From positions 1-64,000 of the forward strand of contig SVFB01000027.1 of NCBI GenBank assembly GCA_015057085.1: a stretch of DNA of 64,000 nt, written 5' to 3'. Below, piece after piece: positions 1 through 64,000 of the stretch (its first letter is position 1; each line of letters opens with the position of its first letter). The translations under genes and the position numbers were made by a program. The notes beneath the pieces are model-generated. The model did no database searches and had not been told where the DNA came from. It saw only the letters and a program-made list of their open reading frames with translations. The DNA comes from Lachnospiraceae bacterium (GTDB lineage Bacteria; Bacillota; Clostridia; Lachnospirales; Lachnospiraceae).

Positions 1-1
1 A

Positions 2-358
2 ATTACCTATGATTCACTCGAAAAACTGATTTCTGAAGCAACATTGGAAGGGCAGATTGAACAGATTCGTTTTACCTATGCAAATATGTATCATATGCAG
101 CTGGTATATATCGTAACCTCAGAAGCAGAATATATTATGCCGCGTATGTTAGAAGAGTATGATGGCATTCAGTCGAATCATTTTTATCAGGTGGATGAAT
201 TCTTTCAACAAATGAATCAGGTATTTGATGAATCTGCAATTGAACCGAACTCGAATGTTGGGGTGCCGTTTAGAAAACATTTTAGTGATTTGATTCCGAT
301 AGGAATTGCTTTAATCGGATTTTTAGGCGCAGTGGTATGCATTTATTGTTGGTTTTAG
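2..358 (+). CDS. Hypothetical protein, 5'-truncated by the window edge, C-terminal TM segment
   Basis: Frame is open from base 2; C-terminus is hydrophobic (IPIGIALIGFLGAVVCIYCWF). Confidence 0.6.
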   Translation: MTYDSLEKLISEATLEGQIEQIRFTYANMYHMQLVYIVTSEAEYIMPRMLEEYDGIQSNHFYQVDEFFQQMNQVFDESAIEPNSNVGVPFRKHFSDLIPIGIALIGFLGAVVCIYCWF

Positions 359-415
359 AAAGAAACACATGGACAAAAAGATGAATATGGCATAAATTAA
401 TCTTTAGAATTACAG

Positions 416-446
416 GGCCGATCGCAATTGCGACCGGCCTTTTTGT
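416..446 (+). terminator. Rho-independent terminator
   Basis: GGCCGATCGCAATTGCGACCGGCC hairpin followed by TTTTT. Confidence 0.8.
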
Positions 447-499
447 GTGATAGAATCATAAAATAATTATAGTCGGGGTTTGGATAAGGAGGAAAAAGC

Positions 500-754
500 A
501 TGTCAAACTATGAAAAGATTGAAGATATGATTATTTCTGCAGGACGCACAGCGGTTTCTGCCACAAAGGAAATTGCCGGCGCTGCAAAAAACAAAATCGA
601 TGTAAAATCAAAAGAATATGATTTAAAGATGCTTTACGCAGAACTTGGACGCGCATATTATAACGATCATAAGAACGATGAACCATACGATTATGATGTG
701 ATGCAGACCATCTTAAATGCAGAAGTAGAGCTTAAGAATCTTAAATCAGAATAA
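500..754 (+). CDS. Small conserved-type hypothetical protein (84 aa)
   Basis: AAGGAGG-type RBS upstream; intact ORF. Confidence 0.65.
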   Translation: MSNYEKIEDMIISAGRTAVSATKEIAGAAKNKIDVKSKEYDLKMLYAELGRAYYNDHKNDEPYDYDVMQTILNAEVELKNLKSE

Positions 755-787
755 GATTTGCAAACATCAAAGGAAGGGTTTAATCTC

Positions 788-1534
788 TTGAAAAAAAGAA
801 ATATTTTAATCACAAATGATGACGGAATCACAAGTGATGGAATTGTACGCCTGGCGCAGGCTGCGACGAAATTCGGAAAAGTATGGGTAGTGGCACCGAA
901 GCATCAGTGTAGCGCAATGTCCCATCGCATCACGTTGCACGAGCCTATGGATTTAGAAAAAGTGGATTTTCCGGTGGAGGGCGTGCACGCCTATGCAACA
1001 AGCGGAACACCTGCGGATTGTGTACGATTCGGCCTGCTGAACGTTGTGGAAGGGAAAGCAGATGTGGTATTTTCCGGCATCAATTACGGATACAATTGCG
1101 GTTCGGATGTGCAATATTCCGCAACCATCGGCGCAGCGTTAGAAGCTGCAACTGCAGGAACAGCCGCGGTGGCATTTTCGGAAGGCGCGTCTGAATGCCA
1201 TGAGGTTACAGACCAATATCTGGAAAATATGATTGCAGAAGCACTCGAAGAAATCGAGACAGAATCCTTACAGTATAACGAAATCATCAATATCAATTTT
1301 CCATCCTGTCCTATTTCCGAATACAAAGGCATCCTTCGAAATCGTGTGATGGCAACGAATGCTTTTTATATTGACAGATACAAGATGGAACCAAACGGAA
1401 AAGACAAATGGATCCTAACTGTTGATGCAACTTACCACGAGGATGCAGCAGAAGGCACAGACTTTAGAGCAGTTGTCGATGGCTATATTTCAGTCGGTCG
1501 AGTGCAAAACCTTCATACACCGCATGGGAAATAG
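788..1534 (+). CDS. surE: 5'/3'-nucleotidase SurE
   Basis: N-terminal ILITNDDGI motif, SGTPADCVRFG, SGINYGYNCGSDVQYSATIGAALEA. TTG start at 788 with RBS GGAAGGG. Confidence 0.93.
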   Translation: MKKRNILITNDDGITSDGIVRLAQAATKFGKVWVVAPKHQCSAMSHRITLHEPMDLEKVDFPVEGVHAYATSGTPADCVRFGLLNVVEGKADVVFSGINYGYNCGSDVQYSATIGAALEAATAGTAAVAFSEGASECHEVTDQYLENMIAEALEEIETESLQYNEIININFPSCPISEYKGILRNRVMATNAFYIDRYKMEPNGKDKWILTVDATYHEDAAEGTDFRAVVDGYISVGRVQNLHTPHGK

Positions 1535-1639
1535 CCAAGCGTGATAAGTAAATACAAAGAGTATGATAAGCGTATAAAAATTTAAAAAAATACAGATAAA
1601 TAATCTTGAATAATTTGAAATAAGGAATTGGGAATAAAA

Positions 1640-2161
1640 ATGGCAGAAAAACATGCATATTTTGCGGGCGGATGTTTTTGGTGCATCACCCCTGTATTTA
1701 AAATTTATGGTGCTTCAGAGGTAATCAGTGGCTACTCAGGTGGCGACGAGGAGAATCCGAAATACGAGGATGTAAAAGCGCAGCGCACCGGACATCGCGA
1801 AACCATCAAAGTCACCTATGATAGCGAAAAGGTGGATTACGCAAAGCTGGTGGAAATATATTTGGCGAATGTGGATCCGTTTGATGAGGGCGGACAGTAT
1901 ATGGACCGGGGCTTTTCCTATACGTTGGCCATCTATTATCAAAACCAGGACGAAAAGGCCATTGCGCAAAAGGCAATTGATGCATTACAACATCCACAGG
2001 GAAAGAAGGCAGCAGTTGCGCTGGAGGCATTTAAAAGCTTCTATCCGGCGGAAGAATATCATCAGGACTATTATTTAAAGAACCCTGAGTCCTTCGAAAA
2101 TGAAATCAGCGAGCGAAAGCAGTGGGAGCAGGAACATAAAATAGTGCATAATAATTTTTGA
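1640..2161 (+). CDS. msrA: Peptide-methionine (S)-S-oxide reductase MsrA
   Basis: GGCFWC active-site motif, GYSGG, YHQDYYLKNP. Confidence 0.93.
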   Translation: MAEKHAYFAGGCFWCITPVFKIYGASEVISGYSGGDEENPKYEDVKAQRTGHRETIKVTYDSEKVDYAKLVEIYLANVDPFDEGGQYMDRGFSYTLAIYYQNQDEKAIAQKAIDALQHPQGKKAAVALEAFKSFYPAEEYHQDYYLKNPESFENEISERKQWEQEHKIVHNNF

Positions 2162-2167
2162 AAAAAT

Positions 2168-2217
2168 TTGACGATTATGTAGAAAAAACTTTTCTAGGTT
2201 TTCTCCATAATCGTCAA
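2168..2217. repeat. Inverted repeat (12-bp perfect arms, extendable) between msrA and glpK
   Basis: TTGACGATTATG (2168-2179) / CATAATCGTCAA (2206-2217); AGAAAA/TTTTCT continues after one mismatch. Confidence 0.8.
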
Positions 2218-2221
2218 GTGC

Positions 2222-3860
<1,639 letters not shown>

Positions 3861-3900
3861 TACAATTTTAGATTATCTTCCAAAAAAGAGAATCAAAAAC

Positions 3901-4641
3901 ATGTTAAGGCGTGGCATGGACAAGGCGATGGACCTTCTCTATCCACGCCGTTGTTTTATCTGTGAAGAGATATTAGAGCCCTGGGAATATCACAAAGGAG
4001 TTCATCAACACTGTGAGAAATTGATTTTGCCCATAGGGGATAAAGTCTGCGCACATTGCGGTGCGCCGGTAACTGGGCAAAAGGAATATTGCATTGAATG
4101 CAGCCGAGTCAAAGAAGAGGCATTTGCCTTCACACAGGGTAAATCACTCTATCAATATAAAGGGGAAATCAAAGAAACCTTGTATCGGTTCAAGTATGCC
4201 AACAGGAGGGAATATGCCAAGGCATTTGCGCATCAAGCGGTGGCGCGTTACGGAGATTGGATCAAATCCTGCGGAATCGACATGATCATTCCGGTTCCAA
4301 TGTATGCAGAGAAAGAGAAGTCCCGCGGATACAATCAGGCAGCAGTCTTTGCGGCCGCTTTGGCATTGGAACTAGGAGACTTAGAACTTGCAAAATACAA
4401 TCTCGCACGACGTGACAAAGACACCATCCCTATGAAAACCTTATCGAAAAAAGAGCGCTATAATAATTTAAAAAGTGCTTTTCAGATATCGGCAAACGTG
4501 ATAGAATGTGGGAAGATAGCACTAGTGGTCGATGATATATATACAACCGGTGCTACGGCAGACGCATTGGCAAACGGCCTGCGGAATGCCGGAATAGAAA
4601 AAATCTTCTTTTTGAGTATATGTATCGGAAGAGGAGTCTAG
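3901..4641 (+). CDS. comFC: ComF family protein (phosphoribosyltransferase fold with Cys4 zinc motif)
   Basis: CFICEE...C...CAHCG...CIEC zinc-finger and VVDDIYTTGATADA PRPP loop. ATG at 3901. Confidence 0.88.
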   Translation: MLRRGMDKAMDLLYPRRCFICEEILEPWEYHKGVHQHCEKLILPIGDKVCAHCGAPVTGQKEYCIECSRVKEEAFAFTQGKSLYQYKGEIKETLYRFKYANRREYAKAFAHQAVARYGDWIKSCGIDMIIPVPMYAEKEKSRGYNQAAVFAAALALELGDLELAKYNLARRDKDTIPMKTLSKKERYNNLKSAFQISANVIECGKIALVVDDIYTTGATADALANGLRNAGIEKIFFLSICIGRGV

Positions 4642-4652
4642 GAGGAAAGCAA

Positions 4653-5057
4653 ATGAACGTAACAAATTGCAGAGGCTGCGGCAGATTATTTAATCAAGTT
4701 GGAAATGAAAAGCTTTGCCCGTCATGCGTACAGGAATTAGAGGACAAATTCCAGGAAGTAAAGGAATATTTGAACGAGAATCCAACAGCATCTATGAATG
4801 ACATTTCTAAGGAAAAGGATGTTTCAATCAAGCAGATCAAACAGTGGGTTCGCGAGGAGAGACTTGTATTCTCTGAAGGATCTTTAGATGGCATCGAATG
4901 TGAGAAATGTGGCGCATTGATTCGCACAGGACGTTATTGTGATTCTTGTAAGGCAAGCCTTACCAATACTTTAATGAGTGCAATCGATAAGCCAAAGGCA
5001 GAATCACCTAAGAAGAGAGAGCGTACCAGAGAGCGTATGCGTTTCTTGGATAATTAA
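4653..5057 (+). CDS. TIGR03826/YvyF-type flagellar operon protein
   Basis: NCRGCGRLFNQVGNEKLCPSC...; ECEKCGALIRTGRYCDSC zinc motifs; HTH-like middle region. Confidence 0.78.
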   Translation: MNVTNCRGCGRLFNQVGNEKLCPSCVQELEDKFQEVKEYLNENPTASMNDISKEKDVSIKQIKQWVREERLVFSEGSLDGIECEKCGALIRTGRYCDSCKASLTNTLMSAIDKPKAESPKKRERTRERMRFLDN

Positions 5058-5194
5058 AAGGAAATCCGAAGGAATTTTCTATTATATCAACGTCTAAGAA
5101 GGCAGAAAATGCCAATTTCAATGGAAAAATCAGATAATTTTAGAAAAATTATCAAAAAAATTAAATTTTAATTGAAATTTTTTGAATTTCGGTA

Positions 5195-5222
5195 TAAAGT
5201 TTAGTTAAAGAATGGCCGATAT
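5195..5222 (+). promoter_or_regulatory. Sigma-28 (SigD/FliA)-type promoter
   Basis: TAAAGTTT...GCCGATAT; 16-nt spacer between TAAA (5195-5198) and GCCGATAT (5215-5222). Confidence 0.8.
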
Positions 5223-5281
5223 TGGAGACATAAGAGTAACTACGTCACGGATGACATCTATTAACCAAGGAGGGATAAGTT

Positions 5282-5965
5282 ATGAACTTAGACGCAATGA
5301 ATGCCTACACTGGCACATTGTCTACCTCGAATAGCACAAAGCGCAAATCTTTTGAGCAACCGCTAAAACAGGTGGACAATACCACCGAACAGGTTGTAAT
5401 CGGAAAGGATAAGCCTGCGGAAGAGATTACATTCTCTGAAAAGGCTGCAGTTTATGAACCATCGAAGGAAGGTTTGGAATTGCAGGATGCGCACGCAGTA
5501 GAAAAGTCTGATACCACAAAGACTGAAACTGACCGCACCGCACTTATTCAACAGCTTCAAGCTGATGCCGAAGCTCAGAAGAACAGTTTGATTGATATGG
5601 TACGAGAGGCACTTGGCAAACAGTCAAGCACCTATAGCCTTTCAATCGGCGATGAAAATGGCGTTTGGAAATTCCTTGCCAGCGGCGATTATACGGTAAC
5701 CGAAGCCGCAAAGAAAGAGGCACAGGAAGCAATTTCTGAGGGTGGATACTGGAGTGTAGAACAGACCGCACAGAGAATTTTTGATTTCGCGCAGAATCTG
5801 TCAGGCGGAAATGTAGAAAAAGCAGATATGCTATTATCTGCATTTGAGAAGGGATTTGACCAGGCAACCAAGATCTGGGGAGATGAACTTCCGGAAATCA
5901 GCCAGCAGACATATGATGCTGTGGAAAAGAAGTTTGAAGAGTGGAAAAACTCAGTAGCAGAATAA
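5282..5965 (+). CDS. Hypothetical protein of a probable sigma-28 regulon
   Basis: RBS AAGGAGG; directly downstream of the SigD-type promoter; followed by a strong terminator. Confidence 0.7.
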   Translation: MNLDAMNAYTGTLSTSNSTKRKSFEQPLKQVDNTTEQVVIGKDKPAEEITFSEKAAVYEPSKEGLELQDAHAVEKSDTTKTETDRTALIQQLQADAEAQKNSLIDMVREALGKQSSTYSLSIGDENGVWKFLASGDYTVTEAAKKEAQEAISEGGYWSVEQTAQRIFDFAQNLSGGNVEKADMLLSAFEKGFDQATKIWGDELPEISQQTYDAVEKKFEEWKNSVAE

Positions 5966-5979
5966 AGATTTTGACAAAG

Positions 5980-6006
5980 GGCTGTCCGAAAGGACAGCCT
6001 TTTTTT
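5980..6006 (+). terminator. Rho-independent terminator
   Basis: GGCTGTCC-GAAA-GGACAGCC-TTTTTTT. Confidence 0.93.
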
Positions 6007-6148
6007 GTCGATTGTACCTAAAAAAATACAAACAGGTTTACTATCCGGTTGGAATCTGTTAAGATAATCACATTGTATACAAAGTGCAAATCTCAAAAAA
6101 ACTGTACAAATTAGTCAAGACTAACTATAATATAAAAGGGTATCTGAT

Positions 6149-7033
6149 TTGGATAATATATCATTAAAAGCATTGGCAAAGATTAATTTGGGTTTGGACG
6201 TGCTTCGGCGCAGAGAAGATGGATATCATGAAGTATCCATGATTATGCAGACCATTAATCTATACGACACCTTAGAAGTAAAGAAAACAAAGGATCCGGA
6301 AATCCGAATTCAAACCAATTTGAACTTCCTTCCGGTAAACGAAAACAATCTTGTCTATAAAGCAGCAGCTTTATTAAAAGAGGAATTCAATATCAAAGAA
6401 GGTGTGGAAGTAAAACTACACAAAAGCATTCCGGTGGCTGCCGGAATGGCAGGCGGAAGCACCGATTGTGCATCTATGCTTTTCGGAATGAATCGGATGT
6501 TTGATTTGGGACTCAGCCGTGAAGAATTAATGAAACGCGGAGCGACACTTGGCGCGGATGTACCATACTGCATCATGCGAGGTACCGCTTTGGCTGAAGG
6601 CATCGGTGAAGTACTCACCCCGTTGCCGGCTATGGTGAAATGTCCGGTATTAATTGCAAAACCGGGAATTTCAGTATCAACAAAGTGGGTTTATCAGAGC
6701 TTAAAGCTCGATGAGACCACGAAGCATCCGGATATCAAAAAGCAAATCGAAGATATCAAACGCCATGATTTACAAGCAATTTGTGATGATATGGGAAATG
6801 TATTACAAGACGTAACCATTCCATCCTATCCAATCATCGGGGAGATTAAGGCAAAAATGATGGAATACGGGGCTGTGGGAAGCATGATGAGCGGCAGCGG
6901 CCCGACAGTGTTCGGCTTGTTCGAAAGTGTTGGCGCTGCAAAGAAGGCTAAAATTGCTATCAAAGAAAGCGGTTTGGCAAAAGCAGTGTATGTGACCAGT
7001 ATTTATAACAATCGAAACGGAGAAGTAAAATGA
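6149..7033 (+). CDS. ispE: 4-diphosphocytidyl-2-C-methyl-D-erythritol kinase
   Basis: ALAKINLGLDVLRRREDGYHEV, PVAAGMAGGSTDCA, GAVGSMMSGSGPTVFG; TTG start. Confidence 0.95.
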   Translation: MDNISLKALAKINLGLDVLRRREDGYHEVSMIMQTINLYDTLEVKKTKDPEIRIQTNLNFLPVNENNLVYKAAALLKEEFNIKEGVEVKLHKSIPVAAGMAGGSTDCASMLFGMNRMFDLGLSREELMKRGATLGADVPYCIMRGTALAEGIGEVLTPLPAMVKCPVLIAKPGISVSTKWVYQSLKLDETTKHPDIKKQIEDIKRHDLQAICDDMGNVLQDVTIPSYPIIGEIKAKMMEYGAVGSMMSGSGPTVFGLFESVGAAKKAKIAIKESGLAKAVYVTSIYNNRNGEVK

Positions 7034-7713
7034 CGGATGATTTAAAGCTCAATATGGATGCTTATTTACCTTTGCGCGATGTTGTTTTCAACACCTTGCG
7101 AGAGGCAATTTTAAAAGAAGATTTAAAGCCGGGCGAGAGACTGATGGAACAGCAATTGGCAGTAAAGCTGGGGGTTAGCCGTACGCCCATTCGCGAAGCT
7201 ATCCGTATGCTTGAGCAGGAAGGCCTTGCCATCACCACTCCGCGAAAAGGAGCGGAAGTTGCGCATATGACCTTAAAAGATATGGAAGATGTGCTTCAGA
7301 TTCGAGAAGCATTGGAAGATTTGGCTGTGCGCATTGCATGTCAGAGAATCAATGACGAGCAAATCGAGCGTCTAAAAGTAATTGCAGATAAGTTCGAAGA
7401 TCTCACCAAGACCGGAAACGTAAAGGCCTTGGCAGAATGCGATGTGGAATTCCATGACGTAGTATACGATGCGGCAGACAATCCGAAACTGATGAATTTA
7501 CTAAACAATCTGCGCGAACAGCTTTATCGCTATCGTGTGGAATATCTAAAAAACGCAGATGTCTATCCGTCCTTAATCAAAGAGCATGAAGAAATCGTGA
7601 ATGCCCTCGCTGCCCACAACGTGGAGATGGCAACCGGATATATTCATGTTCATGTGGAAAATCAGGAAGTTGCAGTAAAGCAAATCATCGAAAAACAAGA
7701 AATCAAAAAATAA
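7030..7713 (+). CDS. GntR/FadR-family (FCD domain) transcriptional regulator
   Basis: LREAILKEDLKPGERLMEQQLAVKLGVSRTPIREAIRMLEQEGLA wHTH plus FCD C-terminal region. Confidence 0.93.
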   Translation: MTDDLKLNMDAYLPLRDVVFNTLREAILKEDLKPGERLMEQQLAVKLGVSRTPIREAIRMLEQEGLAITTPRKGAEVAHMTLKDMEDVLQIREALEDLAVRIACQRINDEQIERLKVIADKFEDLTKTGNVKALAECDVEFHDVVYDAADNPKLMNLLNNLREQLYRYRVEYLKNADVYPSLIKEHEEIVNALAAHNVEMATGYIHVHVENQEVAVKQIIEKQEIKK

Positions 7714-7748
7714 AAATTAAGAGAGAGAACAGGATTTTAGTAACGAAT

Positions 7749-8186
7749 ATGACAAGCGAAATATTGTTAAAAATCAGCGGTTTACAGATGGCTGATCAGG
7801 ATTCCGACACCATCGAAACGATTTCGCCCGGAACCTATTACAATCGAAACGGCAAACACTATTTCATCTATGAGGATGTGACGGAAGGTTTCGAGCAGCC
7901 AACCGAGAACCGTATCAAGCTTAAGCAAGGCTATATGGAACTTCACAAGAAGGGCCTTACCAATGTCCATATGGTGTTTGAAAAAGATAAGAAAAATGTA
8001 ACCTACTATTACACACCTTACGGAAGCCTGCTGATTGGAATCGACACCACAAAGGTGGAAGTCACAGAAACAGAAAGCACGATTACAGCAGAAATCGAAT
8101 ATGCATTAGAAATCAATAATGAATTTGTGGCTGATTGCCATATCTCCATCGAAGCATCTTCTGACAAAAAAGTAGATTTGTCATAG
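7749..8186 (+). CDS. DUF1934 / YwiB-like beta-barrel protein
   Basis: TYYNRNGKHYFIYEDVTEGFEQPTENRIKL; LTNVHMVFEKDKKNVTYYYTPYGSLLIGIDT. Confidence 0.75.
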   Translation: MTSEILLKISGLQMADQDSDTIETISPGTYYNRNGKHYFIYEDVTEGFEQPTENRIKLKQGYMELHKKGLTNVHMVFEKDKKNVTYYYTPYGSLLIGIDTTKVEVTETESTITAEIEYALEINNEFVADCHISIEASSDKKVDLS

Positions 8187-8260
8187 GTCTTAATTCGGAT
8201 TGCATTTCGTAGGAAATTTTGATAGAATGTGTACTATCGCAAGTTAAGGAGGACATGGGT

Positions 8261-8752
8261 ATGCAGCCATGGTTGATAATCATGCTCGTAATCATCGTGA
8301 TTATGATTGCAGCAGTAATTGGATTATATTTCTGGGGAAAGAAATTAGAGAAAAGACAAGCAGAGCAGAAAGAGCAGATTGATGCTGCTGCACAGCAGGT
8401 AACAATGCTGATTATTGATAAAAAGAAAATGAAATTAAAGGATGCCGGACTTCCATCAATTGTAATGGAGCAGGCCAATTGGATGATGAAGCGCTCTAAG
8501 CTTCCAATCGTAAAAGCAAAAGTTGGTCCTAGAATGATGACATTAATCGCAGACCAGGGCATCTACGATATGATTCCGGTTAAGAAAGAAGTAAAGGCAA
8601 CCGTCAGCGGACTTTACATCACAGGCGTTAAGGGCGTCCGCGGATCAATCGAGAAGCCACAAGGAAAGAAGAGCTTCCGCCAGAGATTACGCGACAAGTA
8701 CAACAGCTTGAGCGAGCAGGCAGCAAAGGACAAAGCTGCAAAGAAAAAATAA
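8261..8752 (+). CDS. Hypothetical protein with N-terminal TM helix
   Basis: MQPWLIIMLVIIVIMIAAVIGLYFWGKK; basic C-terminus. Confidence 0.65.
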   Translation: MQPWLIIMLVIIVIMIAAVIGLYFWGKKLEKRQAEQKEQIDAAAQQVTMLIIDKKKMKLKDAGLPSIVMEQANWMMKRSKLPIVKAKVGPRMMTLIADQGIYDMIPVKKEVKATVSGLYITGVKGVRGSIEKPQGKKSFRQRLRDKYNSLSEQAAKDKAAKKK

Positions 8753-8763
8753 TAGCAAAAACA

Positions 8764-8790
8764 AAAGGTTCGGAGACCCGAACCTTTTTT
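8764..8790 (+). terminator. Rho-independent terminator
   Basis: AAAGGTTCGG-AGAC-CCGAACCTTTTTT. Confidence 0.92.
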
Positions 8791-8850
8791 GTGCATAATT
8801 GAACACACACGGTTTGCAAGACGAAAAACCGACGAAAGGATAGGAATAAA

Positions 8851-10068
8851 ATGAAGAAAAAAATCGTTGCAATGTTATGTGTAGCAGCAGTTGCATGTAC
8901 AACTTTAGCTGCATGCGGGGGAAAGGATAGCGATACCGAAACACAGTCCGCAGAAGCAACAAACGGCAAGACCAGCGGAGATTATGAATTAAACGTAGAT
9001 GAGCTTGTCACCAGTCTCTGCGATTACAGCGCAGTCCCGGTCACCCTCACCAGCTCCTACGAAGTTACAGACGAAAGCATTCAGTCAACCTATGAAAGTA
9101 TGCTTTCATTAGCAACCGGAAGCTATACAGAAATCACCGATCGAACCACAGTTCAAGATGGTGATTATGTATTGGTAGACTACACCGGATATCTCGATGG
9201 CGAAGCCTTTGACGGCGGATCTGCAACAGATCAATATGTGCTTGTCAGCGACGACAACGGATACATCGACGGCTTCACAGACGGCTTAGTTGGCCAGGAA
9301 GTAGGAACCACCGTAACAAGCGACGTGACCTTCCCGGACCCATACACCAACAACACAGATCTTTCAGGAAAGACCACCCAGTTCGAGTTTGTCATCAAAG
9401 GTATCTACGAATCCAAAACCTTAACCGCAGACACCATCACAGATGAAGATGTGGCCGCAAACTTCAGCGCAAGCTACGGCGTATCCACAGTTGAAGAATT
9501 AAAAGAATACGTTAAAAATTATTTAACACAGTACAACGATTATTATAAATATCAGGAAACCATCACCGGCGTGAAAGACTACATGATCGCAAACTGCGAA
9601 GTCACCGTCCCTGATGAATATTTACAGCTTCGTCTGAACGAATATGTAGAACAGTTCAAAGAGCGCTATGTCACATCAGACTACACAGACTTAGAAGACT
9701 ATTTGGCAAAGACATACAACTCCACCCTCGAAGAGGCGATGACACAATGGGAATCCTACATGTCTGACACTATCAAAGTAGAATTAATTTTCGAAAAGAT
9801 TGCAAAAGAAGAAGGCATCGAAATTGACGAAGACCAATACGCACAGTACGTATCAAGTCTTGTTTCAAATTACAGCTACGAAGACGAAGACGCAATGTAT
9901 GAAGGCTTCGGAAATGGAAACAAAGAAAACGGCGAAACCTATGTGCGCAGATTGTATCTCATCAACTCTGCATTGGATATCGTAGCAGCCGATGCCAAAA
10001 TCACAGTCGACGAAAGCGCAGACTCAACAGAAAGCACAGAAAGCACCGAAAGCACTGAAAGCGAATAA
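8851..10068 (+). CDS. Trigger-factor-like FKBP-type peptidyl-prolyl isomerase lipoprotein
   Basis: Lipobox TTLAAC; FKBP-like segment VQDGDYVLVDYTGYLDGEAFDGG...VGQEVGTTVTSDVTFPDPY; trigger-factor-like C-terminal region; STESTEST tail. Confidence 0.85.
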   Translation: MKKKIVAMLCVAAVACTTLAACGGKDSDTETQSAEATNGKTSGDYELNVDELVTSLCDYSAVPVTLTSSYEVTDESIQSTYESMLSLATGSYTEITDRTTVQDGDYVLVDYTGYLDGEAFDGGSATDQYVLVSDDNGYIDGFTDGLVGQEVGTTVTSDVTFPDPYTNNTDLSGKTTQFEFVIKGIYESKTLTADTITDEDVAANFSASYGVSTVEELKEYVKNYLTQYNDYYKYQETITGVKDYMIANCEVTVPDEYLQLRLNEYVEQFKERYVTSDYTDLEDYLAKTYNSTLEEAMTQWESYMSDTIKVELIFEKIAKEEGIEIDEDQYAQYVSSLVSNYSYEDEDAMYEGFGNGNKENGETYVRRLYLINSALDIVAADAKITVDESADSTESTESTESTESE

Positions 10069-10314
10069 TAAAGCGAACGAGAAACAATCGAACACAAAAT
10101 CGATCAAATAAAGTCAGTGTGATAAAGCAGATGACGATAGTCAGACCGTGATTGTCAGGCTATGATTAATAGGTCAGGCGACTGAAAAAGAAAACTGTAA
10201 AGTCGCGCAAACGCAATAAAGCTGATTATCAGATATTGTAATTTATAGAATTTTGTAGAAATTAGTAGAAATCAGTAGAAACTTGCTGTACAAGTGAGAT
10301 GAGCATTTATCACA

Positions 10315-10376
10315 TTGAACAGTCGAAAAATAAACTATAAAATGTGGACATAAGAACTAAAATATATTTTAGTTCT
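10315..10376 (+). promoter_or_regulatory. Candidate asnS promoter and 24-bp palindrome
   Basis: TTGAAC-N17-TAAAAT; perfect palindrome AGAACTAAAATATATTTTAGTTCT at 10353-10376. Confidence 0.55.
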
Positions 10377-10406
10377 GGCACAAGCATCATAAAAAGTGAA
10401 GGAGAT

Positions 10407-11804
10407 ATGAATATGGAATTAGTTGATATCCGCGAAATATTCCGCAACAGAGAAAAGTATGCAAACCAGACTATCACAATTGGAGGCTGGGTGCGCAGCA
10501 ACCGTAATTCAAAGAATTTTGGTTTTATCGTCATCAATGACGGTACCTTCTTTGAGCCAATTCAGGTTGTGTATGCGGACGGCATTGCGAACTATGAGGA
10601 AGTATCAAAGGTAAATGTTGGCGCAGCTTTGATCGTAACAGGAGAACTTGTTCCGACACCGGAAGCAAAGCAGCCGTTCGAAATCCAGGCAAAGGAAGTT
10701 GTCATTGAAGGCGCATCCACACCGGATTATCCACTTCAGAAAAAGCGTCACACATTTGAATACTTGAGAACCATTTCTCATCTCCGCCCAAGAACAAACA
10801 CCTTTGAGGCAGTATTCCGTGTACGCTCACTTTGCGCATATGCAATCCATAAATTTTTCCAGGAACGTGATTTCGTATATGTGCATACACCGCTAATCAC
10901 CAGCAGTGATGCAGAAGGTGCAGGTGAAATGTTCCAGGTAACCACGTTAGATTTGAATAACGTACCAAAGACAGAAGATGGAAAAGTAGATTTCGCACAG
11001 GACTTCTTCAACAAGCCAACCAACCTAACCGTATCAGGTCAGTTAAACGGCGAAACCTATGCAATGGCATTCAAGAACATCTATACATTTGGACCAACCT
11101 TCAGAGCAGAAAACTCAAACACCACTAGACATGCAGCAGAATTCTGGATGATTGAGCCGGAAATCGCATTTGCAGACTTAGAAGACGACATGATGCTTGC
11201 AGAAAGCATGCTCAAATATATCATCAACTATGTATTGGAGAACGCACCGGAAGAAATGGCATTCTTCAACAACTTCGTCGACAAAGGACTTCTCGAGCGC
11301 CTCAAGAACGTGGTAGAAAACGACTTCGCCCGCGTAACCTACACTGAAGCAATCGACATCCTTTCAAAGAACAACGACAAATTTGATTACAAAGTATCAT
11401 GGGGATGCGATTTGCAGACAGAACACGAGCGCTACCTCACAGAAGAAGTGTACAAGCGTCCGGTATTTGTAACTGACTATCCAAAGGAAATCAAAGCCTT
11501 CTACATGAAACTGAACGAAGACGGAAAAACCGTAGCAGCAGTCGACTGCCTCGTACCAGGCATCGGTGAAATCATCGGCGGTTCACAGCGTGAGGACGAC
11601 TACGAAAAACTCTCTGCACGCATGAAAGAATTAGGCCTAAACGAAGAAGACTATGGCTTCTACCTCGATCTCCGCAAATACGGATCAGCAAGACATGCAG
11701 GATTTGGACTCGGCTTCGAGCGCTGCGTAATGTATTTAACAGGAATGGCAAACATCAGAGATGTCATCCCATTCCCAAGAACCGTAAATAACTGCGAATT
11801 ATAA
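10407..11804 (+). CDS. asnS: Asparaginyl-tRNA synthetase
   Basis: [27 protein letters not shown]-fold; class II motifs; [28 protein letters not shown]. Confidence 0.96.
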
Positions 11805-11964
11805 AATAAAAACAAATAACAAAAAACAAATCTAAAACGCGTGCAAAGCAACAAACGCAAAGCAACAAATAAAAATAATCCTTGTTGTAAAAACCTATAG
11901 AATGTGCTATAATTTCAAAGATTAAAAAGGGATTTTCCCGTTAGAAAAGTAAAGGAGACATACT

Positions 11965-12108
11965 ATGAAGCATGTAAAGACCTTAAATACAAAAAGATTA
12001 CAGAACACTGTTAATAAGGGCGGCTGTGGTGAGTGCCAGACTTCTTGCCAGTCAGCTTGCAAGACCAGCTGTACAGTAGGAAACCAGACTTGCGAACACA
12101 GCAAGTAA
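11965..12108 (+). CDS. SCIFF ranthipeptide precursor (six cysteines in forty-five)
   Basis: Manual translation MKHVKTLNTKRLQNTVNKGGCGECQTSCQSACKTSCTVGNQTCEHSK*; six Cys; RBS AAAGGAG; maturase gene about 220 bp downstream. Absent from the supplied ORF track. Confidence 0.95.
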   Translation: MKHVKTLNTKRLQNTVNKGGCGECQTSCQSACKTSCTVGNQTCEHSK

Positions 12109-12156
12109 TTTCGTACAGTATTTAGAAATTTAAACTGAAAAGTGTTACGTTTAGTC

Positions 12157-12188
12157 AAAACGACCGCGCTTTTGCGAACGGTCGTTTT
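12157..12188 (+). terminator. Terminator hairpin between SCIFF precursor and maturase
   Basis: AAAACGACCG-CGCTTTTGCGAA-CGGTCGTTTT. Confidence 0.8.
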
Positions 12189-12326
12189 GTCACGTATAAG
12201 AGACTGTTGATTTTTATAGTACTATCGGGCGAGAAAAGAAAAAGTTGCTCGACAATACTGGATTTGCGGACTCTTATTCAGAAAAATCAAAAGTATAATT
12301 TAAGTTAGAGAGAGAGGAATATTGTA

Positions 12327-13844
12327 GTGATTCATCAGTACAAGAATAATGGCTATAATATTGTCCTGGATGTAAACAGTGGAGCAATCCATGTGGTTGA
12401 TGATATCAGTTATGATATGATCGCCGAGATGAATGCGCAGGTGGAAGCCAAGGAACAGGATATTATTGCCCGCGCGCAGGAGGCTGCGAAGAAGGCTTCC
12501 TTGGTGGAAGGTGGAGTTGCTGCTTCAGAGGAAGCGGTAAAGGCGACTTTGGAGTATCTCGATGATGATGCGATTATGGCTGTTGCAAAGAAGAATCTTG
12601 CCGAAGGCAAGTATGCGGATGATGCAGATTGCGCCACAGCAACAGATGCAGAGATTGCAGAGGCTTTGGGAGAGATCAAGGAGCTGATCAAGGACCAGAC
12701 CTTGTTCACTGTAGATATTTACGAAAATAGAATTGTCGATTACAAAAATAGAAATACTGTTGTGAAGGCATTATGTCTTCATATCGCTCACGATTGCAAT
12801 CTTGCCTGCAAGTATTGCTTTGCTGAGGAGGGCGAGTATCACGGAAGACGAGCTTTGATGGATTACGAGACCGGTAAGCAGGCGCTTGACTTTTTGATTG
12901 CCAATTCCGGTAGCCGTAAGAATCTCGAGGTGGATTTCTTCGGTGGAGAACCGCTTTTGAATTTCGAAGTGGTAAAGAAGCTTGTGGCTTATGGACGCGA
13001 GCAGGAGAAGCTTCATGATAAGCATTTCCGTTTTACTTTAACCACAAACGGTGTTTTATTAAATGATGAGGTAAAGGAGTTCGCAAACAAGGAATGCGAC
13101 AACGTGGTTCTTTCTATCGACGGTAGAAAAGAAATTCACGATATGATGCGTCCGTTCCGCAAGGGAGCAGGAAGCTACGATATCATCGTGCCGAAGTTCC
13201 AGGATCTTGCAGAGAGCCGTAATCAGGAACGTTATTACGTGCGCGGAACATTTACCCATTTCAATTTAGATTTTTCAAAGGATGTGTTGCATCTGGCAGA
13301 CCTGGGATTCAAGCAAATCTCAGTAGAACCGGTGGTTGCACAGGAAACTGATGAGTACGCACTTCGTGAAGAGGATTTGCCAATCCTGTTCGAGGAGTAC
13401 GATAAGCTGGCAGCGGAAATGGTGAAGAGAGAGAAGGAAGGGAACGCATTCAATTTCTTCCATTTCATGATTGATTTGGAAGGCGGTCCATGTGTTTACA
13501 AACGTCTGTCCGGCTGCGGTTCAGGAACCGAATATCTCGCAGTGACACCTTGGGGTGACTTATATCCATGTCATCAGTTCGTCGGAAACGAGAAGTTCTT
13601 GATGGGCAATGTGTGGGACGGTGTGAAGAACACCGAGCTCCGTGATGAATTCAAGGGATGTAATGTCTATGCAAAAGAAAAGTGCAGAAAGTGTTTCGCA
13701 CGATTCTATTGCAGTGGCGGATGCGCCGCAAATTCATATAATTTCCATGGTCATATCAATGATGCTTATGATCTTGGATGTGAACTTCAGAAAAAGCGTA
13801 TCGAGTGCGCTATTATGATAAAAGCAGCAGAAGCTGAAATGTAA
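12327..13844 (+). CDS. SCIFF radical SAM maturase (CteB-like, SPASM domain)
   Basis: CNLACKYC (CxxxCxxC) radical SAM motif; FFGGEPLLNFE; SPASM-type CGSGTEYLAVTPWGDLYPCHQFVG...CRKCFARFYCSGGCAANSYNFHG. GTG start. Confidence 0.95.
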   Translation: MIHQYKNNGYNIVLDVNSGAIHVVDDISYDMIAEMNAQVEAKEQDIIARAQEAAKKASLVEGGVAASEEAVKATLEYLDDDAIMAVAKKNLAEGKYADDADCATATDAEIAEALGEIKELIKDQTLFTVDIYENRIVDYKNRNTVVKALCLHIAHDCNLACKYCFAEEGEYHGRRALMDYETGKQALDFLIANSGSRKNLEVDFFGGEPLLNFEVVKKLVAYGREQEKLHDKHFRFTLTTNGVLLNDEVKEFANKECDNVVLSIDGRKEIHDMMRPFRKGAGSYDIIVPKFQDLAESRNQERYYVRGTFTHFNLDFSKDVLHLADLGFKQISVEPVVAQETDEYALREEDLPILFEEYDKLAAEMVKREKEGNAFNFFHFMIDLEGGPCVYKRLSGCGSGTEYLAVTPWGDLYPCHQFVGNEKFLMGNVWDGVKNTELRDEFKGCNVYAKEKCRKCFARFYCSGGCAANSYNFHGHINDAYDLGCELQKKRIECAIMIKAAEAEM

Positions 13845-13863
13845 GAAAGGATTTTACAAGACA

Positions 13864-16128
13864 ATGAAAAAGAGTAAAAGTGCCGTAATCCTGGCCTTTG
13901 TTGTGGTATGTCTCGGACTGGTTAGCTGGTTCGCAGGAACTGTCATCAAAGATACAGGAAACAATGGAAAGAACTCCATCGCTTTAGGTTTGGATCTTTC
14001 CGGTGGTGTTTCAATCACCTATCAGATTGTGACAGAGGACTATACTACAAGTGATGTGGAAGATACCAAGGCAAAGCTTGAAGAACGTGCAGCAAGCTAC
14101 ACCACAGAGTATTCCGTATATCAGTCAGGCGATGGCCGTATCACTGTAGAAATTCCGGGTGTTGATGATCCGGATGCTGTATTGGAAGACTTAGGAAGCC
14201 CTGGAAGCTTGTATTTTATCACTGAAAAAGATTCAGATGGAAATGCAAACTTCTCATATGATTCCACCACAGGAAAATATGTACTTTCTGATGGCGTAAC
14301 CATCGAAAGCCTTCAGGAGAACGGATCTGTTGTACTCGATGGAAATTCCGTAAAGAGTGCAAAGGCATCTTATGAACAGGATAGCCTTGGAAACAGCGAG
14401 CCTGTAGTACAGTTGGTATTCAACGATGATGCAGCAGAAACCTGGTATGATGTCACACTTGCCGCTTCCGAAAGCGGAGATATGATTGGTATCTATTATG
14501 ATGATCATTTCATCAGCACACCAACCGTATCCTCAACCACAGGCGGAATCAGCGGAGGAAGCTGTGTGATCAACGGAATGGAAGATTATGAATCAGCAGA
14601 AGAGCTTGCAACCTTCATCCGTGTCGGCGCAATCACTCTTGAATTAAGCGAATTAGAGTCATCTGTTGTAGGAGCATCCCTTGGTGGAGCAGCATTAAGC
14701 ACTTCACTTAAGGCAGCTGCAATCGGTATCGCATTGATTATGTTATTTATGATTGTGATGTACGGCATTTCAGGTGTGGCATCAGATATCGCACTTGCTT
14801 GCTATGTTGTAATTGTCATCTCAGTCATTCAGCTGTTTGAAATCACATTGACACTTCCTGGTATCGCAGGTATCATCCTCGGAATCGGTATGGCGGTGGA
14901 TGCAAATGTCATCACCTTCGCCCGTATCCGTGAGGAAATTGCTTCAGGCAAGAGCGTGATTGTCGCAATCAAAGAAGGATATAAGAAAGCATTCTCTGCA
15001 ATCTTAGACGGAAATATCACCACCTTCATCGCAGCAATCGTATTGATGCTCTTAGGAAGCGGAACCGTAAAGGGATTCGCATATACCTTAATGATTTCCA
15101 TTCTTGCATCTATGTTTACAGCACTTGTTGTTGCAAGATGGACCATGTATTCTCTCTATCATCTCGGATGCAAGAGCGAGAAGCTCTACGGACGTGCAAA
15201 GGAGAGAAAGCCAATCAACTTTATCAAGTATCGTTTCGTATATTTCGCAGTATCCATTGCAGTTATCGCATGCGGTATTGTTGGAATGATTGCATATAAT
15301 GCAAACAACAAGGGTATCTTAAACTTCGGTCTTGAATTTGTAGGTGGTACTTCCACTACAGCAGACATGGGCAAGGAATATACCGTGGAAGACTTAGAGT
15401 CAGAAGTGGTTCCTCTCATCGAAGACATCACCGGAGATGCAAATGTCATTGCAACCACAGTTGATAACGGAACATCCGCAGTCTTTAAGACACGTACTTT
15501 GTCTCAGGAAGAGCGTGAAGAATTAAAGGAAATGCTGGTTGAGAAATTCAGCGTGGATGAAACCACCGTCGAAAGCCAGAGTATTTCTTCTACCATTTCA
15601 AGCGAAATGAGAAGCTCTGCTGTACTTGCAGTAGTAGTAGCATGTATCTTCATGCTGTTATACATCTGGTTCCGTTTCAAGGACATCCGTTTCGCATCTA
15701 GTGCAATTATTGCATTGGTACATGACGTACTTGTCGTATTAACCGCATATGCGTTGATTCGTATTTCTGTTGGTAATACCTTCATCGCTTGTATGCTGAC
15801 CATCGTCGGATATTCTGTCAACGATACCATCGTTATCTTCGACCGTATCCGCGAGAATATGAAGGGACATTCTCACATGAATCGTGCAGAACTTGCTGAT
15901 ATTGCAAACACGTCCCTCACACAGACCTTGTCAAGAACTATCAATACTTCCATCACCACCATTGTGATGATCCTGTTGCTCTACATCATGGGTGTATCCA
16001 GCATCAAGGAATTCGCGCTTCCACTCTTGGTAGGTATGATATGCGGATCTTATTCATCTATCTTCATCGCAACCCAGTTGTGGTATAGCATGAAATGCCG
16101 CTTAGGAAAGAATAGAATCAAGGAATAA
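13864..16128 (+). CDS. secDF: Fused protein translocase subunit SecDF
   Basis: LGLDLSGGVSITY...; GMAVDANVITFARIREE (SecD); GLEFVGGTST; VGYSVNDTIVIFDRIREN (SecF). Confidence 0.96.
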   Translation: MKKSKSAVILAFVVVCLGLVSWFAGTVIKDTGNNGKNSIALGLDLSGGVSITYQIVTEDYTTSDVEDTKAKLEERAASYTTEYSVYQSGDGRITVEIPGVDDPDAVLEDLGSPGSLYFITEKDSDGNANFSYDSTTGKYVLSDGVTIESLQENGSVVLDGNSVKSAKASYEQDSLGNSEPVVQLVFNDDAAETWYDVTLAASESGDMIGIYYDDHFISTPTVSSTTGGISGGSCVINGMEDYESAEELATFIRVGAITLELSELESSVVGASLGGAALSTSLKAAAIGIALIMLFMIVMYGISGVASDIALACYVVIVISVIQLFEITLTLPGIAGIILGIGMAVDANVITFARIREEIASGKSVIVAIKEGYKKAFSAILDGNITTFIAAIVLMLLGSGTVKGFAYTLMISILASMFTALVVARWTMYSLYHLGCKSEKLYGRAKERKPINFIKYRFVYFAVSIAVIACGIVGMIAYNANNKGILNFGLEFVGGTSTTADMGKEYTVEDLESEVVPLIEDITGDANVIATTVDNGTSAVFKTRTLSQEEREELKEMLVEKFSVDETTVESQSISSTISSEMRSSAVLAVVVACIFMLLYIWFRFKDIRFASSAIIALVHDVLVVLTAYALIRISVGNTFIACMLTIVGYSVNDTIVIFDRIRENMKGHSHMNRAELADIANTSLTQTLSRTINTSITTIVMILLLYIMGVSSIKEFALPLLVGMICGSYSSIFIATQLWYSMKCRLGKNRIKE

Positions 16129-16229
16129 TCAAATTTTTAAAAGCAACGAGGGCTATCCGCGAGATTCGTGGATAGCTTATCGTGCATATAGTAACAAGCT
16201 TCACTTTAAAAGATTTAGGAGGAAAAGAA

Positions 16230-17474
16230 ATGTACACTTATGATGATATCAAAGCTGTAGACCCTCAGGTTGCAGCCGCTATCACCGATGAATTCAACCG
16301 TCAGAACTCGCACATCGAACTGATTGCATCTGAGAACTGGGTTAGCCCGGCAGTCATGTCCGCAATGGGATCCATCCTGACCAACAAGTATGCAGAAGGA
16401 TATCCCGGACATCGCTACTATGGCGGATGCGAATACGTAGATGTAATCGAAGATCTTGCAAGAGAACGCGCAAAAAAGCTCTTTGGTTGCGAGTATGCAA
16501 ATGTACAGCCTCATTCTGGGGCACAGGCCAATATGGCAGTTCAGTTTGCTGTATTGCAGCCGGGTGATACCGTGATGGGTATGAACCTTGACCACGGCGG
16601 ACACTTGACACACGGCTCACCTGTTAACTTTTCCGGAACTTATTTCAATATCGTACCTTACGGTGTAAACGACGAAGGCTTCATCGATTATGATGAGGTA
16701 GAGCGCATCGCAAAGGAATGCAAGCCGAAGATGATCATCGCAGGTGCATCTGCCTATGCAAGAACCATCGACTTCAAGCGTTTCCGTGAAATCGCTGATG
16801 AAGTAGATGCTGTATTCTGGGTAGATATGGCGCACATTGCAGGACTTGTTGCAGCAGGACTTCATCCAAGCCCATTCCCACATGCACATATCGTAACCAC
16901 CACCACCCACAAGACACTTCGTGGACCAAGAGGCGGAATGATTCTCGCATCACAGGAAATCGCTGATAAATATAAGTTAAACAAGGCAATTTTCCCGGGA
17001 ATACAGGGTGGCCCGTTGATGCATGTCATCGCAGCAAAGGCAATCTGCTTCGAAGAAGCATTGAAGCCTGAATTCAAGGTATATCAAGAGCAGATCATCA
17101 AGAATGCACAGGCACTTGCAAAGGGACTTATGAACCGCGGAATCAAGATTGTATCCGGCGGAACAGACAACCACTTGATGCTCATCGATTTGACTCCACA
17201 GGGGCTCACCGGTAAGGTGGTAGAAAAGCTTCTCGACGAGGCAAATATCACTGCAAACAAGAATACCATTCCAAACGATCCACAGAAGCCGTTCGTAACA
17301 AGCGGAATCCGTCTTGGAACTCCGGCAGCCACCAGCCGTGGATTAAAGGAAGACGACTTCGATAAGGTTGCAGAAGCAATCGCAATGCTCATCAACGAAG
17401 GTGAAAGCGCCATCGAAAAGGCAAAAGCAATTGTAAAAGAGCTGACAGATAAGTATCCGCTCAGATTCGAATAA
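16230..17474 (+). CDS. glyA: Serine hydroxymethyltransferase
   Basis: [48 protein letters not shown]. Confidence 0.97.
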
Positions 17475-17499
17475 AATAAACTAAAAGAGGTTAGTGAAA

Positions 17500-18786
17500 A
17501 TGATTGATATCAAATTTCTACGTGAAAATCCGGATGTTGTAAAACAGAATATCAAGAACAAGTTTCAGGAGCATAAGCTTCCACTTGTAGATGAAGTAAT
17601 CGAACTTGATCAGAAGGCACGCGCTGCACAGCAGGAAGCAGATGACCTTCGCAACAAGAAGAATAAGATTTCTAAGGAAATCGGTAAGCTCATGGGACAG
17701 GGCAAGAAGGAAGAGGCAGAGGCTGTTAAGAAAGAAGTAGCTGAAATCTCAGACCGTTTGAAGGAACTTGAGCCGATGGAGGCTGAACTCTCCGAGAAGG
17801 TTACAGAAATCATGATGAAGATTCCAAACATCATCGATCCATCTGTACCGATTGGAAAGGACGACAGCTGCAACGTAGAAATCGAGAAGTTCGGAGAGCC
17901 GGTAGTACCGGATTTCGAAATTCCATATCATACAGAGATTATGGAGAAATTCAACGGAATCGATTTGGATGCAGCCGGAAAGGTTGCCGGAAACGGATTC
18001 TATTATTTGATGGGAGATATTGCAAGACTTCATTCTGCAGTGATTTCCTATGCGAGAGATTTCATGATTGACAGAGGATTTACCTATTGCATCCCACCTT
18101 ACATGATTCGTTCAAACGTTGTAACAGGCGTTATGAGCTTCGAAGAGATGGATGCCATGATGTACAAGATCGAAGGAGAAGACCTCTACTTAATCGGAAC
18201 CTCAGAGCACTCCATGATCGGTAAATTTATTGATACCATCAATGACGAAGAGAAGCTTCCATACACCTTAACCAGCTATTCGCCATGCTTCCGTAAGGAA
18301 AAGGGTGCACACGGCATCGAAGAGCGTGGTGTATATCGTATTCATCAGTTCGAAAAGCAGGAGATGATCGTAGTATGTAAGCCTGAAGATTCAAAGAAAT
18401 ATTATGATATTCTCTGGAAGAATACCGTAGATTTATTCAGAAGCCTCGATATTCCGGTTCGTACTTTAGAGTGTTGCTCCGGAGATCTGGCAGATTTGAA
18501 AGTAAAGTCTTGCGACGTAGAAGCATGGTCACCACGCCAGAAGAAATATTTCGAAGTCGGAAGCTGTTCAAATCTTGGAGATGCACAGGCACGTCGTCTG
18601 AAAATCCGAGTAAAGGCTGCAGACGGAAGCAAGTACTTCGCACATACCTTAAACAACACTGTAGTAGCGCCTCCTAGAATGTTAATCGCATTCTTAGAGA
18701 ACAACTTAAACGAAGACGGCAGTGTAAACATTCCAAAGGTATTGCAGCCATATATGGGCGGCAAGACCAAATTAGAAGTGAAATAA
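17500..18786 (+). CDS. serS: Seryl-tRNA synthetase
   Basis: MIDIKFLRENPDVVKQNIKNK; coiled coil; FRKEKGAHG; class II motif 3. Confidence 0.97.
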   Translation: MIDIKFLRENPDVVKQNIKNKFQEHKLPLVDEVIELDQKARAAQQEADDLRNKKNKISKEIGKLMGQGKKEEAEAVKKEVAEISDRLKELEPMEAELSEKVTEIMMKIPNIIDPSVPIGKDDSCNVEIEKFGEPVVPDFEIPYHTEIMEKFNGIDLDAAGKVAGNGFYYLMGDIARLHSAVISYARDFMIDRGFTYCIPPYMIRSNVVTGVMSFEEMDAMMYKIEGEDLYLIGTSEHSMIGKFIDTINDEEKLPYTLTSYSPCFRKEKGAHGIEERGVYRIHQFEKQEMIVVCKPEDSKKYYDILWKNTVDLFRSLDIPVRTLECCSGDLADLKVKSCDVEAWSPRQKKYFEVGSCSNLGDAQARRLKIRVKAADGSKYFAHTLNNTVVAPPRMLIAFLENNLNEDGSVNIPKVLQPYMGGKTKLEVK

Positions 18787-18850
18787 TTGGTAGAAATAAG
18801 AAAGTGGTACGCTAAGCGTGCCACTTTCCTAGTTTGACAAACATAGATAT

Positions 18851-20299
18851 ATGGGAAAGAAAAATAACTTAAAACGTAATTATATATATAACGTAAGCTA
18901 TCAGATTCTGGCCGTTCTAACCCCTTTGATTACCACTCCGTACATCTCCCGTGTGCTTGGAGTTGATCCAATCGGTGACTATAGCTACACCCAGTCTATT
19001 GTAGCCATCTTTGCAATGTTTGCGGCATTGGGCACTTTGATTTACGGCAATCGTGAAATCTCTTATGTACAAAGCGACCGAAAGGCATTTTCTAAAGTCT
19101 TCTGGGAAGTAGAAAGCTTAAGTGTGATTTCTGTAGTAACCGTAATGGTGGTCTATGGAATCTTTATAGCATTTCAGACGAGATATTTCACGTTGTTTCT
19201 AATTCAATCCATCACGCTTATTTCTGTGGCCTGCAATATCAGCTGGCTGTTTCAGGGATTGGAAGAGATTGGAAAAGTCGTATTGCGAAACATATTCGTC
19301 AGAATATTAAATGTAATTTTTACTTTTGTATTTATCAAAAGTCCGGAGCATATCTATCTCTATGTAGCCGGATTGGTTGCTTTAGAATGCATCGGAAATC
19401 TATCGGTATGGGCGTATTTGCCAAAGTATGTGGACAAGCCGGATTGGAAGAACATCCATCCGTTCCGCCACTTAAAGGGAACCATCCTTTTGTTTATTCC
19501 GACGATTGCAACCAGCATTTATACCATCTTTGATAAGACCATGATCGGTCTGTTCACAGATTCCAAAACCGAAAACGGATACTACGAACAGGCAATGAAA
19601 TTGGCAAAGACCGCATTGACTTTGGTCACAGCTTTAGAGGCTGTTATGATTCCGCGGGTGGGCGTACTCTTCTCAAATCAAAAAGAAGAGGAATTAAAAG
19701 AGCTGCTCTATCGCGTATATCGATTTGTATGGTTTTTAAGTTTGCCACTGGCACTGGGCCTTTTCTCTGTGGCAGATCACTTTGTCCCTTGGTTTTACGG
19801 ACCGGGATATGATAAAGTTGCTGTATTGTTAAAGGTGCTTTGCTTTATCATTCCACTCATCGGATTGAGTAATGTGACAGGAATTCAATATCTGATGACC
19901 ACAAAGAGAGAAAGCTTTGTAACCAGAACCGTTTGCCTAGGGGCAGCCGTAAACTTAATTTTAAATTTGATTTTTATTCCGCAGATTTATTCCGTAGGAG
20001 CAGCAGCCACTTCCGTTGTGGCAGAGCTTATGATTACATCAGCGCAATTGTTCCTTGTGAGAAAGGAATTATCGATTCCACGTATCTTAATCAGCGGATG
20101 GAAATATATGATCGCCGTCATTGTGATGGCGGTGGCACTATTCTTTGAAGGAAAGCTGTTTGAAACAGGAGCCGTAGGTTCGGTGGTTTTAATCATCAGC
20201 GGTGGCGTAATTTACCTGGTTGTTTTAATGATTTTAAGAGATGCACTCTTGCTCGATACAATCAAAAGCGTGTATCATAAACTAAGAAAATCATCATAA
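18851..20299 (+). CDS. Oligosaccharide flippase (Wzx / MOP superfamily)
   Basis: N-terminal NLKRNYIYNVSYQILAVLTPLITTPYISRVLGVDPIGDYSYTQS; about 12-14 TM segments. Confidence 0.9.
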   Translation: MGKKNNLKRNYIYNVSYQILAVLTPLITTPYISRVLGVDPIGDYSYTQSIVAIFAMFAALGTLIYGNREISYVQSDRKAFSKVFWEVESLSVISVVTVMVVYGIFIAFQTRYFTLFLIQSITLISVACNISWLFQGLEEIGKVVLRNIFVRILNVIFTFVFIKSPEHIYLYVAGLVALECIGNLSVWAYLPKYVDKPDWKNIHPFRHLKGTILLFIPTIATSIYTIFDKTMIGLFTDSKTENGYYEQAMKLAKTALTLVTALEAVMIPRVGVLFSNQKEEELKELLYRVYRFVWFLSLPLALGLFSVADHFVPWFYGPGYDKVAVLLKVLCFIIPLIGLSNVTGIQYLMTTKRESFVTRTVCLGAAVNLILNLIFIPQIYSVGAAATSVVAELMITSAQLFLVRKELSIPRILISGWKYMIAVIVMAVALFFEGKLFETGAVGSVVLIISGGVIYLVVLMILRDALLLDTIKSVYHKLRKSS

Positions 20300-20325
20300 G
20301 AAATCATCATAAGAAAGGGATAATT

Positions 20326-21147
20326 ATGATTATCAGAAACATTGAACTCGAAATAGTATGCGGCGTCACAAGCACGATTCCGGATACGGATTTACCGGAA
20401 ATTGCATTCGCGGGAAAGTCCAATGTTGGAAAATCTTCGCTGATTAATACGCTGATTAACCGAAAAGGTTTGGCGCGTACCTCATCTCAGCCGGGAAAGA
20501 CACAAACCATCAACTTTTATAATGTGAACAAAGTGATGTACATGGTGGATTTGCCGGGATATGGATATGCCAGGGCAAATGAAGAAATCAAGGCGCAGTG
20601 GGGAAAGATGATAGAGCGTTATCTTCATCAATCAAAGCAGTTAAAAGCAGTCTTTTTGCTGATCGACATTCGTCATGAGCCATCGGACAACGATCAGCTT
20701 ATGTACCGCTGGATGGTGGAGCAGGGCTATTCGCCGGTTATCATTGCAACCAAGGCCGACAAGGTATCTGCGCAGATGGTGGATCGTCAGATTCGCTTGA
20801 TTCGAAAAGTGCTTCGCACACCGGTGAACACTCCGGTTATCGCTTTTTCATCCGTGACAAAGGAAGGCACAAGAGAAATCTGGCAAGTCATGGAGACCAT
20901 CGCATTTGGCGCGCCAATCGTAGAAGAGACACGCTCTATGCAGCGCGAGCGCTATGAGCGGGAAAAGCAGCTTGAATTAGAAGAGGCAAAAGCGCAGGCC
21001 GAGGCCCGTGGCGAAACCTTCGTGCAAAAGAAAGAACGTTGGAAGAAGACGGATAAGCCGGTGGCTAAGAAGACTTTGAACAAGCGTCGCGAAAAGAAGG
21101 CGAAGAAGCATAAAGAATTAGGCAAGAATCCAAACAAACGCAAATAG
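20326..21147 (+). CDS. engB: Ribosome biogenesis GTP-binding protein YihA/YsxC (EngB) with a long basic C-terminal extension
   Basis: GKSNVGKSSLINTLINRKGLARTSSQPGKTQTINFY; DLPGYGYA; ATKADK; basic tail after ~residue 200. Confidence 0.95.
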   Translation: MIIRNIELEIVCGVTSTIPDTDLPEIAFAGKSNVGKSSLINTLINRKGLARTSSQPGKTQTINFYNVNKVMYMVDLPGYGYARANEEIKAQWGKMIERYLHQSKQLKAVFLLIDIRHEPSDNDQLMYRWMVEQGYSPVIIATKADKVSAQMVDRQIRLIRKVLRTPVNTPVIAFSSVTKEGTREIWQVMETIAFGAPIVEETRSMQRERYEREKQLELEEAKAQAEARGETFVQKKERWKKTDKPVAKKTLNKRREKKAKKHKELGKNPNKRK

Positions 21148-21165
21148 ATAGTATTTGAGGCGAAA

Positions 21166-22299
21166 ATGATGAAAACAAGAACATATGTAGCACTGATGCT
21201 GGCAGTGATTCTCGTCCTATCCGTGGGATTAACCGGATTGTATGTGCACTCGCAGGAGCCTGCTACAGACAGTACAGAGGACCTTTTGGTTGTGACTTCC
21301 TTTTATCCGATTTACATCGCCACCATCAATGTGGTGGGAGACACAGAAGGTGTGACCGTTAAGAACATGAGCGAGCCACAAACCGGTTGTCTGCACGATT
21401 ATCAAATGACAACCGAGGATATGCGACTGGTATCCACCGCAGATGTCTTTGTGGTAAACGGCGGCGGGATCGAATCCTTTATCGAAGATGTGGTGGAACA
21501 ATATAAGAACTTATACCTTATCACGGCAACATCAAATCTGGAATTAATTTCCGAGGACGACGAAGAAGAACACGAACACGAATCAGAGAAAAGCACAACA
21601 GAAGAAGACGCAACAGAAGAAAGCACAACAGAAGAAAGCATATCAGAAGAAGACGCAACAGTAGAAAATACAACAGAAGAAAGCACATCTGGAGAAAGCG
21701 CAACAGAAGCAAGTACAACAGAAGAGAGTACATCGGATTCTGAAGAGCATGAACACGACCATGGTGAGGTAAATGCTCATGCCTGGATGAGCGTCTCTTA
21801 TTACAGACAGATGGTTTCTACTATTGCAGCGGAATTGAGCAAGGCGGATCCGGCGCATGCCGACGAATATGAAAAGAATGCCGCTGCCTACGACGAGAAG
21901 CTGGCAGAACTTTATGAAGAAGAGCAGGAATTGGCAACTCAGTTGAACGGTCAGGATATCGTGATTTTCCATGAAGCTTATGCTTATCTGGCGCAGGATT
22001 TGGGACTGGATGTGGCATATGTGCTGGATTTGGATGAGGAGCGCGAGGTTTCGGCCGGTGAGGTTTCGGAAACCTTAGATGCCATCAATGAGCATGAAGT
22101 GAAATATATTTTTGCAGAGAAGACCTATGGCGAGAAGATGGGTACGACAATGGAGCAGGATAGCGATGTGACAGCGATTTATCTGAATCCGCTGACACGC
22201 TCGTTGGAGGATGAGACAGATGCTCAATCCTATGAAGAGTCAGATTACTATCTGATTGCCATGAGACAAAATTTTGAATTGATTCGGGAAAACTTATGA
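21166..22299 (+). CDS. Zinc ABC transporter substrate-binding lipoprotein-like protein (ZnuA family)
   Basis: FYPIYIATINVVGDTEGVTVKNMSEPQTGCLHDYQ; His/acid-rich loop; VNAHAWMSV; FHEAYAYLAQDLGL. Confidence 0.9.
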   Translation: MMKTRTYVALMLAVILVLSVGLTGLYVHSQEPATDSTEDLLVVTSFYPIYIATINVVGDTEGVTVKNMSEPQTGCLHDYQMTTEDMRLVSTADVFVVNGGGIESFIEDVVEQYKNLYLITATSNLELISEDDEEEHEHESEKSTTEEDATEESTTEESISEEDATVENTTEESTSGESATEASTTEESTSDSEEHEHDHGEVNAHAWMSVSYYRQMVSTIAAELSKADPAHADEYEKNAAAYDEKLAELYEEEQELATQLNGQDIVIFHEAYAYLAQDLGLDVAYVLDLDEEREVSAGEVSETLDAINEHEVKYIFAEKTYGEKMGTTMEQDSDVTAIYLNPLTRSLEDETDAQSYEESDYYLIAMRQNFELIRENL

Positions 22300-23039
22300 A
22301 AAAGATTATCAAAGCCTGTGGCTTTCATTGTATCAAAGTAAATCATCTCGGCGTATCATTTGGAGAGCAGGTCGTGCTTGAGGATGTGAATCTTCATGTG
22401 CACTGCAATTCTCTGATGGCAATCATTGGCCAGAATGGTGCGGGTAAATCCACCCTGGTGCGCGCGCTCCTTGGCGATGTGCCTTACACAGGAAATGTAG
22501 AATTCCGAGATATCAAAGACGGACATATGCAGAAGCTGAAAATCGGATATGTTCCGCAAAAATTAAATGTAGATAAAAATACTCCGTTATCGGTTTATGA
22601 TCTGATAGCAAGTTATCAATTCCGCTTTCCGGTATTTCTTGCAAAGAAGCGTGATTTGTATGGCAAGATTAAAGAGGCTCTTTCTGTATTCGAAGCAGAG
22701 GATTTGATTGACCGTCAGGTTTGCAATCTTTCCGGCGGACAGTTGCAACGCGTGCTCTTATCCATGTCCTTTATGGACGAGCCGCATCTGCTTTTACTGG
22801 ATGAGCCGGTATCCGGCGTGGATCAAAACGGTATGGACTTGTTTTATGAGACCATCAGCCGAATCAAAGACGAATACGATTTGGCAATCATTTTGATTTC
22901 CCATGATTTGGATTACGTGAGAAAGTATGCAGATCAGGTGGTGCTTTTGGATAAATCCGTGCGGGCTTCAGGTTCGCCGGCTGAGGTATATGGCACAGAA
23001 GCATTCCGGGAGACTTTTGGAGCAGGAGGTGACAAATAA
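22296..23039 (+). CDS. Metal ABC transporter ATP-binding protein (ZnuC family)
   Basis: Walker A GQNGAGKST; signature LSGGQLQRV; Walker B LLLLDEPVSGVD. Confidence 0.93.
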   Translation: MKKIIKACGFHCIKVNHLGVSFGEQVVLEDVNLHVHCNSLMAIIGQNGAGKSTLVRALLGDVPYTGNVEFRDIKDGHMQKLKIGYVPQKLNVDKNTPLSVYDLIASYQFRFPVFLAKKRDLYGKIKEALSVFEAEDLIDRQVCNLSGGQLQRVLLSMSFMDEPHLLLLDEPVSGVDQNGMDLFYETISRIKDEYDLAIILISHDLDYVRKYADQVVLLDKSVRASGSPAEVYGTEAFRETFGAGGDK

Positions 23040-23851
23040 TGGATTTTGCAGCATTATTTCAATACTCCTTTATGCGCATCGCCTTTTTGGCAGTGCTAAT
23101 CATCACTCCACTGTTTGGTCTGCTTGGCACTATGATTGTGACAAAGAAGATGGCCTATTTCTCAGATGCGCTGGGACATTCCGCCATCACCGGAATCGCA
23201 GTGGGGGTAATCTGCGGAATGCAAAATACGACGGTTTCAATGGTCATCTTCGCCATCGTATTTGCACTGCTTTTGAACTGGATCAACGCAAAGGCATTCG
23301 CATCTACGGATACGGTGATTTCCGTATTCTCCAGCTGTGCATTGGCAATTGGTCTGGCAATTCTCTCAAGAGGCGGAAATTTCAGTCAGTATTCCGGCCT
23401 TTTGGTGGGGGATATCTTAAGCATCACAAAGGGCGAAGTGATCGCACTTTTGGTAGTATTTGTGATTACAATGATCTTTTATTTGATTTGCTATAATGCG
23501 GTCACCGCCATATCCATCAGTCCGATTCTTGCAAAGAGCAGACATATTCCGGTGCAATTGATGGAGAATCTATTTGCAGTATTAGTCGCAGTGATTGTTA
23601 CTTTTTCTATCAAATGGGTGGGAATTTTGATTATCAATGCGCTTTTAATCCTGCCGGCGGCAGCTGCCCGCAATGTCTCAAAAAATGCCAGAACCTATAC
23701 CGGATACGCAATCATCTTTTCCATGTTTTCCGGAATCGTAGGCTTGTTTGTAAGCTATTTCACAAATGTGGCCACAGGCCCGATGATTGTAATTGTGGCA
23801 AGCGTCATCTATTTTGGAACACTCTTAGGTCAGAAACTGAATCTTAAGTAA
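23039..23851 (+). CDS. Metal ABC transporter permease (ZnuB family)
   Basis: Multi-TM; KKMAYFSDALGHSAITGIAVGV; follows the ATPase gene. Confidence 0.93.
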   Translation: MDFAALFQYSFMRIAFLAVLIITPLFGLLGTMIVTKKMAYFSDALGHSAITGIAVGVICGMQNTTVSMVIFAIVFALLLNWINAKAFASTDTVISVFSSCALAIGLAILSRGGNFSQYSGLLVGDILSITKGEVIALLVVFVITMIFYLICYNAVTAISISPILAKSRHIPVQLMENLFAVLVAVIVTFSIKWVGILIINALLILPAAAARNVSKNARTYTGYAIIFSMFSGIVGLFVSYFTNVATGPMIVIVASVIYFGTLLGQKLNLK

Positions 23852-23920
23852 TTTTTAATAATTGGCAGAAATCAAAGGTACCTTCAAGAAGTGAGAAAAC
23901 CTTTGAGAAATCAAGGCTTA

Positions 23921-23956
23921 AAGGGCTATCGAAGAAAATCTTTCGATAGCCCTTTT
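23921..23956 (+). terminator. Rho-independent terminator
   Basis: AAGGGCTATCGAA-GAAAATC-TTTCGATAGCCCTTTT. Confidence 0.9.
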
Positions 23957-24023
23957 CATTTGCAAAAAGTGCTTTATATGGTATAATTCAAAAGAATGTA
24001 TAACTATGCGCAGGAGACATATT

Positions 24024-24419
24024 ATGCTTAATGAAGAAAAGATAAAGGAACAATATCAACTGGCGCTGATTGACCAGAAGGAAGAAAAAACTTTGGAGAA
24101 CCATCGCCTTTTTTATCGCTCAGACTATATTTCAAAAGAATTATTAAAAAGCTTCTTTTCAGGAACCATCACATTTATCCTGCTGGCGCTGCTGGCTCTG
24201 TTTAGGGATATCGATGCTTTGATGGTCAAAATCAATAAAATCGATTATGAGTCATTTGCGATGCAATTCATTGCAGTATATCTGGCATTTATGGCTATCT
24301 ATTTTATCGCGACCTATGTGATTTATGCACTTCGATATGAGAAGCAAAAGTCTAAGGTCAAAACCTATCGAACCCATTTAAAGAGACTTAACAAACTTTA
24401 CGGGAAGGATGAGAAGTAG
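24024..24419 (+). CDS. Hypothetical membrane protein, two TM segments
   Basis: Two hydrophobic segments; start MLNEEKIKEQYQLALI. Confidence 0.65.
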   Translation: MLNEEKIKEQYQLALIDQKEEKTLENHRLFYRSDYISKELLKSFFSGTITFILLALLALFRDIDALMVKINKIDYESFAMQFIAVYLAFMAIYFIATYVIYALRYEKQKSKVKTYRTHLKRLNKLYGKDEK

Positions 24420-24427
24420 GAGGAATC

Positions 24428-25456
24428 ATGGCAAGATTATTGGAGATTAAAGCCTCGATTGTTCGCTTTTATGCGAAATTCGACACTTATATTAATATGT
24501 TACTGAAATTTATATTGGCAATGGTATTGTTTTTGATCGTCAAAAATGGCCTCGGATATATGAAGCTGGTCAGCTCAGTACCGATTATCCTCATCATTGC
24601 ATTGATTTGCTGCCTGTTGCCGATTTCCGCAACACTTTGGATTGGCGGAATCGTGGTACTTCTTGATTTGTATTCCCTTACCAAGGAAGCAGCAATTGTA
24701 GGATTGATTTTATTTGCAGTGGTATATTTCGTATACTTCCGCTTCTGCCCAAAGGACAGCACAATCGCAGCACTGACTCCGATTATGGGCAAGCTTGGAA
24801 TCCCATATGTGATGCCAGTTATGAGTGGTCTCTTGAGACCAATCTATTCCGTAATTTCCATTGCATGTGGAACCATTGTCTATTATTTCTTAGATGGCGT
24901 TCGTCAGAATGCAGCGATGCTGACATCCGCTTCCGAAAATTCCAGCTCCGAGAAGCTGAAGGTTTTGGTTGGATTGATTGCAGACAATAAAGAAATGGAT
25001 GCAGTGCTGATTTCGATGGTATTGGCATCTTTGATTATTTATCTGATTCGCAGATTAAAGGTTGATTACGCATGGTCCATTGCCTGGATCGCAGGTGTAT
25101 TGGTGCAGTTGTTATCCGTAATCGTGGTAAGCCTGATTCTCAGCGTGAGCCCGCATATTGCAGGACTGATCGTGGGAAGCTTGCTGGGCGTTGTAGTGGG
25201 AGTCGTGCTTCAGTTCTTCTGCATGAATCTGGATTATCAGCGTGTGGAACGCGTACAGTACGAGGATGATGAATACTATTACTATGTGACAGCAGTTCCG
25301 AAGCGTGTTGTAGCTGCAAAGGAAAAGCAGGTAAAACAGTTTGGAAATACCGGACGCATCCCGCGTACACAACAGGTGCCAACCGGAGATACCACGGTGC
25401 TTGACCGCAAGGCATTGGCACAGGAATTAGATATCGATGAGGATCTTCTGAAATAA
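24428..25456 (+). CDS. Multi-TM conserved-type hypothetical membrane protein upstream of cdaA
   Basis: Several hydrophobic segments; soluble C-terminal tail. Confidence 0.7.
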   Translation: MARLLEIKASIVRFYAKFDTYINMLLKFILAMVLFLIVKNGLGYMKLVSSVPIILIIALICCLLPISATLWIGGIVVLLDLYSLTKEAAIVGLILFAVVYFVYFRFCPKDSTIAALTPIMGKLGIPYVMPVMSGLLRPIYSVISIACGTIVYYFLDGVRQNAAMLTSASENSSSEKLKVLVGLIADNKEMDAVLISMVLASLIIYLIRRLKVDYAWSIAWIAGVLVQLLSVIVVSLILSVSPHIAGLIVGSLLGVVVGVVLQFFCMNLDYQRVERVQYEDDEYYYYVTAVPKRVVAAKEKQVKQFGNTGRIPRTQQVPTGDTTVLDRKALAQELDIDEDLLK

Positions 25457-25595
25457 TTACTAAAAGTGAATCACAACGAAGATTCAATCGAACGAAAATC
25501 GAAAATAATAATAAACGAAATCAAAAGATCAAAAGATTAAAAGAAATTAAAAAGAATCAATAAGAATCAATAAGAGAAAGGAGGGAACGAAATAC

Positions 25596-26504
25596 ATGCT
25601 TACAAAATTTCATGGACTGATTAATAGTTTTTGGCAAAAAGCATCCGAATTCATTGGAATTCCGGACATTAGTATTTCACTGATCGATGTCATCGAGATC
25701 TTGATCATCGCCTTCCTGTTTTACCATTTTTTGATATGGATCAAGACCACCAGAGCCTGGACCCTGTTCAAAGGAATTCTGGTCATCTTGTTATTTGTCT
25801 TGATCGCAGCCATCTTCCAGATGAATACCATTCTCTGGATTGCGCAGAATACACTTTCCGTTGGTTTGATTGCACTCGTTGTAATCTTCCAGCCGGAGCT
25901 TCGCAAGGCACTCGAAAGCCTTGGAAACAGACGTCTCTTCGGTCGTATCTTTGATATCACAAAGGAAGAGGCAACCAAATTCTCCGACAAAACCATCGAT
26001 GAGCTGATTCGCGCAAGCTACGCCATGGGCAAAGAAAAGACAGGAGCCCTCATCGTAATCGAAGACGAAATTTTGCTGACAGAATACATCCGCACCGGTA
26101 TTGATGTGGACGCGATTTTAACCAGTCAGCTTTTAATCAATATATTCGAGAAGAACACACCATTGCATGATGGAGCAGTCATTGTGCGCGGCGACCGCGT
26201 GGTTTCAGCCACCTGTTATCTGCCGCTTTCAGACAGCATCTCCATCAGCAAGGACCTTGGCACCAGACATCGTGCGGCCATCGGTGTCAGCGAAGCCTCC
26301 GATTCCATGACCATCATCGTATCAGAAGAAACCGGAAAGGTATCGCTGGCTTATCACGGTCAGATTTACCACGATATCAGCCAGGAAGAATTGCGGGAGA
26401 AATTGGTTTATCTTCAGACACGAAACTACGAAGCAAAGAGCTTTGAATTATTCAAGAGGAGGAAGAAGAATGGGCAAAAAGATTCTGAACACTCTGACGA
26501 ATAA
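25596..26504 (+). CDS. cdaA: Diadenylate cyclase CdaA (DisA_N domain)
   Basis: Three N-terminal TMs; QPELRKALESLG; LHDGAVIV; GTRHRAAIGVSEASDSMTIIVSEETG. Confidence 0.96.
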   Translation: MLTKFHGLINSFWQKASEFIGIPDISISLIDVIEILIIAFLFYHFLIWIKTTRAWTLFKGILVILLFVLIAAIFQMNTILWIAQNTLSVGLIALVVIFQPELRKALESLGNRRLFGRIFDITKEEATKFSDKTIDELIRASYAMGKEKTGALIVIEDEILLTEYIRTGIDVDAILTSQLLINIFEKNTPLHDGAVIVRGDRVVSATCYLPLSDSISISKDLGTRHRAAIGVSEASDSMTIIVSEETGKVSLAYHGQIYHDISQEELREKLVYLQTRNYEAKSFELFKRRKKNGQKDSEHSDE

Positions 26505-27858
26505 TATCTGGTACAAGCTTCTCGCTTTGGTACTGGCCTTTATCCTATGGCTTGTGGTTTACAATATCGATGATCCGAATGTCACCAAGACTTTCACTGC
26601 ATCGGTTAAAGTAGAAAACGGCGATGCGCTGACCAACCAAAATCTCTATTACGAGATCAAGGACACCACCACAGTCAAGGTCGCAGTTACCGGTAAGCGA
26701 AGCGTGATATCCAGCATCGACGATTCAGATATTACAGCAACAGCTGATTTAAGCCGTGCCGAGATCTCAGACGACGGCACAGAAGCAACAGTCGCACTGG
26801 AATTTTACAGCAGCAGAAGCAATTCGCAGCTGACTTTTAATTCCACCATTAGCATATTGAGGTTAGCAGTTGAACCGCTGAGCAAGGAAACCTTTAAGGT
26901 CGAAGCGGAAGTTACCGGAACGCCGGAGGAAGGCTATGCCACGGATAATGACCATGCAAGTGTCATCGCGCCGACAGTCATGACCATATCAGGACCGGCA
27001 TCGGTAGTAAGCCAGATTAGCACATGTAAAGCAATCATAGACGTTAGCGGATTGGGCGGACAAGGAGTCGATACTGTCACGGATTATGCGATTCCGAAGG
27101 TATATGATGAGGAAGGCGAGCAAATCGATTCCTCCAAGCTGACCTTCTCCAGCAGCAAAGTATCCGTACAAGTCGAGATCTTAAATACAAAGACGGTACC
27201 TGTAAACTTCACAACCTCCGGAACTCCGGCAGACGACTTAAGCGTCATAGGAATCACCCAGAGCATCAAAGAAGTGGAAATCGAGGGCTCAGCAGCAGCA
27301 CTGAATCTGGTTAGCTCCATCGATGTACCGGCAGAGGTATTAAACGTAAACGGCGCATCTACAAGCCTCACCACCACGGTGGATATCACAGAATATCTTC
27401 CGGAGGGCGTCAGCCTGGTGGACAATAGTCAGGCACAGATTACCGTTACGGTTGAATTGGAAGAATATGATCAAAAAGAGTTTGAAATCAATACATCATC
27501 ACTGTCCGTTATTGGATTGGATGATAGCTTAAAGCTGAGCTATGACAGCGACACAATCACGGTGGTTGTCAGCGGAAAGTCTTCCGATTTAGCGGATTTA
27601 ACAACAGCGATGCTATCCGGAACTATTGATGTATCGAACATGTCGGCCGGCACACATTCTGCCACCGTAAGCTTCGACTTAGACAATGAATATACCATTG
27701 CAAAGGTGACTGTCACCTTCACATTGAGTGAGCAAAGCTCCGACGATGGCGGCAATACCGACGATGGCAACGGTAGCAATACAGATAATACAAATCAGAC
27801 AGATGACAACACAACGGATGATGGTGATAGCACCACAGACGGTGATCAGACAGAATAA
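26470..27858 (+). CDS. cdaR: YbbR-domain protein CdaR
   Basis: N-terminal TM with NIWYKLLALVLAFILWLVV; repeated YbbR-like domains; D/T/N-rich C-terminus; overlaps cdaA. Confidence 0.88.
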   Translation: MGKKILNTLTNNIWYKLLALVLAFILWLVVYNIDDPNVTKTFTASVKVENGDALTNQNLYYEIKDTTTVKVAVTGKRSVISSIDDSDITATADLSRAEISDDGTEATVALEFYSSRSNSQLTFNSTISILRLAVEPLSKETFKVEAEVTGTPEEGYATDNDHASVIAPTVMTISGPASVVSQISTCKAIIDVSGLGGQGVDTVTDYAIPKVYDEEGEQIDSSKLTFSSSKVSVQVEILNTKTVPVNFTTSGTPADDLSVIGITQSIKEVEIEGSAAALNLVSSIDVPAEVLNVNGASTSLTTTVDITEYLPEGVSLVDNSQAQITVTVELEEYDQKEFEINTSSLSVIGLDDSLKLSYDSDTITVVVSGKSSDLADLTTAMLSGTIDVSNMSAGTHSATVSFDLDNEYTIAKVTVTFTLSEQSSDDGGNTDDGNGSNTDNTNQTDDNTTDDGDSTTDGDQTE

Positions 27859-27885
27859 TAAAACTCCACAGGAGGAACGAAAACA

Positions 27886-28152
27886 ATGGTTAAAAAAGAC
27901 GTAGTAATTTCTAATCCTACAGGACTTCACCTTCGCCCTGCAGGAAATCTTTGCAGAGAGGCAATGAAATTTAAATGCAAAGTCACTTTTGATTATGATG
28001 GCGGCAACTCAGCAAATGCAAAGAGCGTATTATCCGTGCTCGGCGCGTGCATCAAGAGTGGAAACACCATTACCCTTTGCTGCGACGGAGAAGACGAAGT
28101 GGAAGCATTGACAGCGCTTATCGCTTATATTGAAAGCGGACTGGGTGAATAA
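27886..28152 (+). CDS. HPr-family phosphocarrier protein
   Basis: NPTGLHLRPAGNLC (His-15 motif) and ANAKSVLSVL (Ser-46 region). Confidence 0.88.
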   Translation: MVKKDVVISNPTGLHLRPAGNLCREAMKFKCKVTFDYDGGNSANAKSVLSVLGACIKSGNTITLCCDGEDEVEALTALIAYIESGLGE

Positions 28153-28199
28153 TCAAGGGAAATATTTTAAGAGATTATTTATAAAGAGGACATTTAATA

Positions 28200-29561
28200 G
28201 TGAAAGGTCAATATAAGCATTTGCTGAATTTTGTAGCCAACCTGATCACTCTGGTATTTCACGGAGTTATGTTTGGCCTGATTTGGTATAACTATTATGC
28301 AACCTGGATTGGTGAAAATAACGTGATTCCATTTGCACGTCGTGGTAACTGGGCAATCATAGGTATTTACATCTTGATTATATTTTTCTTTACCAACGTG
28401 TTTGGTGGATATCGCATTGGATATATGCGAGTGGGAGATATTATCCTATCTTGTGTATTGGCCCTGGTTTTGGCCAATATCGTCGCATATTTCGAGCTTT
28501 GTCTGGTATGGCGTGATTATGTAAATGCGATTCCGCTGATGGATGTGGCTGCAATCGAAATCATATTTACCATCTTCTGGAATATGATCGTAAGATTCGT
28601 ATACAAAGCCATGTATCCACCGAGACAAATGGTATTGGTATACGGTGACTATTCACCGGATGATTTAATTAAGAAAATCAATCGTAGACGCGATAAATAC
28701 AATATTTGCTCTGCCATCAGCTTCCGGGAAAAAGGAATGGTAGAGATTTGCAGAGAAATCGACAAATACCGTTCAGTGGTTCTGAACGATTTGCCGGGTG
28801 AGGTGCGCAACGACCTGTTGAAATACTGCTATCAGCGCAGCATCCGCGTATATTGCACACCGAAGATTACGGATATCATGTTCCGTGCGGCAGATGACAT
28901 TCATCTGTTTGATACGCCATTATATCTGTTTCGCAATCAGGGCTTAACCATCGATCAAAGATTCTTTAAGCGCATTATGGATATCATCATCTCACTTGTG
29001 GGAATTGTGATTGCATCACCGTTTATGATCATCATCGCGCTTTTGATCAAACTCTATGACAGAGGACCGGTATTCTATACCCAGGAGCGCCTGACCCGCG
29101 ACGGAAAAGAATTTAAGATCTTGAAATTCCGCAGCATGCGCGTGGCAAAGCCCGGAGAAGAAGAGCATATCACCATGAAAGAGGATGACAGAATCACCCC
29201 AATCGGACGCGTGATTCGCAATATTCATTTCGATGAATTGCCACAGCTCTTTAATATCTTAGCCGGACAAATGTCCTTCGTAGGACCGAGACCGGAATGG
29301 AAGATGACTACAGAGAAATACACAGAATCTGTACCGGAATTTAAATTTCGATTAAAGGTAAAGGCCGGATTGACCGGTTATGCTCAGGTATATGGCAAAT
29401 ACAATACCACGCCATATGATAAAGTAAAGCTGGACATGACTTACATCGAGAATTATTCGATTTGGCTGGATATTAAGATTATACTCTTAACGATTAAAAT
29501 CTTATTCCAAAAGGAAAATACGGAAGGAATCGATAGCGATCAGACTACAGCATTAAAGTAA
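28200..29561 (+). CDS. Exopolysaccharide polyprenyl-phosphate sugar transferase
   Basis: KRIMDIIISLVGIVIASPFMIIIALLIKLYDRGPVFYTQERLTRDGKEFKILKFRSM; FDELPQLFNILAGQMSFVGPRPE. GTG start. Confidence 0.93.
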   Translation: MKGQYKHLLNFVANLITLVFHGVMFGLIWYNYYATWIGENNVIPFARRGNWAIIGIYILIIFFFTNVFGGYRIGYMRVGDIILSCVLALVLANIVAYFELCLVWRDYVNAIPLMDVAAIEIIFTIFWNMIVRFVYKAMYPPRQMVLVYGDYSPDDLIKKINRRRDKYNICSAISFREKGMVEICREIDKYRSVVLNDLPGEVRNDLLKYCYQRSIRVYCTPKITDIMFRAADDIHLFDTPLYLFRNQGLTIDQRFFKRIMDIIISLVGIVIASPFMIIIALLIKLYDRGPVFYTQERLTRDGKEFKILKFRSMRVAKPGEEEHITMKEDDRITPIGRVIRNIHFDELPQLFNILAGQMSFVGPRPEWKMTTEKYTESVPEFKFRLKVKAGLTGYAQVYGKYNTTPYDKVKLDMTYIENYSIWLDIKIILLTIKILFQKENTEGIDSDQTTALK

Positions 29562-29562
29562 A

Positions 29563-30591
29563 ATGAAAATATTAACGCTTATTATACCAACATATAACGC
29601 AGAAAAGTTTCTGGATAAAGGACTCACATCCATGATTCTCTCCAAGGAGAACATGGACAAACTGGAGGTCATCGTGGTAAACGATGGCTCTCCCGATGCT
29701 TCCGCTGAAGTGGCACAGAAGTATGTGGATCAGTATCCGGAGACTTTTTGTGTTTTAAACAAAGAAAACGGAGGCCACGGTTCCGGAATCAACGCCGGAG
29801 TCAGACAGGCCAAAGGAAAATATTTTAAAGTCATCGATGCAGATGATTGGGTAGACACGAAAGCATTGGAAGAAACCATGGAAATTCTGGAGGCAGAGGA
29901 CTTTGATGCATTGGTACAAAGTTATCGAACCTTTGATATCAGCAAGATGCCGCCGGAGATGAAATCCATAGATATTCGATATCCGAACAGAGAATTACAT
30001 CCTGATTATATTTATAATTTCGAAGAGTTGATGAGCCATGCTCAGGATGTGGCACATTGCATGACATTTCATGGAATCACTTATAATACAAAGTTTTATC
30101 GCGACCAGCACTACGATATGCCGGAGAAAGTCTTCTACGAAGACCAGGAATACTCCACCATTCCGTTGTGCCGCGCCAAGCGGATACGACTGCTTCGCAC
30201 AGAGCTTTACATCTACCGCATCGGAGATGTGAACCAAAGTGTATCCTCTCAAAGCATGTTAAAGCGACTGGATCACTTCCTGACCGTAGAAAAGCGGATG
30301 CTGGACTTCGAACCGCAGCTTCGCAAATGCCCGAAGGGCGCTTACGAATTCTGGTTGCACAAGATGTCGAAATTTGTCACAGACATCTACCGCGTGATGC
30401 TGATTAAGAGCGAAGACAAAGCAAAGTATCGCAAAGATGCCACAGCACTCACAAAAGAACTCAAAGAAAAAGCACCGCGTCTGTATGAAGCAGTGAAGAA
30501 GAAATATTTGATTTTCTGTGGACTCAATCGAATGCACGTATCGGATGCGGCTTTCCAGAAGATGCTGGACAAGAGAACTGTGCGCAGATAG
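29563..30591 (+). CDS. Glycosyltransferase family 2
   Basis: LTLIIPTYNAEKFLDKGLTSM; VVNDGSPDAS; ENGGHGSGINAGVRQAKGKYFKVIDADDWVD. Confidence 0.92.
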   Translation: MKILTLIIPTYNAEKFLDKGLTSMILSKENMDKLEVIVVNDGSPDASAEVAQKYVDQYPETFCVLNKENGGHGSGINAGVRQAKGKYFKVIDADDWVDTKALEETMEILEAEDFDALVQSYRTFDISKMPPEMKSIDIRYPNRELHPDYIYNFEELMSHAQDVAHCMTFHGITYNTKFYRDQHYDMPEKVFYEDQEYSTIPLCRAKRIRLLRTELYIYRIGDVNQSVSSQSMLKRLDHFLTVEKRMLDFEPQLRKCPKGAYEFWLHKMSKFVTDIYRVMLIKSEDKAKYRKDATALTKELKEKAPRLYEAVKKKYLIFCGLNRMHVSDAAFQKMLDKRTVRR

Positions 30592-30692
30592 CGAAAAATA
30601 CATAATGCAAAAAGCTTAGAACAAAAGGAATAAGCATAATGGCATAAGGCATAAGGATATAAATAAATTTAAATATAATTTTTGGAGTAACT

Positions 30693-32000
30693 ATGAAGAA
30701 GATTTGTATTGTGTCAATGGGATATATGTGGTTCCCGGTGGAATCCGGTCCTTCCAGATTTTTCCAGATTGCACAAACCTTTGTAAATTGCGGATACGAA
30801 GTAGAAGTCATCACCACAGACTTCCAGCACTTTAAGAAGGACAAGAGAGAGACCAAATTAATCCAGGCCCAGAATTATCCGTTTCAGATTACATTTATCG
30901 AGACCAAGCCGTATAAAAAGAATGTAGATTTCCGACGTGTCCTCAGCAACCGAGGAGTAGCGAAAAACTTAAAGGCATATTTAAATTTGCATATAAAAGA
31001 ATATGACGCTGTATATTGCAGCATTCCGGCAAATGATGTGGCAGCAGCCGCTTCTAAAATCTGTAAAGCAAACAATGTGCCATTTATCGTAGATATCGAG
31101 GATTTGTGGCCGGAGGCCATGAGCATGGTAGTAAAGAATGCTACCCTTAGAAAAATCCTCTTCCATTCCTTCCAAAAGGATGCAGAAACCACCTATCAAA
31201 ACTGTGATGCGGCAATCGGGACATCAGAGGATTACACTGCCAGAGCAGTGAAATATAATCACAGAGACTTACCGATGGAGACCGTATATGTGGGCTGCAA
31301 TTTAGAGGACTTTGACGGTGGTGTCGAAATCCATAAGAGAGAGGTGGAAAAGCCGGAGGATGAATTCTGGCTAAGCTACGCCGGCTCCATCAGCACCAGC
31401 TACGACATCAAAAACGTCATCGATGCCGTAATCCTGTGCAATCAGGAGCTGGATCAGATGGCGAATACCACACAGGAACATGAGTCAATTGATTCTAACA
31501 TAAAGAAAATCCACCTTCAAATCCTAGGAACCGGCTCCGAGAAAGACATGCTGGAGGCCTATGTGAAGGAGCAGGGGCTGGATTATGTACACTTCTGGGG
31601 CTTTACTGCTTATCCTAGAATGGCAGCTGCACTAGACGCCAGCGATGTGGTCATCAACTCCTTTGTGAAAGGTGCACCGCAGAGTATTGTAAACAAGGTG
31701 GGAGATTATTTGGCATCAGGAAAACCGATGCTAAATACCTTAGAGAATCCGATTTTCTGCAATCTGGTGGAGAAGCATCAGATTGGAACCAATATTGAGC
31801 CGGGAAATGCCAAGGCGCTGAAAGAAGCAATTCTTGCGTATTATAATGACCCGCAAAAAGCCGAAACAATCGGCAGAAACGCTCGCAATCTCGCAGAGAC
31901 TGCATTTGACCGAAAGACCAGCTATCGTAAAATTGTGGAGGTGACCGAACGTGCCATCGACAAAGGTTTTGCTCATCGCAACGACACCATTTCTAAATGA
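30693..32000 (+). CDS. Glycosyltransferase, GT4-like
   Basis: YMWFPVESGPSRFFQIAQTFVNCGYEVEVIT; PFIVDIEDLWPEAMSM; ASGKPMLNT region. Confidence 0.85.
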   Translation: MKKICIVSMGYMWFPVESGPSRFFQIAQTFVNCGYEVEVITTDFQHFKKDKRETKLIQAQNYPFQITFIETKPYKKNVDFRRVLSNRGVAKNLKAYLNLHIKEYDAVYCSIPANDVAAAASKICKANNVPFIVDIEDLWPEAMSMVVKNATLRKILFHSFQKDAETTYQNCDAAIGTSEDYTARAVKYNHRDLPMETVYVGCNLEDFDGGVEIHKREVEKPEDEFWLSYAGSISTSYDIKNVIDAVILCNQELDQMANTTQEHESIDSNIKKIHLQILGTGSEKDMLEAYVKEQGLDYVHFWGFTAYPRMAAALDASDVVINSFVKGAPQSIVNKVGDYLASGKPMLNTLENPIFCNLVEKHQIGTNIEPGNAKALKEAILAYYNDPQKAETIGRNARNLAETAFDRKTSYRKIVEVTERAIDKGFAHRNDTISK

Positions 32001-33039
32001 TGGATTAACAAAAATTGAATTGGATGTAATCAAGTGCTTTCGCGAAGAGATGGACTTTACCATCGCAAGCCGCTTCGGTTACGACAACGAAATCGGCACA
32101 AAGCTTTTGAACGATTCCAGGCTGCATTGTGTCACACTGCCGCCAAAGAAGCGTCTCTTCAGCTATCGCAGAGAAATCTATGACCTGGTGGCTTACGGAG
32201 ACTATGATGTAATCTACATTCACGGGAACAGCCCAATGATGTACTTCGAAGCAGCGCCGGCCAAGAAAGCAAAAGCCAAATGTGTTGTGACACATTGCCA
32301 CAACTCCCGCTCCAACTTTCCGCGGCTGAGCAAATTTCTAAAGAAGCGCTTCAATCGAAACGTAGATATCAAAATTGCTGTCTCACAATTGGTGGCAGAC
32401 TACGCCTACGACGGTCATAACGTGGCAATGATCCTAAATGGACCGGACACCGATGCCTTCCATTTCGACCGGAAGATTCGCGACGAAAAGCGCAAAGAAC
32501 TGGGCTGGGAAGATCAATTCATCATCGGACACGTGGGCCGCTTCAATGAGCAGAAGAATCATCGAAAACTCATCGAAATCTTCGAAGCTCTGCACAAAAA
32601 GCGGGAAGACGCACGACTCCTCTTAATCGGAGAAGGGGAATTAGAAAAAGAAATCAAAGACCTAAGCATCGAAAAAGGTCTCTCGGAATACATTAACTTC
32701 TTTGGTGTCACTCAAAACGTAGAAACCTACTACAATGCCATGGATGTGATGGTGATGCCAAGCCTGCACGAAGGTCTGTGCCTTGTGGCTATGGAAGCCC
32801 AGGCCAATGGACTTCCGATTTTGATGGCAGATACCTTCGCCGAAGAAACCATGGCCACAGAAAGCGCATATCAGCTTCCGCTGGAAGCAAGCGCCGAAAC
32901 CTGGGCCGAAGAAATATTGGAAAAGATGGATTTGAGTCGAAAAGACAATGCAAGCGCCTTGAAAGAAAAGGGGATGGATTGGACTGTCATGATGAAAACC
33001 ATCGGGGAAATCTTGGAAGGTAAATATAAAAAACTATAA
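31951..33039 (+). CDS. Glycosyltransferase family 4/1
   Basis: IIGHVGRFNEQKNHRKLIEIF; LLLIGEGELEKEIKDL; MPSLHEGLCLVAMEAQANGLPIL. Confidence 0.92.
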   Translation: MPSTKVLLIATTPFLNDGLTKIELDVIKCFREEMDFTIASRFGYDNEIGTKLLNDSRLHCVTLPPKKRLFSYRREIYDLVAYGDYDVIYIHGNSPMMYFEAAPAKKAKAKCVVTHCHNSRSNFPRLSKFLKKRFNRNVDIKIAVSQLVADYAYDGHNVAMILNGPDTDAFHFDRKIRDEKRKELGWEDQFIIGHVGRFNEQKNHRKLIEIFEALHKKREDARLLLIGEGELEKEIKDLSIEKGLSEYINFFGVTQNVETYYNAMDVMVMPSLHEGLCLVAMEAQANGLPILMADTFAEETMATESAYQLPLEASAETWAEEILEKMDLSRKDNASALKEKGMDWTVMMKTIGEILEGKYKKL

Positions 33040-33072
33040 GTAATTATAAGAAATTATAAGAAAGTATAAGCT

Positions 33073-34290
33073 ATGATAGAGTTATTTCAGAAAATCAAAA
33101 ACAATAAAAAACTCTATGCAACCCGCATATATCTAACCGCATTAGGCATCTATATGTTTACATTGGTCATCGCAGAATCTGCCTATGTCACCAGACATGA
33201 AGCCGGAAAGCTGGGACTCATCCTTAAAGCAATCCAGCTTTTGGCGACGGCTCTCTGCTGCGTGAGATTATTGATTGCGCCGCCATGCTTTCGTCGTGAA
33301 AGTGAATCTATGGGTAGCAAGATCGATATAAAACGTATGATTATCCTGGGGCTGGGATTTTTGGCATTTCTCTTTTGCGCTTACAACAGCGGTTATATGC
33401 AAAGCCTGTTGGTGCCATTTTTCTTGCTTGGCGCAGTGGATTTAGATTCCAAGCCAATTGTGAAGACCGCAATTGCAGTGGAAGGCGGGATTCTGGCGCT
33501 GCTTTTGATCCTATCGCAGCTTGGACTGACAGAAGATTATGTCTTCGAAAATGCCGGAAGAATACGCCATGCACTGGGAACCAATTGGTGCACTGTCCCA
33601 ATCATCAGCTTCTACTTCATTATGCTGGGCTATATTTATATCAGGGCAGAACGCTTCAAATGGTACGAAGCAGTCGTGCTTGAGCTGATGAATCTATATC
33701 TGTTTTATATGACACGAACCAGAATGACCTTCGTGGTTGCCACCGCATTTTTGGCATTCTTTGCCATCCAAAGTTTGTGGAAAGAACCATGGAAGATTTT
33801 TAGTAAGCTAAAATGGTTTTGGGTATCTTGCCCGTTTATCCTAGCAGGGATCTCCCTAGTTGCCATTGTAGCCTATCGCCCGGAAAGCGAAATCTGGGTT
33901 AAGATTAATAAATTGTTTTCAAACCGCTTTGTGCTCTCGCAGAGTGCTCTAAGCGATTACAAGATTACCTTATTTGGACAGGATATCACCTGGAACGGAC
34001 ATTATATATTAAGTCCCACCTCATCTGCAGAACATCCATACAATTATGTGGATTGCTCCTATTTGCAATATCTGCTGTCCTACGGTGTGGTATTTCTCAT
34101 CATCATCCTCGCGCTCTACAGCTGGGGTATCTACAAATGCATCAAGGCAAACAATTACTGGGGTGTATTTGTATTACTTCTGGTATTGGTGCATTCCATG
34201 ACAGAGCCGCATTTGATGAATATCAAGGTGAATCCGCTCCTGCTTGCCGCCATGGCAATTCCTTGTGCAAATGCAAGGAACGGTGTATAA
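33073..34290 (+). CDS. Polytopic membrane protein, O-antigen polymerase/ligase-like (Wzy)
   Basis: Around 10 hydrophobic segments; position inside the surface-polysaccharide locus. Confidence 0.65.
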   Translation: MIELFQKIKNNKKLYATRIYLTALGIYMFTLVIAESAYVTRHEAGKLGLILKAIQLLATALCCVRLLIAPPCFRRESESMGSKIDIKRMIILGLGFLAFLFCAYNSGYMQSLLVPFFLLGAVDLDSKPIVKTAIAVEGGILALLLILSQLGLTEDYVFENAGRIRHALGTNWCTVPIISFYFIMLGYIYIRAERFKWYEAVVLELMNLYLFYMTRTRMTFVVATAFLAFFAIQSLWKEPWKIFSKLKWFWVSCPFILAGISLVAIVAYRPESEIWVKINKLFSNRFVLSQSALSDYKITLFGQDITWNGHYILSPTSSAEHPYNYVDCSYLQYLLSYGVVFLIIILALYSWGIYKCIKANNYWGVFVLLLVLVHSMTEPHLMNIKVNPLLLAAMAIPCANARNGV

Positions 34291-34335
34291 TAGCTTAATT
34301 GCGTGTGTATCCATGAACCATATTGGGAGGAAGAT

Positions 34336-35763
34336 ATGTACCGAAAAATCAATTCCGGTTGGTTAAAACACTGGGATTTTCAATTATTTGATATCATTTG
34401 CATGGAAGTCGCACTCATCCTTGCATACCTATATAGAAGACCGAAAAACATGATGTCCATGTATGTGCGCATCGGCATCGCCCTTGTGCTCATCGCCATC
34501 GCGGTGGACTTTTTCTCAAAAAATTACGAGAATATCATCCAGCGCACCAAGTGGATTGAATTGTGGAATGTCATCAAACACGTATCCGTGATTGAGCTGA
34601 TTCTATTGATTTACATCTACTTAACCAGAGCAACAGACACCTATTCGAGAACCGTCTTTGTATTGTCCTGGGGACTTGGCATCTTCTTCTGCTACGGAGA
34701 GCGCGTCGTTTGGAAAAAAGTGGTTCGCCACATCATGACAAACGAAAAGAACCAGGCAAATATGCTTTTAATCGCAGACGCAGAACGAATTCCGGAATGC
34801 GTCAGATCGCTTCGAATCAAGCCATACAGAGGCTTTAAGATTTGCGCCATCGCCCTCTTGCACGAAGACCGCGACAACGAAACCTTAGAAGCAAACATTC
34901 CAATCATCTACGGCAGAGAATTGATGATGGAATACATCCGTCAAAATGTGGTAGACGAAGTCTACATCGACGGCTACAAAGATAAGAAAGAACTGTCCGA
35001 ACTCTCAGATGTCTTCCTAAACGCAGGCGTCACCGTGCACATCGGAATCAACATTCCAAAGCGCCTTCCAAACCAGATGGTAGAGAAGGTCGGAGGCGAG
35101 ACAGCAGTCACCACTTCTCTGCAGATGGCACAGGCCTGGAAGTTGACAGTCAAAAGGTTGGTTGATATAATTGGTGGCTTGGTAGGAGTTCTCTTGACAG
35201 GTCTTTTGTGTATCTTTGTGATACCGGCAATTAAGATTGCAGATCCGGGACCGGCGTTCTTCAAACAGAAGCGCATCGGAAAGAACGGGCGCATCTTTAA
35301 CATATACAAATTCCGCAGCATGTATATGGACGCGGAAGAACGAAAAGCAGAACTGATGGAACAAAACGAGATGAAGGGTCTGATGTTTAAAATGCAAAAC
35401 GACCCACGCATCATCGGCAGCGAAAAAGGACCGGGCAAAGGCCTGGGCAACTTCATTCGCAAGACCAGCATCGACGAGTTCCCACAGTTTTTAAACATCC
35501 TAAAAGGCGACATGAGCCTGGTAGGCACACGCCCACCAACACTTCAGGAATACGAGCAATACGACCTGCATCACAAGGTCAGACTCTCCATGAAACCGGG
35601 CCTCACCGGCATGTGGCAAGTCAGCGGACGCAGCAACATCACAGACTTCGAAGAAGTCATCAGACTCGACGGGGAATATCTGCAGAAATGGTCGCTGTGG
35701 CTGGATGTGAAGATATTGTTTAAGACCGTAGGTGTTGTATTGGGGAAAAGAGGATCAAAGTAA
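34336..35763 (+). CDS. Second polyprenyl-phosphate sugar transferase
   Basis: KRLVDIIGGLVGVLLTGLLCIFVIPAIKIADPGPAFFKQKRIGKNGRIFNIYKFRSMYMDAEERK; DEFPQFLNILKGDMSLVGTRPPT. Confidence 0.94.
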   Translation: MYRKINSGWLKHWDFQLFDIICMEVALILAYLYRRPKNMMSMYVRIGIALVLIAIAVDFFSKNYENIIQRTKWIELWNVIKHVSVIELILLIYIYLTRATDTYSRTVFVLSWGLGIFFCYGERVVWKKVVRHIMTNEKNQANMLLIADAERIPECVRSLRIKPYRGFKICAIALLHEDRDNETLEANIPIIYGRELMMEYIRQNVVDEVYIDGYKDKKELSELSDVFLNAGVTVHIGINIPKRLPNQMVEKVGGETAVTTSLQMAQAWKLTVKRLVDIIGGLVGVLLTGLLCIFVIPAIKIADPGPAFFKQKRIGKNGRIFNIYKFRSMYMDAEERKAELMEQNEMKGLMFKMQNDPRIIGSEKGPGKGLGNFIRKTSIDEFPQFLNILKGDMSLVGTRPPTLQEYEQYDLHHKVRLSMKPGLTGMWQVSGRSNITDFEEVIRLDGEYLQKWSLWLDVKILFKTVGVVLGKRGSK

Positions 35764-35764
35764 C

Positions 35765-36172
35765 ATGAAACGTGTAATCACTTATGGCACATTTGATTTG
35801 TTACATTATGGCCATATCAATTTGTTGAAGCGCGCAAAACAATACGGAGATTATCTGATTGTAGCCCTTTCAACAGATGAATTTAACTGGAATGAAAAAC
35901 AAAAGAAGTGCTACTTCTCGTATGAACAGCGCAAAGCACTGTTGGAATCTGTGCGATATGTGGATTTGGTGATTCCGGAAACCTGCTGGGATCAAAAGAA
36001 GACAGATATGCACGAATATCATATAGATACTTTTGTGATGGGAAATGACTGGGAAGGCAAATTTGACTTCCTCAAAGATGAAGGAGTTGATGTGGTATAT
36101 CTTCCACGTACTCCGGAAATCAGCTCCACACAGATTAAAAACGATTTGCATCAGGCAAACAAGGAACAGTAA
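35765..36172 (+). CDS. tagD: Glycerol-3-phosphate cytidylyltransferase (TagD-like)
   Basis: MKRVITYGTFDLLHYGHINLLKRAKQYGDYLIVALSTDEFNWNEKQKKCYFSYEQRK; RTPEISSTQIK. Confidence 0.9.
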   Translation: MKRVITYGTFDLLHYGHINLLKRAKQYGDYLIVALSTDEFNWNEKQKKCYFSYEQRKALLESVRYVDLVIPETCWDQKKTDMHEYHIDTFVMGNDWEGKFDFLKDEGVDVVYLPRTPEISSTQIKNDLHQANKEQ

Positions 36173-36176
36173 AGAA

Positions 36177-36998
36177 ATGAAACACGACAATTTGTCAAAA
36201 GTACAATTGATGATCCTTGAAGTATTCAAGCCGGTCTATCAATATTTGCAGGACAACCAAATAGAATATTATATGCTGGGCGGCACACTGTTAGGCGCTA
36301 TTCGTCACGAAGGATTTATCCCTTGGGACGACGACATGGATATCGGAATTCCAAGACCGCAGTACGAGAAATTCCTGCAGGAAATCCAGGCTGTGCTTCC
36401 GGAGCATTTAAAATTAGAAACATATTATGATGAAACACCACATCATTATTATTTTTCACGCATCGTAGACACCCGATATGCATTGGAGCGATTGGGCAGT
36501 ATCGAAGCACGAGAAGAAAACGTATGGATTGATATCTTCCCGCTGGACGGAATGCCAAATCATGCCATCCCGCGCAAGATACATATGTTTCGACTTCTTG
36601 CCACAAGAGCAATGTATCACATCTCTTGCTTCGAAAAAGTAAATTTGAAGAGACCAAACCGTCCGTTATCCGAGCGTATTGTCATTAAGTTTGTGCAGAT
36701 CACAGGCTTTGGAAGACACGGAGATACCAGAAAGAAATTAGATAAACTGGATCGTTTGTTGAAAAAATATCCTGTGGAAAAGAGCAATTACTTTGTAAAT
36801 TTCATGGGACAATACAAATTTAAAGAAATGTTTCCAAAGACCATCTACGGAGATGGGGCACTGTATCCATTTGAGGATTATCAGTTAATGGGACCAAAGG
36901 ATTATGATGCAGTATTGACGCAATTGTACGGAGATTATATGACTCCGCCAAGCGACACAGACAAGAATGCACATGCAGCAGTCTTAAAAGACGAATAA
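36177..36998 (+). CDS. LicD family phosphotransferase
   Basis: YYMLGGTLLGAIRHEGFIPWDDDMDIGIPRPQYEKF. Confidence 0.92.
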   Translation: MKHDNLSKVQLMILEVFKPVYQYLQDNQIEYYMLGGTLLGAIRHEGFIPWDDDMDIGIPRPQYEKFLQEIQAVLPEHLKLETYYDETPHHYYFSRIVDTRYALERLGSIEAREENVWIDIFPLDGMPNHAIPRKIHMFRLLATRAMYHISCFEKVNLKRPNRPLSERIVIKFVQITGFGRHGDTRKKLDKLDRLLKKYPVEKSNYFVNFMGQYKFKEMFPKTIYGDGALYPFEDYQLMGPKDYDAVLTQLYGDYMTPPSDTDKNAHAAVLKDE

Positions 36999-37026
36999 TG
37001 CATCAAAAATTGGAGGATAGAAAACA

Positions 37027-37809
37027 GTGAAGCGTTTTTTCACAGATTTTAGAAATTATTTTCGTTACGCCATGTACTCGGCAAAAGCATCCCTGCAGGC
37101 CGAAGTGGCAGGCTCGTACTTAAACTGGCTATGGTGGGTATTTAACCCGTTATGTATGATGGTAATCTATTCCATCATTTTCGGATATATTTTTAACGCA
37201 AAAGAACCGTATTTTAGCATATTTATCTTTATCGGTTTGACTCTGTGGGATTATTTTAACCGCACAATCACATCCAGCATCAAACTGGTGAAATCAAATA
37301 AAGCAATTGTCACAAAGGTATTCTTGCCGAAATTTATCTTAATCGTGCAAAAGATTATAGTAAACTTTGTGAAAATGCTCTTTTCTATCGCAATCATCAT
37401 CATCATGATGATCGTGTATCGAGTACCAATCACATGGAATATTCTCTGGGTATTCCCATTACTTGCGGTATATACTGTATTTATTTTTGCAGTATCTACC
37501 ATTATGTTGCACTATGGTGTCTTTATCGAAGACTTAAACAATATCGTGCGTATTTTATTGCGTTTCGTATACTATTTGACAGGTATCTTCTTTTCTGTAG
37601 AAAAGAGATTGCCGCCTTCAATCAGTTATTATGTAGTACGCTTGAACCCATTGTCTTATTTCATCACATCCGCAAGACGCGTGGTGATTTATCAGCAGTC
37701 ATTATATTGGAAATGGCTATTGGCATGGCTGGTTGCGAGCATTTTGCTGGCAATGTTTGGTGTTTATAAGATTTACAAGTACGAAAACAGTTACGCAAAG
37801 GTGATTTAA
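37027..37809 (+). CDS. ABC transporter permease for polysaccharide/teichoic acid export (TagG/Wzm-like)
   Basis: Six-TM ABC-2 type; GSYLNWLWWVFNPLCMMVIYSIIFGYIF; ATPase gene follows. Confidence 0.9.
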   Translation: MKRFFTDFRNYFRYAMYSAKASLQAEVAGSYLNWLWWVFNPLCMMVIYSIIFGYIFNAKEPYFSIFIFIGLTLWDYFNRTITSSIKLVKSNKAIVTKVFLPKFILIVQKIIVNFVKMLFSIAIIIIMMIVYRVPITWNILWVFPLLAVYTVFIFAVSTIMLHYGVFIEDLNNIVRILLRFVYYLTGIFFSVEKRLPPSISYYVVRLNPLSYFITSARRVVIYQQSLYWKWLLAWLVASILLAMFGVYKIYKYENSYAKVI

Positions 37810-37810
37810 G

Positions 37811-38548
37811 ATGAAAGAAATAGCAATTTCCGTCGAAAACATGGTCTTGCGCTATCGTAAGATTAAGAAGTTTTCTATCAAAAAACAGCTTTTAAGTCGC
37901 AAAAAGAAAAAGAATCCAAAGGATAAATATTTTGAAGCAATCAAAGGAATTTCCTTTGAAGTTCCGAAAGGAGAAATCCTTGGCGTCATCGGAAAGAACG
38001 GAAGCGGTAAATCCACTTTGCTCCGCGCCTTGGCAGGAATCTTCTCGCCGGACGAAGGAAGCATCGACATGCACGGACACAGCATTTCGCTTCTGTCCAT
38101 TGGTGTAGGCTTCCAAAAGGAAATGTCCGGACGCAAGAACATTTATTTATCCGGTTTATTGCTGGGCTTCTCAGAAGAACAGATCAAAGCAAAGGAACAG
38201 GAAATCATCGATTTCTCAGAGCTGGGCGATTTCATCGATCAGCCGGTAGAAACATACTCCAGCGGTATGTATTCGAAACTAGCCTTTGCCATCACCGCAA
38301 TCTTAGAAACCGACATCATCCTGGTAGACGAAGTCTTATCCGTAGGTGATGAGCGATTCAAAAAGAAGAGTTACAAGAAGATGAAAGAACTGATTTCCGA
38401 CGATGACCGAACAGTGGTTATTGTATCGCACTCACTGAGTTCATTACTTGATTTATGTACATCCGTACTCTGGATGCATGATGGAGTGATTAAGAAAATC
38501 GGGAAGCCGGAAGAAGTTATTGAAGAATACAGAGAATTTATGAAATAG
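37811..38548 (+). CDS. ABC transporter ATP-binding protein (TagH/Wzt-like)
   Basis: ILGVIGKNGSGKSTLLRALAGIFSPDEGSI; YSSGMYSKLAFAI; DIILVDEVLSVGD. Confidence 0.93.
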   Translation: MKEIAISVENMVLRYRKIKKFSIKKQLLSRKKKKNPKDKYFEAIKGISFEVPKGEILGVIGKNGSGKSTLLRALAGIFSPDEGSIDMHGHSISLLSIGVGFQKEMSGRKNIYLSGLLLGFSEEQIKAKEQEIIDFSELGDFIDQPVETYSSGMYSKLAFAITAILETDIILVDEVLSVGDERFKKKSYKKMKELISDDDRTVVIVSHSLSSLLDLCTSVLWMHDGVIKKIGKPEEVIEEYREFMK

Positions 38549-38558
38549 AGGATTACTC

Positions 38559-39446
38559 ATGACGAACAATAATCAAATCGATACCAGACATTATCATCAA
38601 ATCTTGATGGATATGTTGATCACATTTGATAAAATGTGCAAGGAACAAGGAATGACCTATTCCTTGGCAGGAGGAACTTTATTAGGCGCAGTACGTCATC
38701 AGGGATTTATCCCATGGGATGATGATGTGGATGTGTTTCTTTTGAGACCGGACTACGAAAGATTTGTAGAGATTTATTCCAAAATGGAACTGCCAAAACC
38801 ATACTATAAAATCGTAACACTAAAAAATGGGGTGAAAGAGATTTCTTTTGCACGTATGCTTGATCAACGTGTGAGAGTAGACCATGAGAGAAGCAATAGT
38901 GTAACGACAGCATGGATAGATATTGTACCGCTTGATGCAGTCCCGGAAGATCCGAAATGGCAAGAAAAACTAGTTCGAAAACTTTCTTTCTATCGCAAGG
39001 TTCGTATTGTTGCTAATGCCAAAATGGGGAGTGGTCGTACAACATGGCAGATAATTGTTCGTTCTACAATGGGACCTCTTATTCGAAAGTTGCATTTGCA
39101 AAATGCTGTATGCAAACGAATTGATCGTTTAGCAAAGAAGTACCCATTTGAAAAAGCTGAATATTTTGCAGAGATTGTTGCGAAGGCAAACTTTAATGGC
39201 ATGGGACGTATTGATTTATTTAAGAGCCCTGAAATCATTGAATTTGAAGGATATCCATTTATGTGTATGCCGGATTATGATGCTTATTTACGTGGCCAGT
39301 ATGGGAATGACTATATGAAGTTGCTCCCAAAGAACAAGCGCATAGCGCATGGAGTGGCAACATTTATCAACGAGGAATATTTCGAGCAGAATGGGCTAGA
39401 ATTGCCGGATGAAAATCAGCAGGATGTTTTAGTAGAGGACATGTAA
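38559..39446 (+). CDS. LicD family phosphotransferase (first of the duplicated pair)
   Basis: YSLAGGTLLGAVRHQGFIPWDDDVDVFLLRPDYERF; clear paralogue of 43300-44181. Confidence 0.92.
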   Translation: MTNNNQIDTRHYHQILMDMLITFDKMCKEQGMTYSLAGGTLLGAVRHQGFIPWDDDVDVFLLRPDYERFVEIYSKMELPKPYYKIVTLKNGVKEISFARMLDQRVRVDHERSNSVTTAWIDIVPLDAVPEDPKWQEKLVRKLSFYRKVRIVANAKMGSGRTTWQIIVRSTMGPLIRKLHLQNAVCKRIDRLAKKYPFEKAEYFAEIVAKANFNGMGRIDLFKSPEIIEFEGYPFMCMPDYDAYLRGQYGNDYMKLLPKNKRIAHGVATFINEEYFEQNGLELPDENQQDVLVEDM

Positions 39447-39447
39447 G

Positions 39448-40116
39448 ATGTACGAAGAACAAATTCAGGCGGTTATAAGAGCACATAAGATGCTTCACGA
39501 AACTGGAAAAGATGTATTAGATAATAGCTTAATCGTATTAAGAGCAGATTCTGGTAATTATATTGTACGTGTAAGAAACAGATTTCAAAATGATTTAGAT
39601 GCGATGCAAATCTTTGTGGTTAATCGTGACGGAATCACTGCAGATGGCAAAAAGATAGATTTAGATCTGCGATTTTTTGTAGATGTAAAAATGTTAGAGC
39701 GCTATGATTGGATGAATTGTGTAGTAAACTCAACTATGAAATATTCTACGATATGGAATCAGAGTGAGGTTGCGCTTCCTCCACTTTCAACAATCCATGC
39801 GAAATATTTCTTTGGAGAGGTACCTGTGAGTGCGCCGATTAACTATACGAGAGGCGATTCTTTTGTGGATGTTGTTTCACAAGAGGTACTTGAGGTCTTA
39901 CGCTATGGAAATCCAAAGAAATGTCGCGGAATGTTTGTACCAAAGGTTGATACAATTATCTGGGGAGAGAGTCTCGATGAGGCTGTAGAGCTTGCTTTGG
40001 CATTGGAATCATTGGCAGAACATGCATGGGAAGTCGCAAAAGAAAGCAATGGATGTATGAGATATCTTCCGTATGCTTTAGTTGATGAAGTTTATCGCGA
40101 GTATCATAAAGAATAA
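39448..40116 (+). CDS. Class II aldolase/adducin-fold protein, probably lacking catalytic metal ligands
   Basis: Class II aldolase layout, but the HxHS position reads NSTMKYST and the NHG position reads PKVDT. Confidence 0.75.
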   Translation: MYEEQIQAVIRAHKMLHETGKDVLDNSLIVLRADSGNYIVRVRNRFQNDLDAMQIFVVNRDGITADGKKIDLDLRFFVDVKMLERYDWMNCVVNSTMKYSTIWNQSEVALPPLSTIHAKYFFGEVPVSAPINYTRGDSFVDVVSQEVLEVLRYGNPKKCRGMFVPKVDTIIWGESLDEAVELALALESLAEHAWEVAKESNGCMRYLPYALVDEVYREYHKE

Positions 40117-40121
40117 TTGAG

Positions 40122-40155
40122 ACAAGGAGCGAACTTCATTCGCTCCTTGTTTTTG
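40122..40155 (+). terminator. Rho-independent terminator inside the locus
   Basis: ACAAGGAGCGAA-CTTCA-TTCGCTCCTTGT-TTTT. Confidence 0.93.
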
Positions 40156-40223
40156 ATATTTACTAAGAAATCAAAACATGGTATATTAGTACTAGTCTAC
40201 TGCGCTGGAGGCAGGAATTATAA

Positions 40224-41525
40224 ATGAAAAAAGTGATTACGTATGGAACATTTGATATGTTTCATCAAGGACATTACAACATTATCAAACGTGCAAAAGA
40301 ATATGGAGATTATTTAATCGTTGGTGTAACCGGTGACAGTTATGATGTGGGACGCGGAAAGCTGTCTGTGCATGACAGCATTGCAACGCGAATTAACAAT
40401 GTGAAAAATACCGGTTTGGCGGATGCCATTATCGTAGAAGAATATTTAGGACAAAAAATCAGCGACATCATTAAGTATGACGTTGATGTATTTGTAATTG
40501 GAGATGACTGGAAAGGTAAATTTGACCACTTAAAGCAATATTGTGATGTGGTTTATTTGGAACGAACGAAAAATATTTCCAGCACACAGCTTCGAGAAGA
40601 AAACTTTAAACAGTATAATATCGGTCTGATTGTAGACGAACCAAAAGATAACCAGTTGATTGTAGAATCTCAGAAACTGAGCGGATTCAAGGTAACTTCC
40701 GTATTCTCAGAAAGTAGGGAAGTTTTGGATGCATTTCAAGAAAAATACGACATCGAAAATGCATATCGAAATCTCGATGCATTTTGGAGAGATACAGATA
40801 TTGTCTTTGTGAAGTGCCATTTGGATAAACGCGCTGATTTTATAGAACAGTGTCTAGCGCATGGAAAGCATGTCATTGCGGATCCACCATTTAGCTTGGA
40901 TGCAAAGATTCATAAACATCTATACAAGGTAGCAAAAGATAATCAGGTAGCATTGATTGATAATGTTAAGATGGTTTATGTTCGAATCTTTATTCAGTTG
41001 CTTTGGATGACACATGCAGGAATGATTGGCGATATTATCCGATTTAACTGCTCTATCTCGAAAAGAGACCGCAGCATTGTTAATCTTTTTGATGATTTAG
41101 CTGCGCTCGCACTTTGCCCAGTTATTAAGATTATGGGAAAAGAATATGATGCGATTGAGCCTAACCTTGTAACTTCGGAAGATGGAATTGAGTATGCGTC
41201 AATTACATTAAAGTATCCGACAGGTGAAGCAAGCATCAATATCGGTAATAAGATTCGTGTTAAGGAACAGTTGGAAATTATTGGTACAGAGGGCACAATC
41301 CGGTTAAAAGATAACTGGTGGAAGAGCAATTACTTTGAACTTGAAACTACAGATGGTTCAGAAGTAAAGACCTACTCAATGAATTTTGAGGGAAACGGAT
41401 TCTGCTTCCTGTTAAGTGCGATGCGTACGATGCTCGAGAACAATCGTACGGAATCAATGGGACTGTTTCCGGATGAATCCAATACCATTGTAAAAATCTT
41501 AGAATATATTCATCATAACAAATAA
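40224..41525 (+). CDS. Fusion: TagD-like cytidylyltransferase + degenerate Gfo/Idh/MocA-like domain
   Basis: N-term MKKVITYGTFDMFHQGHYNIIKRAKEYGDYLIVGVTGDSYD...RTKNISSTQL; C-term NIGLIVDEPKDNQLIVES...CLAHGKHVIADPPFSLD...LEIIGTEGTIRLKD. Confidence 0.85.
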   Translation: MKKVITYGTFDMFHQGHYNIIKRAKEYGDYLIVGVTGDSYDVGRGKLSVHDSIATRINNVKNTGLADAIIVEEYLGQKISDIIKYDVDVFVIGDDWKGKFDHLKQYCDVVYLERTKNISSTQLREENFKQYNIGLIVDEPKDNQLIVESQKLSGFKVTSVFSESREVLDAFQEKYDIENAYRNLDAFWRDTDIVFVKCHLDKRADFIEQCLAHGKHVIADPPFSLDAKIHKHLYKVAKDNQVALIDNVKMVYVRIFIQLLWMTHAGMIGDIIRFNCSISKRDRSIVNLFDDLAALALCPVIKIMGKEYDAIEPNLVTSEDGIEYASITLKYPTGEASINIGNKIRVKEQLEIIGTEGTIRLKDNWWKSNYFELETTDGSEVKTYSMNFEGNGFCFLLSAMRTMLENNRTESMGLFPDESNTIVKILEYIHHNK

Positions 41526-41530
41526 GGGGT

Positions 41531-43279
41531 ATGAAATTAATGAAACTTTCAGATTATATGGTAGACTTCCTTGCAAAAAAAGGAATTACCGATTTCTTTG
41601 GATATCAGGGAACGATGATTGCACATTTTGTAGATTCCATTTATAAGAATCCAGCTGTGAAGAATCACGTTTGTTATAATGAGCAAGGCGCGAGCTTTGC
41701 AGCCTGTGGTTATGCAACGACGAAAAACGCCTGTGCCTGCGCTTATGCAACCAGCGGACCGGGAGCCATCAATCTCGTCTCAGGAATCGCAAATGCATAC
41801 TATGATTCTATTCCAGTCATTTTTATCACGGGGCAGGTAAATACATATGAATGCCATTACGAAATCAAAGGACTTCGTCAGCAGGTATTTCAAGAGACGA
41901 ATGTGGTAGGAATTGTAGAGCCTGTTACAAAGTATGCAGTTAGAATTGATGAGCCGGAGCAGATTCGCTATGAATTAGAGAAGGCCTATGCAATTGCAAA
42001 CAATGGTCGGAAAGGACCGGTTGTGATTGACCTTCCTATGAATATTCAAAGAGCGGAAATCAATCCGGATGAGTTAAAAAGTTATGAAGAAACCGAAAAC
42101 GAACTGCCTAAGATGGCAGAAAAAAATGCGGTTTATGAAGATTTAAAGACAAGTTTTGCAAGTGCTAAAAGACCTGTTATCTTAATTGGAAACGGTGCAT
42201 CGGAGCATGCAGTACAAGTGATTCATGAGTATGCGAAAACATGTGGTTTGCCAATTGTTTCAAGCTTATTGGCAAAGGATCGTTTCCTGGCAGAGGATGC
42301 TAATTACTTTGGATATGTAGGTGCTGCTTACGGACATCGTTATGCGAATTGGATTGTTGCATTGAAAGCAGATTTAATTGTTTCAGTTGGAATGTCAATG
42401 TGTACAAGACAGACAGGAACCGTACTCGAAAGATTTGCACCGGATGCGAAGTTGATTCGATTTGATGTGGATTCTTCTGAACTTTGCCGAAAGGTTAAAG
42501 AAGAGGAAACTTCATACCTGCTGGATTGCGATTCGGTAGCGGATTTGTTTGAACAGATGATGCAGAAAGGCACACATACTGTAGCGGATGAGAACTGGCT
42601 TGATGAGTGCCGTGCCTATAAAGCGTACACAGAGAAATTCGATGATTCTTTGGAACAGCGAAGACCAAATAAATTTATTGAAGCATTGAGTGCGCAGACT
42701 AAAGAAGGAGATGTCATCGTAGGGGATGTTGGCCAGCATATGATGTGGGTTGGACAATCCTTTGATACAAAGAAAAATCAGAAAGTTCTTTTCTCCGGAG
42801 GACATGGTGCAATGGGATACGCTTTGCCGGCAGCAATTGGAGCAAGTACAGTAAGACCGGAGAATACTGTATATGCGGTTTGCGGTGATGGGGCTTTCCA
42901 GATGAACATTCAAGAGCTACAGTGGTTGGTTCAAGAACCACGCAATCTTGTGGCGATTGTGATGAATAATCAGTCTCTTGGATTGATTACACAACAGCAA
43001 GATGCTTATTTTGAAGGAAATCATTTTGCAGCAGGTTCACCGTATTTTTCTTCACCAAATTTTGCAAAGGTTGCAACTGCATACGGAATTGAATCTGTAC
43101 AGGTTTCCACACCGGAGGAGTTGGCAGAAGCGGTGAAAAAGCATGGTAACAAACCATTGTTGATCGAGGTAATACTTGGAGAGGGAACCTTTGCATATCC
43201 GAAGACTGCATTGGGTGCTCCGATTTATAAACAGGAGCCATTAATGCCGGAAGAAGAAGTAAAAGCATTTTGGAACTAA
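41531..43279 (+). CDS. Thiamine pyrophosphate-dependent enzyme, acetolactate-synthase-like
   Basis: CYNEQGASFAACGYA (catalytic Glu retained), SGPGAINLVSGIANAYYDSIPVIFITGQV, GDGAFQMNIQELQWLVQEPRNLVAIVMNN TPP motif. Confidence 0.93.
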   Translation: MKLMKLSDYMVDFLAKKGITDFFGYQGTMIAHFVDSIYKNPAVKNHVCYNEQGASFAACGYATTKNACACAYATSGPGAINLVSGIANAYYDSIPVIFITGQVNTYECHYEIKGLRQQVFQETNVVGIVEPVTKYAVRIDEPEQIRYELEKAYAIANNGRKGPVVIDLPMNIQRAEINPDELKSYEETENELPKMAEKNAVYEDLKTSFASAKRPVILIGNGASEHAVQVIHEYAKTCGLPIVSSLLAKDRFLAEDANYFGYVGAAYGHRYANWIVALKADLIVSVGMSMCTRQTGTVLERFAPDAKLIRFDVDSSELCRKVKEEETSYLLDCDSVADLFEQMMQKGTHTVADENWLDECRAYKAYTEKFDDSLEQRRPNKFIEALSAQTKEGDVIVGDVGQHMMWVGQSFDTKKNQKVLFSGGHGAMGYALPAAIGASTVRPENTVYAVCGDGAFQMNIQELQWLVQEPRNLVAIVMNNQSLGLITQQQDAYFEGNHFAAGSPYFSSPNFAKVATAYGIESVQVSTPEELAEAVKKHGNKPLLIEVILGEGTFAYPKTALGAPIYKQEPLMPEEEVKAFWN

Positions 43280-43299
43280 AGGCATAAGGAAAAGAGAAA

Positions 43300-44181
43300 A
43301 TGAATTATACAGATTTAAGATTAGATCAAGTGGAATATCATAAATCTCTGCTTGGTATGTTAAAGGTCTTTGACCGTATTTGCAAAGAGGAAGGTATGCC
43401 GTATTCTTTGGCTGGAGGAACATTACTTGGAGCTGCACGCCATCAAGGATTTATTCCATGGGATGATGATGTGGATGTATTTTTGCTTCGACCGGATTTT
43501 GAACGTTTTATTGAGAAATATTCACATGGAGAATTGATTGATGGACGTTATCAGATTTCCTCCATGAAGACAGGACTAAAAGAAATTCCAATTGCGCGTT
43601 TATTGGATATGAAAGTAAAGGTAAAGCATGATACCAGTGTTTCAATCCCAAAGCACGCTTGGATAGATATCGTTCCTTTTGATGCGATTCCAAATGATGG
43701 AAAAGAAGCTCAAAAGTTAATCAAAAAATTAGCTAAGTGGCGTGAATATCGTATTCTTGGAAATGCTTTGCCTGGAAGCGGCAAAAGCAGACGTCGACGC
43801 ATTGTAAGAACTTTCTGGGGGATTGTTTTAAGAGGATTACATCTGATTCGACCAATTTCGAAGCATATTGACCGACTTGCAAAGAAAACAAATTTTGAAG
43901 AGTCTAAGCAGTTAGCCGAAATTGTAATCAAAGGTAATTATAACGGTCGTGCGAGTCTGGAATTATTCCTGCATCCAGTGTTGTTACCGTTTGAAGGATA
44001 TCGATTTATGTGCATGCCGGATTACAGCGATTATTTGCGTGGACAATATGGTATGGATTATTTGAAGCTGATGCCAAAGAATTTACGAGAGTCACATGGT
44101 GTGCGAGCATGGTTGGACAAAAAGTATTTGTCTGAAGAAGAAAAAAAAGCGTTAAAAAATCAAACTTACACGTTCGAATAG
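43300..44181 (+). CDS. LicD family phosphotransferase (second of the duplicated pair)
   Basis: YSLAGGTLLGAARHQGFIPWDDDVDVFLLRPDFERF; MCMPDYSDYLRGQYGMDYLKLMPKN. Confidence 0.92.
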   Translation: MNYTDLRLDQVEYHKSLLGMLKVFDRICKEEGMPYSLAGGTLLGAARHQGFIPWDDDVDVFLLRPDFERFIEKYSHGELIDGRYQISSMKTGLKEIPIARLLDMKVKVKHDTSVSIPKHAWIDIVPFDAIPNDGKEAQKLIKKLAKWREYRILGNALPGSGKSRRRRIVRTFWGIVLRGLHLIRPISKHIDRLAKKTNFEESKQLAEIVIKGNYNGRASLELFLHPVLLPFEGYRFMCMPDYSDYLRGQYGMDYLKLMPKNLRESHGVRAWLDKKYLSEEEKKALKNQTYTFE

Positions 44182-44193
44182 AGGATTGAAAGA

Positions 44194-44844
44194 ATGTTTG
44201 CAGTTACAAAAGAACAGCTGTTGGATGCCTATCGTTTGATAAAGAATCAAACAGTCGATATAGTAAATAATAGTATGATCACCGTAAAAGCAGAAGAAAA
44301 CTGCTTTTGGACACGAGAAGATATAAAAAACAACAATTGTCTTTGTGAAGAGAATTTGATTTCTGTTAACAAAGAAGGCCAAAATTCTGAAGGAAAAACA
44401 GTTGATGGTAGATTTACAATTGATCAGGCTGTGTTTGAAATGTTACCGGATATTCATTGTGTGATTCATTTGAGTTCACGATATTGTAGCGTTTGGGCGC
44501 AGAGTGGTTCGAATCTTCCGCCAATCTCTTATCAGCAGATACAGGAATTTGGCGGAGAAATTGTCTGTACAGAACTTCCGATGCATCGTGATGGAAGTCA
44601 GTGGCAACAAGAGATTGCAGGCAAAGTTAAAGAGGCAATCGAGTCACGTGAAGCTGATCAGATGAGGGCACTGTTTATTAATAAGTATGAGGCACTGGTA
44701 TTTGGCGCAGATTTGAATGAAGCGATTGAGAGAGCAATTCTGCTTGAGGAATTTGCTTATCAGACATATCTTGTGGGTGTGGAAAATGCCGGAGAATATA
44801 CTTATTTGCCATATAATTTGATTGAAGCAGTGAGACAAGAGTGA
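44194..44844 (+). CDS. Class II aldolase/adducin-fold protein, probably lacking catalytic metal ligands (second copy)
   Basis: DIHCVIHLSSRYCSVWAQSGSNLPPIS (HLSS at the HxHS position); FINKYEALVFGADLNEAIERAILLEE (no NHG). Confidence 0.72.
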   Translation: MFAVTKEQLLDAYRLIKNQTVDIVNNSMITVKAEENCFWTREDIKNNNCLCEENLISVNKEGQNSEGKTVDGRFTIDQAVFEMLPDIHCVIHLSSRYCSVWAQSGSNLPPISYQQIQEFGGEIVCTELPMHRDGSQWQQEIAGKVKEAIESREADQMRALFINKYEALVFGADLNEAIERAILLEEFAYQTYLVGVENAGEYTYLPYNLIEAVRQE

Positions 44845-44863
44845 AGTTTTGGAGGTGCCAAAA

Positions 44864-47035
44864 ATGTGGAAGAGAATTTCAGCGACTATTTTGGGAATGA
44901 TGGGAATAATTATGTTGGGAATTCTTGCGAAACCTGCAGTTGCGAAAGCTGTAACGGTTCCGGAAGGAGCATTGGATGTACGAGACTATGGAGCAACACC
45001 GAATGATAATACGGATGACTCTACAGCAATTCAAGCTGCTTTGGATTCCATTGAAGGTTCCAATGAGGTTGTGACTGTGTATATCCCATCCGGTACATAT
45101 TATTTGGATCGAGGACTTCGTGTTTGGTCCAACACTACTATCTTAGCAGAGAAGGATACAACACTTATCTGTCGTTCTTCAGTCGGTTATATGGTTTATT
45201 CCGTGCATCGTCATGATGATGGGTCTATATGTTGCGGAGTAGGAGATGCCTATAGCAGTTGTAAAGTTGGTGGATATAATCAGGCGAAAAATATTACAAT
45301 CAATGGTGGAATCTGGGATCGCAATTCATCCAATCAGGAGATTACTATTGTAGTAGGAATTAAGCATGCGCAGAATATCAAACTTTACAATGCAACCTTT
45401 ATGCATTCAACCGACCATTTGGTAAACTTAAGTGGTACAAAGAATGTAACAGTTAAGAATTGTAAATTCAAAGATAATGTGACTTATGCAGGAAGTGATC
45501 AATCATATTGGACAGGTGGAACAAGTGCTGTCGACAAGCGTGTTCGTCTGGGACAACGTGAAGCAATTCATTTAGACTTTGTAAATAGAGTCGGAGAGTC
45601 AAATTCTTATCCACAGGACAATACGCCTTGCGTAAATGTAACGGTCACCGGATGTAGTTTCTCTAATGTTGGTTCCGGAGTGGGAACACACCATGAATGT
45701 AGCAAGAAACGTGGAAGTGATATTACAGTGACCGGATGTACTTTCTCAAAAGTGACCGGATATTTGGTGGATTTTTATAGCTCAGATAACTGTCTGTTTG
45801 AGAATAGTACCATTAACGGTGAAAAGAATGGTGCACTCGTGCGTGTATCAGATGCAAAAGCAACAGTAAATAATCTGTCCATGACTAGTATTGATACCAA
45901 TATTGGGCCGGTGGTTTATGTACGTTTAGGTTCGACCTTGAATATGTCAAACGTGAAGATAGTAATTGCAAAGGACCTTGGAAATACTTTTAATTCTTTA
46001 GTGTATGTAAACAGTTCAACGGCAACAATCAATAAGTGCAAGATTCAAAATGGAGATTCATTTGGTATATATGCAAGTAAGAATTCTAATTTAACTGTAA
46101 AGGGATCTACCATTTCTACGACCAATGATTTTGCAATTGGTACAAATGATTGTAAAAATGTTACTATTCAAAAGAATACAATCAACAATGCAAAGGCAAA
46201 GAAAAAAGGCGCGATTTATATCGGTAGTGTTAAAAAAGCGGTTGTAGCGGATAATACGATTAAGAAGACTGCAGGATTAGGTATTTATGTAACGGAGACA
46301 ACCGGAGCTCAAGTATTGAGAAATAAGATTTCAAATGTTGGAAACATTGCAATCTATGCTGTATCATCACCAAAGACAAAGGTGGTTGGAAACACAATTT
46401 CAAATGTATCAAATGCCACAATTGGAATTGTTGAGAGTTCATATTCCACGGTAGATACTAATACAATCACGACACCAAAAAAACTCGGCATTTATGTGTT
46501 TAAGAGTAAAAAATGTAATGTAACGAAGAATACGATTACAGGATCAAAAGATACCGGTATTCATGTAGAAAAGGGAAGTTCAAATACCATTTCTAACAAT
46601 ACAATTACTTCTGCAGGTGTTCAAGGTATTACAATCCTTTCAAATTCGTCAACGGTAAGCGGAAATACCATCAAAAATCCAAATCGTTGTGGAATTTATA
46701 CTAGTGGTACAACAGGAATTACGCTACTAAAAAACAAGATATCCGGTGTTGGGTCTTGTGGAATTTATGTTGAAAATGCAAAGAAATTGACAATTAAGAG
46801 CAACACAATCGGAAAGAGTAAGAGTGTTGGTATCTATGTTGTTGGAACCAGTTCAAAGAACTATGCAAATGTGACGATTACCGGTAATACGGTAAAAGCA
46901 TCAAAGTCAAAGTTTGCAATTTACCTTGAAGATTATTGTAAATCATGCAAGGTAAAATCAAATAAGGTTGGTGGACGTGGCTATTTGTCAGATAGCAAAT
47001 ACAAAGTGTCTGCGTCAAAAAATAAGGCAATTTAA
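44864..47035 (+). CDS. Secreted right-handed beta-helix protein with N-terminal pectate_lyase_3-like segment
   Basis: Signal peptide; LDVRDYGATPNDNTDDSTAIQAALDSI; long run of beta-helix repeats (e.g. VTGNTVKASKSKFAIYLED). Confidence 0.9.
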   Translation: MWKRISATILGMMGIIMLGILAKPAVAKAVTVPEGALDVRDYGATPNDNTDDSTAIQAALDSIEGSNEVVTVYIPSGTYYLDRGLRVWSNTTILAEKDTTLICRSSVGYMVYSVHRHDDGSICCGVGDAYSSCKVGGYNQAKNITINGGIWDRNSSNQEITIVVGIKHAQNIKLYNATFMHSTDHLVNLSGTKNVTVKNCKFKDNVTYAGSDQSYWTGGTSAVDKRVRLGQREAIHLDFVNRVGESNSYPQDNTPCVNVTVTGCSFSNVGSGVGTHHECSKKRGSDITVTGCTFSKVTGYLVDFYSSDNCLFENSTINGEKNGALVRVSDAKATVNNLSMTSIDTNIGPVVYVRLGSTLNMSNVKIVIAKDLGNTFNSLVYVNSSTATINKCKIQNGDSFGIYASKNSNLTVKGSTISTTNDFAIGTNDCKNVTIQKNTINNAKAKKKGAIYIGSVKKAVVADNTIKKTAGLGIYVTETTGAQVLRNKISNVGNIAIYAVSSPKTKVVGNTISNVSNATIGIVESSYSTVDTNTITTPKKLGIYVFKSKKCNVTKNTITGSKDTGIHVEKGSSNTISNNTITSAGVQGITILSNSSTVSGNTIKNPNRCGIYTSGTTGITLLKNKISGVGSCGIYVENAKKLTIKSNTIGKSKSVGIYVVGTSSKNYANVTITGNTVKASKSKFAIYLEDYCKSCKVKSNKVGGRGYLSDSKYKVSASKNKAI

Positions 47036-47059
47036 TTACAGGAATCGAGTATAAGAAAC

Positions 47060-47797
47060 ATGGGAAAGAATATCATTATCACATCAGGAACTGCTGGAAT
47101 CGGAAAGAGTATTGTAGAAAAGATTGCAAAGGAAGCAGATGTGGCACATTTGATTATTAACTATGGTCATAATGAAGAAGCTGCAATTGCATTGAAAGAA
47201 TCCTTGCCGGGAGAACTGCAAGCGAAAACCGAATTGGTTCAGGCAGACATGTCTGAGGAAGCAGGATTATTAAAACTTGTAGATTATGTGAAAGAGCACT
47301 TTGATCATATCGACTGGTTGATTTGTAATACCGGAATTGGTACTTATATGAAGTTCGATGAGTATACGATGGATGTGTGGGATAAGATTATTCGGACAAA
47401 TGTAACGATACCTGTATTTTTAATCCAAAAATTAAAAAATTTGTTTGCGGAGGGCGGTAAGATTATTTTTATGGCATCGTATTCAGGAATTGTGCCATAT
47501 TCGTCTTCTGTAGTATATGGAACATCAAAAGCAGCAGTATGTTTTCTTGCAAAGACCTTGGTTAAGGAGTTTGATGGAAAACAGGTATGCATCAATGCAA
47601 TTGCACCGGGATTTATAGAGACACGATGGCAGGATGGCAGAAGTGAAGAAAGCTATCAACGCATCAATGCCAAAATTGCAGCACATCGATTTGGCAAACC
47701 GGAAGAAGTGGCAAAGATTACTTATGATGTTTTGACAAACGATTATATTAACGGAACAGTAATCGAAGTAACCGGAGGATATGGATATTTCGGATAA
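47060..47797 (+). CDS. SDR family oxidoreductase
   Basis: IIITSGTAGIGKSIVEK (TGxxxGIG), CNTGIG, VYGTSKAAV (YxxxK), INAIAPGFIETRW. Confidence 0.93.
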   Translation: MGKNIIITSGTAGIGKSIVEKIAKEADVAHLIINYGHNEEAAIALKESLPGELQAKTELVQADMSEEAGLLKLVDYVKEHFDHIDWLICNTGIGTYMKFDEYTMDVWDKIIRTNVTIPVFLIQKLKNLFAEGGKIIFMASYSGIVPYSSSVVYGTSKAAVCFLAKTLVKEFDGKQVCINAIAPGFIETRWQDGRSEESYQRINAKIAAHRFGKPEEVAKITYDVLTNDYINGTVIEVTGGYGYFG

Positions 47798-47800
47798 TAA

Positions 47801-47835
47801 AAAGTGGCCTCGCACACATTATTTGGTGCGAAGCC
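47801..47835. terminator. Convergent bidirectional terminator
   Basis: AAAAAGTGGCCTCGCAC ... GTGCGAAGCCATTTTTTTT between + strand SDR and - strand CDS. Confidence 0.85.
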
Positions 47836-49240
47836 ATTTTTTTTGCTTGGGTTTAGACAACTCTTGTTCGGCAGCAGTTGCAGCGGCTTTCCATTTCTTG
47901 ATGGAAAAAGATTGTTGGTAAGTAGTGGTATACAAACTCAATAGTTTATGACGATAATCTTTCTCAAATCTTCTACTGTAATCTTGAAGATAATCAGTGT
48001 ATTGCAACAATGTCTGCTGAACTTCCTCAGGATCACGGCTTGTAATAGGGTAGTAAATTTGTATTTCTTTGTTTTGTGTAATGCGGTCATATGGAATCTC
48101 TGTACGGTAGAGATTCGTTTGATAAATGTGTGGAACCTGATTAATATCTAAAAAATGAATGAAGTTCTTAAAGTTTTGTTCGTGCAAGTTATAGATTTTG
48201 CTATAATCAAGTGTTTCACAATAATTTAGCATATCAAATGTTTCATCTATATTTGAAATGTCAAGAAATGGAATCCCAAAAAAGGAAGCCAGTTCTTTCA
48301 TGCGAGTATCTTTGACAAGAACAAGTGTAGGAATTCCGCAAAGAACTGATATAATACATCCATGGATGCGACTTCCGATTGTCAAATCCATTGTACGGTT
48401 GAGCGTAAGCCAGGATTCTACAGAGTTAATTCCAACTTCATGACGATAAAGCGGTTGTTTTGTAGAGACAGGGAAATAATCAGGTACTTTATTCCACATA
48501 TGTTTTGCTATAGGAGTGCCATATTGAATTAAGCGGAGTTCGTCTAAGCGCTGTGGTAAATAATAATAATCAATTCCGGAATCATCGAGGGAATTTGTGA
48601 ATTTCAAAAACCACTTGTTATATGATTCGGATTGAATGGTTGGATTCGTATTTAGAAGAACACGTTTTGGATTCTTTGCAGGACTGGAAATCCGAGGAAG
48701 ATTCAGCCCAAAGGAATACATAGATGGGCAACCAATAATCATAAAATCAATATCTCTTCGATATCCTAAATATTCCAGATATTTTGCAGTATATTCTCCG
48801 CGAATACCGATGATTTTTGATTTTTGCAAGACCGCATCAATGAAGTTTTTGGCTGTTTGATTAAAAGGAAAATCAAAATTTCCGTCTTCGGATTCAGCTT
48901 GCAGACCCATACCAATCACAATACATGGAATCGTGAGTGCTTTTACCAAAAAGGTGAGAGCTTTAAGCTTTTCTACCCAATCTTCTTTAAAAACATTGGC
49001 GAGAGGAAGTAATAAGTAATCGTATTCAGCGTTATACCGCTTGATGCGATCTTTGTTTAAATCTTCCGAATAGCCGGTGGTGAAGGCAACTTGTATATCA
49101 TCATCAACTATAGTTCGTAAAACACCGTACAAAAAAAGCCAGTTGCCGGGATTATGGCCAAATAAATCTTTTGCAAGCACTTCATCGATTGTATGTGGTA
49201 CCATGATATTTGTATGCGCTCGAACTAATATTTTCTTCAA
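47819..49240 (-). CDS. Polysaccharide pyruvyl transferase family protein
   Basis: Minus-strand 473 aa; IVIGMGLQAE; TIGSRIHGCIISVLCGIPTLVLVKDTRMKELASFFGIPFLDI. Confidence 0.85.
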   Translation of the reverse strand: MKKILVRAHTNIMVPHTIDEVLAKDLFGHNPGNWLFLYGVLRTIVDDDIQVAFTTGYSEDLNKDRIKRYNAEYDYLLLPLANVFKEDWVEKLKALTFLVKALTIPCIVIGMGLQAESEDGNFDFPFNQTAKNFIDAVLQKSKIIGIRGEYTAKYLEYLGYRRDIDFMIIGCPSMYSFGLNLPRISSPAKNPKRVLLNTNPTIQSESYNKWFLKFTNSLDDSGIDYYYLPQRLDELRLIQYGTPIAKHMWNKVPDYFPVSTKQPLYRHEVGINSVESWLTLNRTMDLTIGSRIHGCIISVLCGIPTLVLVKDTRMKELASFFGIPFLDISNIDETFDMLNYCETLDYSKIYNLHEQNFKNFIHFLDINQVPHIYQTNLYRTEIPYDRITQNKEIQIYYPITSRDPEEVQQTLLQYTDYLQDYSRRFEKDYRHKLLSLYTTTYQQSFSIKKWKAAATAAEQELSKPKQKKWLRTK

Positions 49241-49391
49241 TTTCCCAGTTGCCTCCTTAAATTATTTAAATCTGATATTATACATTTTTGATTTTAGCAT
49301 AGAGGGGTGTTTTTTGCATTAGGAATTGATGAAAAAAGGATTATCATTTATACTATATATAGTTTTGCAAAATAGTAGGAGAAAGAACAAT

Positions 49392-51488
49392 ATGAATGCC
49401 GAAAACCAATATATGAATATAATAGAATCTCGGATTAGTGCATATATGTATGATCCTGAGGTGAAAGCAATGCCTTGTATTTGTGATGTGATCGAGAATT
49501 GCGAGCAAAAAATAATTTTTCAAATTACAGATATTGATTTATCGCAATATGAATATGTACAGGGATTTTTAGCAAGCAAAGACAGTTACAAGCTGTGCGA
49601 TATCGTATATGAGGCAAATAAATGTACTTTTATAGTGCCGGATATGTCTGAAACCGTTGAATTTATTGGCAAGAAGAAATGGACAATTGGTTTTGTTGCA
49701 ATTAAAGGACAGCAGGCAGATATCTATCGTTTTAAGAAAAATAAGAGCTCTGAACGTGAAAAAACATTTTATACACCGATACAGTCTATGAATTACATGG
49801 ACGAGAATATTGTATTTGTATTATATGAAACCGCGATTGGAAATCTAGCGATTATGCAAATGTTAGACGTTCATTTATACAATAATCAGATTTCTGCAAA
49901 TATGACAGAATTTTCGATTAAAAGAGGGATTCTCCGTTGCACAGTCGAGGTGGATGATGATCAGAAAGACTGGAATGGATTTTTCTTTGTATTTCGATCA
50001 AAAACTAAAGAAGATAGAAAGCAGTTTTTGATTCCGTTAAAAGATAAAGAGAAAATTACCGGAGGATTGCGTTTATCAATAGAAATGCGTGTAAAGGATT
50101 ATGAGTTTAAACCTATTTTTTGGGATATTAAGCCGGCCTTTGAATTGGATGGAAAATCTTATATGATTAGCACCAAGTGTGATGTAGCTAAGTTTAAGCG
50201 GCAGTTTATTAAAATTTTCCAAGATAATTATGTGAAGTTAAAAGATGGACTTGTTATATTCCCATATGTGACCGGAGCTGATTCTATTGCGTTGTTGTGC
50301 CGTGAAAAGTCAAAGTATGATGGAATGCAAACGCGTATCAAGGAACGTATTGCGCGTAAGTACTATAACTGTAATAAAAAGTCCTTGAATGCGAAGAAAA
50401 TCTATATTGTATATGAGAAGTATTCCGAGATGGCGCAGGACAATGGGTATTATTTCTTTAAATATTGCATGGAACACAATATGGAAGAGAAGACTGGCGC
50501 AAAATTTTATTATGTAATCAATAAGAAAGCTTCAGATTATGAACGAGTAAAGCAATATGGCAACAAAGTATTGTCGTTTATGAGTTTGAAATTTATGATC
50601 ATGATGCTTGCATCAAGAGCTCTTATTAGTTCCGATACAAAGCTACATGCTTATGCATGGCGCTCGCGCCCAAGTATCATTCGCCCGTTAATTCAAAAGA
50701 AAAAGATGGTATTTTTACAGCATGGTGTAACCGCATTTAAACGTGTTGACAGTACCTATGATAAGTATGGAAATAATCCATGTGACCTATTTGTCGTAAC
50801 ATCAGATTTCGAAAAAGAGATTATTGAGAAGTATTTTCATTATCAAGAAGACGAAATTGCAGTGACCGGATTTGCACGTTGGGATGTACTTCATGATTGT
50901 TCTGAAGGCAGACGCGATATTTTGATGATGCCGACATGGAGAAACTGGCTTGATTCTGCGACTGAGGATGATTTTAAAAAGAGCGATTATTATAAGCACT
51001 ATATGGATTTTATTAATTCAGATCGACTTGCAAAATTGTTGGATGAGCAGGATGTGAATTTTAATTTCTATATTCATCCAAAGTTTCGAGAATATATATC
51101 TAGCTTTTCTTGCAAAAGCGACCGGGTACGCATTATTCCGTACGGGGAGGAACCATTGAATGAACTGATGATGCAATGTAAGCTTTTGATCACGGATTAT
51201 TCATCTGTTGCATGGGATGTGTACTACCAAGGAAAGCCTGTTCTATTCTATCAGTTTGATATAGATACTTATAATGAGGCACATGGAAGTTATTTGGATA
51301 TGGATACAGAATTGTTCGGAGATAGAGCAATGACTGCCGAACAATTGATTGATTTGATCGAAAAAAATATAGCATTTGACTTCAAACTGGAAGAAAAATA
51401 TGAAAAGTTAAGAGCCGGGTACTTTAAGTATATTGATGATGATAATAGCAAAAGAATTTGCGAATTAATTGAGAAGAAGAATTGGTAG
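49392..51488 (+). CDS. CDP-glycerol:poly(glycerophosphate) glycerophosphotransferase family (TagB/TagF-like)
   Basis: MVFLQHGVTAFKRVDSTYDKYGNNPCDLFVVTSDFEKEII; MPTWRNWLDS; YIHPKFREYI; LLITDYSSVAWDVYYQGKPVLFYQFD. Confidence 0.93.
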   Translation: MNAENQYMNIIESRISAYMYDPEVKAMPCICDVIENCEQKIIFQITDIDLSQYEYVQGFLASKDSYKLCDIVYEANKCTFIVPDMSETVEFIGKKKWTIGFVAIKGQQADIYRFKKNKSSEREKTFYTPIQSMNYMDENIVFVLYETAIGNLAIMQMLDVHLYNNQISANMTEFSIKRGILRCTVEVDDDQKDWNGFFFVFRSKTKEDRKQFLIPLKDKEKITGGLRLSIEMRVKDYEFKPIFWDIKPAFELDGKSYMISTKCDVAKFKRQFIKIFQDNYVKLKDGLVIFPYVTGADSIALLCREKSKYDGMQTRIKERIARKYYNCNKKSLNAKKIYIVYEKYSEMAQDNGYYFFKYCMEHNMEEKTGAKFYYVINKKASDYERVKQYGNKVLSFMSLKFMIMMLASRALISSDTKLHAYAWRSRPSIIRPLIQKKKMVFLQHGVTAFKRVDSTYDKYGNNPCDLFVVTSDFEKEIIEKYFHYQEDEIAVTGFARWDVLHDCSEGRRDILMMPTWRNWLDSATEDDFKKSDYYKHYMDFINSDRLAKLLDEQDVNFNFYIHPKFREYISSFSCKSDRVRIIPYGEEPLNELMMQCKLLITDYSSVAWDVYYQGKPVLFYQFDIDTYNEAHGSYLDMDTELFGDRAMTAEQLIDLIEKNIAFDFKLEEKYEKLRAGYFKYIDDDNSKRICELIEKKNW

Positions 51489-51490
51489 TT

Positions 51491-52591
51491 ATGACAGAGT
51501 CGAATAAAAACAAATTTACAATGGATGATACTTGGGCGTTAAAAGGCATTGCTATTCTTTTAATGCTATTCCATCATTCTTTTTTGAGCCCACAGAGGTA
51601 TGCCGGAGATACAGTGATTTTTTCTCCGTTCTCGGAGACTTTTATTAATCAGATTTCATCAGCTTCCAAAATCTGCGTTTCATTGTTTGTTTTTGTGACT
51701 GGGTTTGGTCTTGCAATTTCATTTTCGAAGGTCAAAGATGGTCAGATAAATAAGTGGATTGGGACACGCTTGATTCGAGTGATGTCCGGATTTTGGTTTG
51801 TATTCTTTTTATCCAATGTGATATGTCAAATCATTGACGGGAGACCATGGAATATTTACTTCGCGGAAGGGATTGTCCGAGGCGTTTTATATTTTTTGAC
51901 TGATTTTTTGGGACTTTCATCGTTGTTGGGAACTCCATCTCTATGCGGAACATGGTGGTACATGAGCATCGCAGTGTTATTTGTGCTGATTGTGCCAATA
52001 TTAGTATGGATTGATCGAAAATTTGGTCTGATTACAATGCTATGCATATCTTTTTTTGCTTATATTATTTTGGTTCCTACTGAGTATGATGCGAAAAGTG
52101 TTTTCACATGGTTGCCTGTATTGGCGCTAGGTGTGGCTTGCGCATTACATAATACATTTGAGAAAATATGTGGTTTTTTTGAATCGAAACCAGTATGGTA
52201 TAAGTGTGGCGTCACTTTGCTGGGATGGTGTATCGTATTACTGTTTTATGCGAAATTTTATGAAATCAGTGGTAGTCGATATTATTATTTGAGATATGGA
52301 CTTTTCCCGTTTTTGCTAATTGTTATGTTAAAACTCTCAGTATTTAAACTAAAAGGGATTCGGGGAGTATTAGGTTGGCTAGGAAAGTATTCTATGGATA
52401 TATTTTTGACACACACTTTCTTGCGGCAGTACTATTTACATACTTTTATCTATTCGTTCAAGTATATGGGCGGTATATTGCTTGTGCTATTTGTAGTTTC
52501 ATTAATATTGGCAATCGTTGTGAGCGAGCTTAAGAAATTGATGCATTATAGTCAATTTATCGATTGGTTGATTCAGAAATGTACGAGATAG
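51491..52591 (+). CDS. Acyltransferase 3 (OafA/YrhL-like) membrane protein
   Basis: DDTWALKGIAILLMLFHHSFLS; multi-TM; SMDIFLTHTFLRQYY. Confidence 0.85.
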   Translation: MTESNKNKFTMDDTWALKGIAILLMLFHHSFLSPQRYAGDTVIFSPFSETFINQISSASKICVSLFVFVTGFGLAISFSKVKDGQINKWIGTRLIRVMSGFWFVFFLSNVICQIIDGRPWNIYFAEGIVRGVLYFLTDFLGLSSLLGTPSLCGTWWYMSIAVLFVLIVPILVWIDRKFGLITMLCISFFAYIILVPTEYDAKSVFTWLPVLALGVACALHNTFEKICGFFESKPVWYKCGVTLLGWCIVLLFYAKFYEISGSRYYYLRYGLFPFLLIVMLKLSVFKLKGIRGVLGWLGKYSMDIFLTHTFLRQYYLHTFIYSFKYMGGILLVLFVVSLILAIVVSELKKLMHYSQFIDWLIQKCTR

Positions 52592-55248
52592 GTGAAATGT
52601 TTAGTTTTAAGAGCGAAAGACCGGGAAATTATATGAGTGAGAAACGAGTGGCAATAAGTGGTGGAATAGCGGTTTTGGGTGCGATATTTTTAAATATCGC
52701 ATGTAAAACTTCGCATATTATGATAACGTATAAAAGCATTTTTGCAATTGTGCAAAATCTGTTGATTTCACTTGCCATTTTGACACTTGGTTATCGATTG
52801 AATCATGTGCTGGTGCAAAAAGGGGTACGCGATTATTATAAACAATTTTTGGTGGAGAAATATTTCAAAATTGTTTGTTGGCTTTCTATCATAATTGCAT
52901 TTACAATTGCAGTTTGTTTTGCTGTAGGACAGCAAGCTCGGATTGATGGCATATGGGGGACCGAGATGAAAAATCGGATGCTCGGGCCCCTGTTCAATGT
53001 TTTGGGTATAGCCGATATAGTGGGTTATCGCTGGATTGTGGCGCCATGGAAATATGTAAGGATTTGCATGTTGTATATGATAGTAGCGCCTATCCTGCAC
53101 TATGTGATTAAAAAAATAAGACCGGCATGGGGATTCGCAATTGGATTCCTTATGTGGGTCTTTTTGTGCTATAAAATTCCTGAACATGCTATGATTTGTA
53201 TGTTTCCGGTTTTCTTTATTGGAATGATTGCGAATCAACATTTGAATCAAGGAAAAGCAAGACCATCAGCTGTTATATTTCACAATGTTTCTATCTATGC
53301 TGTATCGGCATGGCTAATTCATGTCCCATTATATTTTTGGTGGATGAAAAAAATTTTACAGAGGCTCCATAACGGATTTTTGATATCAGTAGTCGCTACA
53401 GTTATTATAACTGTTTTTGCAATTGCATTCTCTGAACTAATCATTTGGTTATATCAACATTATGCAATTATTTTAAAGAACAAGAAATCTATTGATTTAC
53501 TGTTTTCTTTGTTGCTTGTAGGAGCAAACTATTTATATGTTTTTTACAATTCGGTTCCGGCTTTTTTAACGAATGATGATTCTAGGATACAGCATGTATT
53601 ATCCGGCAGTTTTTTGGGAGAACCGTATTTCTTTCATCAGTATATTCATCCTGCTATTTCAATACCTATTGCATGGCTATTTTCTTGCATTTCAAATGTA
53701 CCGTGGTGGTATTTGTTTTGTCATCTCTTAGTGTTTATAGGCTTGATGGCAATTCATTATACGGTTATTAGACTGGCAAGAGAAAGAGAATTACCATTGC
53801 TATTTATCATAGCAATAGTGGAATTGTTTGACGGCTCATTCATTATGTTTAATTTATGGAGAATGTCCTTTACGCTTACATCTATCCTTATTGGTTGTGC
53901 GTCAATCATACTAATCTTTGTCTTAACAAGCAGAGAAAAACTTTTTTGGGAAAAGAGGGGACTGTTAGTTGTCGGAAGCATTTTATGTTTTATACTGGCA
54001 TGCTTTGTACGAATTTCTGAGGGATATGTTCTGGTTGCTTATGTTGTCCTTATTTCTGCCTACGGAATCTTTTCACGACAGGAAGCGTTAATTCGACGTG
54101 TGGGAAAGCTAGCATTTGTTATCGCAATAGCGGTATGTATGGTAAAAGGTATTGGGTATGTTCAATCTGATATTATAAAGAATATAAATGGAAATGAATT
54201 CATAGAATTTAATCATGCTAGAAGTACTTTTATTGATTATCCGCATGATACTTACGAAGAAAATCCGGAGCTATATCAAAGTGTAGGCTGGGATGAAGAT
54301 ACTTTGTTTCTTGCAGAATCGTGGTGTTTTATGAATGATAATATCACAACAGAAGCGCTACAAATGATTGCAGAAAACCAGACTATTAGTATCAAAGAAA
54401 ATATAAAAGATGCTTTTGAGCAAATCAAGAAAACACCACCGACTGTAGTGGCACTAATCGCATATGGCCTTTCTTGTGTGTTGATTTTGATATGCTTATT
54501 CCCAAAACGCCAAAAATGGTTAACGATTGCAGGCATATGCAATTTATTTGGAACATTGATATTGCTTGTATATCTTGCAATAAAAGGAAGATTTATCTAT
54601 AGGGCAATAGCGGTAGTACTTATTCCGGCGACTTTAGTTAATATGTTGCTTTACATTTCAAACATTGAGCATAAAGCGCGTAAAAAACATTTGATGTATG
54701 TTTTGACAGCGCTTATTTCGGTATGTTTGGTTATTCCAATATGCAGTTCAGTTTTTCAATCGAAAGAGAAAGAACAAAATATGCTGAAAAAATTTAAAAT
54801 ACAAAGTGATACATACGCGTATTTTAATGAGCATCCTGAAAATATTTATATTACAGAAGTTTATTCTCTGGTAGAGCTAAACCCGTTTGATTTAAGTGAC
54901 GAGAGCAATATGATGTATTATGGCAGTGCATTATTTCATTCTGATATTATGGATAAGAAAGCAGAAAAACTTGGAATAGCTGATATGAACGGGAATGTGT
55001 TCAAACAGTCGAATGTTTATTATGTAAGTCGAGTAAATATTGAGGACGAAAGTAAATTCGAAAGTCGTAATACACTAAGTGCTTTTTATAATACTTTGAA
55101 GAAGGATTATGGAGCCATTGGTATCCAAAAGATTGATGGTATCGATCAGACGCTTTGGGTATATCGGTTTGTATATGAAGATAGTAAGCAATTGCCAATA
55201 GAATATTATGATATTGTAGATGGCATTCCGCTAATTGTTGATAATTGA
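52564..55248 (+). CDS. Large membrane protein: acyltransferase-3-like N-terminal half plus GT-C-like polytopic C-terminal half; start uncertain
   Basis: 894-aa ORF with about 20 hydrophobic segments; mid-protein PAFLTNDDSRIQHVLSGSFLGEPYFFHQYIHPAIS resembles the acidic loop of GT-C enzymes. Confidence 0.6.
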   Translation: MVDSEMYEIGEMFSFKSERPGNYMSEKRVAISGGIAVLGAIFLNIACKTSHIMITYKSIFAIVQNLLISLAILTLGYRLNHVLVQKGVRDYYKQFLVEKYFKIVCWLSIIIAFTIAVCFAVGQQARIDGIWGTEMKNRMLGPLFNVLGIADIVGYRWIVAPWKYVRICMLYMIVAPILHYVIKKIRPAWGFAIGFLMWVFLCYKIPEHAMICMFPVFFIGMIANQHLNQGKARPSAVIFHNVSIYAVSAWLIHVPLYFWWMKKILQRLHNGFLISVVATVIITVFAIAFSELIIWLYQHYAIILKNKKSIDLLFSLLLVGANYLYVFYNSVPAFLTNDDSRIQHVLSGSFLGEPYFFHQYIHPAISIPIAWLFSCISNVPWWYLFCHLLVFIGLMAIHYTVIRLARERELPLLFIIAIVELFDGSFIMFNLWRMSFTLTSILIGCASIILIFVLTSREKLFWEKRGLLVVGSILCFILACFVRISEGYVLVAYVVLISAYGIFSRQEALIRRVGKLAFVIAIAVCMVKGIGYVQSDIIKNINGNEFIEFNHARSTFIDYPHDTYEENPELYQSVGWDEDTLFLAESWCFMNDNITTEALQMIAENQTISIKENIKDAFEQIKKTPPTVVALIAYGLSCVLILICLFPKRQKWLTIAGICNLFGTLILLVYLAIKGRFIYRAIAVVLIPATLVNMLLYISNIEHKARKKHLMYVLTALISVCLVIPICSSVFQSKEKEQNMLKKFKIQSDTYAYFNEHPENIYITEVYSLVELNPFDLSDESNMMYYGSALFHSDIMDKKAEKLGIADMNGNVFKQSNVYYVSRVNIEDESKFESRNTLSAFYNTLKKDYGAIGIQKIDGIDQTLWVYRFVYEDSKQLPIEYYDIVDGIPLIVDN

Positions 55249-55279
55249 TAATGAAAAGATTGGGGAGAAGGTAGATTAG

Positions 55280-56401
55280 ATGAATGAAATGACAAATCTG
55301 AAACAAAATATAAGAAACGGAAAACTGGAGTTTCTTCGATTTGTGTTTGCGCTTATGGTTTTATTTTTTCATGTGTCGTTAGATTGATGGAAACATCCTA
55401 AATTAGTGGCATTATGTATATATATTGCACCAATTGGAAGAATGGGTGTGGAATTTTTCTTCCTCTTGTCAGGGTATTTAATGGCAAAATCTGTTTATCG
55501 TATGTCTGAAGAACAAAAGATTTGTAGTGTTAAGCCAGATGCACTGGGAAATCAAACATGTCAATTTGTTTGGAGAAAGATTAGAACGATATTACCATTT
55601 CATTTTTTATTTATTTCGCTGGCGTTTATTTTGATTATAATCTTCGAGTGTGGAAAGCGTGACTTTGCAAGAATACTATTGGATGCAATTCCGAATTTCT
55701 TAATTTTAAATACAACTGGCTTAGTACAAAAATCATTTAATCCGGTGGAATGTTATCTCTCATCGATGTTCATTGCAATTATGGTTTTATATCCTATCCT
55801 TGTTAAATTTGGAAAGTTTGCAACTAAGATTATCTGTCCATTCATAGGGGTGCTTGCGTATGGCTATTTGATACAAATGTATGGAGGGTTTCCAGGAAAT
55901 ATTATGTCATATCAGAATGCTATGGGATGTAATATTCGCGCCTTAGGAGGACTGAGCCTTGGAATTTTTGCATATGAATTATCTACTGCGCTAGAAAGAC
56001 ATGGAAAACTGCATAAAATGGGTATAGTGCTTGTTCAAATTGTGGAAGTGTCTGTTTATGGACTTGTAATTTTTCTTATGAATTCTAATCACAGGAACAT
56101 TGATCAATATATTTTATTGCTTTTGTTTATTGGAATCGTGATTTCTACAGGAAAATTTGGTTTGGGAAATGGAACGAGGTTCTTTCAAAACAAATTTGTA
56201 TTATATTTAGGAAAAATCAGTCTGCCGATTTACTTATGCCAAAATGTGGTGAGATACTTTTTCAAAAAAGCGGATTTAGGATTGGAGCCAAGATGGCATT
56301 TTGTTTTGGCCACACTATGCTCAATAGTAATTGGGATGTTGTCATTCCAAGGATTTAGTGTGGCGACAAAAATGCAGCAAAAAAGGAAGAAAACAGAATA
56401 A
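55280..56401 (+). pseudogene. Acyltransferase 3 interrupted by one in-frame TGA (55385-55387)
   Basis: ATG 55280: MNEMTNLKQNIRNGKLEFLRFVFALMVLFFHVSLD*WKHPKLVALCIYIAPIGRMGVEFFFLLSGYLMAKSVYR, same frame as the 55406..56401 ORF. Confidence 0.8.
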
Positions 56402-56425
56402 AAAACTAGAGAGGAAAATCATAAA

Positions 56426-58153
56426 ATGTTAAAAAGGGGAATTATAAGTGTTTTAGTAGTATGTATATTAGTTGGAATGCTTTCATTCCAAGAGAAGGTA
56501 TACGCAAATTCAGATGATGTAATAGTAACTATTAATCCGACGATGGATAATAGAGAAATCAACAAAATACTAGAAACTCCACATGAAGGAACTTTGTTTG
56601 TTAAGGCGCAGGATGGAACGTATGATAATCTTCATGGAACATTGTTTATTCATTCAAATACATCTTTTATTGCTTCGGATAAGGCATTATTTATAAATGG
56701 TGGAAGTAAAAACGATTCAAGTAAGCGTTATGGACCATTTATCCAATCTGTCATAGAATATGATGATGAAGGCGATTATTTAGAAGTTCATGACATCACA
56801 ATACGTGGAGGACAGTGGGATAGCTCAAATTTATCAAAAGATGAAGGAACAGAATCTTTTAGATTTGTACATTGTAGAAATGTGACAATGGACAGTGTAA
56901 CAGTATGCAACGTTCCGAAGAAAAGTCATTTAGTTGTCTTAGCAGGAGTGAAGGGCGCATTAATAAAAAATTGTAACTTTTATGGTATGTATAATTGGAA
57001 CAGCAAAAACTTAAGTACCATCGAATGTAAAGAAGCTGTACAGTTAGATGTGACTCATAATAACACTGTTGTGCCAGTGCAGGCAAAAAAGATAAATGAT
57101 TCTCTATGGGATGATACGCCGTGTTCTGATGTGACAATTACAGGATGTTCGTTTCATGAATTTACAAGGGGAATTGGAAGTCATACTGCGGTAGCAGGAG
57201 TTTTTCATAATAATATTACTATTTCCGGAAATTATTTTTACAATATAAGTGATACTGCAATGAAGTTATTTAATTATACGAATGCAGTCATAGAAGGCAA
57301 TTATTTAGGAGTGAGCAAAGCTGGGAAACAGGGTTCTGTTACTGAAGGAATATTAGTATATTCTTCTCTAAACGAAAGCAATGAAAGTGGATATTATTTT
57401 CAGCCAAACTCTGGCCAAAAGAAAATCATATTGCCGGAAAATTATAATATAAAGATATGTAATAATTTAATATCAAACACAAAGGAACGAATGAACAATG
57501 GAAAACATTTGTGGGGGGATGCTATTCGCGTTGCAGGGTCAGATTCTCGTCCTCTTATAGGAGTTACTATTTCTGGTAATACGATATCAAACTGTGAAAG
57601 ATATGGGGTTTTCGCTTCTCACACAAAGGATTTGATTATTAATGGGAAGAATACTATCACAAATATCAATGTTGATGGAATAAAGGTTATAGATTCAGAT
57701 GGGTCAATCATTAGCTATAATACCGTGCAAAAGACAAAGCAATGTGGAATTAAGTGCACGAATGGAACAGTTGCCAAAATCCATCATAATACGATAGAAA
57801 ATTATGGACTAGAAAAAGATGAAACCTTCGGTATATATGTTTATAAGTCTGCGGCCAAAAGTGCTGATACTGCTGTCAAAATATATTCAAATAAGGTAAC
57901 TGGAAAAGGAAGCGGTAAAAAGAAAATAGCGATAAAAGTAAGCACATCGCCGTATGCAGTGATTAGTTCCAATGTTGTAAATAAACCGGGTGCTGAAGGA
58001 ATAATGACATATAAATGTCCAAATGTGAAAATTAAAAAGAATACGATAAAAACAACTAGTAGTCATATCGCTATCTGGGTATGTCAATGCGAAAAATATA
58101 GTATTATCGAAAACAGTATATCAGGAACTGATAAAAAGTATAAAATTAATTAG
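56426..58153 (+). CDS. Secreted right-handed beta-helix protein, paralogue of 44864-47035
   Basis: Signal peptide; beta-helix repeats; KEAVQLDVTHNN...DTPCSDVTITGCSFHEF parallels REAIHLDFVNRV...DNTPCVNVTVTGCSFSNV in the first copy. Confidence 0.88.
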   Translation: MLKRGIISVLVVCILVGMLSFQEKVYANSDDVIVTINPTMDNREINKILETPHEGTLFVKAQDGTYDNLHGTLFIHSNTSFIASDKALFINGGSKNDSSKRYGPFIQSVIEYDDEGDYLEVHDITIRGGQWDSSNLSKDEGTESFRFVHCRNVTMDSVTVCNVPKKSHLVVLAGVKGALIKNCNFYGMYNWNSKNLSTIECKEAVQLDVTHNNTVVPVQAKKINDSLWDDTPCSDVTITGCSFHEFTRGIGSHTAVAGVFHNNITISGNYFYNISDTAMKLFNYTNAVIEGNYLGVSKAGKQGSVTEGILVYSSLNESNESGYYFQPNSGQKKIILPENYNIKICNNLISNTKERMNNGKHLWGDAIRVAGSDSRPLIGVTISGNTISNCERYGVFASHTKDLIINGKNTITNINVDGIKVIDSDGSIISYNTVQKTKQCGIKCTNGTVAKIHHNTIENYGLEKDETFGIYVYKSAAKSADTAVKIYSNKVTGKGSGKKKIAIKVSTSPYAVISSNVVNKPGAEGIMTYKCPNVKIKKNTIKTTSSHIAIWVCQCEKYSIIENSISGTDKKYKIN

Positions 58154-58294
58154 AACTTTGTTTTATATTATAAAATTATAAAATACCATTTGTAATCACA
58201 TGTTGATAAAGCATGATATAATACTTATGTCGCATTAAAAAGGGATCTTCGACTGTATAGTTGCAGATGAAATATCTTTACGAGGGGTGATAAA

Positions 58295-59389
58295 ATGAAA
58301 ATGTTAAAAAGACGAATGTTTTTGATGATGCTGATCATGGCAGTTTTTATGACTGCCTGTCCATTGGTTAATCATCAAGAATATTATTATGGAAATGAGA
58401 TTGATGAGGATTTTGACATCGATGACGAGGATTTGGATATCGATGATGAGGAAGAAGAGTTATCATTCGATAAGGTTCATAAAAAATATTCAACAAAAAA
58501 ATTATCTTATAGCAAGGATTTTTCACATAAGAATGTACGCCTTGATTGCGGATATACAAATGTATATCCTATTAAGGTTGAAAAAGCAGGAAAATATAAG
58601 TTTACTCTTTCGGATGATACGTATGGTTCTTTTTCTATTTTACTAGAAGATTCAAAAGGAAGAGTGGTAAAACAATATGATGATATTTATTTAGACTTTG
58701 AAAAATGGGGAAAAACCATCAAGTTAAGTAAGGGTAATTATATATTAAAGATTTTATCCACTGATGAATTAGCAGAGTATAGTCTTTTTATTAAATCGAC
58801 TATTGTGAAAAAAACAGTTAAACATAAAATCAAGTCGTGCGATATAATGCAACTTGAACCAAAATTAGGGGCAGGAACATGGAAAACTTCTAATAAAAAG
58901 GTTGTAGCGATAGAAAAGAAAAAATCAAAAGGTGCTTCGTGTGTTATTCGCGCTAAGAAAGCGGGAAAAGCAACAGTTACATATACGAATAAATTAGGTT
59001 CAAAAATAAAATACGTCATTACAGTGACAAAAAACAAAAACAATCCATTTTATACAGCTGGATTTGGCTGCAATTATGTCGGTGGATTAGAACCTTATTT
59101 TGTTGTGGTAAATGAAAGCAATAGCAAGATAAAATATGTTCGTGCCAAAGTATCTTTTTACAATGATGTCGATGATATTGTTGAAGATGAAATTACAGGA
59201 GCAAAAACGACAGAATTAACTTTAATTGGACCCATTAAGGCATGGAATTTCGGAACATATTCATTTGAGGATTCGCCAGTCTTTTACAACGGTGTTGCGA
59301 CGAAAATGAAAATAAAAACCGTAGAGATTGAGTATTATGGGGGAAAAGTTAAGAAAATTAAGGTGAATAAGAAGTATAAAATCGGTTAG
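58295..59389 (+). CDS. Putative lipoprotein with Asp/Glu-rich spacer and Ig-like (BIG2-type) domain
   Basis: Lipobox-like FMTAC; DEDFDIDDEDLDIDDEEEE; TWKTSNKKVVAIEKKKSKGASCVIRAKKAGKATVTYT. Confidence 0.75.
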   Translation: MKMLKRRMFLMMLIMAVFMTACPLVNHQEYYYGNEIDEDFDIDDEDLDIDDEEEELSFDKVHKKYSTKKLSYSKDFSHKNVRLDCGYTNVYPIKVEKAGKYKFTLSDDTYGSFSILLEDSKGRVVKQYDDIYLDFEKWGKTIKLSKGNYILKILSTDELAEYSLFIKSTIVKKTVKHKIKSCDIMQLEPKLGAGTWKTSNKKVVAIEKKKSKGASCVIRAKKAGKATVTYTNKLGSKIKYVITVTKNKNNPFYTAGFGCNYVGGLEPYFVVVNESNSKIKYVRAKVSFYNDVDDIVEDEITGAKTTELTLIGPIKAWNFGTYSFEDSPVFYNGVATKMKIKTVEIEYYGGKVKKIKVNKKYKIG

Positions 59390-59415
59390 AACCGGCAAAA
59401 AGAGAGAATTAGAAT

Positions 59416-60390
59416 ATGTGTACAGCAATAACTTATTCAACAAAAGATCATTATTTTGGTCGTAATCTGGATTTGGAATTTTCTTATCGTGAAGAGGTGA
59501 CAATTACACCGCGCAATTATCCGTTTGTGTTCCGCAGAAATAATAGGATTGAACAACACTATGCATTGATTGGAATGGCATTTGTGGTTGACGATTATCC
59601 TCTGTATTACGATGCAACAAACGAAAAAGGCCTAAGTATGGCTGGACTGAATTTCCCCGGAAATGCAGATTATAAAGACGAATGTGCAGATATGGATAAT
59701 GTGGCTCCGTTTGAATTTATCCCATGGATTTTATGTCAATGTGCAAGTGTGGAGGAAGCCAGAAAACGCTTGGACAAAATAAATCTTGTGCGAATTAACT
59801 ATAGCGATGAGCTACCGTTGTCACCCTTGCATTGGATGATTGCTGATCAAAAAGAAGTGATTGTCGTGGAGTCTGTAAAGGAAGGTTTGAAGGTATACGA
59901 GAATCCCGTAGGCGTTATGACAAACAATCCGACATTTGACAAGCAATTATTTTCCTTAAATAATTATATGAATCTCTCACCGGAACCAGCCAAGAATTCA
60001 TTCGCCAGCAGTCTGAAACTGGATGACTATAGTCGTGGAATGGGGGCAATTGGTTTGCCGGGAGATCTTTCATCTTCTTCGCGTTTTGCTAAAGTTGCAT
60101 TTACCAGGATGAATTCTGTTTCCGGTAGCTTAGAGGCAGAGAGCGTCAGCCAGTTTTTTCATATTCTTGGTTCGGTAGAACAGCAGAGAGGGTGCGTTCA
60201 TCTTGGAGATAATCAATACGAAATCACAATATACTCATCATGCTGCAATATGGATAAATGCATTTATTATTACAAGACCTACGAGAATTCACAGATTACT
60301 GCCGTGAAGCTATTTGATGAGAAAATAGATGGAAATGTATTGTCGAGATATCCTCTAAGGAAAGAAATGCAGATTCAGTATGAGAATTAG
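59416..60390 (+). CDS. Choloylglycine hydrolase / penicillin V acylase family (bile salt hydrolase-like)
   Basis: MCTAITYSTKDHYFGRNLDLEFSY (Cys-2 nucleophile, GRNLD); GLSMAGLNFPGNADY; GVMTNNPTFDKQL; LPGDLSSSSRFAKVAF. Confidence 0.92.
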   Translation: MCTAITYSTKDHYFGRNLDLEFSYREEVTITPRNYPFVFRRNNRIEQHYALIGMAFVVDDYPLYYDATNEKGLSMAGLNFPGNADYKDECADMDNVAPFEFIPWILCQCASVEEARKRLDKINLVRINYSDELPLSPLHWMIADQKEVIVVESVKEGLKVYENPVGVMTNNPTFDKQLFSLNNYMNLSPEPAKNSFASSLKLDDYSRGMGAIGLPGDLSSSSRFAKVAFTRMNSVSGSLEAESVSQFFHILGSVEQQRGCVHLGDNQYEITIYSSCCNMDKCIYYYKTYENSQITAVKLFDEKIDGNVLSRYPLRKEMQIQYEN

Positions 60391-60511
60391 TGCAGTAATT
60401 GGAGGTGCAAGATGGCGGCAATATTGCAAGAAGGGAATCGAAATAAAAAAGTAAGTGATAAGTTGTTTTAATATGATATAATGAAAAGTGTGAAAATAGG
60501 AGATATAGATT

Positions 60512-61642
60512 ATGATAGCGTTTAATGTACCACCATATATTGGGGTAGAAGAACAATATATTAAGGAAGCGATTGAAAGTCATAAGATTTGCGGTGATGG
60601 CACTTTTACAAAGAAATGTAATGCATGGATTGAGAATTATACTGGGGTTTCAAAGGCACTACTAACTACTTCTTGCACACATGCTTTAGAAATGGCTTCA
60701 ATTTTATCAAATATAGAACCGGGAGACGAAGTGATTATGCCGTCGTATACATTTGTATCGACTGCAGATGCCTTTGTTCTACGCGGTGCTAAAATTGTTT
60801 TTGTGGACATTCGCCCGGATACCATGAATATTGATGATAATTTGATAGAGAATGCGATAACGGACAAGACAAAAGCTATTGTGCCGGTTCATTACGCAGG
60901 AGTTGCATGCGAGATGGATAAGATTATGGCAATTGCAAAAAAGCATGGTCTGTTAGTTGTTGAAGATGCAGCACAGGGGGTAGACAGTAAATATCACGGT
61001 AAAGCATTAGGAACATTTGGCGATTTTGGCTGTTTCTCGTTTCACGAGACGAAGAATCTCTCGATGGGAGAAGGTGGAGCACTCTTGATTCGCGATAAAG
61101 AAAATGTTGAGCGTGCAGAGATTGTACGCGAAAAAGGAACAAACCGAGCTAAGTTTTTTAGAGGACAGATTGATAAATACACATGGGTGGATGCGGGATC
61201 CAGTTATCTGCCAAGCGAGCTTAATGCGGCTTATTTATATGGACAGTTGGAAAATATTCGTACGATACAAGATAGTCGTATGGACCGTTGGAATCAGTAT
61301 TATGAGTTGTTAAAGCCATTAGAGAATCAAGGGATAATTGTATTACCGACAATTCCGGAAGGCTGTGACCATAATGCACATATGTTTTATATCAAAGCGA
61401 AGGATTTAGAAGAAAGAACAGCATTAAGCGCTTATTTAAAGGAAAATGAGATTACAGCATCATTCCATTACATTCCACTTCATTCTGCACCAGCAGGATT
61501 AAAGTTTGGCCGATTTCATGGAGAGGATGTATACACAACAAAGGAAAGTGAACGTCTTCTGAGATTGCCTATGTACTATGGGCTGAAAGAGGAGGAAGTT
61601 CAAAAGGTTTGTGATACAGTAAAGGCATTTTACGGAAAGTAG
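60512..61642 (+). CDS. dTDP-4-amino-4,6-dideoxygalactose transaminase-like (RffA/WecE, DegT/DnrJ/EryC1 family)
   Basis: CGDGTFTKKCNAWIENYTGVSKALLTTSCTHALEMA; FGCFSFHETKNLSMGEGGAL (PLP Lys); ASFHYIPLHSAPAG. Confidence 0.9.
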   Translation: MIAFNVPPYIGVEEQYIKEAIESHKICGDGTFTKKCNAWIENYTGVSKALLTTSCTHALEMASILSNIEPGDEVIMPSYTFVSTADAFVLRGAKIVFVDIRPDTMNIDDNLIENAITDKTKAIVPVHYAGVACEMDKIMAIAKKHGLLVVEDAAQGVDSKYHGKALGTFGDFGCFSFHETKNLSMGEGGALLIRDKENVERAEIVREKGTNRAKFFRGQIDKYTWVDAGSSYLPSELNAAYLYGQLENIRTIQDSRMDRWNQYYELLKPLENQGIIVLPTIPEGCDHNAHMFYIKAKDLEERTALSAYLKENEITASFHYIPLHSAPAGLKFGRFHGEDVYTTKESERLLRLPMYYGLKEEEVQKVCDTVKAFYGK

Positions 61643-61651
61643 GGTACGAAA

Positions 61652-62563
61652 ATGAAGGGGATTATTTTGGCAGGTGGAGCCGGAACAAGACTTTATCCAC
61701 TCACCTTAGTAACTTCGAAACAATTATTACCGGTGTATGATAAGCCGATGATTTATTATCCGCTTTCTACGCTGATGTTAGCTGGAATCCGAGAAATTAT
61801 GATTATCTCAACGCCGGAAGATACACCTCGTTTTAAGAATCTTTTGGGCGACGGAAAGCATTTTGGAATTGAACTTAGCTACGCTGTTCAGGAGTCTCCA
61901 GATGGATTAGCCCAAGCATTTATTATTGGAGAAGAATTTATTGGCGACGATGAGTGCGCCATGATTCTTGGCGATAATATTTTCTATGGCAGTGGATTCT
62001 CGAAGTATTTAAGAGACGCCGCAGAAAAAACAGAGAACGGATTCGCAACGGTATTTGGATACTATGTAGAGGATCCGGAGCGATTTGGAGTCGTAGAATT
62101 CGATGAGAATTTCAAAGCGCTCTCCATCGAAGAGAAGCCAAAGCAACCGAAAAGTAATTATGCAGTAACCGGATTATATTTCTATCCGAAGGGGGTTGCA
62201 AAGGCTGCAAAGAAGATTAAGCCTTCTGCTCGCGGAGAACTAGAGATTACATCCTTAAATGCGCGGTATCTGAAAAAGGATAAGCTGGATGTACAGATTC
62301 TAGGACGTGGTTTTGCATGGTTAGATACCGGCACGACCAATAGTTTGCTAGAAGCTGCTGAGTTTGTATATATGGTTGAAAAGCGTCAAGGAATTAAGAT
62401 TTCTGCACCGGAAGAGATTGCGTACAGATATGGTTGGATTAGTCTTGATGAATTACAAGCTGCAGCAAAACTATATGGTAAATCACCATATGGAAAATAT
62501 TTGAGAACTGTCGCAAAAGGTCGAGTAGTCAGTTCTGATTTTAAAGAGAGAGAGAAGAAGTAA
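61652..62563 (+). CDS. rmlA: Glucose-1-phosphate thymidylyltransferase
   Basis: [49 protein letters not shown]. Confidence 0.97.
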
Positions 62564-62564
62564 T

Positions 62565-63602
62565 ATGACAATTATAGTAACCGGCGGTGCCGGTTTTATA
62601 GGTAGTAATTTTATTTTCCACATTATGGAAAAATATCCTGGTTATAGAATCGTATGTTTAGATTGCTTGACTTATGCAGGCAATCTTAGTACGTTAAAAA
62701 GTGTAATGGATAAACCCAATTTTCGATTTGTAAAGGAATCTATTGCAGATAGAGAAGCGGTTTATAAACTGTTCGAAGAAGAACATCCGGATGTGATCGT
62801 GAACTTCGCAGCAGAATCGCATGTAGATCGATCCATTGAAAACCCTGAAATCTTTTTACAAACAAATATTATCGGAACTTCTGTACTTATGGATGCATGT
62901 CGTAAATATGGCATCCAAAGATATCATCAGGTTTCTACAGACGAAGTATATGGCGATTTGCCTTTAGACCGTCCTGATCTTTTCTTTACAGAGGAAACAC
63001 CGATTCACACCTCAAGTCCGTACAGCTCCTCAAAAGCTAGTGCGGATTTGCTTGTGCTTGCATATCATAGAACCTATGGCTTGCCGGTTACCATTAGCAG
63101 GTGCTCAAATAACTACGGACCATATCATTTCCCGGAGAAATTAATTCCGTTAATGATTGCAAATGCATTAAACGATAAAGAACTTCCAGTATATGGAAAA
63201 GGAGAAAACGTTCGCGATTGGCTCTATGTAGAAGATCATTGCAAGGCAATCGATTTGATTATTCATAAGGGCAAAGTAGGGGAGGTTTATAATGTCGGTG
63301 GTCATAATGAAATGAAAAATATTGACATTGTAAAACTGATTTGCAAAGAACTTGGAAAGCCGGAGTCGTTAATTAAGTATGTGGCAGATCGAAAAGGACA
63401 TGATATGCGTTATGCAATTGACCCTACTAAGATTCATAATGAATTAGGTTGGTTACCGGAGACAAAGTTTGCCGATGGAATTAAGAAGACCATTCAGTGG
63501 TATTTAGATAATAAAGAATGGTGGGAAGAGATTATTTCCGGGGAGTACCAGAATTATTATATTAATATGTACGGAGATAGGGAAAAAAATGATTCTGTTT
63601 AA
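62565..63602 (+). CDS. rmlB: dTDP-glucose 4,6-dehydratase
   Basis: IIVTGGAGFIGSNFIFHIMEKYPGYRIVCLDCLTYAGN; VSTDEVYGDL; SPYSSSKASADLL. Confidence 0.97.
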   Translation: MTIIVTGGAGFIGSNFIFHIMEKYPGYRIVCLDCLTYAGNLSTLKSVMDKPNFRFVKESIADREAVYKLFEEEHPDVIVNFAAESHVDRSIENPEIFLQTNIIGTSVLMDACRKYGIQRYHQVSTDEVYGDLPLDRPDLFFTEETPIHTSSPYSSSKASADLLVLAYHRTYGLPVTISRCSNNYGPYHFPEKLIPLMIANALNDKELPVYGKGENVRDWLYVEDHCKAIDLIIHKGKVGEVYNVGGHNEMKNIDIVKLICKELGKPESLIKYVADRKGHDMRYAIDPTKIHNELGWLPETKFADGIKKTIQWYLDNKEWWEEIISGEYQNYYINMYGDREKNDSV

Positions 63603-63694
63603 TAGTCCAATCTGTACCTTTGTTTCAATCGGACACGTTAACTATTGAGGGATATCTGTTTAAAGAGAATGAACAAGAAGGAAAGAAGTTATAG

Positions 63695-64000
63695 ATGAAA
63701 TACTCAGTTGTTATTCCATGCTACAATTCAGCTTTATTTTTAAAAACAACAGTGGGAAAGATACAGCAAATTTTTAATCGAATGGATTATGAGATTATTT
63801 TGGTTAATGATAGTTCGCCAGATTCTACGATTGATATAATCACAGAATTGGTTAAGGACAATAAGAATATCATAGGTATAGATTTGGCGCATAATACGGG
63901 ACAGCATAATGCAACTATGGCAGGGTTTAATTATGTTTCGGGTGATTATGTGATTACATGCGCTGATGATGGGCAATCTCCTATGGAAATGTGGTTAGAA
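63695..64000 (+). CDS. Glycosyltransferase family 2, 3'-truncated by the window edge
   Basis: MKYSVVIPCYNSALFLKTTVGKIQQIF...ILVNDSSPDSTIDII...ADDGQSP; absent from the ORF track because it runs off the edge. Confidence 0.9.
   Translation, partial: MKYSVVIPCYNSALFLKTTVGKIQQIFNRMDYEIILVNDSSPDSTIDIITELVKDNKNIIGIDLAHNTGQHNATMAGFNYVSGDYVITCADDGQSPMEMWLE

Follow-up and report, generated by a model that had tools for sequence, protein, structure and literature searches.

An AraD-like class II aldolase-fold protein lacking its metal ligands is encoded directly behind LicD and is a candidate non-catalytic LicD partner

LicD proteins (PF04991) are relatives of human fukutin and FKRP, and their substrate specificity is poorly understood. 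The class II aldolase fold is represented among enzymes by the Escherichia coli L-ribulose-5-phosphate 4-epimerase AraD and by FucA, in both of which two adjacent subunits form the active site; the epimerisation residues of AraD are D120 and Y229 (PMC5434028). A class II aldolase homologue with one of its three ligand histidines mutated was still a homotetramer and had no activity (PMC5216522), and in adducin the aldolase fold has lost its enzymatic activity and binds a protein partner (PMC10467427). In the literature, we found no paper joining LicD with a class II aldolase, a pseudoenzyme or a thiamine enzyme.

The window (the whole 64,000-nucleotide stretch analysed here) encodes two pairs in which an aldolase-fold gene directly follows a LicD gene, as well as a LicD that stands without such a partner:

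36045-36998, plus strand: LicD1, the third LicD, without an aldolase-like partner (coordinates of the listed ORF; translation may in fact begin nearer 36171)
38559-39446, plus strand: LicD2, phosphotransferase family, WDDDVD motif intact (ORF, Pfam, motif)
39448-40116, plus strand: AldII-1 (222 aa), a predicted pseudoenzyme with an AraD-type class II aldolase fold (ORF, Pfam, alignment, AlphaFold2, Foldseek)
43300-44181, plus strand: LicD3, 53% identical to LicD2 (Pfam, comparison, tree)
44194-44844, plus strand: AldII-2, the second copy and paralogue of AldII-1, two of the three metal ligands lost (Pfam, alignment, tree, AlphaFold2)

Residues 8-192 of AldII-1 match the Pfam family Aldolase_II (PF00596) with E = 3.5e-11 and 43.8 bits, above the curated cut-off of 22.2, and cover profile positions 2-181 of 183, almost the whole chain. 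The AlphaFold2 model (pLDDT 88.7, pTM 0.88) had AraD 1jdi as its top Foldseek match (E = 1.4e-14, TM 0.86), with FucA-type aldolases next. Besides the two copies from the window, the input alignment included seven AraD proteins taken from viral contigs. The model is therefore no independent support for the AraD assignment, which Pfam and phmmer reached without those rows. The class II aldolase fold proposed in the first-pass annotation was thus borne out over the full length, and AldII-1 is a member of the fold family. The nearest relatives are AraD proteins rather than generic aldolases: E. coli AraD (1k0w/1jdi, E ~2e-6) gave the sole convincing PDB sequence matches, and in NCBIfam the closest models were those for L-ribulose-5-phosphate 4-epimerases, every one scoring well under its cut-off. 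The AraD equivalog model TIGR00760, for example, gave 47.6 bits where 389.1 are required, which places AldII-1 outside AraD proper.

We aligned both AldII copies with E. coli AraD and its relatives using MAFFT; the counts that follow exclude the window's own copies (n = 71 relatives). The zinc ligands H95, H97 and H171 of AraD, each kept in 71/71 relatives, correspond to N94, T96 and V167 in AldII-1, in agreement with the earlier claim that no histidine stands at any of the three metal positions. An alignment error, or ligands displaced in register, was rejected as an explanation: the only histidines of AldII-1 are residues 13, 17, 117, 192 and 220, none of them within 20 residues of N94/T96 or V167. 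The three-histidine pattern of a metal-dependent class II aldolase or epimerase (HxH and a later His) is therefore missing. The losses extend beyond the metal. D76 of AraD (D in 69 and E in 2 of the relatives) is R75, D120 (69/71) is K119, and the C-terminal YYGQ tail bearing Y229 is gone. S44, S74 and S75 are R43, D73 and L74, so that the phosphate site and its phosphate-binding serines are lost, and N28 is S27. Changes to the GN(L/I)S and SG segments, also reported in the first pass, were seen as G27N, N28S, S30I, P43V, S44R and G45N. From these replacements, AldII-1 has almost certainly lost AraD-type catalysis, and class II-type catalysis of any kind is very unlikely, since both ligands and catalytic residues are lost and a homologue with a single mutated ligand histidine is already inactive. 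Automatic labels such as 'class II aldolase' or 'ribulose-phosphate epimerase' in capsule clusters can accordingly mislead on catalysis.

The gene itself is intact. In-frame codon usage matches that of the neighbours (0.148, against -0.159 and -0.027 for the shifted frames), a ribosome-binding-like AGAGG precedes the ORF, and core positions are retained (G62, G67, Q105, P111, F121, A183, L186, E187 and A190). A sequencing or frame error was rejected on the in-frame codon usage and the full-length profile match. A recent pseudogene was likewise rejected, as the site loss is mostly older than the duplication described below.

AldII-2 has a stronger Pfam match to Aldolase_II (E = 2.2e-18), and its AlphaFold2 model (pLDDT 82.5) superposes on 1jdi with TM 0.80 but an rmsd of 6.5. 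It is 27% identical to AldII-1 and keeps one metal ligand, H95, as H92, with H97 replaced by S94 and H171 by Y165. Among 76 AraD-invariant columns (at least 90% identical in AraD), 12 are kept by both copies, 14 by one, and 50 are lost in both. At 15 of these 50 jointly lost columns the two copies carry the same new residue; with a coincidence chance of 6.5%, the binomial tail is ~4e-7, a rough value as the columns are not independent. In a tree, AldII-1 and AldII-2 are sisters (100/99) on long branches, for which the method warns of long-branch joins. Because so many replacements are identical, the simplest reading of the alignment is that a common ancestor of both copies had already lost much or most of the AraD site, and that duplication and a long divergence as open frames followed. 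The first metal histidine of AldII-1 was probably lost after the copies split, since AldII-2 retains H92.

That a LicD gene adjoins AldII-1 was also correct: the upstream ORF is a LicD by Pfam, and a single base separates its stop codon from the AldII-1 ATG. LicD3 and AldII-2 are separated by 12 bases, in the same order and on the same strand. LicD2 and LicD3 are sisters with support of 100/100 in a tree of 21 LicDs. The genome has three LicDs in total, and LicD1 is 31% identical, compared with 53% between LicD2 and LicD3. As the two sisters are each followed by an AldII copy and LicD1 is not, a LicD+AldII unit was duplicated, or was acquired twice from a single source. Both paired LicDs keep the WDDDVD motif, and so the phosphotransferases look intact, unlike the neighbouring AldII.

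Our search for relatives of AldII outside its own genome covered 299 genomes of the family, all 62 of the genus, 392 of the order and 389 of the phylum, samples that partly overlap and come to ~1,000 in all; it found no close one. Besides the window's two copies, the matches inspected were ordinary AraD proteins with the histidine motif, and a two-row AldII profile scored its own copies at 414-430 bits and the best AraDs at ~74. Pattern scans of 84,980 genomes, along with viral contigs, plasmids and phages, also returned no close relative; these narrow patterns demand identical 8-residue stretches, to which divergent relatives are invisible. With LicD as bait, 397 family genomes gave no LicD at E <= 1e-50, a threshold too strict for weaker ones, and none of the LicD loci examined among the best class-level matches had an aldolase-like neighbour. 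LicD in general thus needs no AldII. The other genomes searched yielded no third LicD-AldII pair, and the linkage is consequently known from a single duplication within one genome.

The pairs lie among genes and signals of the following kinds:

28200: bacterial sugar transferase
30693 (for example): glycosyltransferases
35732: glycerol-3-phosphate cytidylyltransferase, above its cut-off
37027 and 37811: ABC export genes, Wzm/Wzt type
40119-40153, plus strand: terminator-like hairpin, 15-pair stem then a T-rich tail, directly 3´ of AldII-1
40159-40187, plus strand: promoter-like site, TTTACT-17-TATATT with TG before the second hexamer, preceding the following transcription unit (consensus match only; regional count not above chance)
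40224-41525, plus strand: cytidylyltransferase (TagD-like) fused to a divergent Gfo/Idh-type oxidoreductase, the first gene past the hairpin
41531-43279, plus strand: acetolactate-synthase-like thiamine diphosphate enzyme (Pfam/NCBIfam)
47060: SDR
47819, minus strand: pyruvyl transferase
49326: CDP-glycerol glycerophosphotransferase-type gene

Judged by its annotated genes, this set is a teichoic-acid-like or capsule locus. The hairpin at 40119-40153 probably ends a LicD2-AldII-1 transcription unit; terminator-like sites are no more frequent across the region than expected (6 found, 7.8 expected), and this stem is the longest of the six. At third codon positions, GC is 0.43-0.50 in LicD1, Wzm and Wzt but 0.29-0.35 in LicD2 and the genes after it, with a sharp step at 38548-38559, between the Wzt-type ATPase and LicD2; the LicD2-AldII-1 pair therefore seems to open a block that came from elsewhere than the genes before it. 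The fusion gene at 40224 and the adjoining acetolactate-synthase-like enzyme may together build an unusual CDP-activated alcohol. We also noted two right-handed beta-helix proteins (NosD/pectate-lyase-like repeats) within the surface-polymer cluster (44849-47035 and 56426-58153), a choloylglycine (bile salt) hydrolase family gene in the same region (CBAH, E = 9e-106, 59416-60390), and an 894-aa ORF between two acyltransferase-3 genes (52564-55248) with no Pfam match at E <= 1e-6.

The first-pass annotation had proposed a non-enzymatic partner or substrate-binding subunit. The alignment gives good support to the loss of both the metal site and AraD-type catalysis; the case for a partner role is only indirect and comes from the coupling of the two genes and their duplication as a pair. 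We read a dead enzyme as the partner of a live LicD because AldII sits directly behind LicD in a duplicated two-gene unit, and we give about an even chance to AldII-1 being a pseudoenzyme that serves as a dedicated, non-catalytic partner or scaffold of LicD in the teichoic-acid-like cluster. AldII-1 would descend from AraD, and its substrate and acid/base site would have been lost before the LicD+AldII pair was duplicated, although the final metal histidine of AldII-1 may have gone later, as AldII-2 keeps it. The aldolase fold, and probably the oligomeric state, would be retained, and the protein, touching the co-encoded LicD, could act as a scaffold, allosteric or acceptor-positioning subunit while LicD transfers a CDP-activated phospho-alcohol to a teichoic-acid-like polymer. 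The analysis itself shows the predicted fold, the lost site, an intact frame and a LicD-then-AldII order duplicated as a unit, and gene order and duplication suggest the pairing with LicD; the oligomer, the contact and any effect on transfer are inferred, adducin being a precedent for a dead aldolase fold put to use in protein binding. The AldII copies have diverged far more (27% identity) than the LicDs (53%), which counts against the partner reading and also fits weak constraint. A bolder version, about which we have more doubt than belief, is that the two copies represent a bacterial family not described before, in which pseudoenzymes derived from AraD serve LicD proteins as obligate subunits for activation or specificity, one for each LicD, with the two LicD+AldII pairs decorating one polymer with different phospho-alcohols.

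The same replacements could instead mean that the AraD pocket was rebuilt, in which case AldII-1 would bind or isomerise a polyol phosphate or CDP-alcohol without metal and supply LicD or the fused cytidylyltransferase. New residues common to both copies include N26-S27, R41, D73, R75-F76 and D79, many of the fifteen shared replacements fall at former pocket positions (G27N, N28S, K42R, S74D, D76R, T77F, H80D), and the cytidylyltransferase-oxidoreductase fusion and thiamine diphosphate enzyme nearby resemble substrate-supply genes. However, sharing at the lost sites (15/50, 30%) is only slightly above the identity of the two copies in variable columns (33/138, 24%), meaning that the pocket has not been singled out for conservation; the tail that bore Y229 is missing; and all characterised class II enzymes known to us are metal-dependent. 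We consider a rebuilt pocket unlikely.

AldII-1 might also be a decaying leftover, its function lost and its frame still uninterrupted. That the two copies have diverged very fast, and that no search made turned up a close relative, is what decay would produce, but both frames remain open at 27% identity, with codon usage like that of the neighbours, a tight coupling to LicD, a confidently folded AldII-1 model and the retained core set from G62 to A190, and we regard decay as highly doubtful. Another role as a structural subunit is conceivable, with the fused cytidylyltransferase-oxidoreductase, the thiamine diphosphate enzyme or an AldII-1/AldII-2 hetero-oligomer in place of LicD. This family is built for subunit contacts, as the shared active sites of AraD and FucA attest, and candidate partner genes lie within 4 kb. 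Yet LicD alone was duplicated together with AldII, and a strong hairpin divides AldII-1 from the fusion gene, making such a subunit quite improbable in our view.

We return to AldII-1 as a LicD partner in comparing it with described systems. Were AldII-1 a LicD subunit, the LicD family would, to our knowledge, gain its first proposed accessory subunit. LicD proteins are the genetic partners of AldII, and LicD2 and LicD3 keep WDDDVD; at the other LicD loci examined, the arrangement of LicD followed by an aldolase-fold gene is absent. AldII-1 resembles AraD (1jdi/1k0w) over the whole chain (TM 0.86-0.87) and in its best PDB and NCBIfam sequence matches, but differs in lacking the zinc histidines, D76, D120, Y229, the phosphate-binding serines and the YYGQ tail. 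With FucA and YgbL-type class II aldolases it shares the Pfam family and the fold (TMq 0.71-0.81), without their metal site and catalytic residues. The likeness to adducin heads drawn in the first pass holds at the level of the fold (chains 8iah and 8iai, TM 0.70-0.73), a resemblance common to all class II aldolases and not specific. AldII-1, in contrast, is bacterial, has 222 residues, ends after the aldolase fold with no neck or basic MARCKS-type tail, is closer to AraD, and is encoded with a phosphotransferase-family gene. As a LicD subunit, it would be a bacterial counterpart of the reuse of a dead aldolase fold in adducin. AldII-1, whose genetic partner is unusual, is thus a variant of the known class II aldolase-fold pseudoenzymes, a kind that has its precedent in adducin heads, and not a new category.
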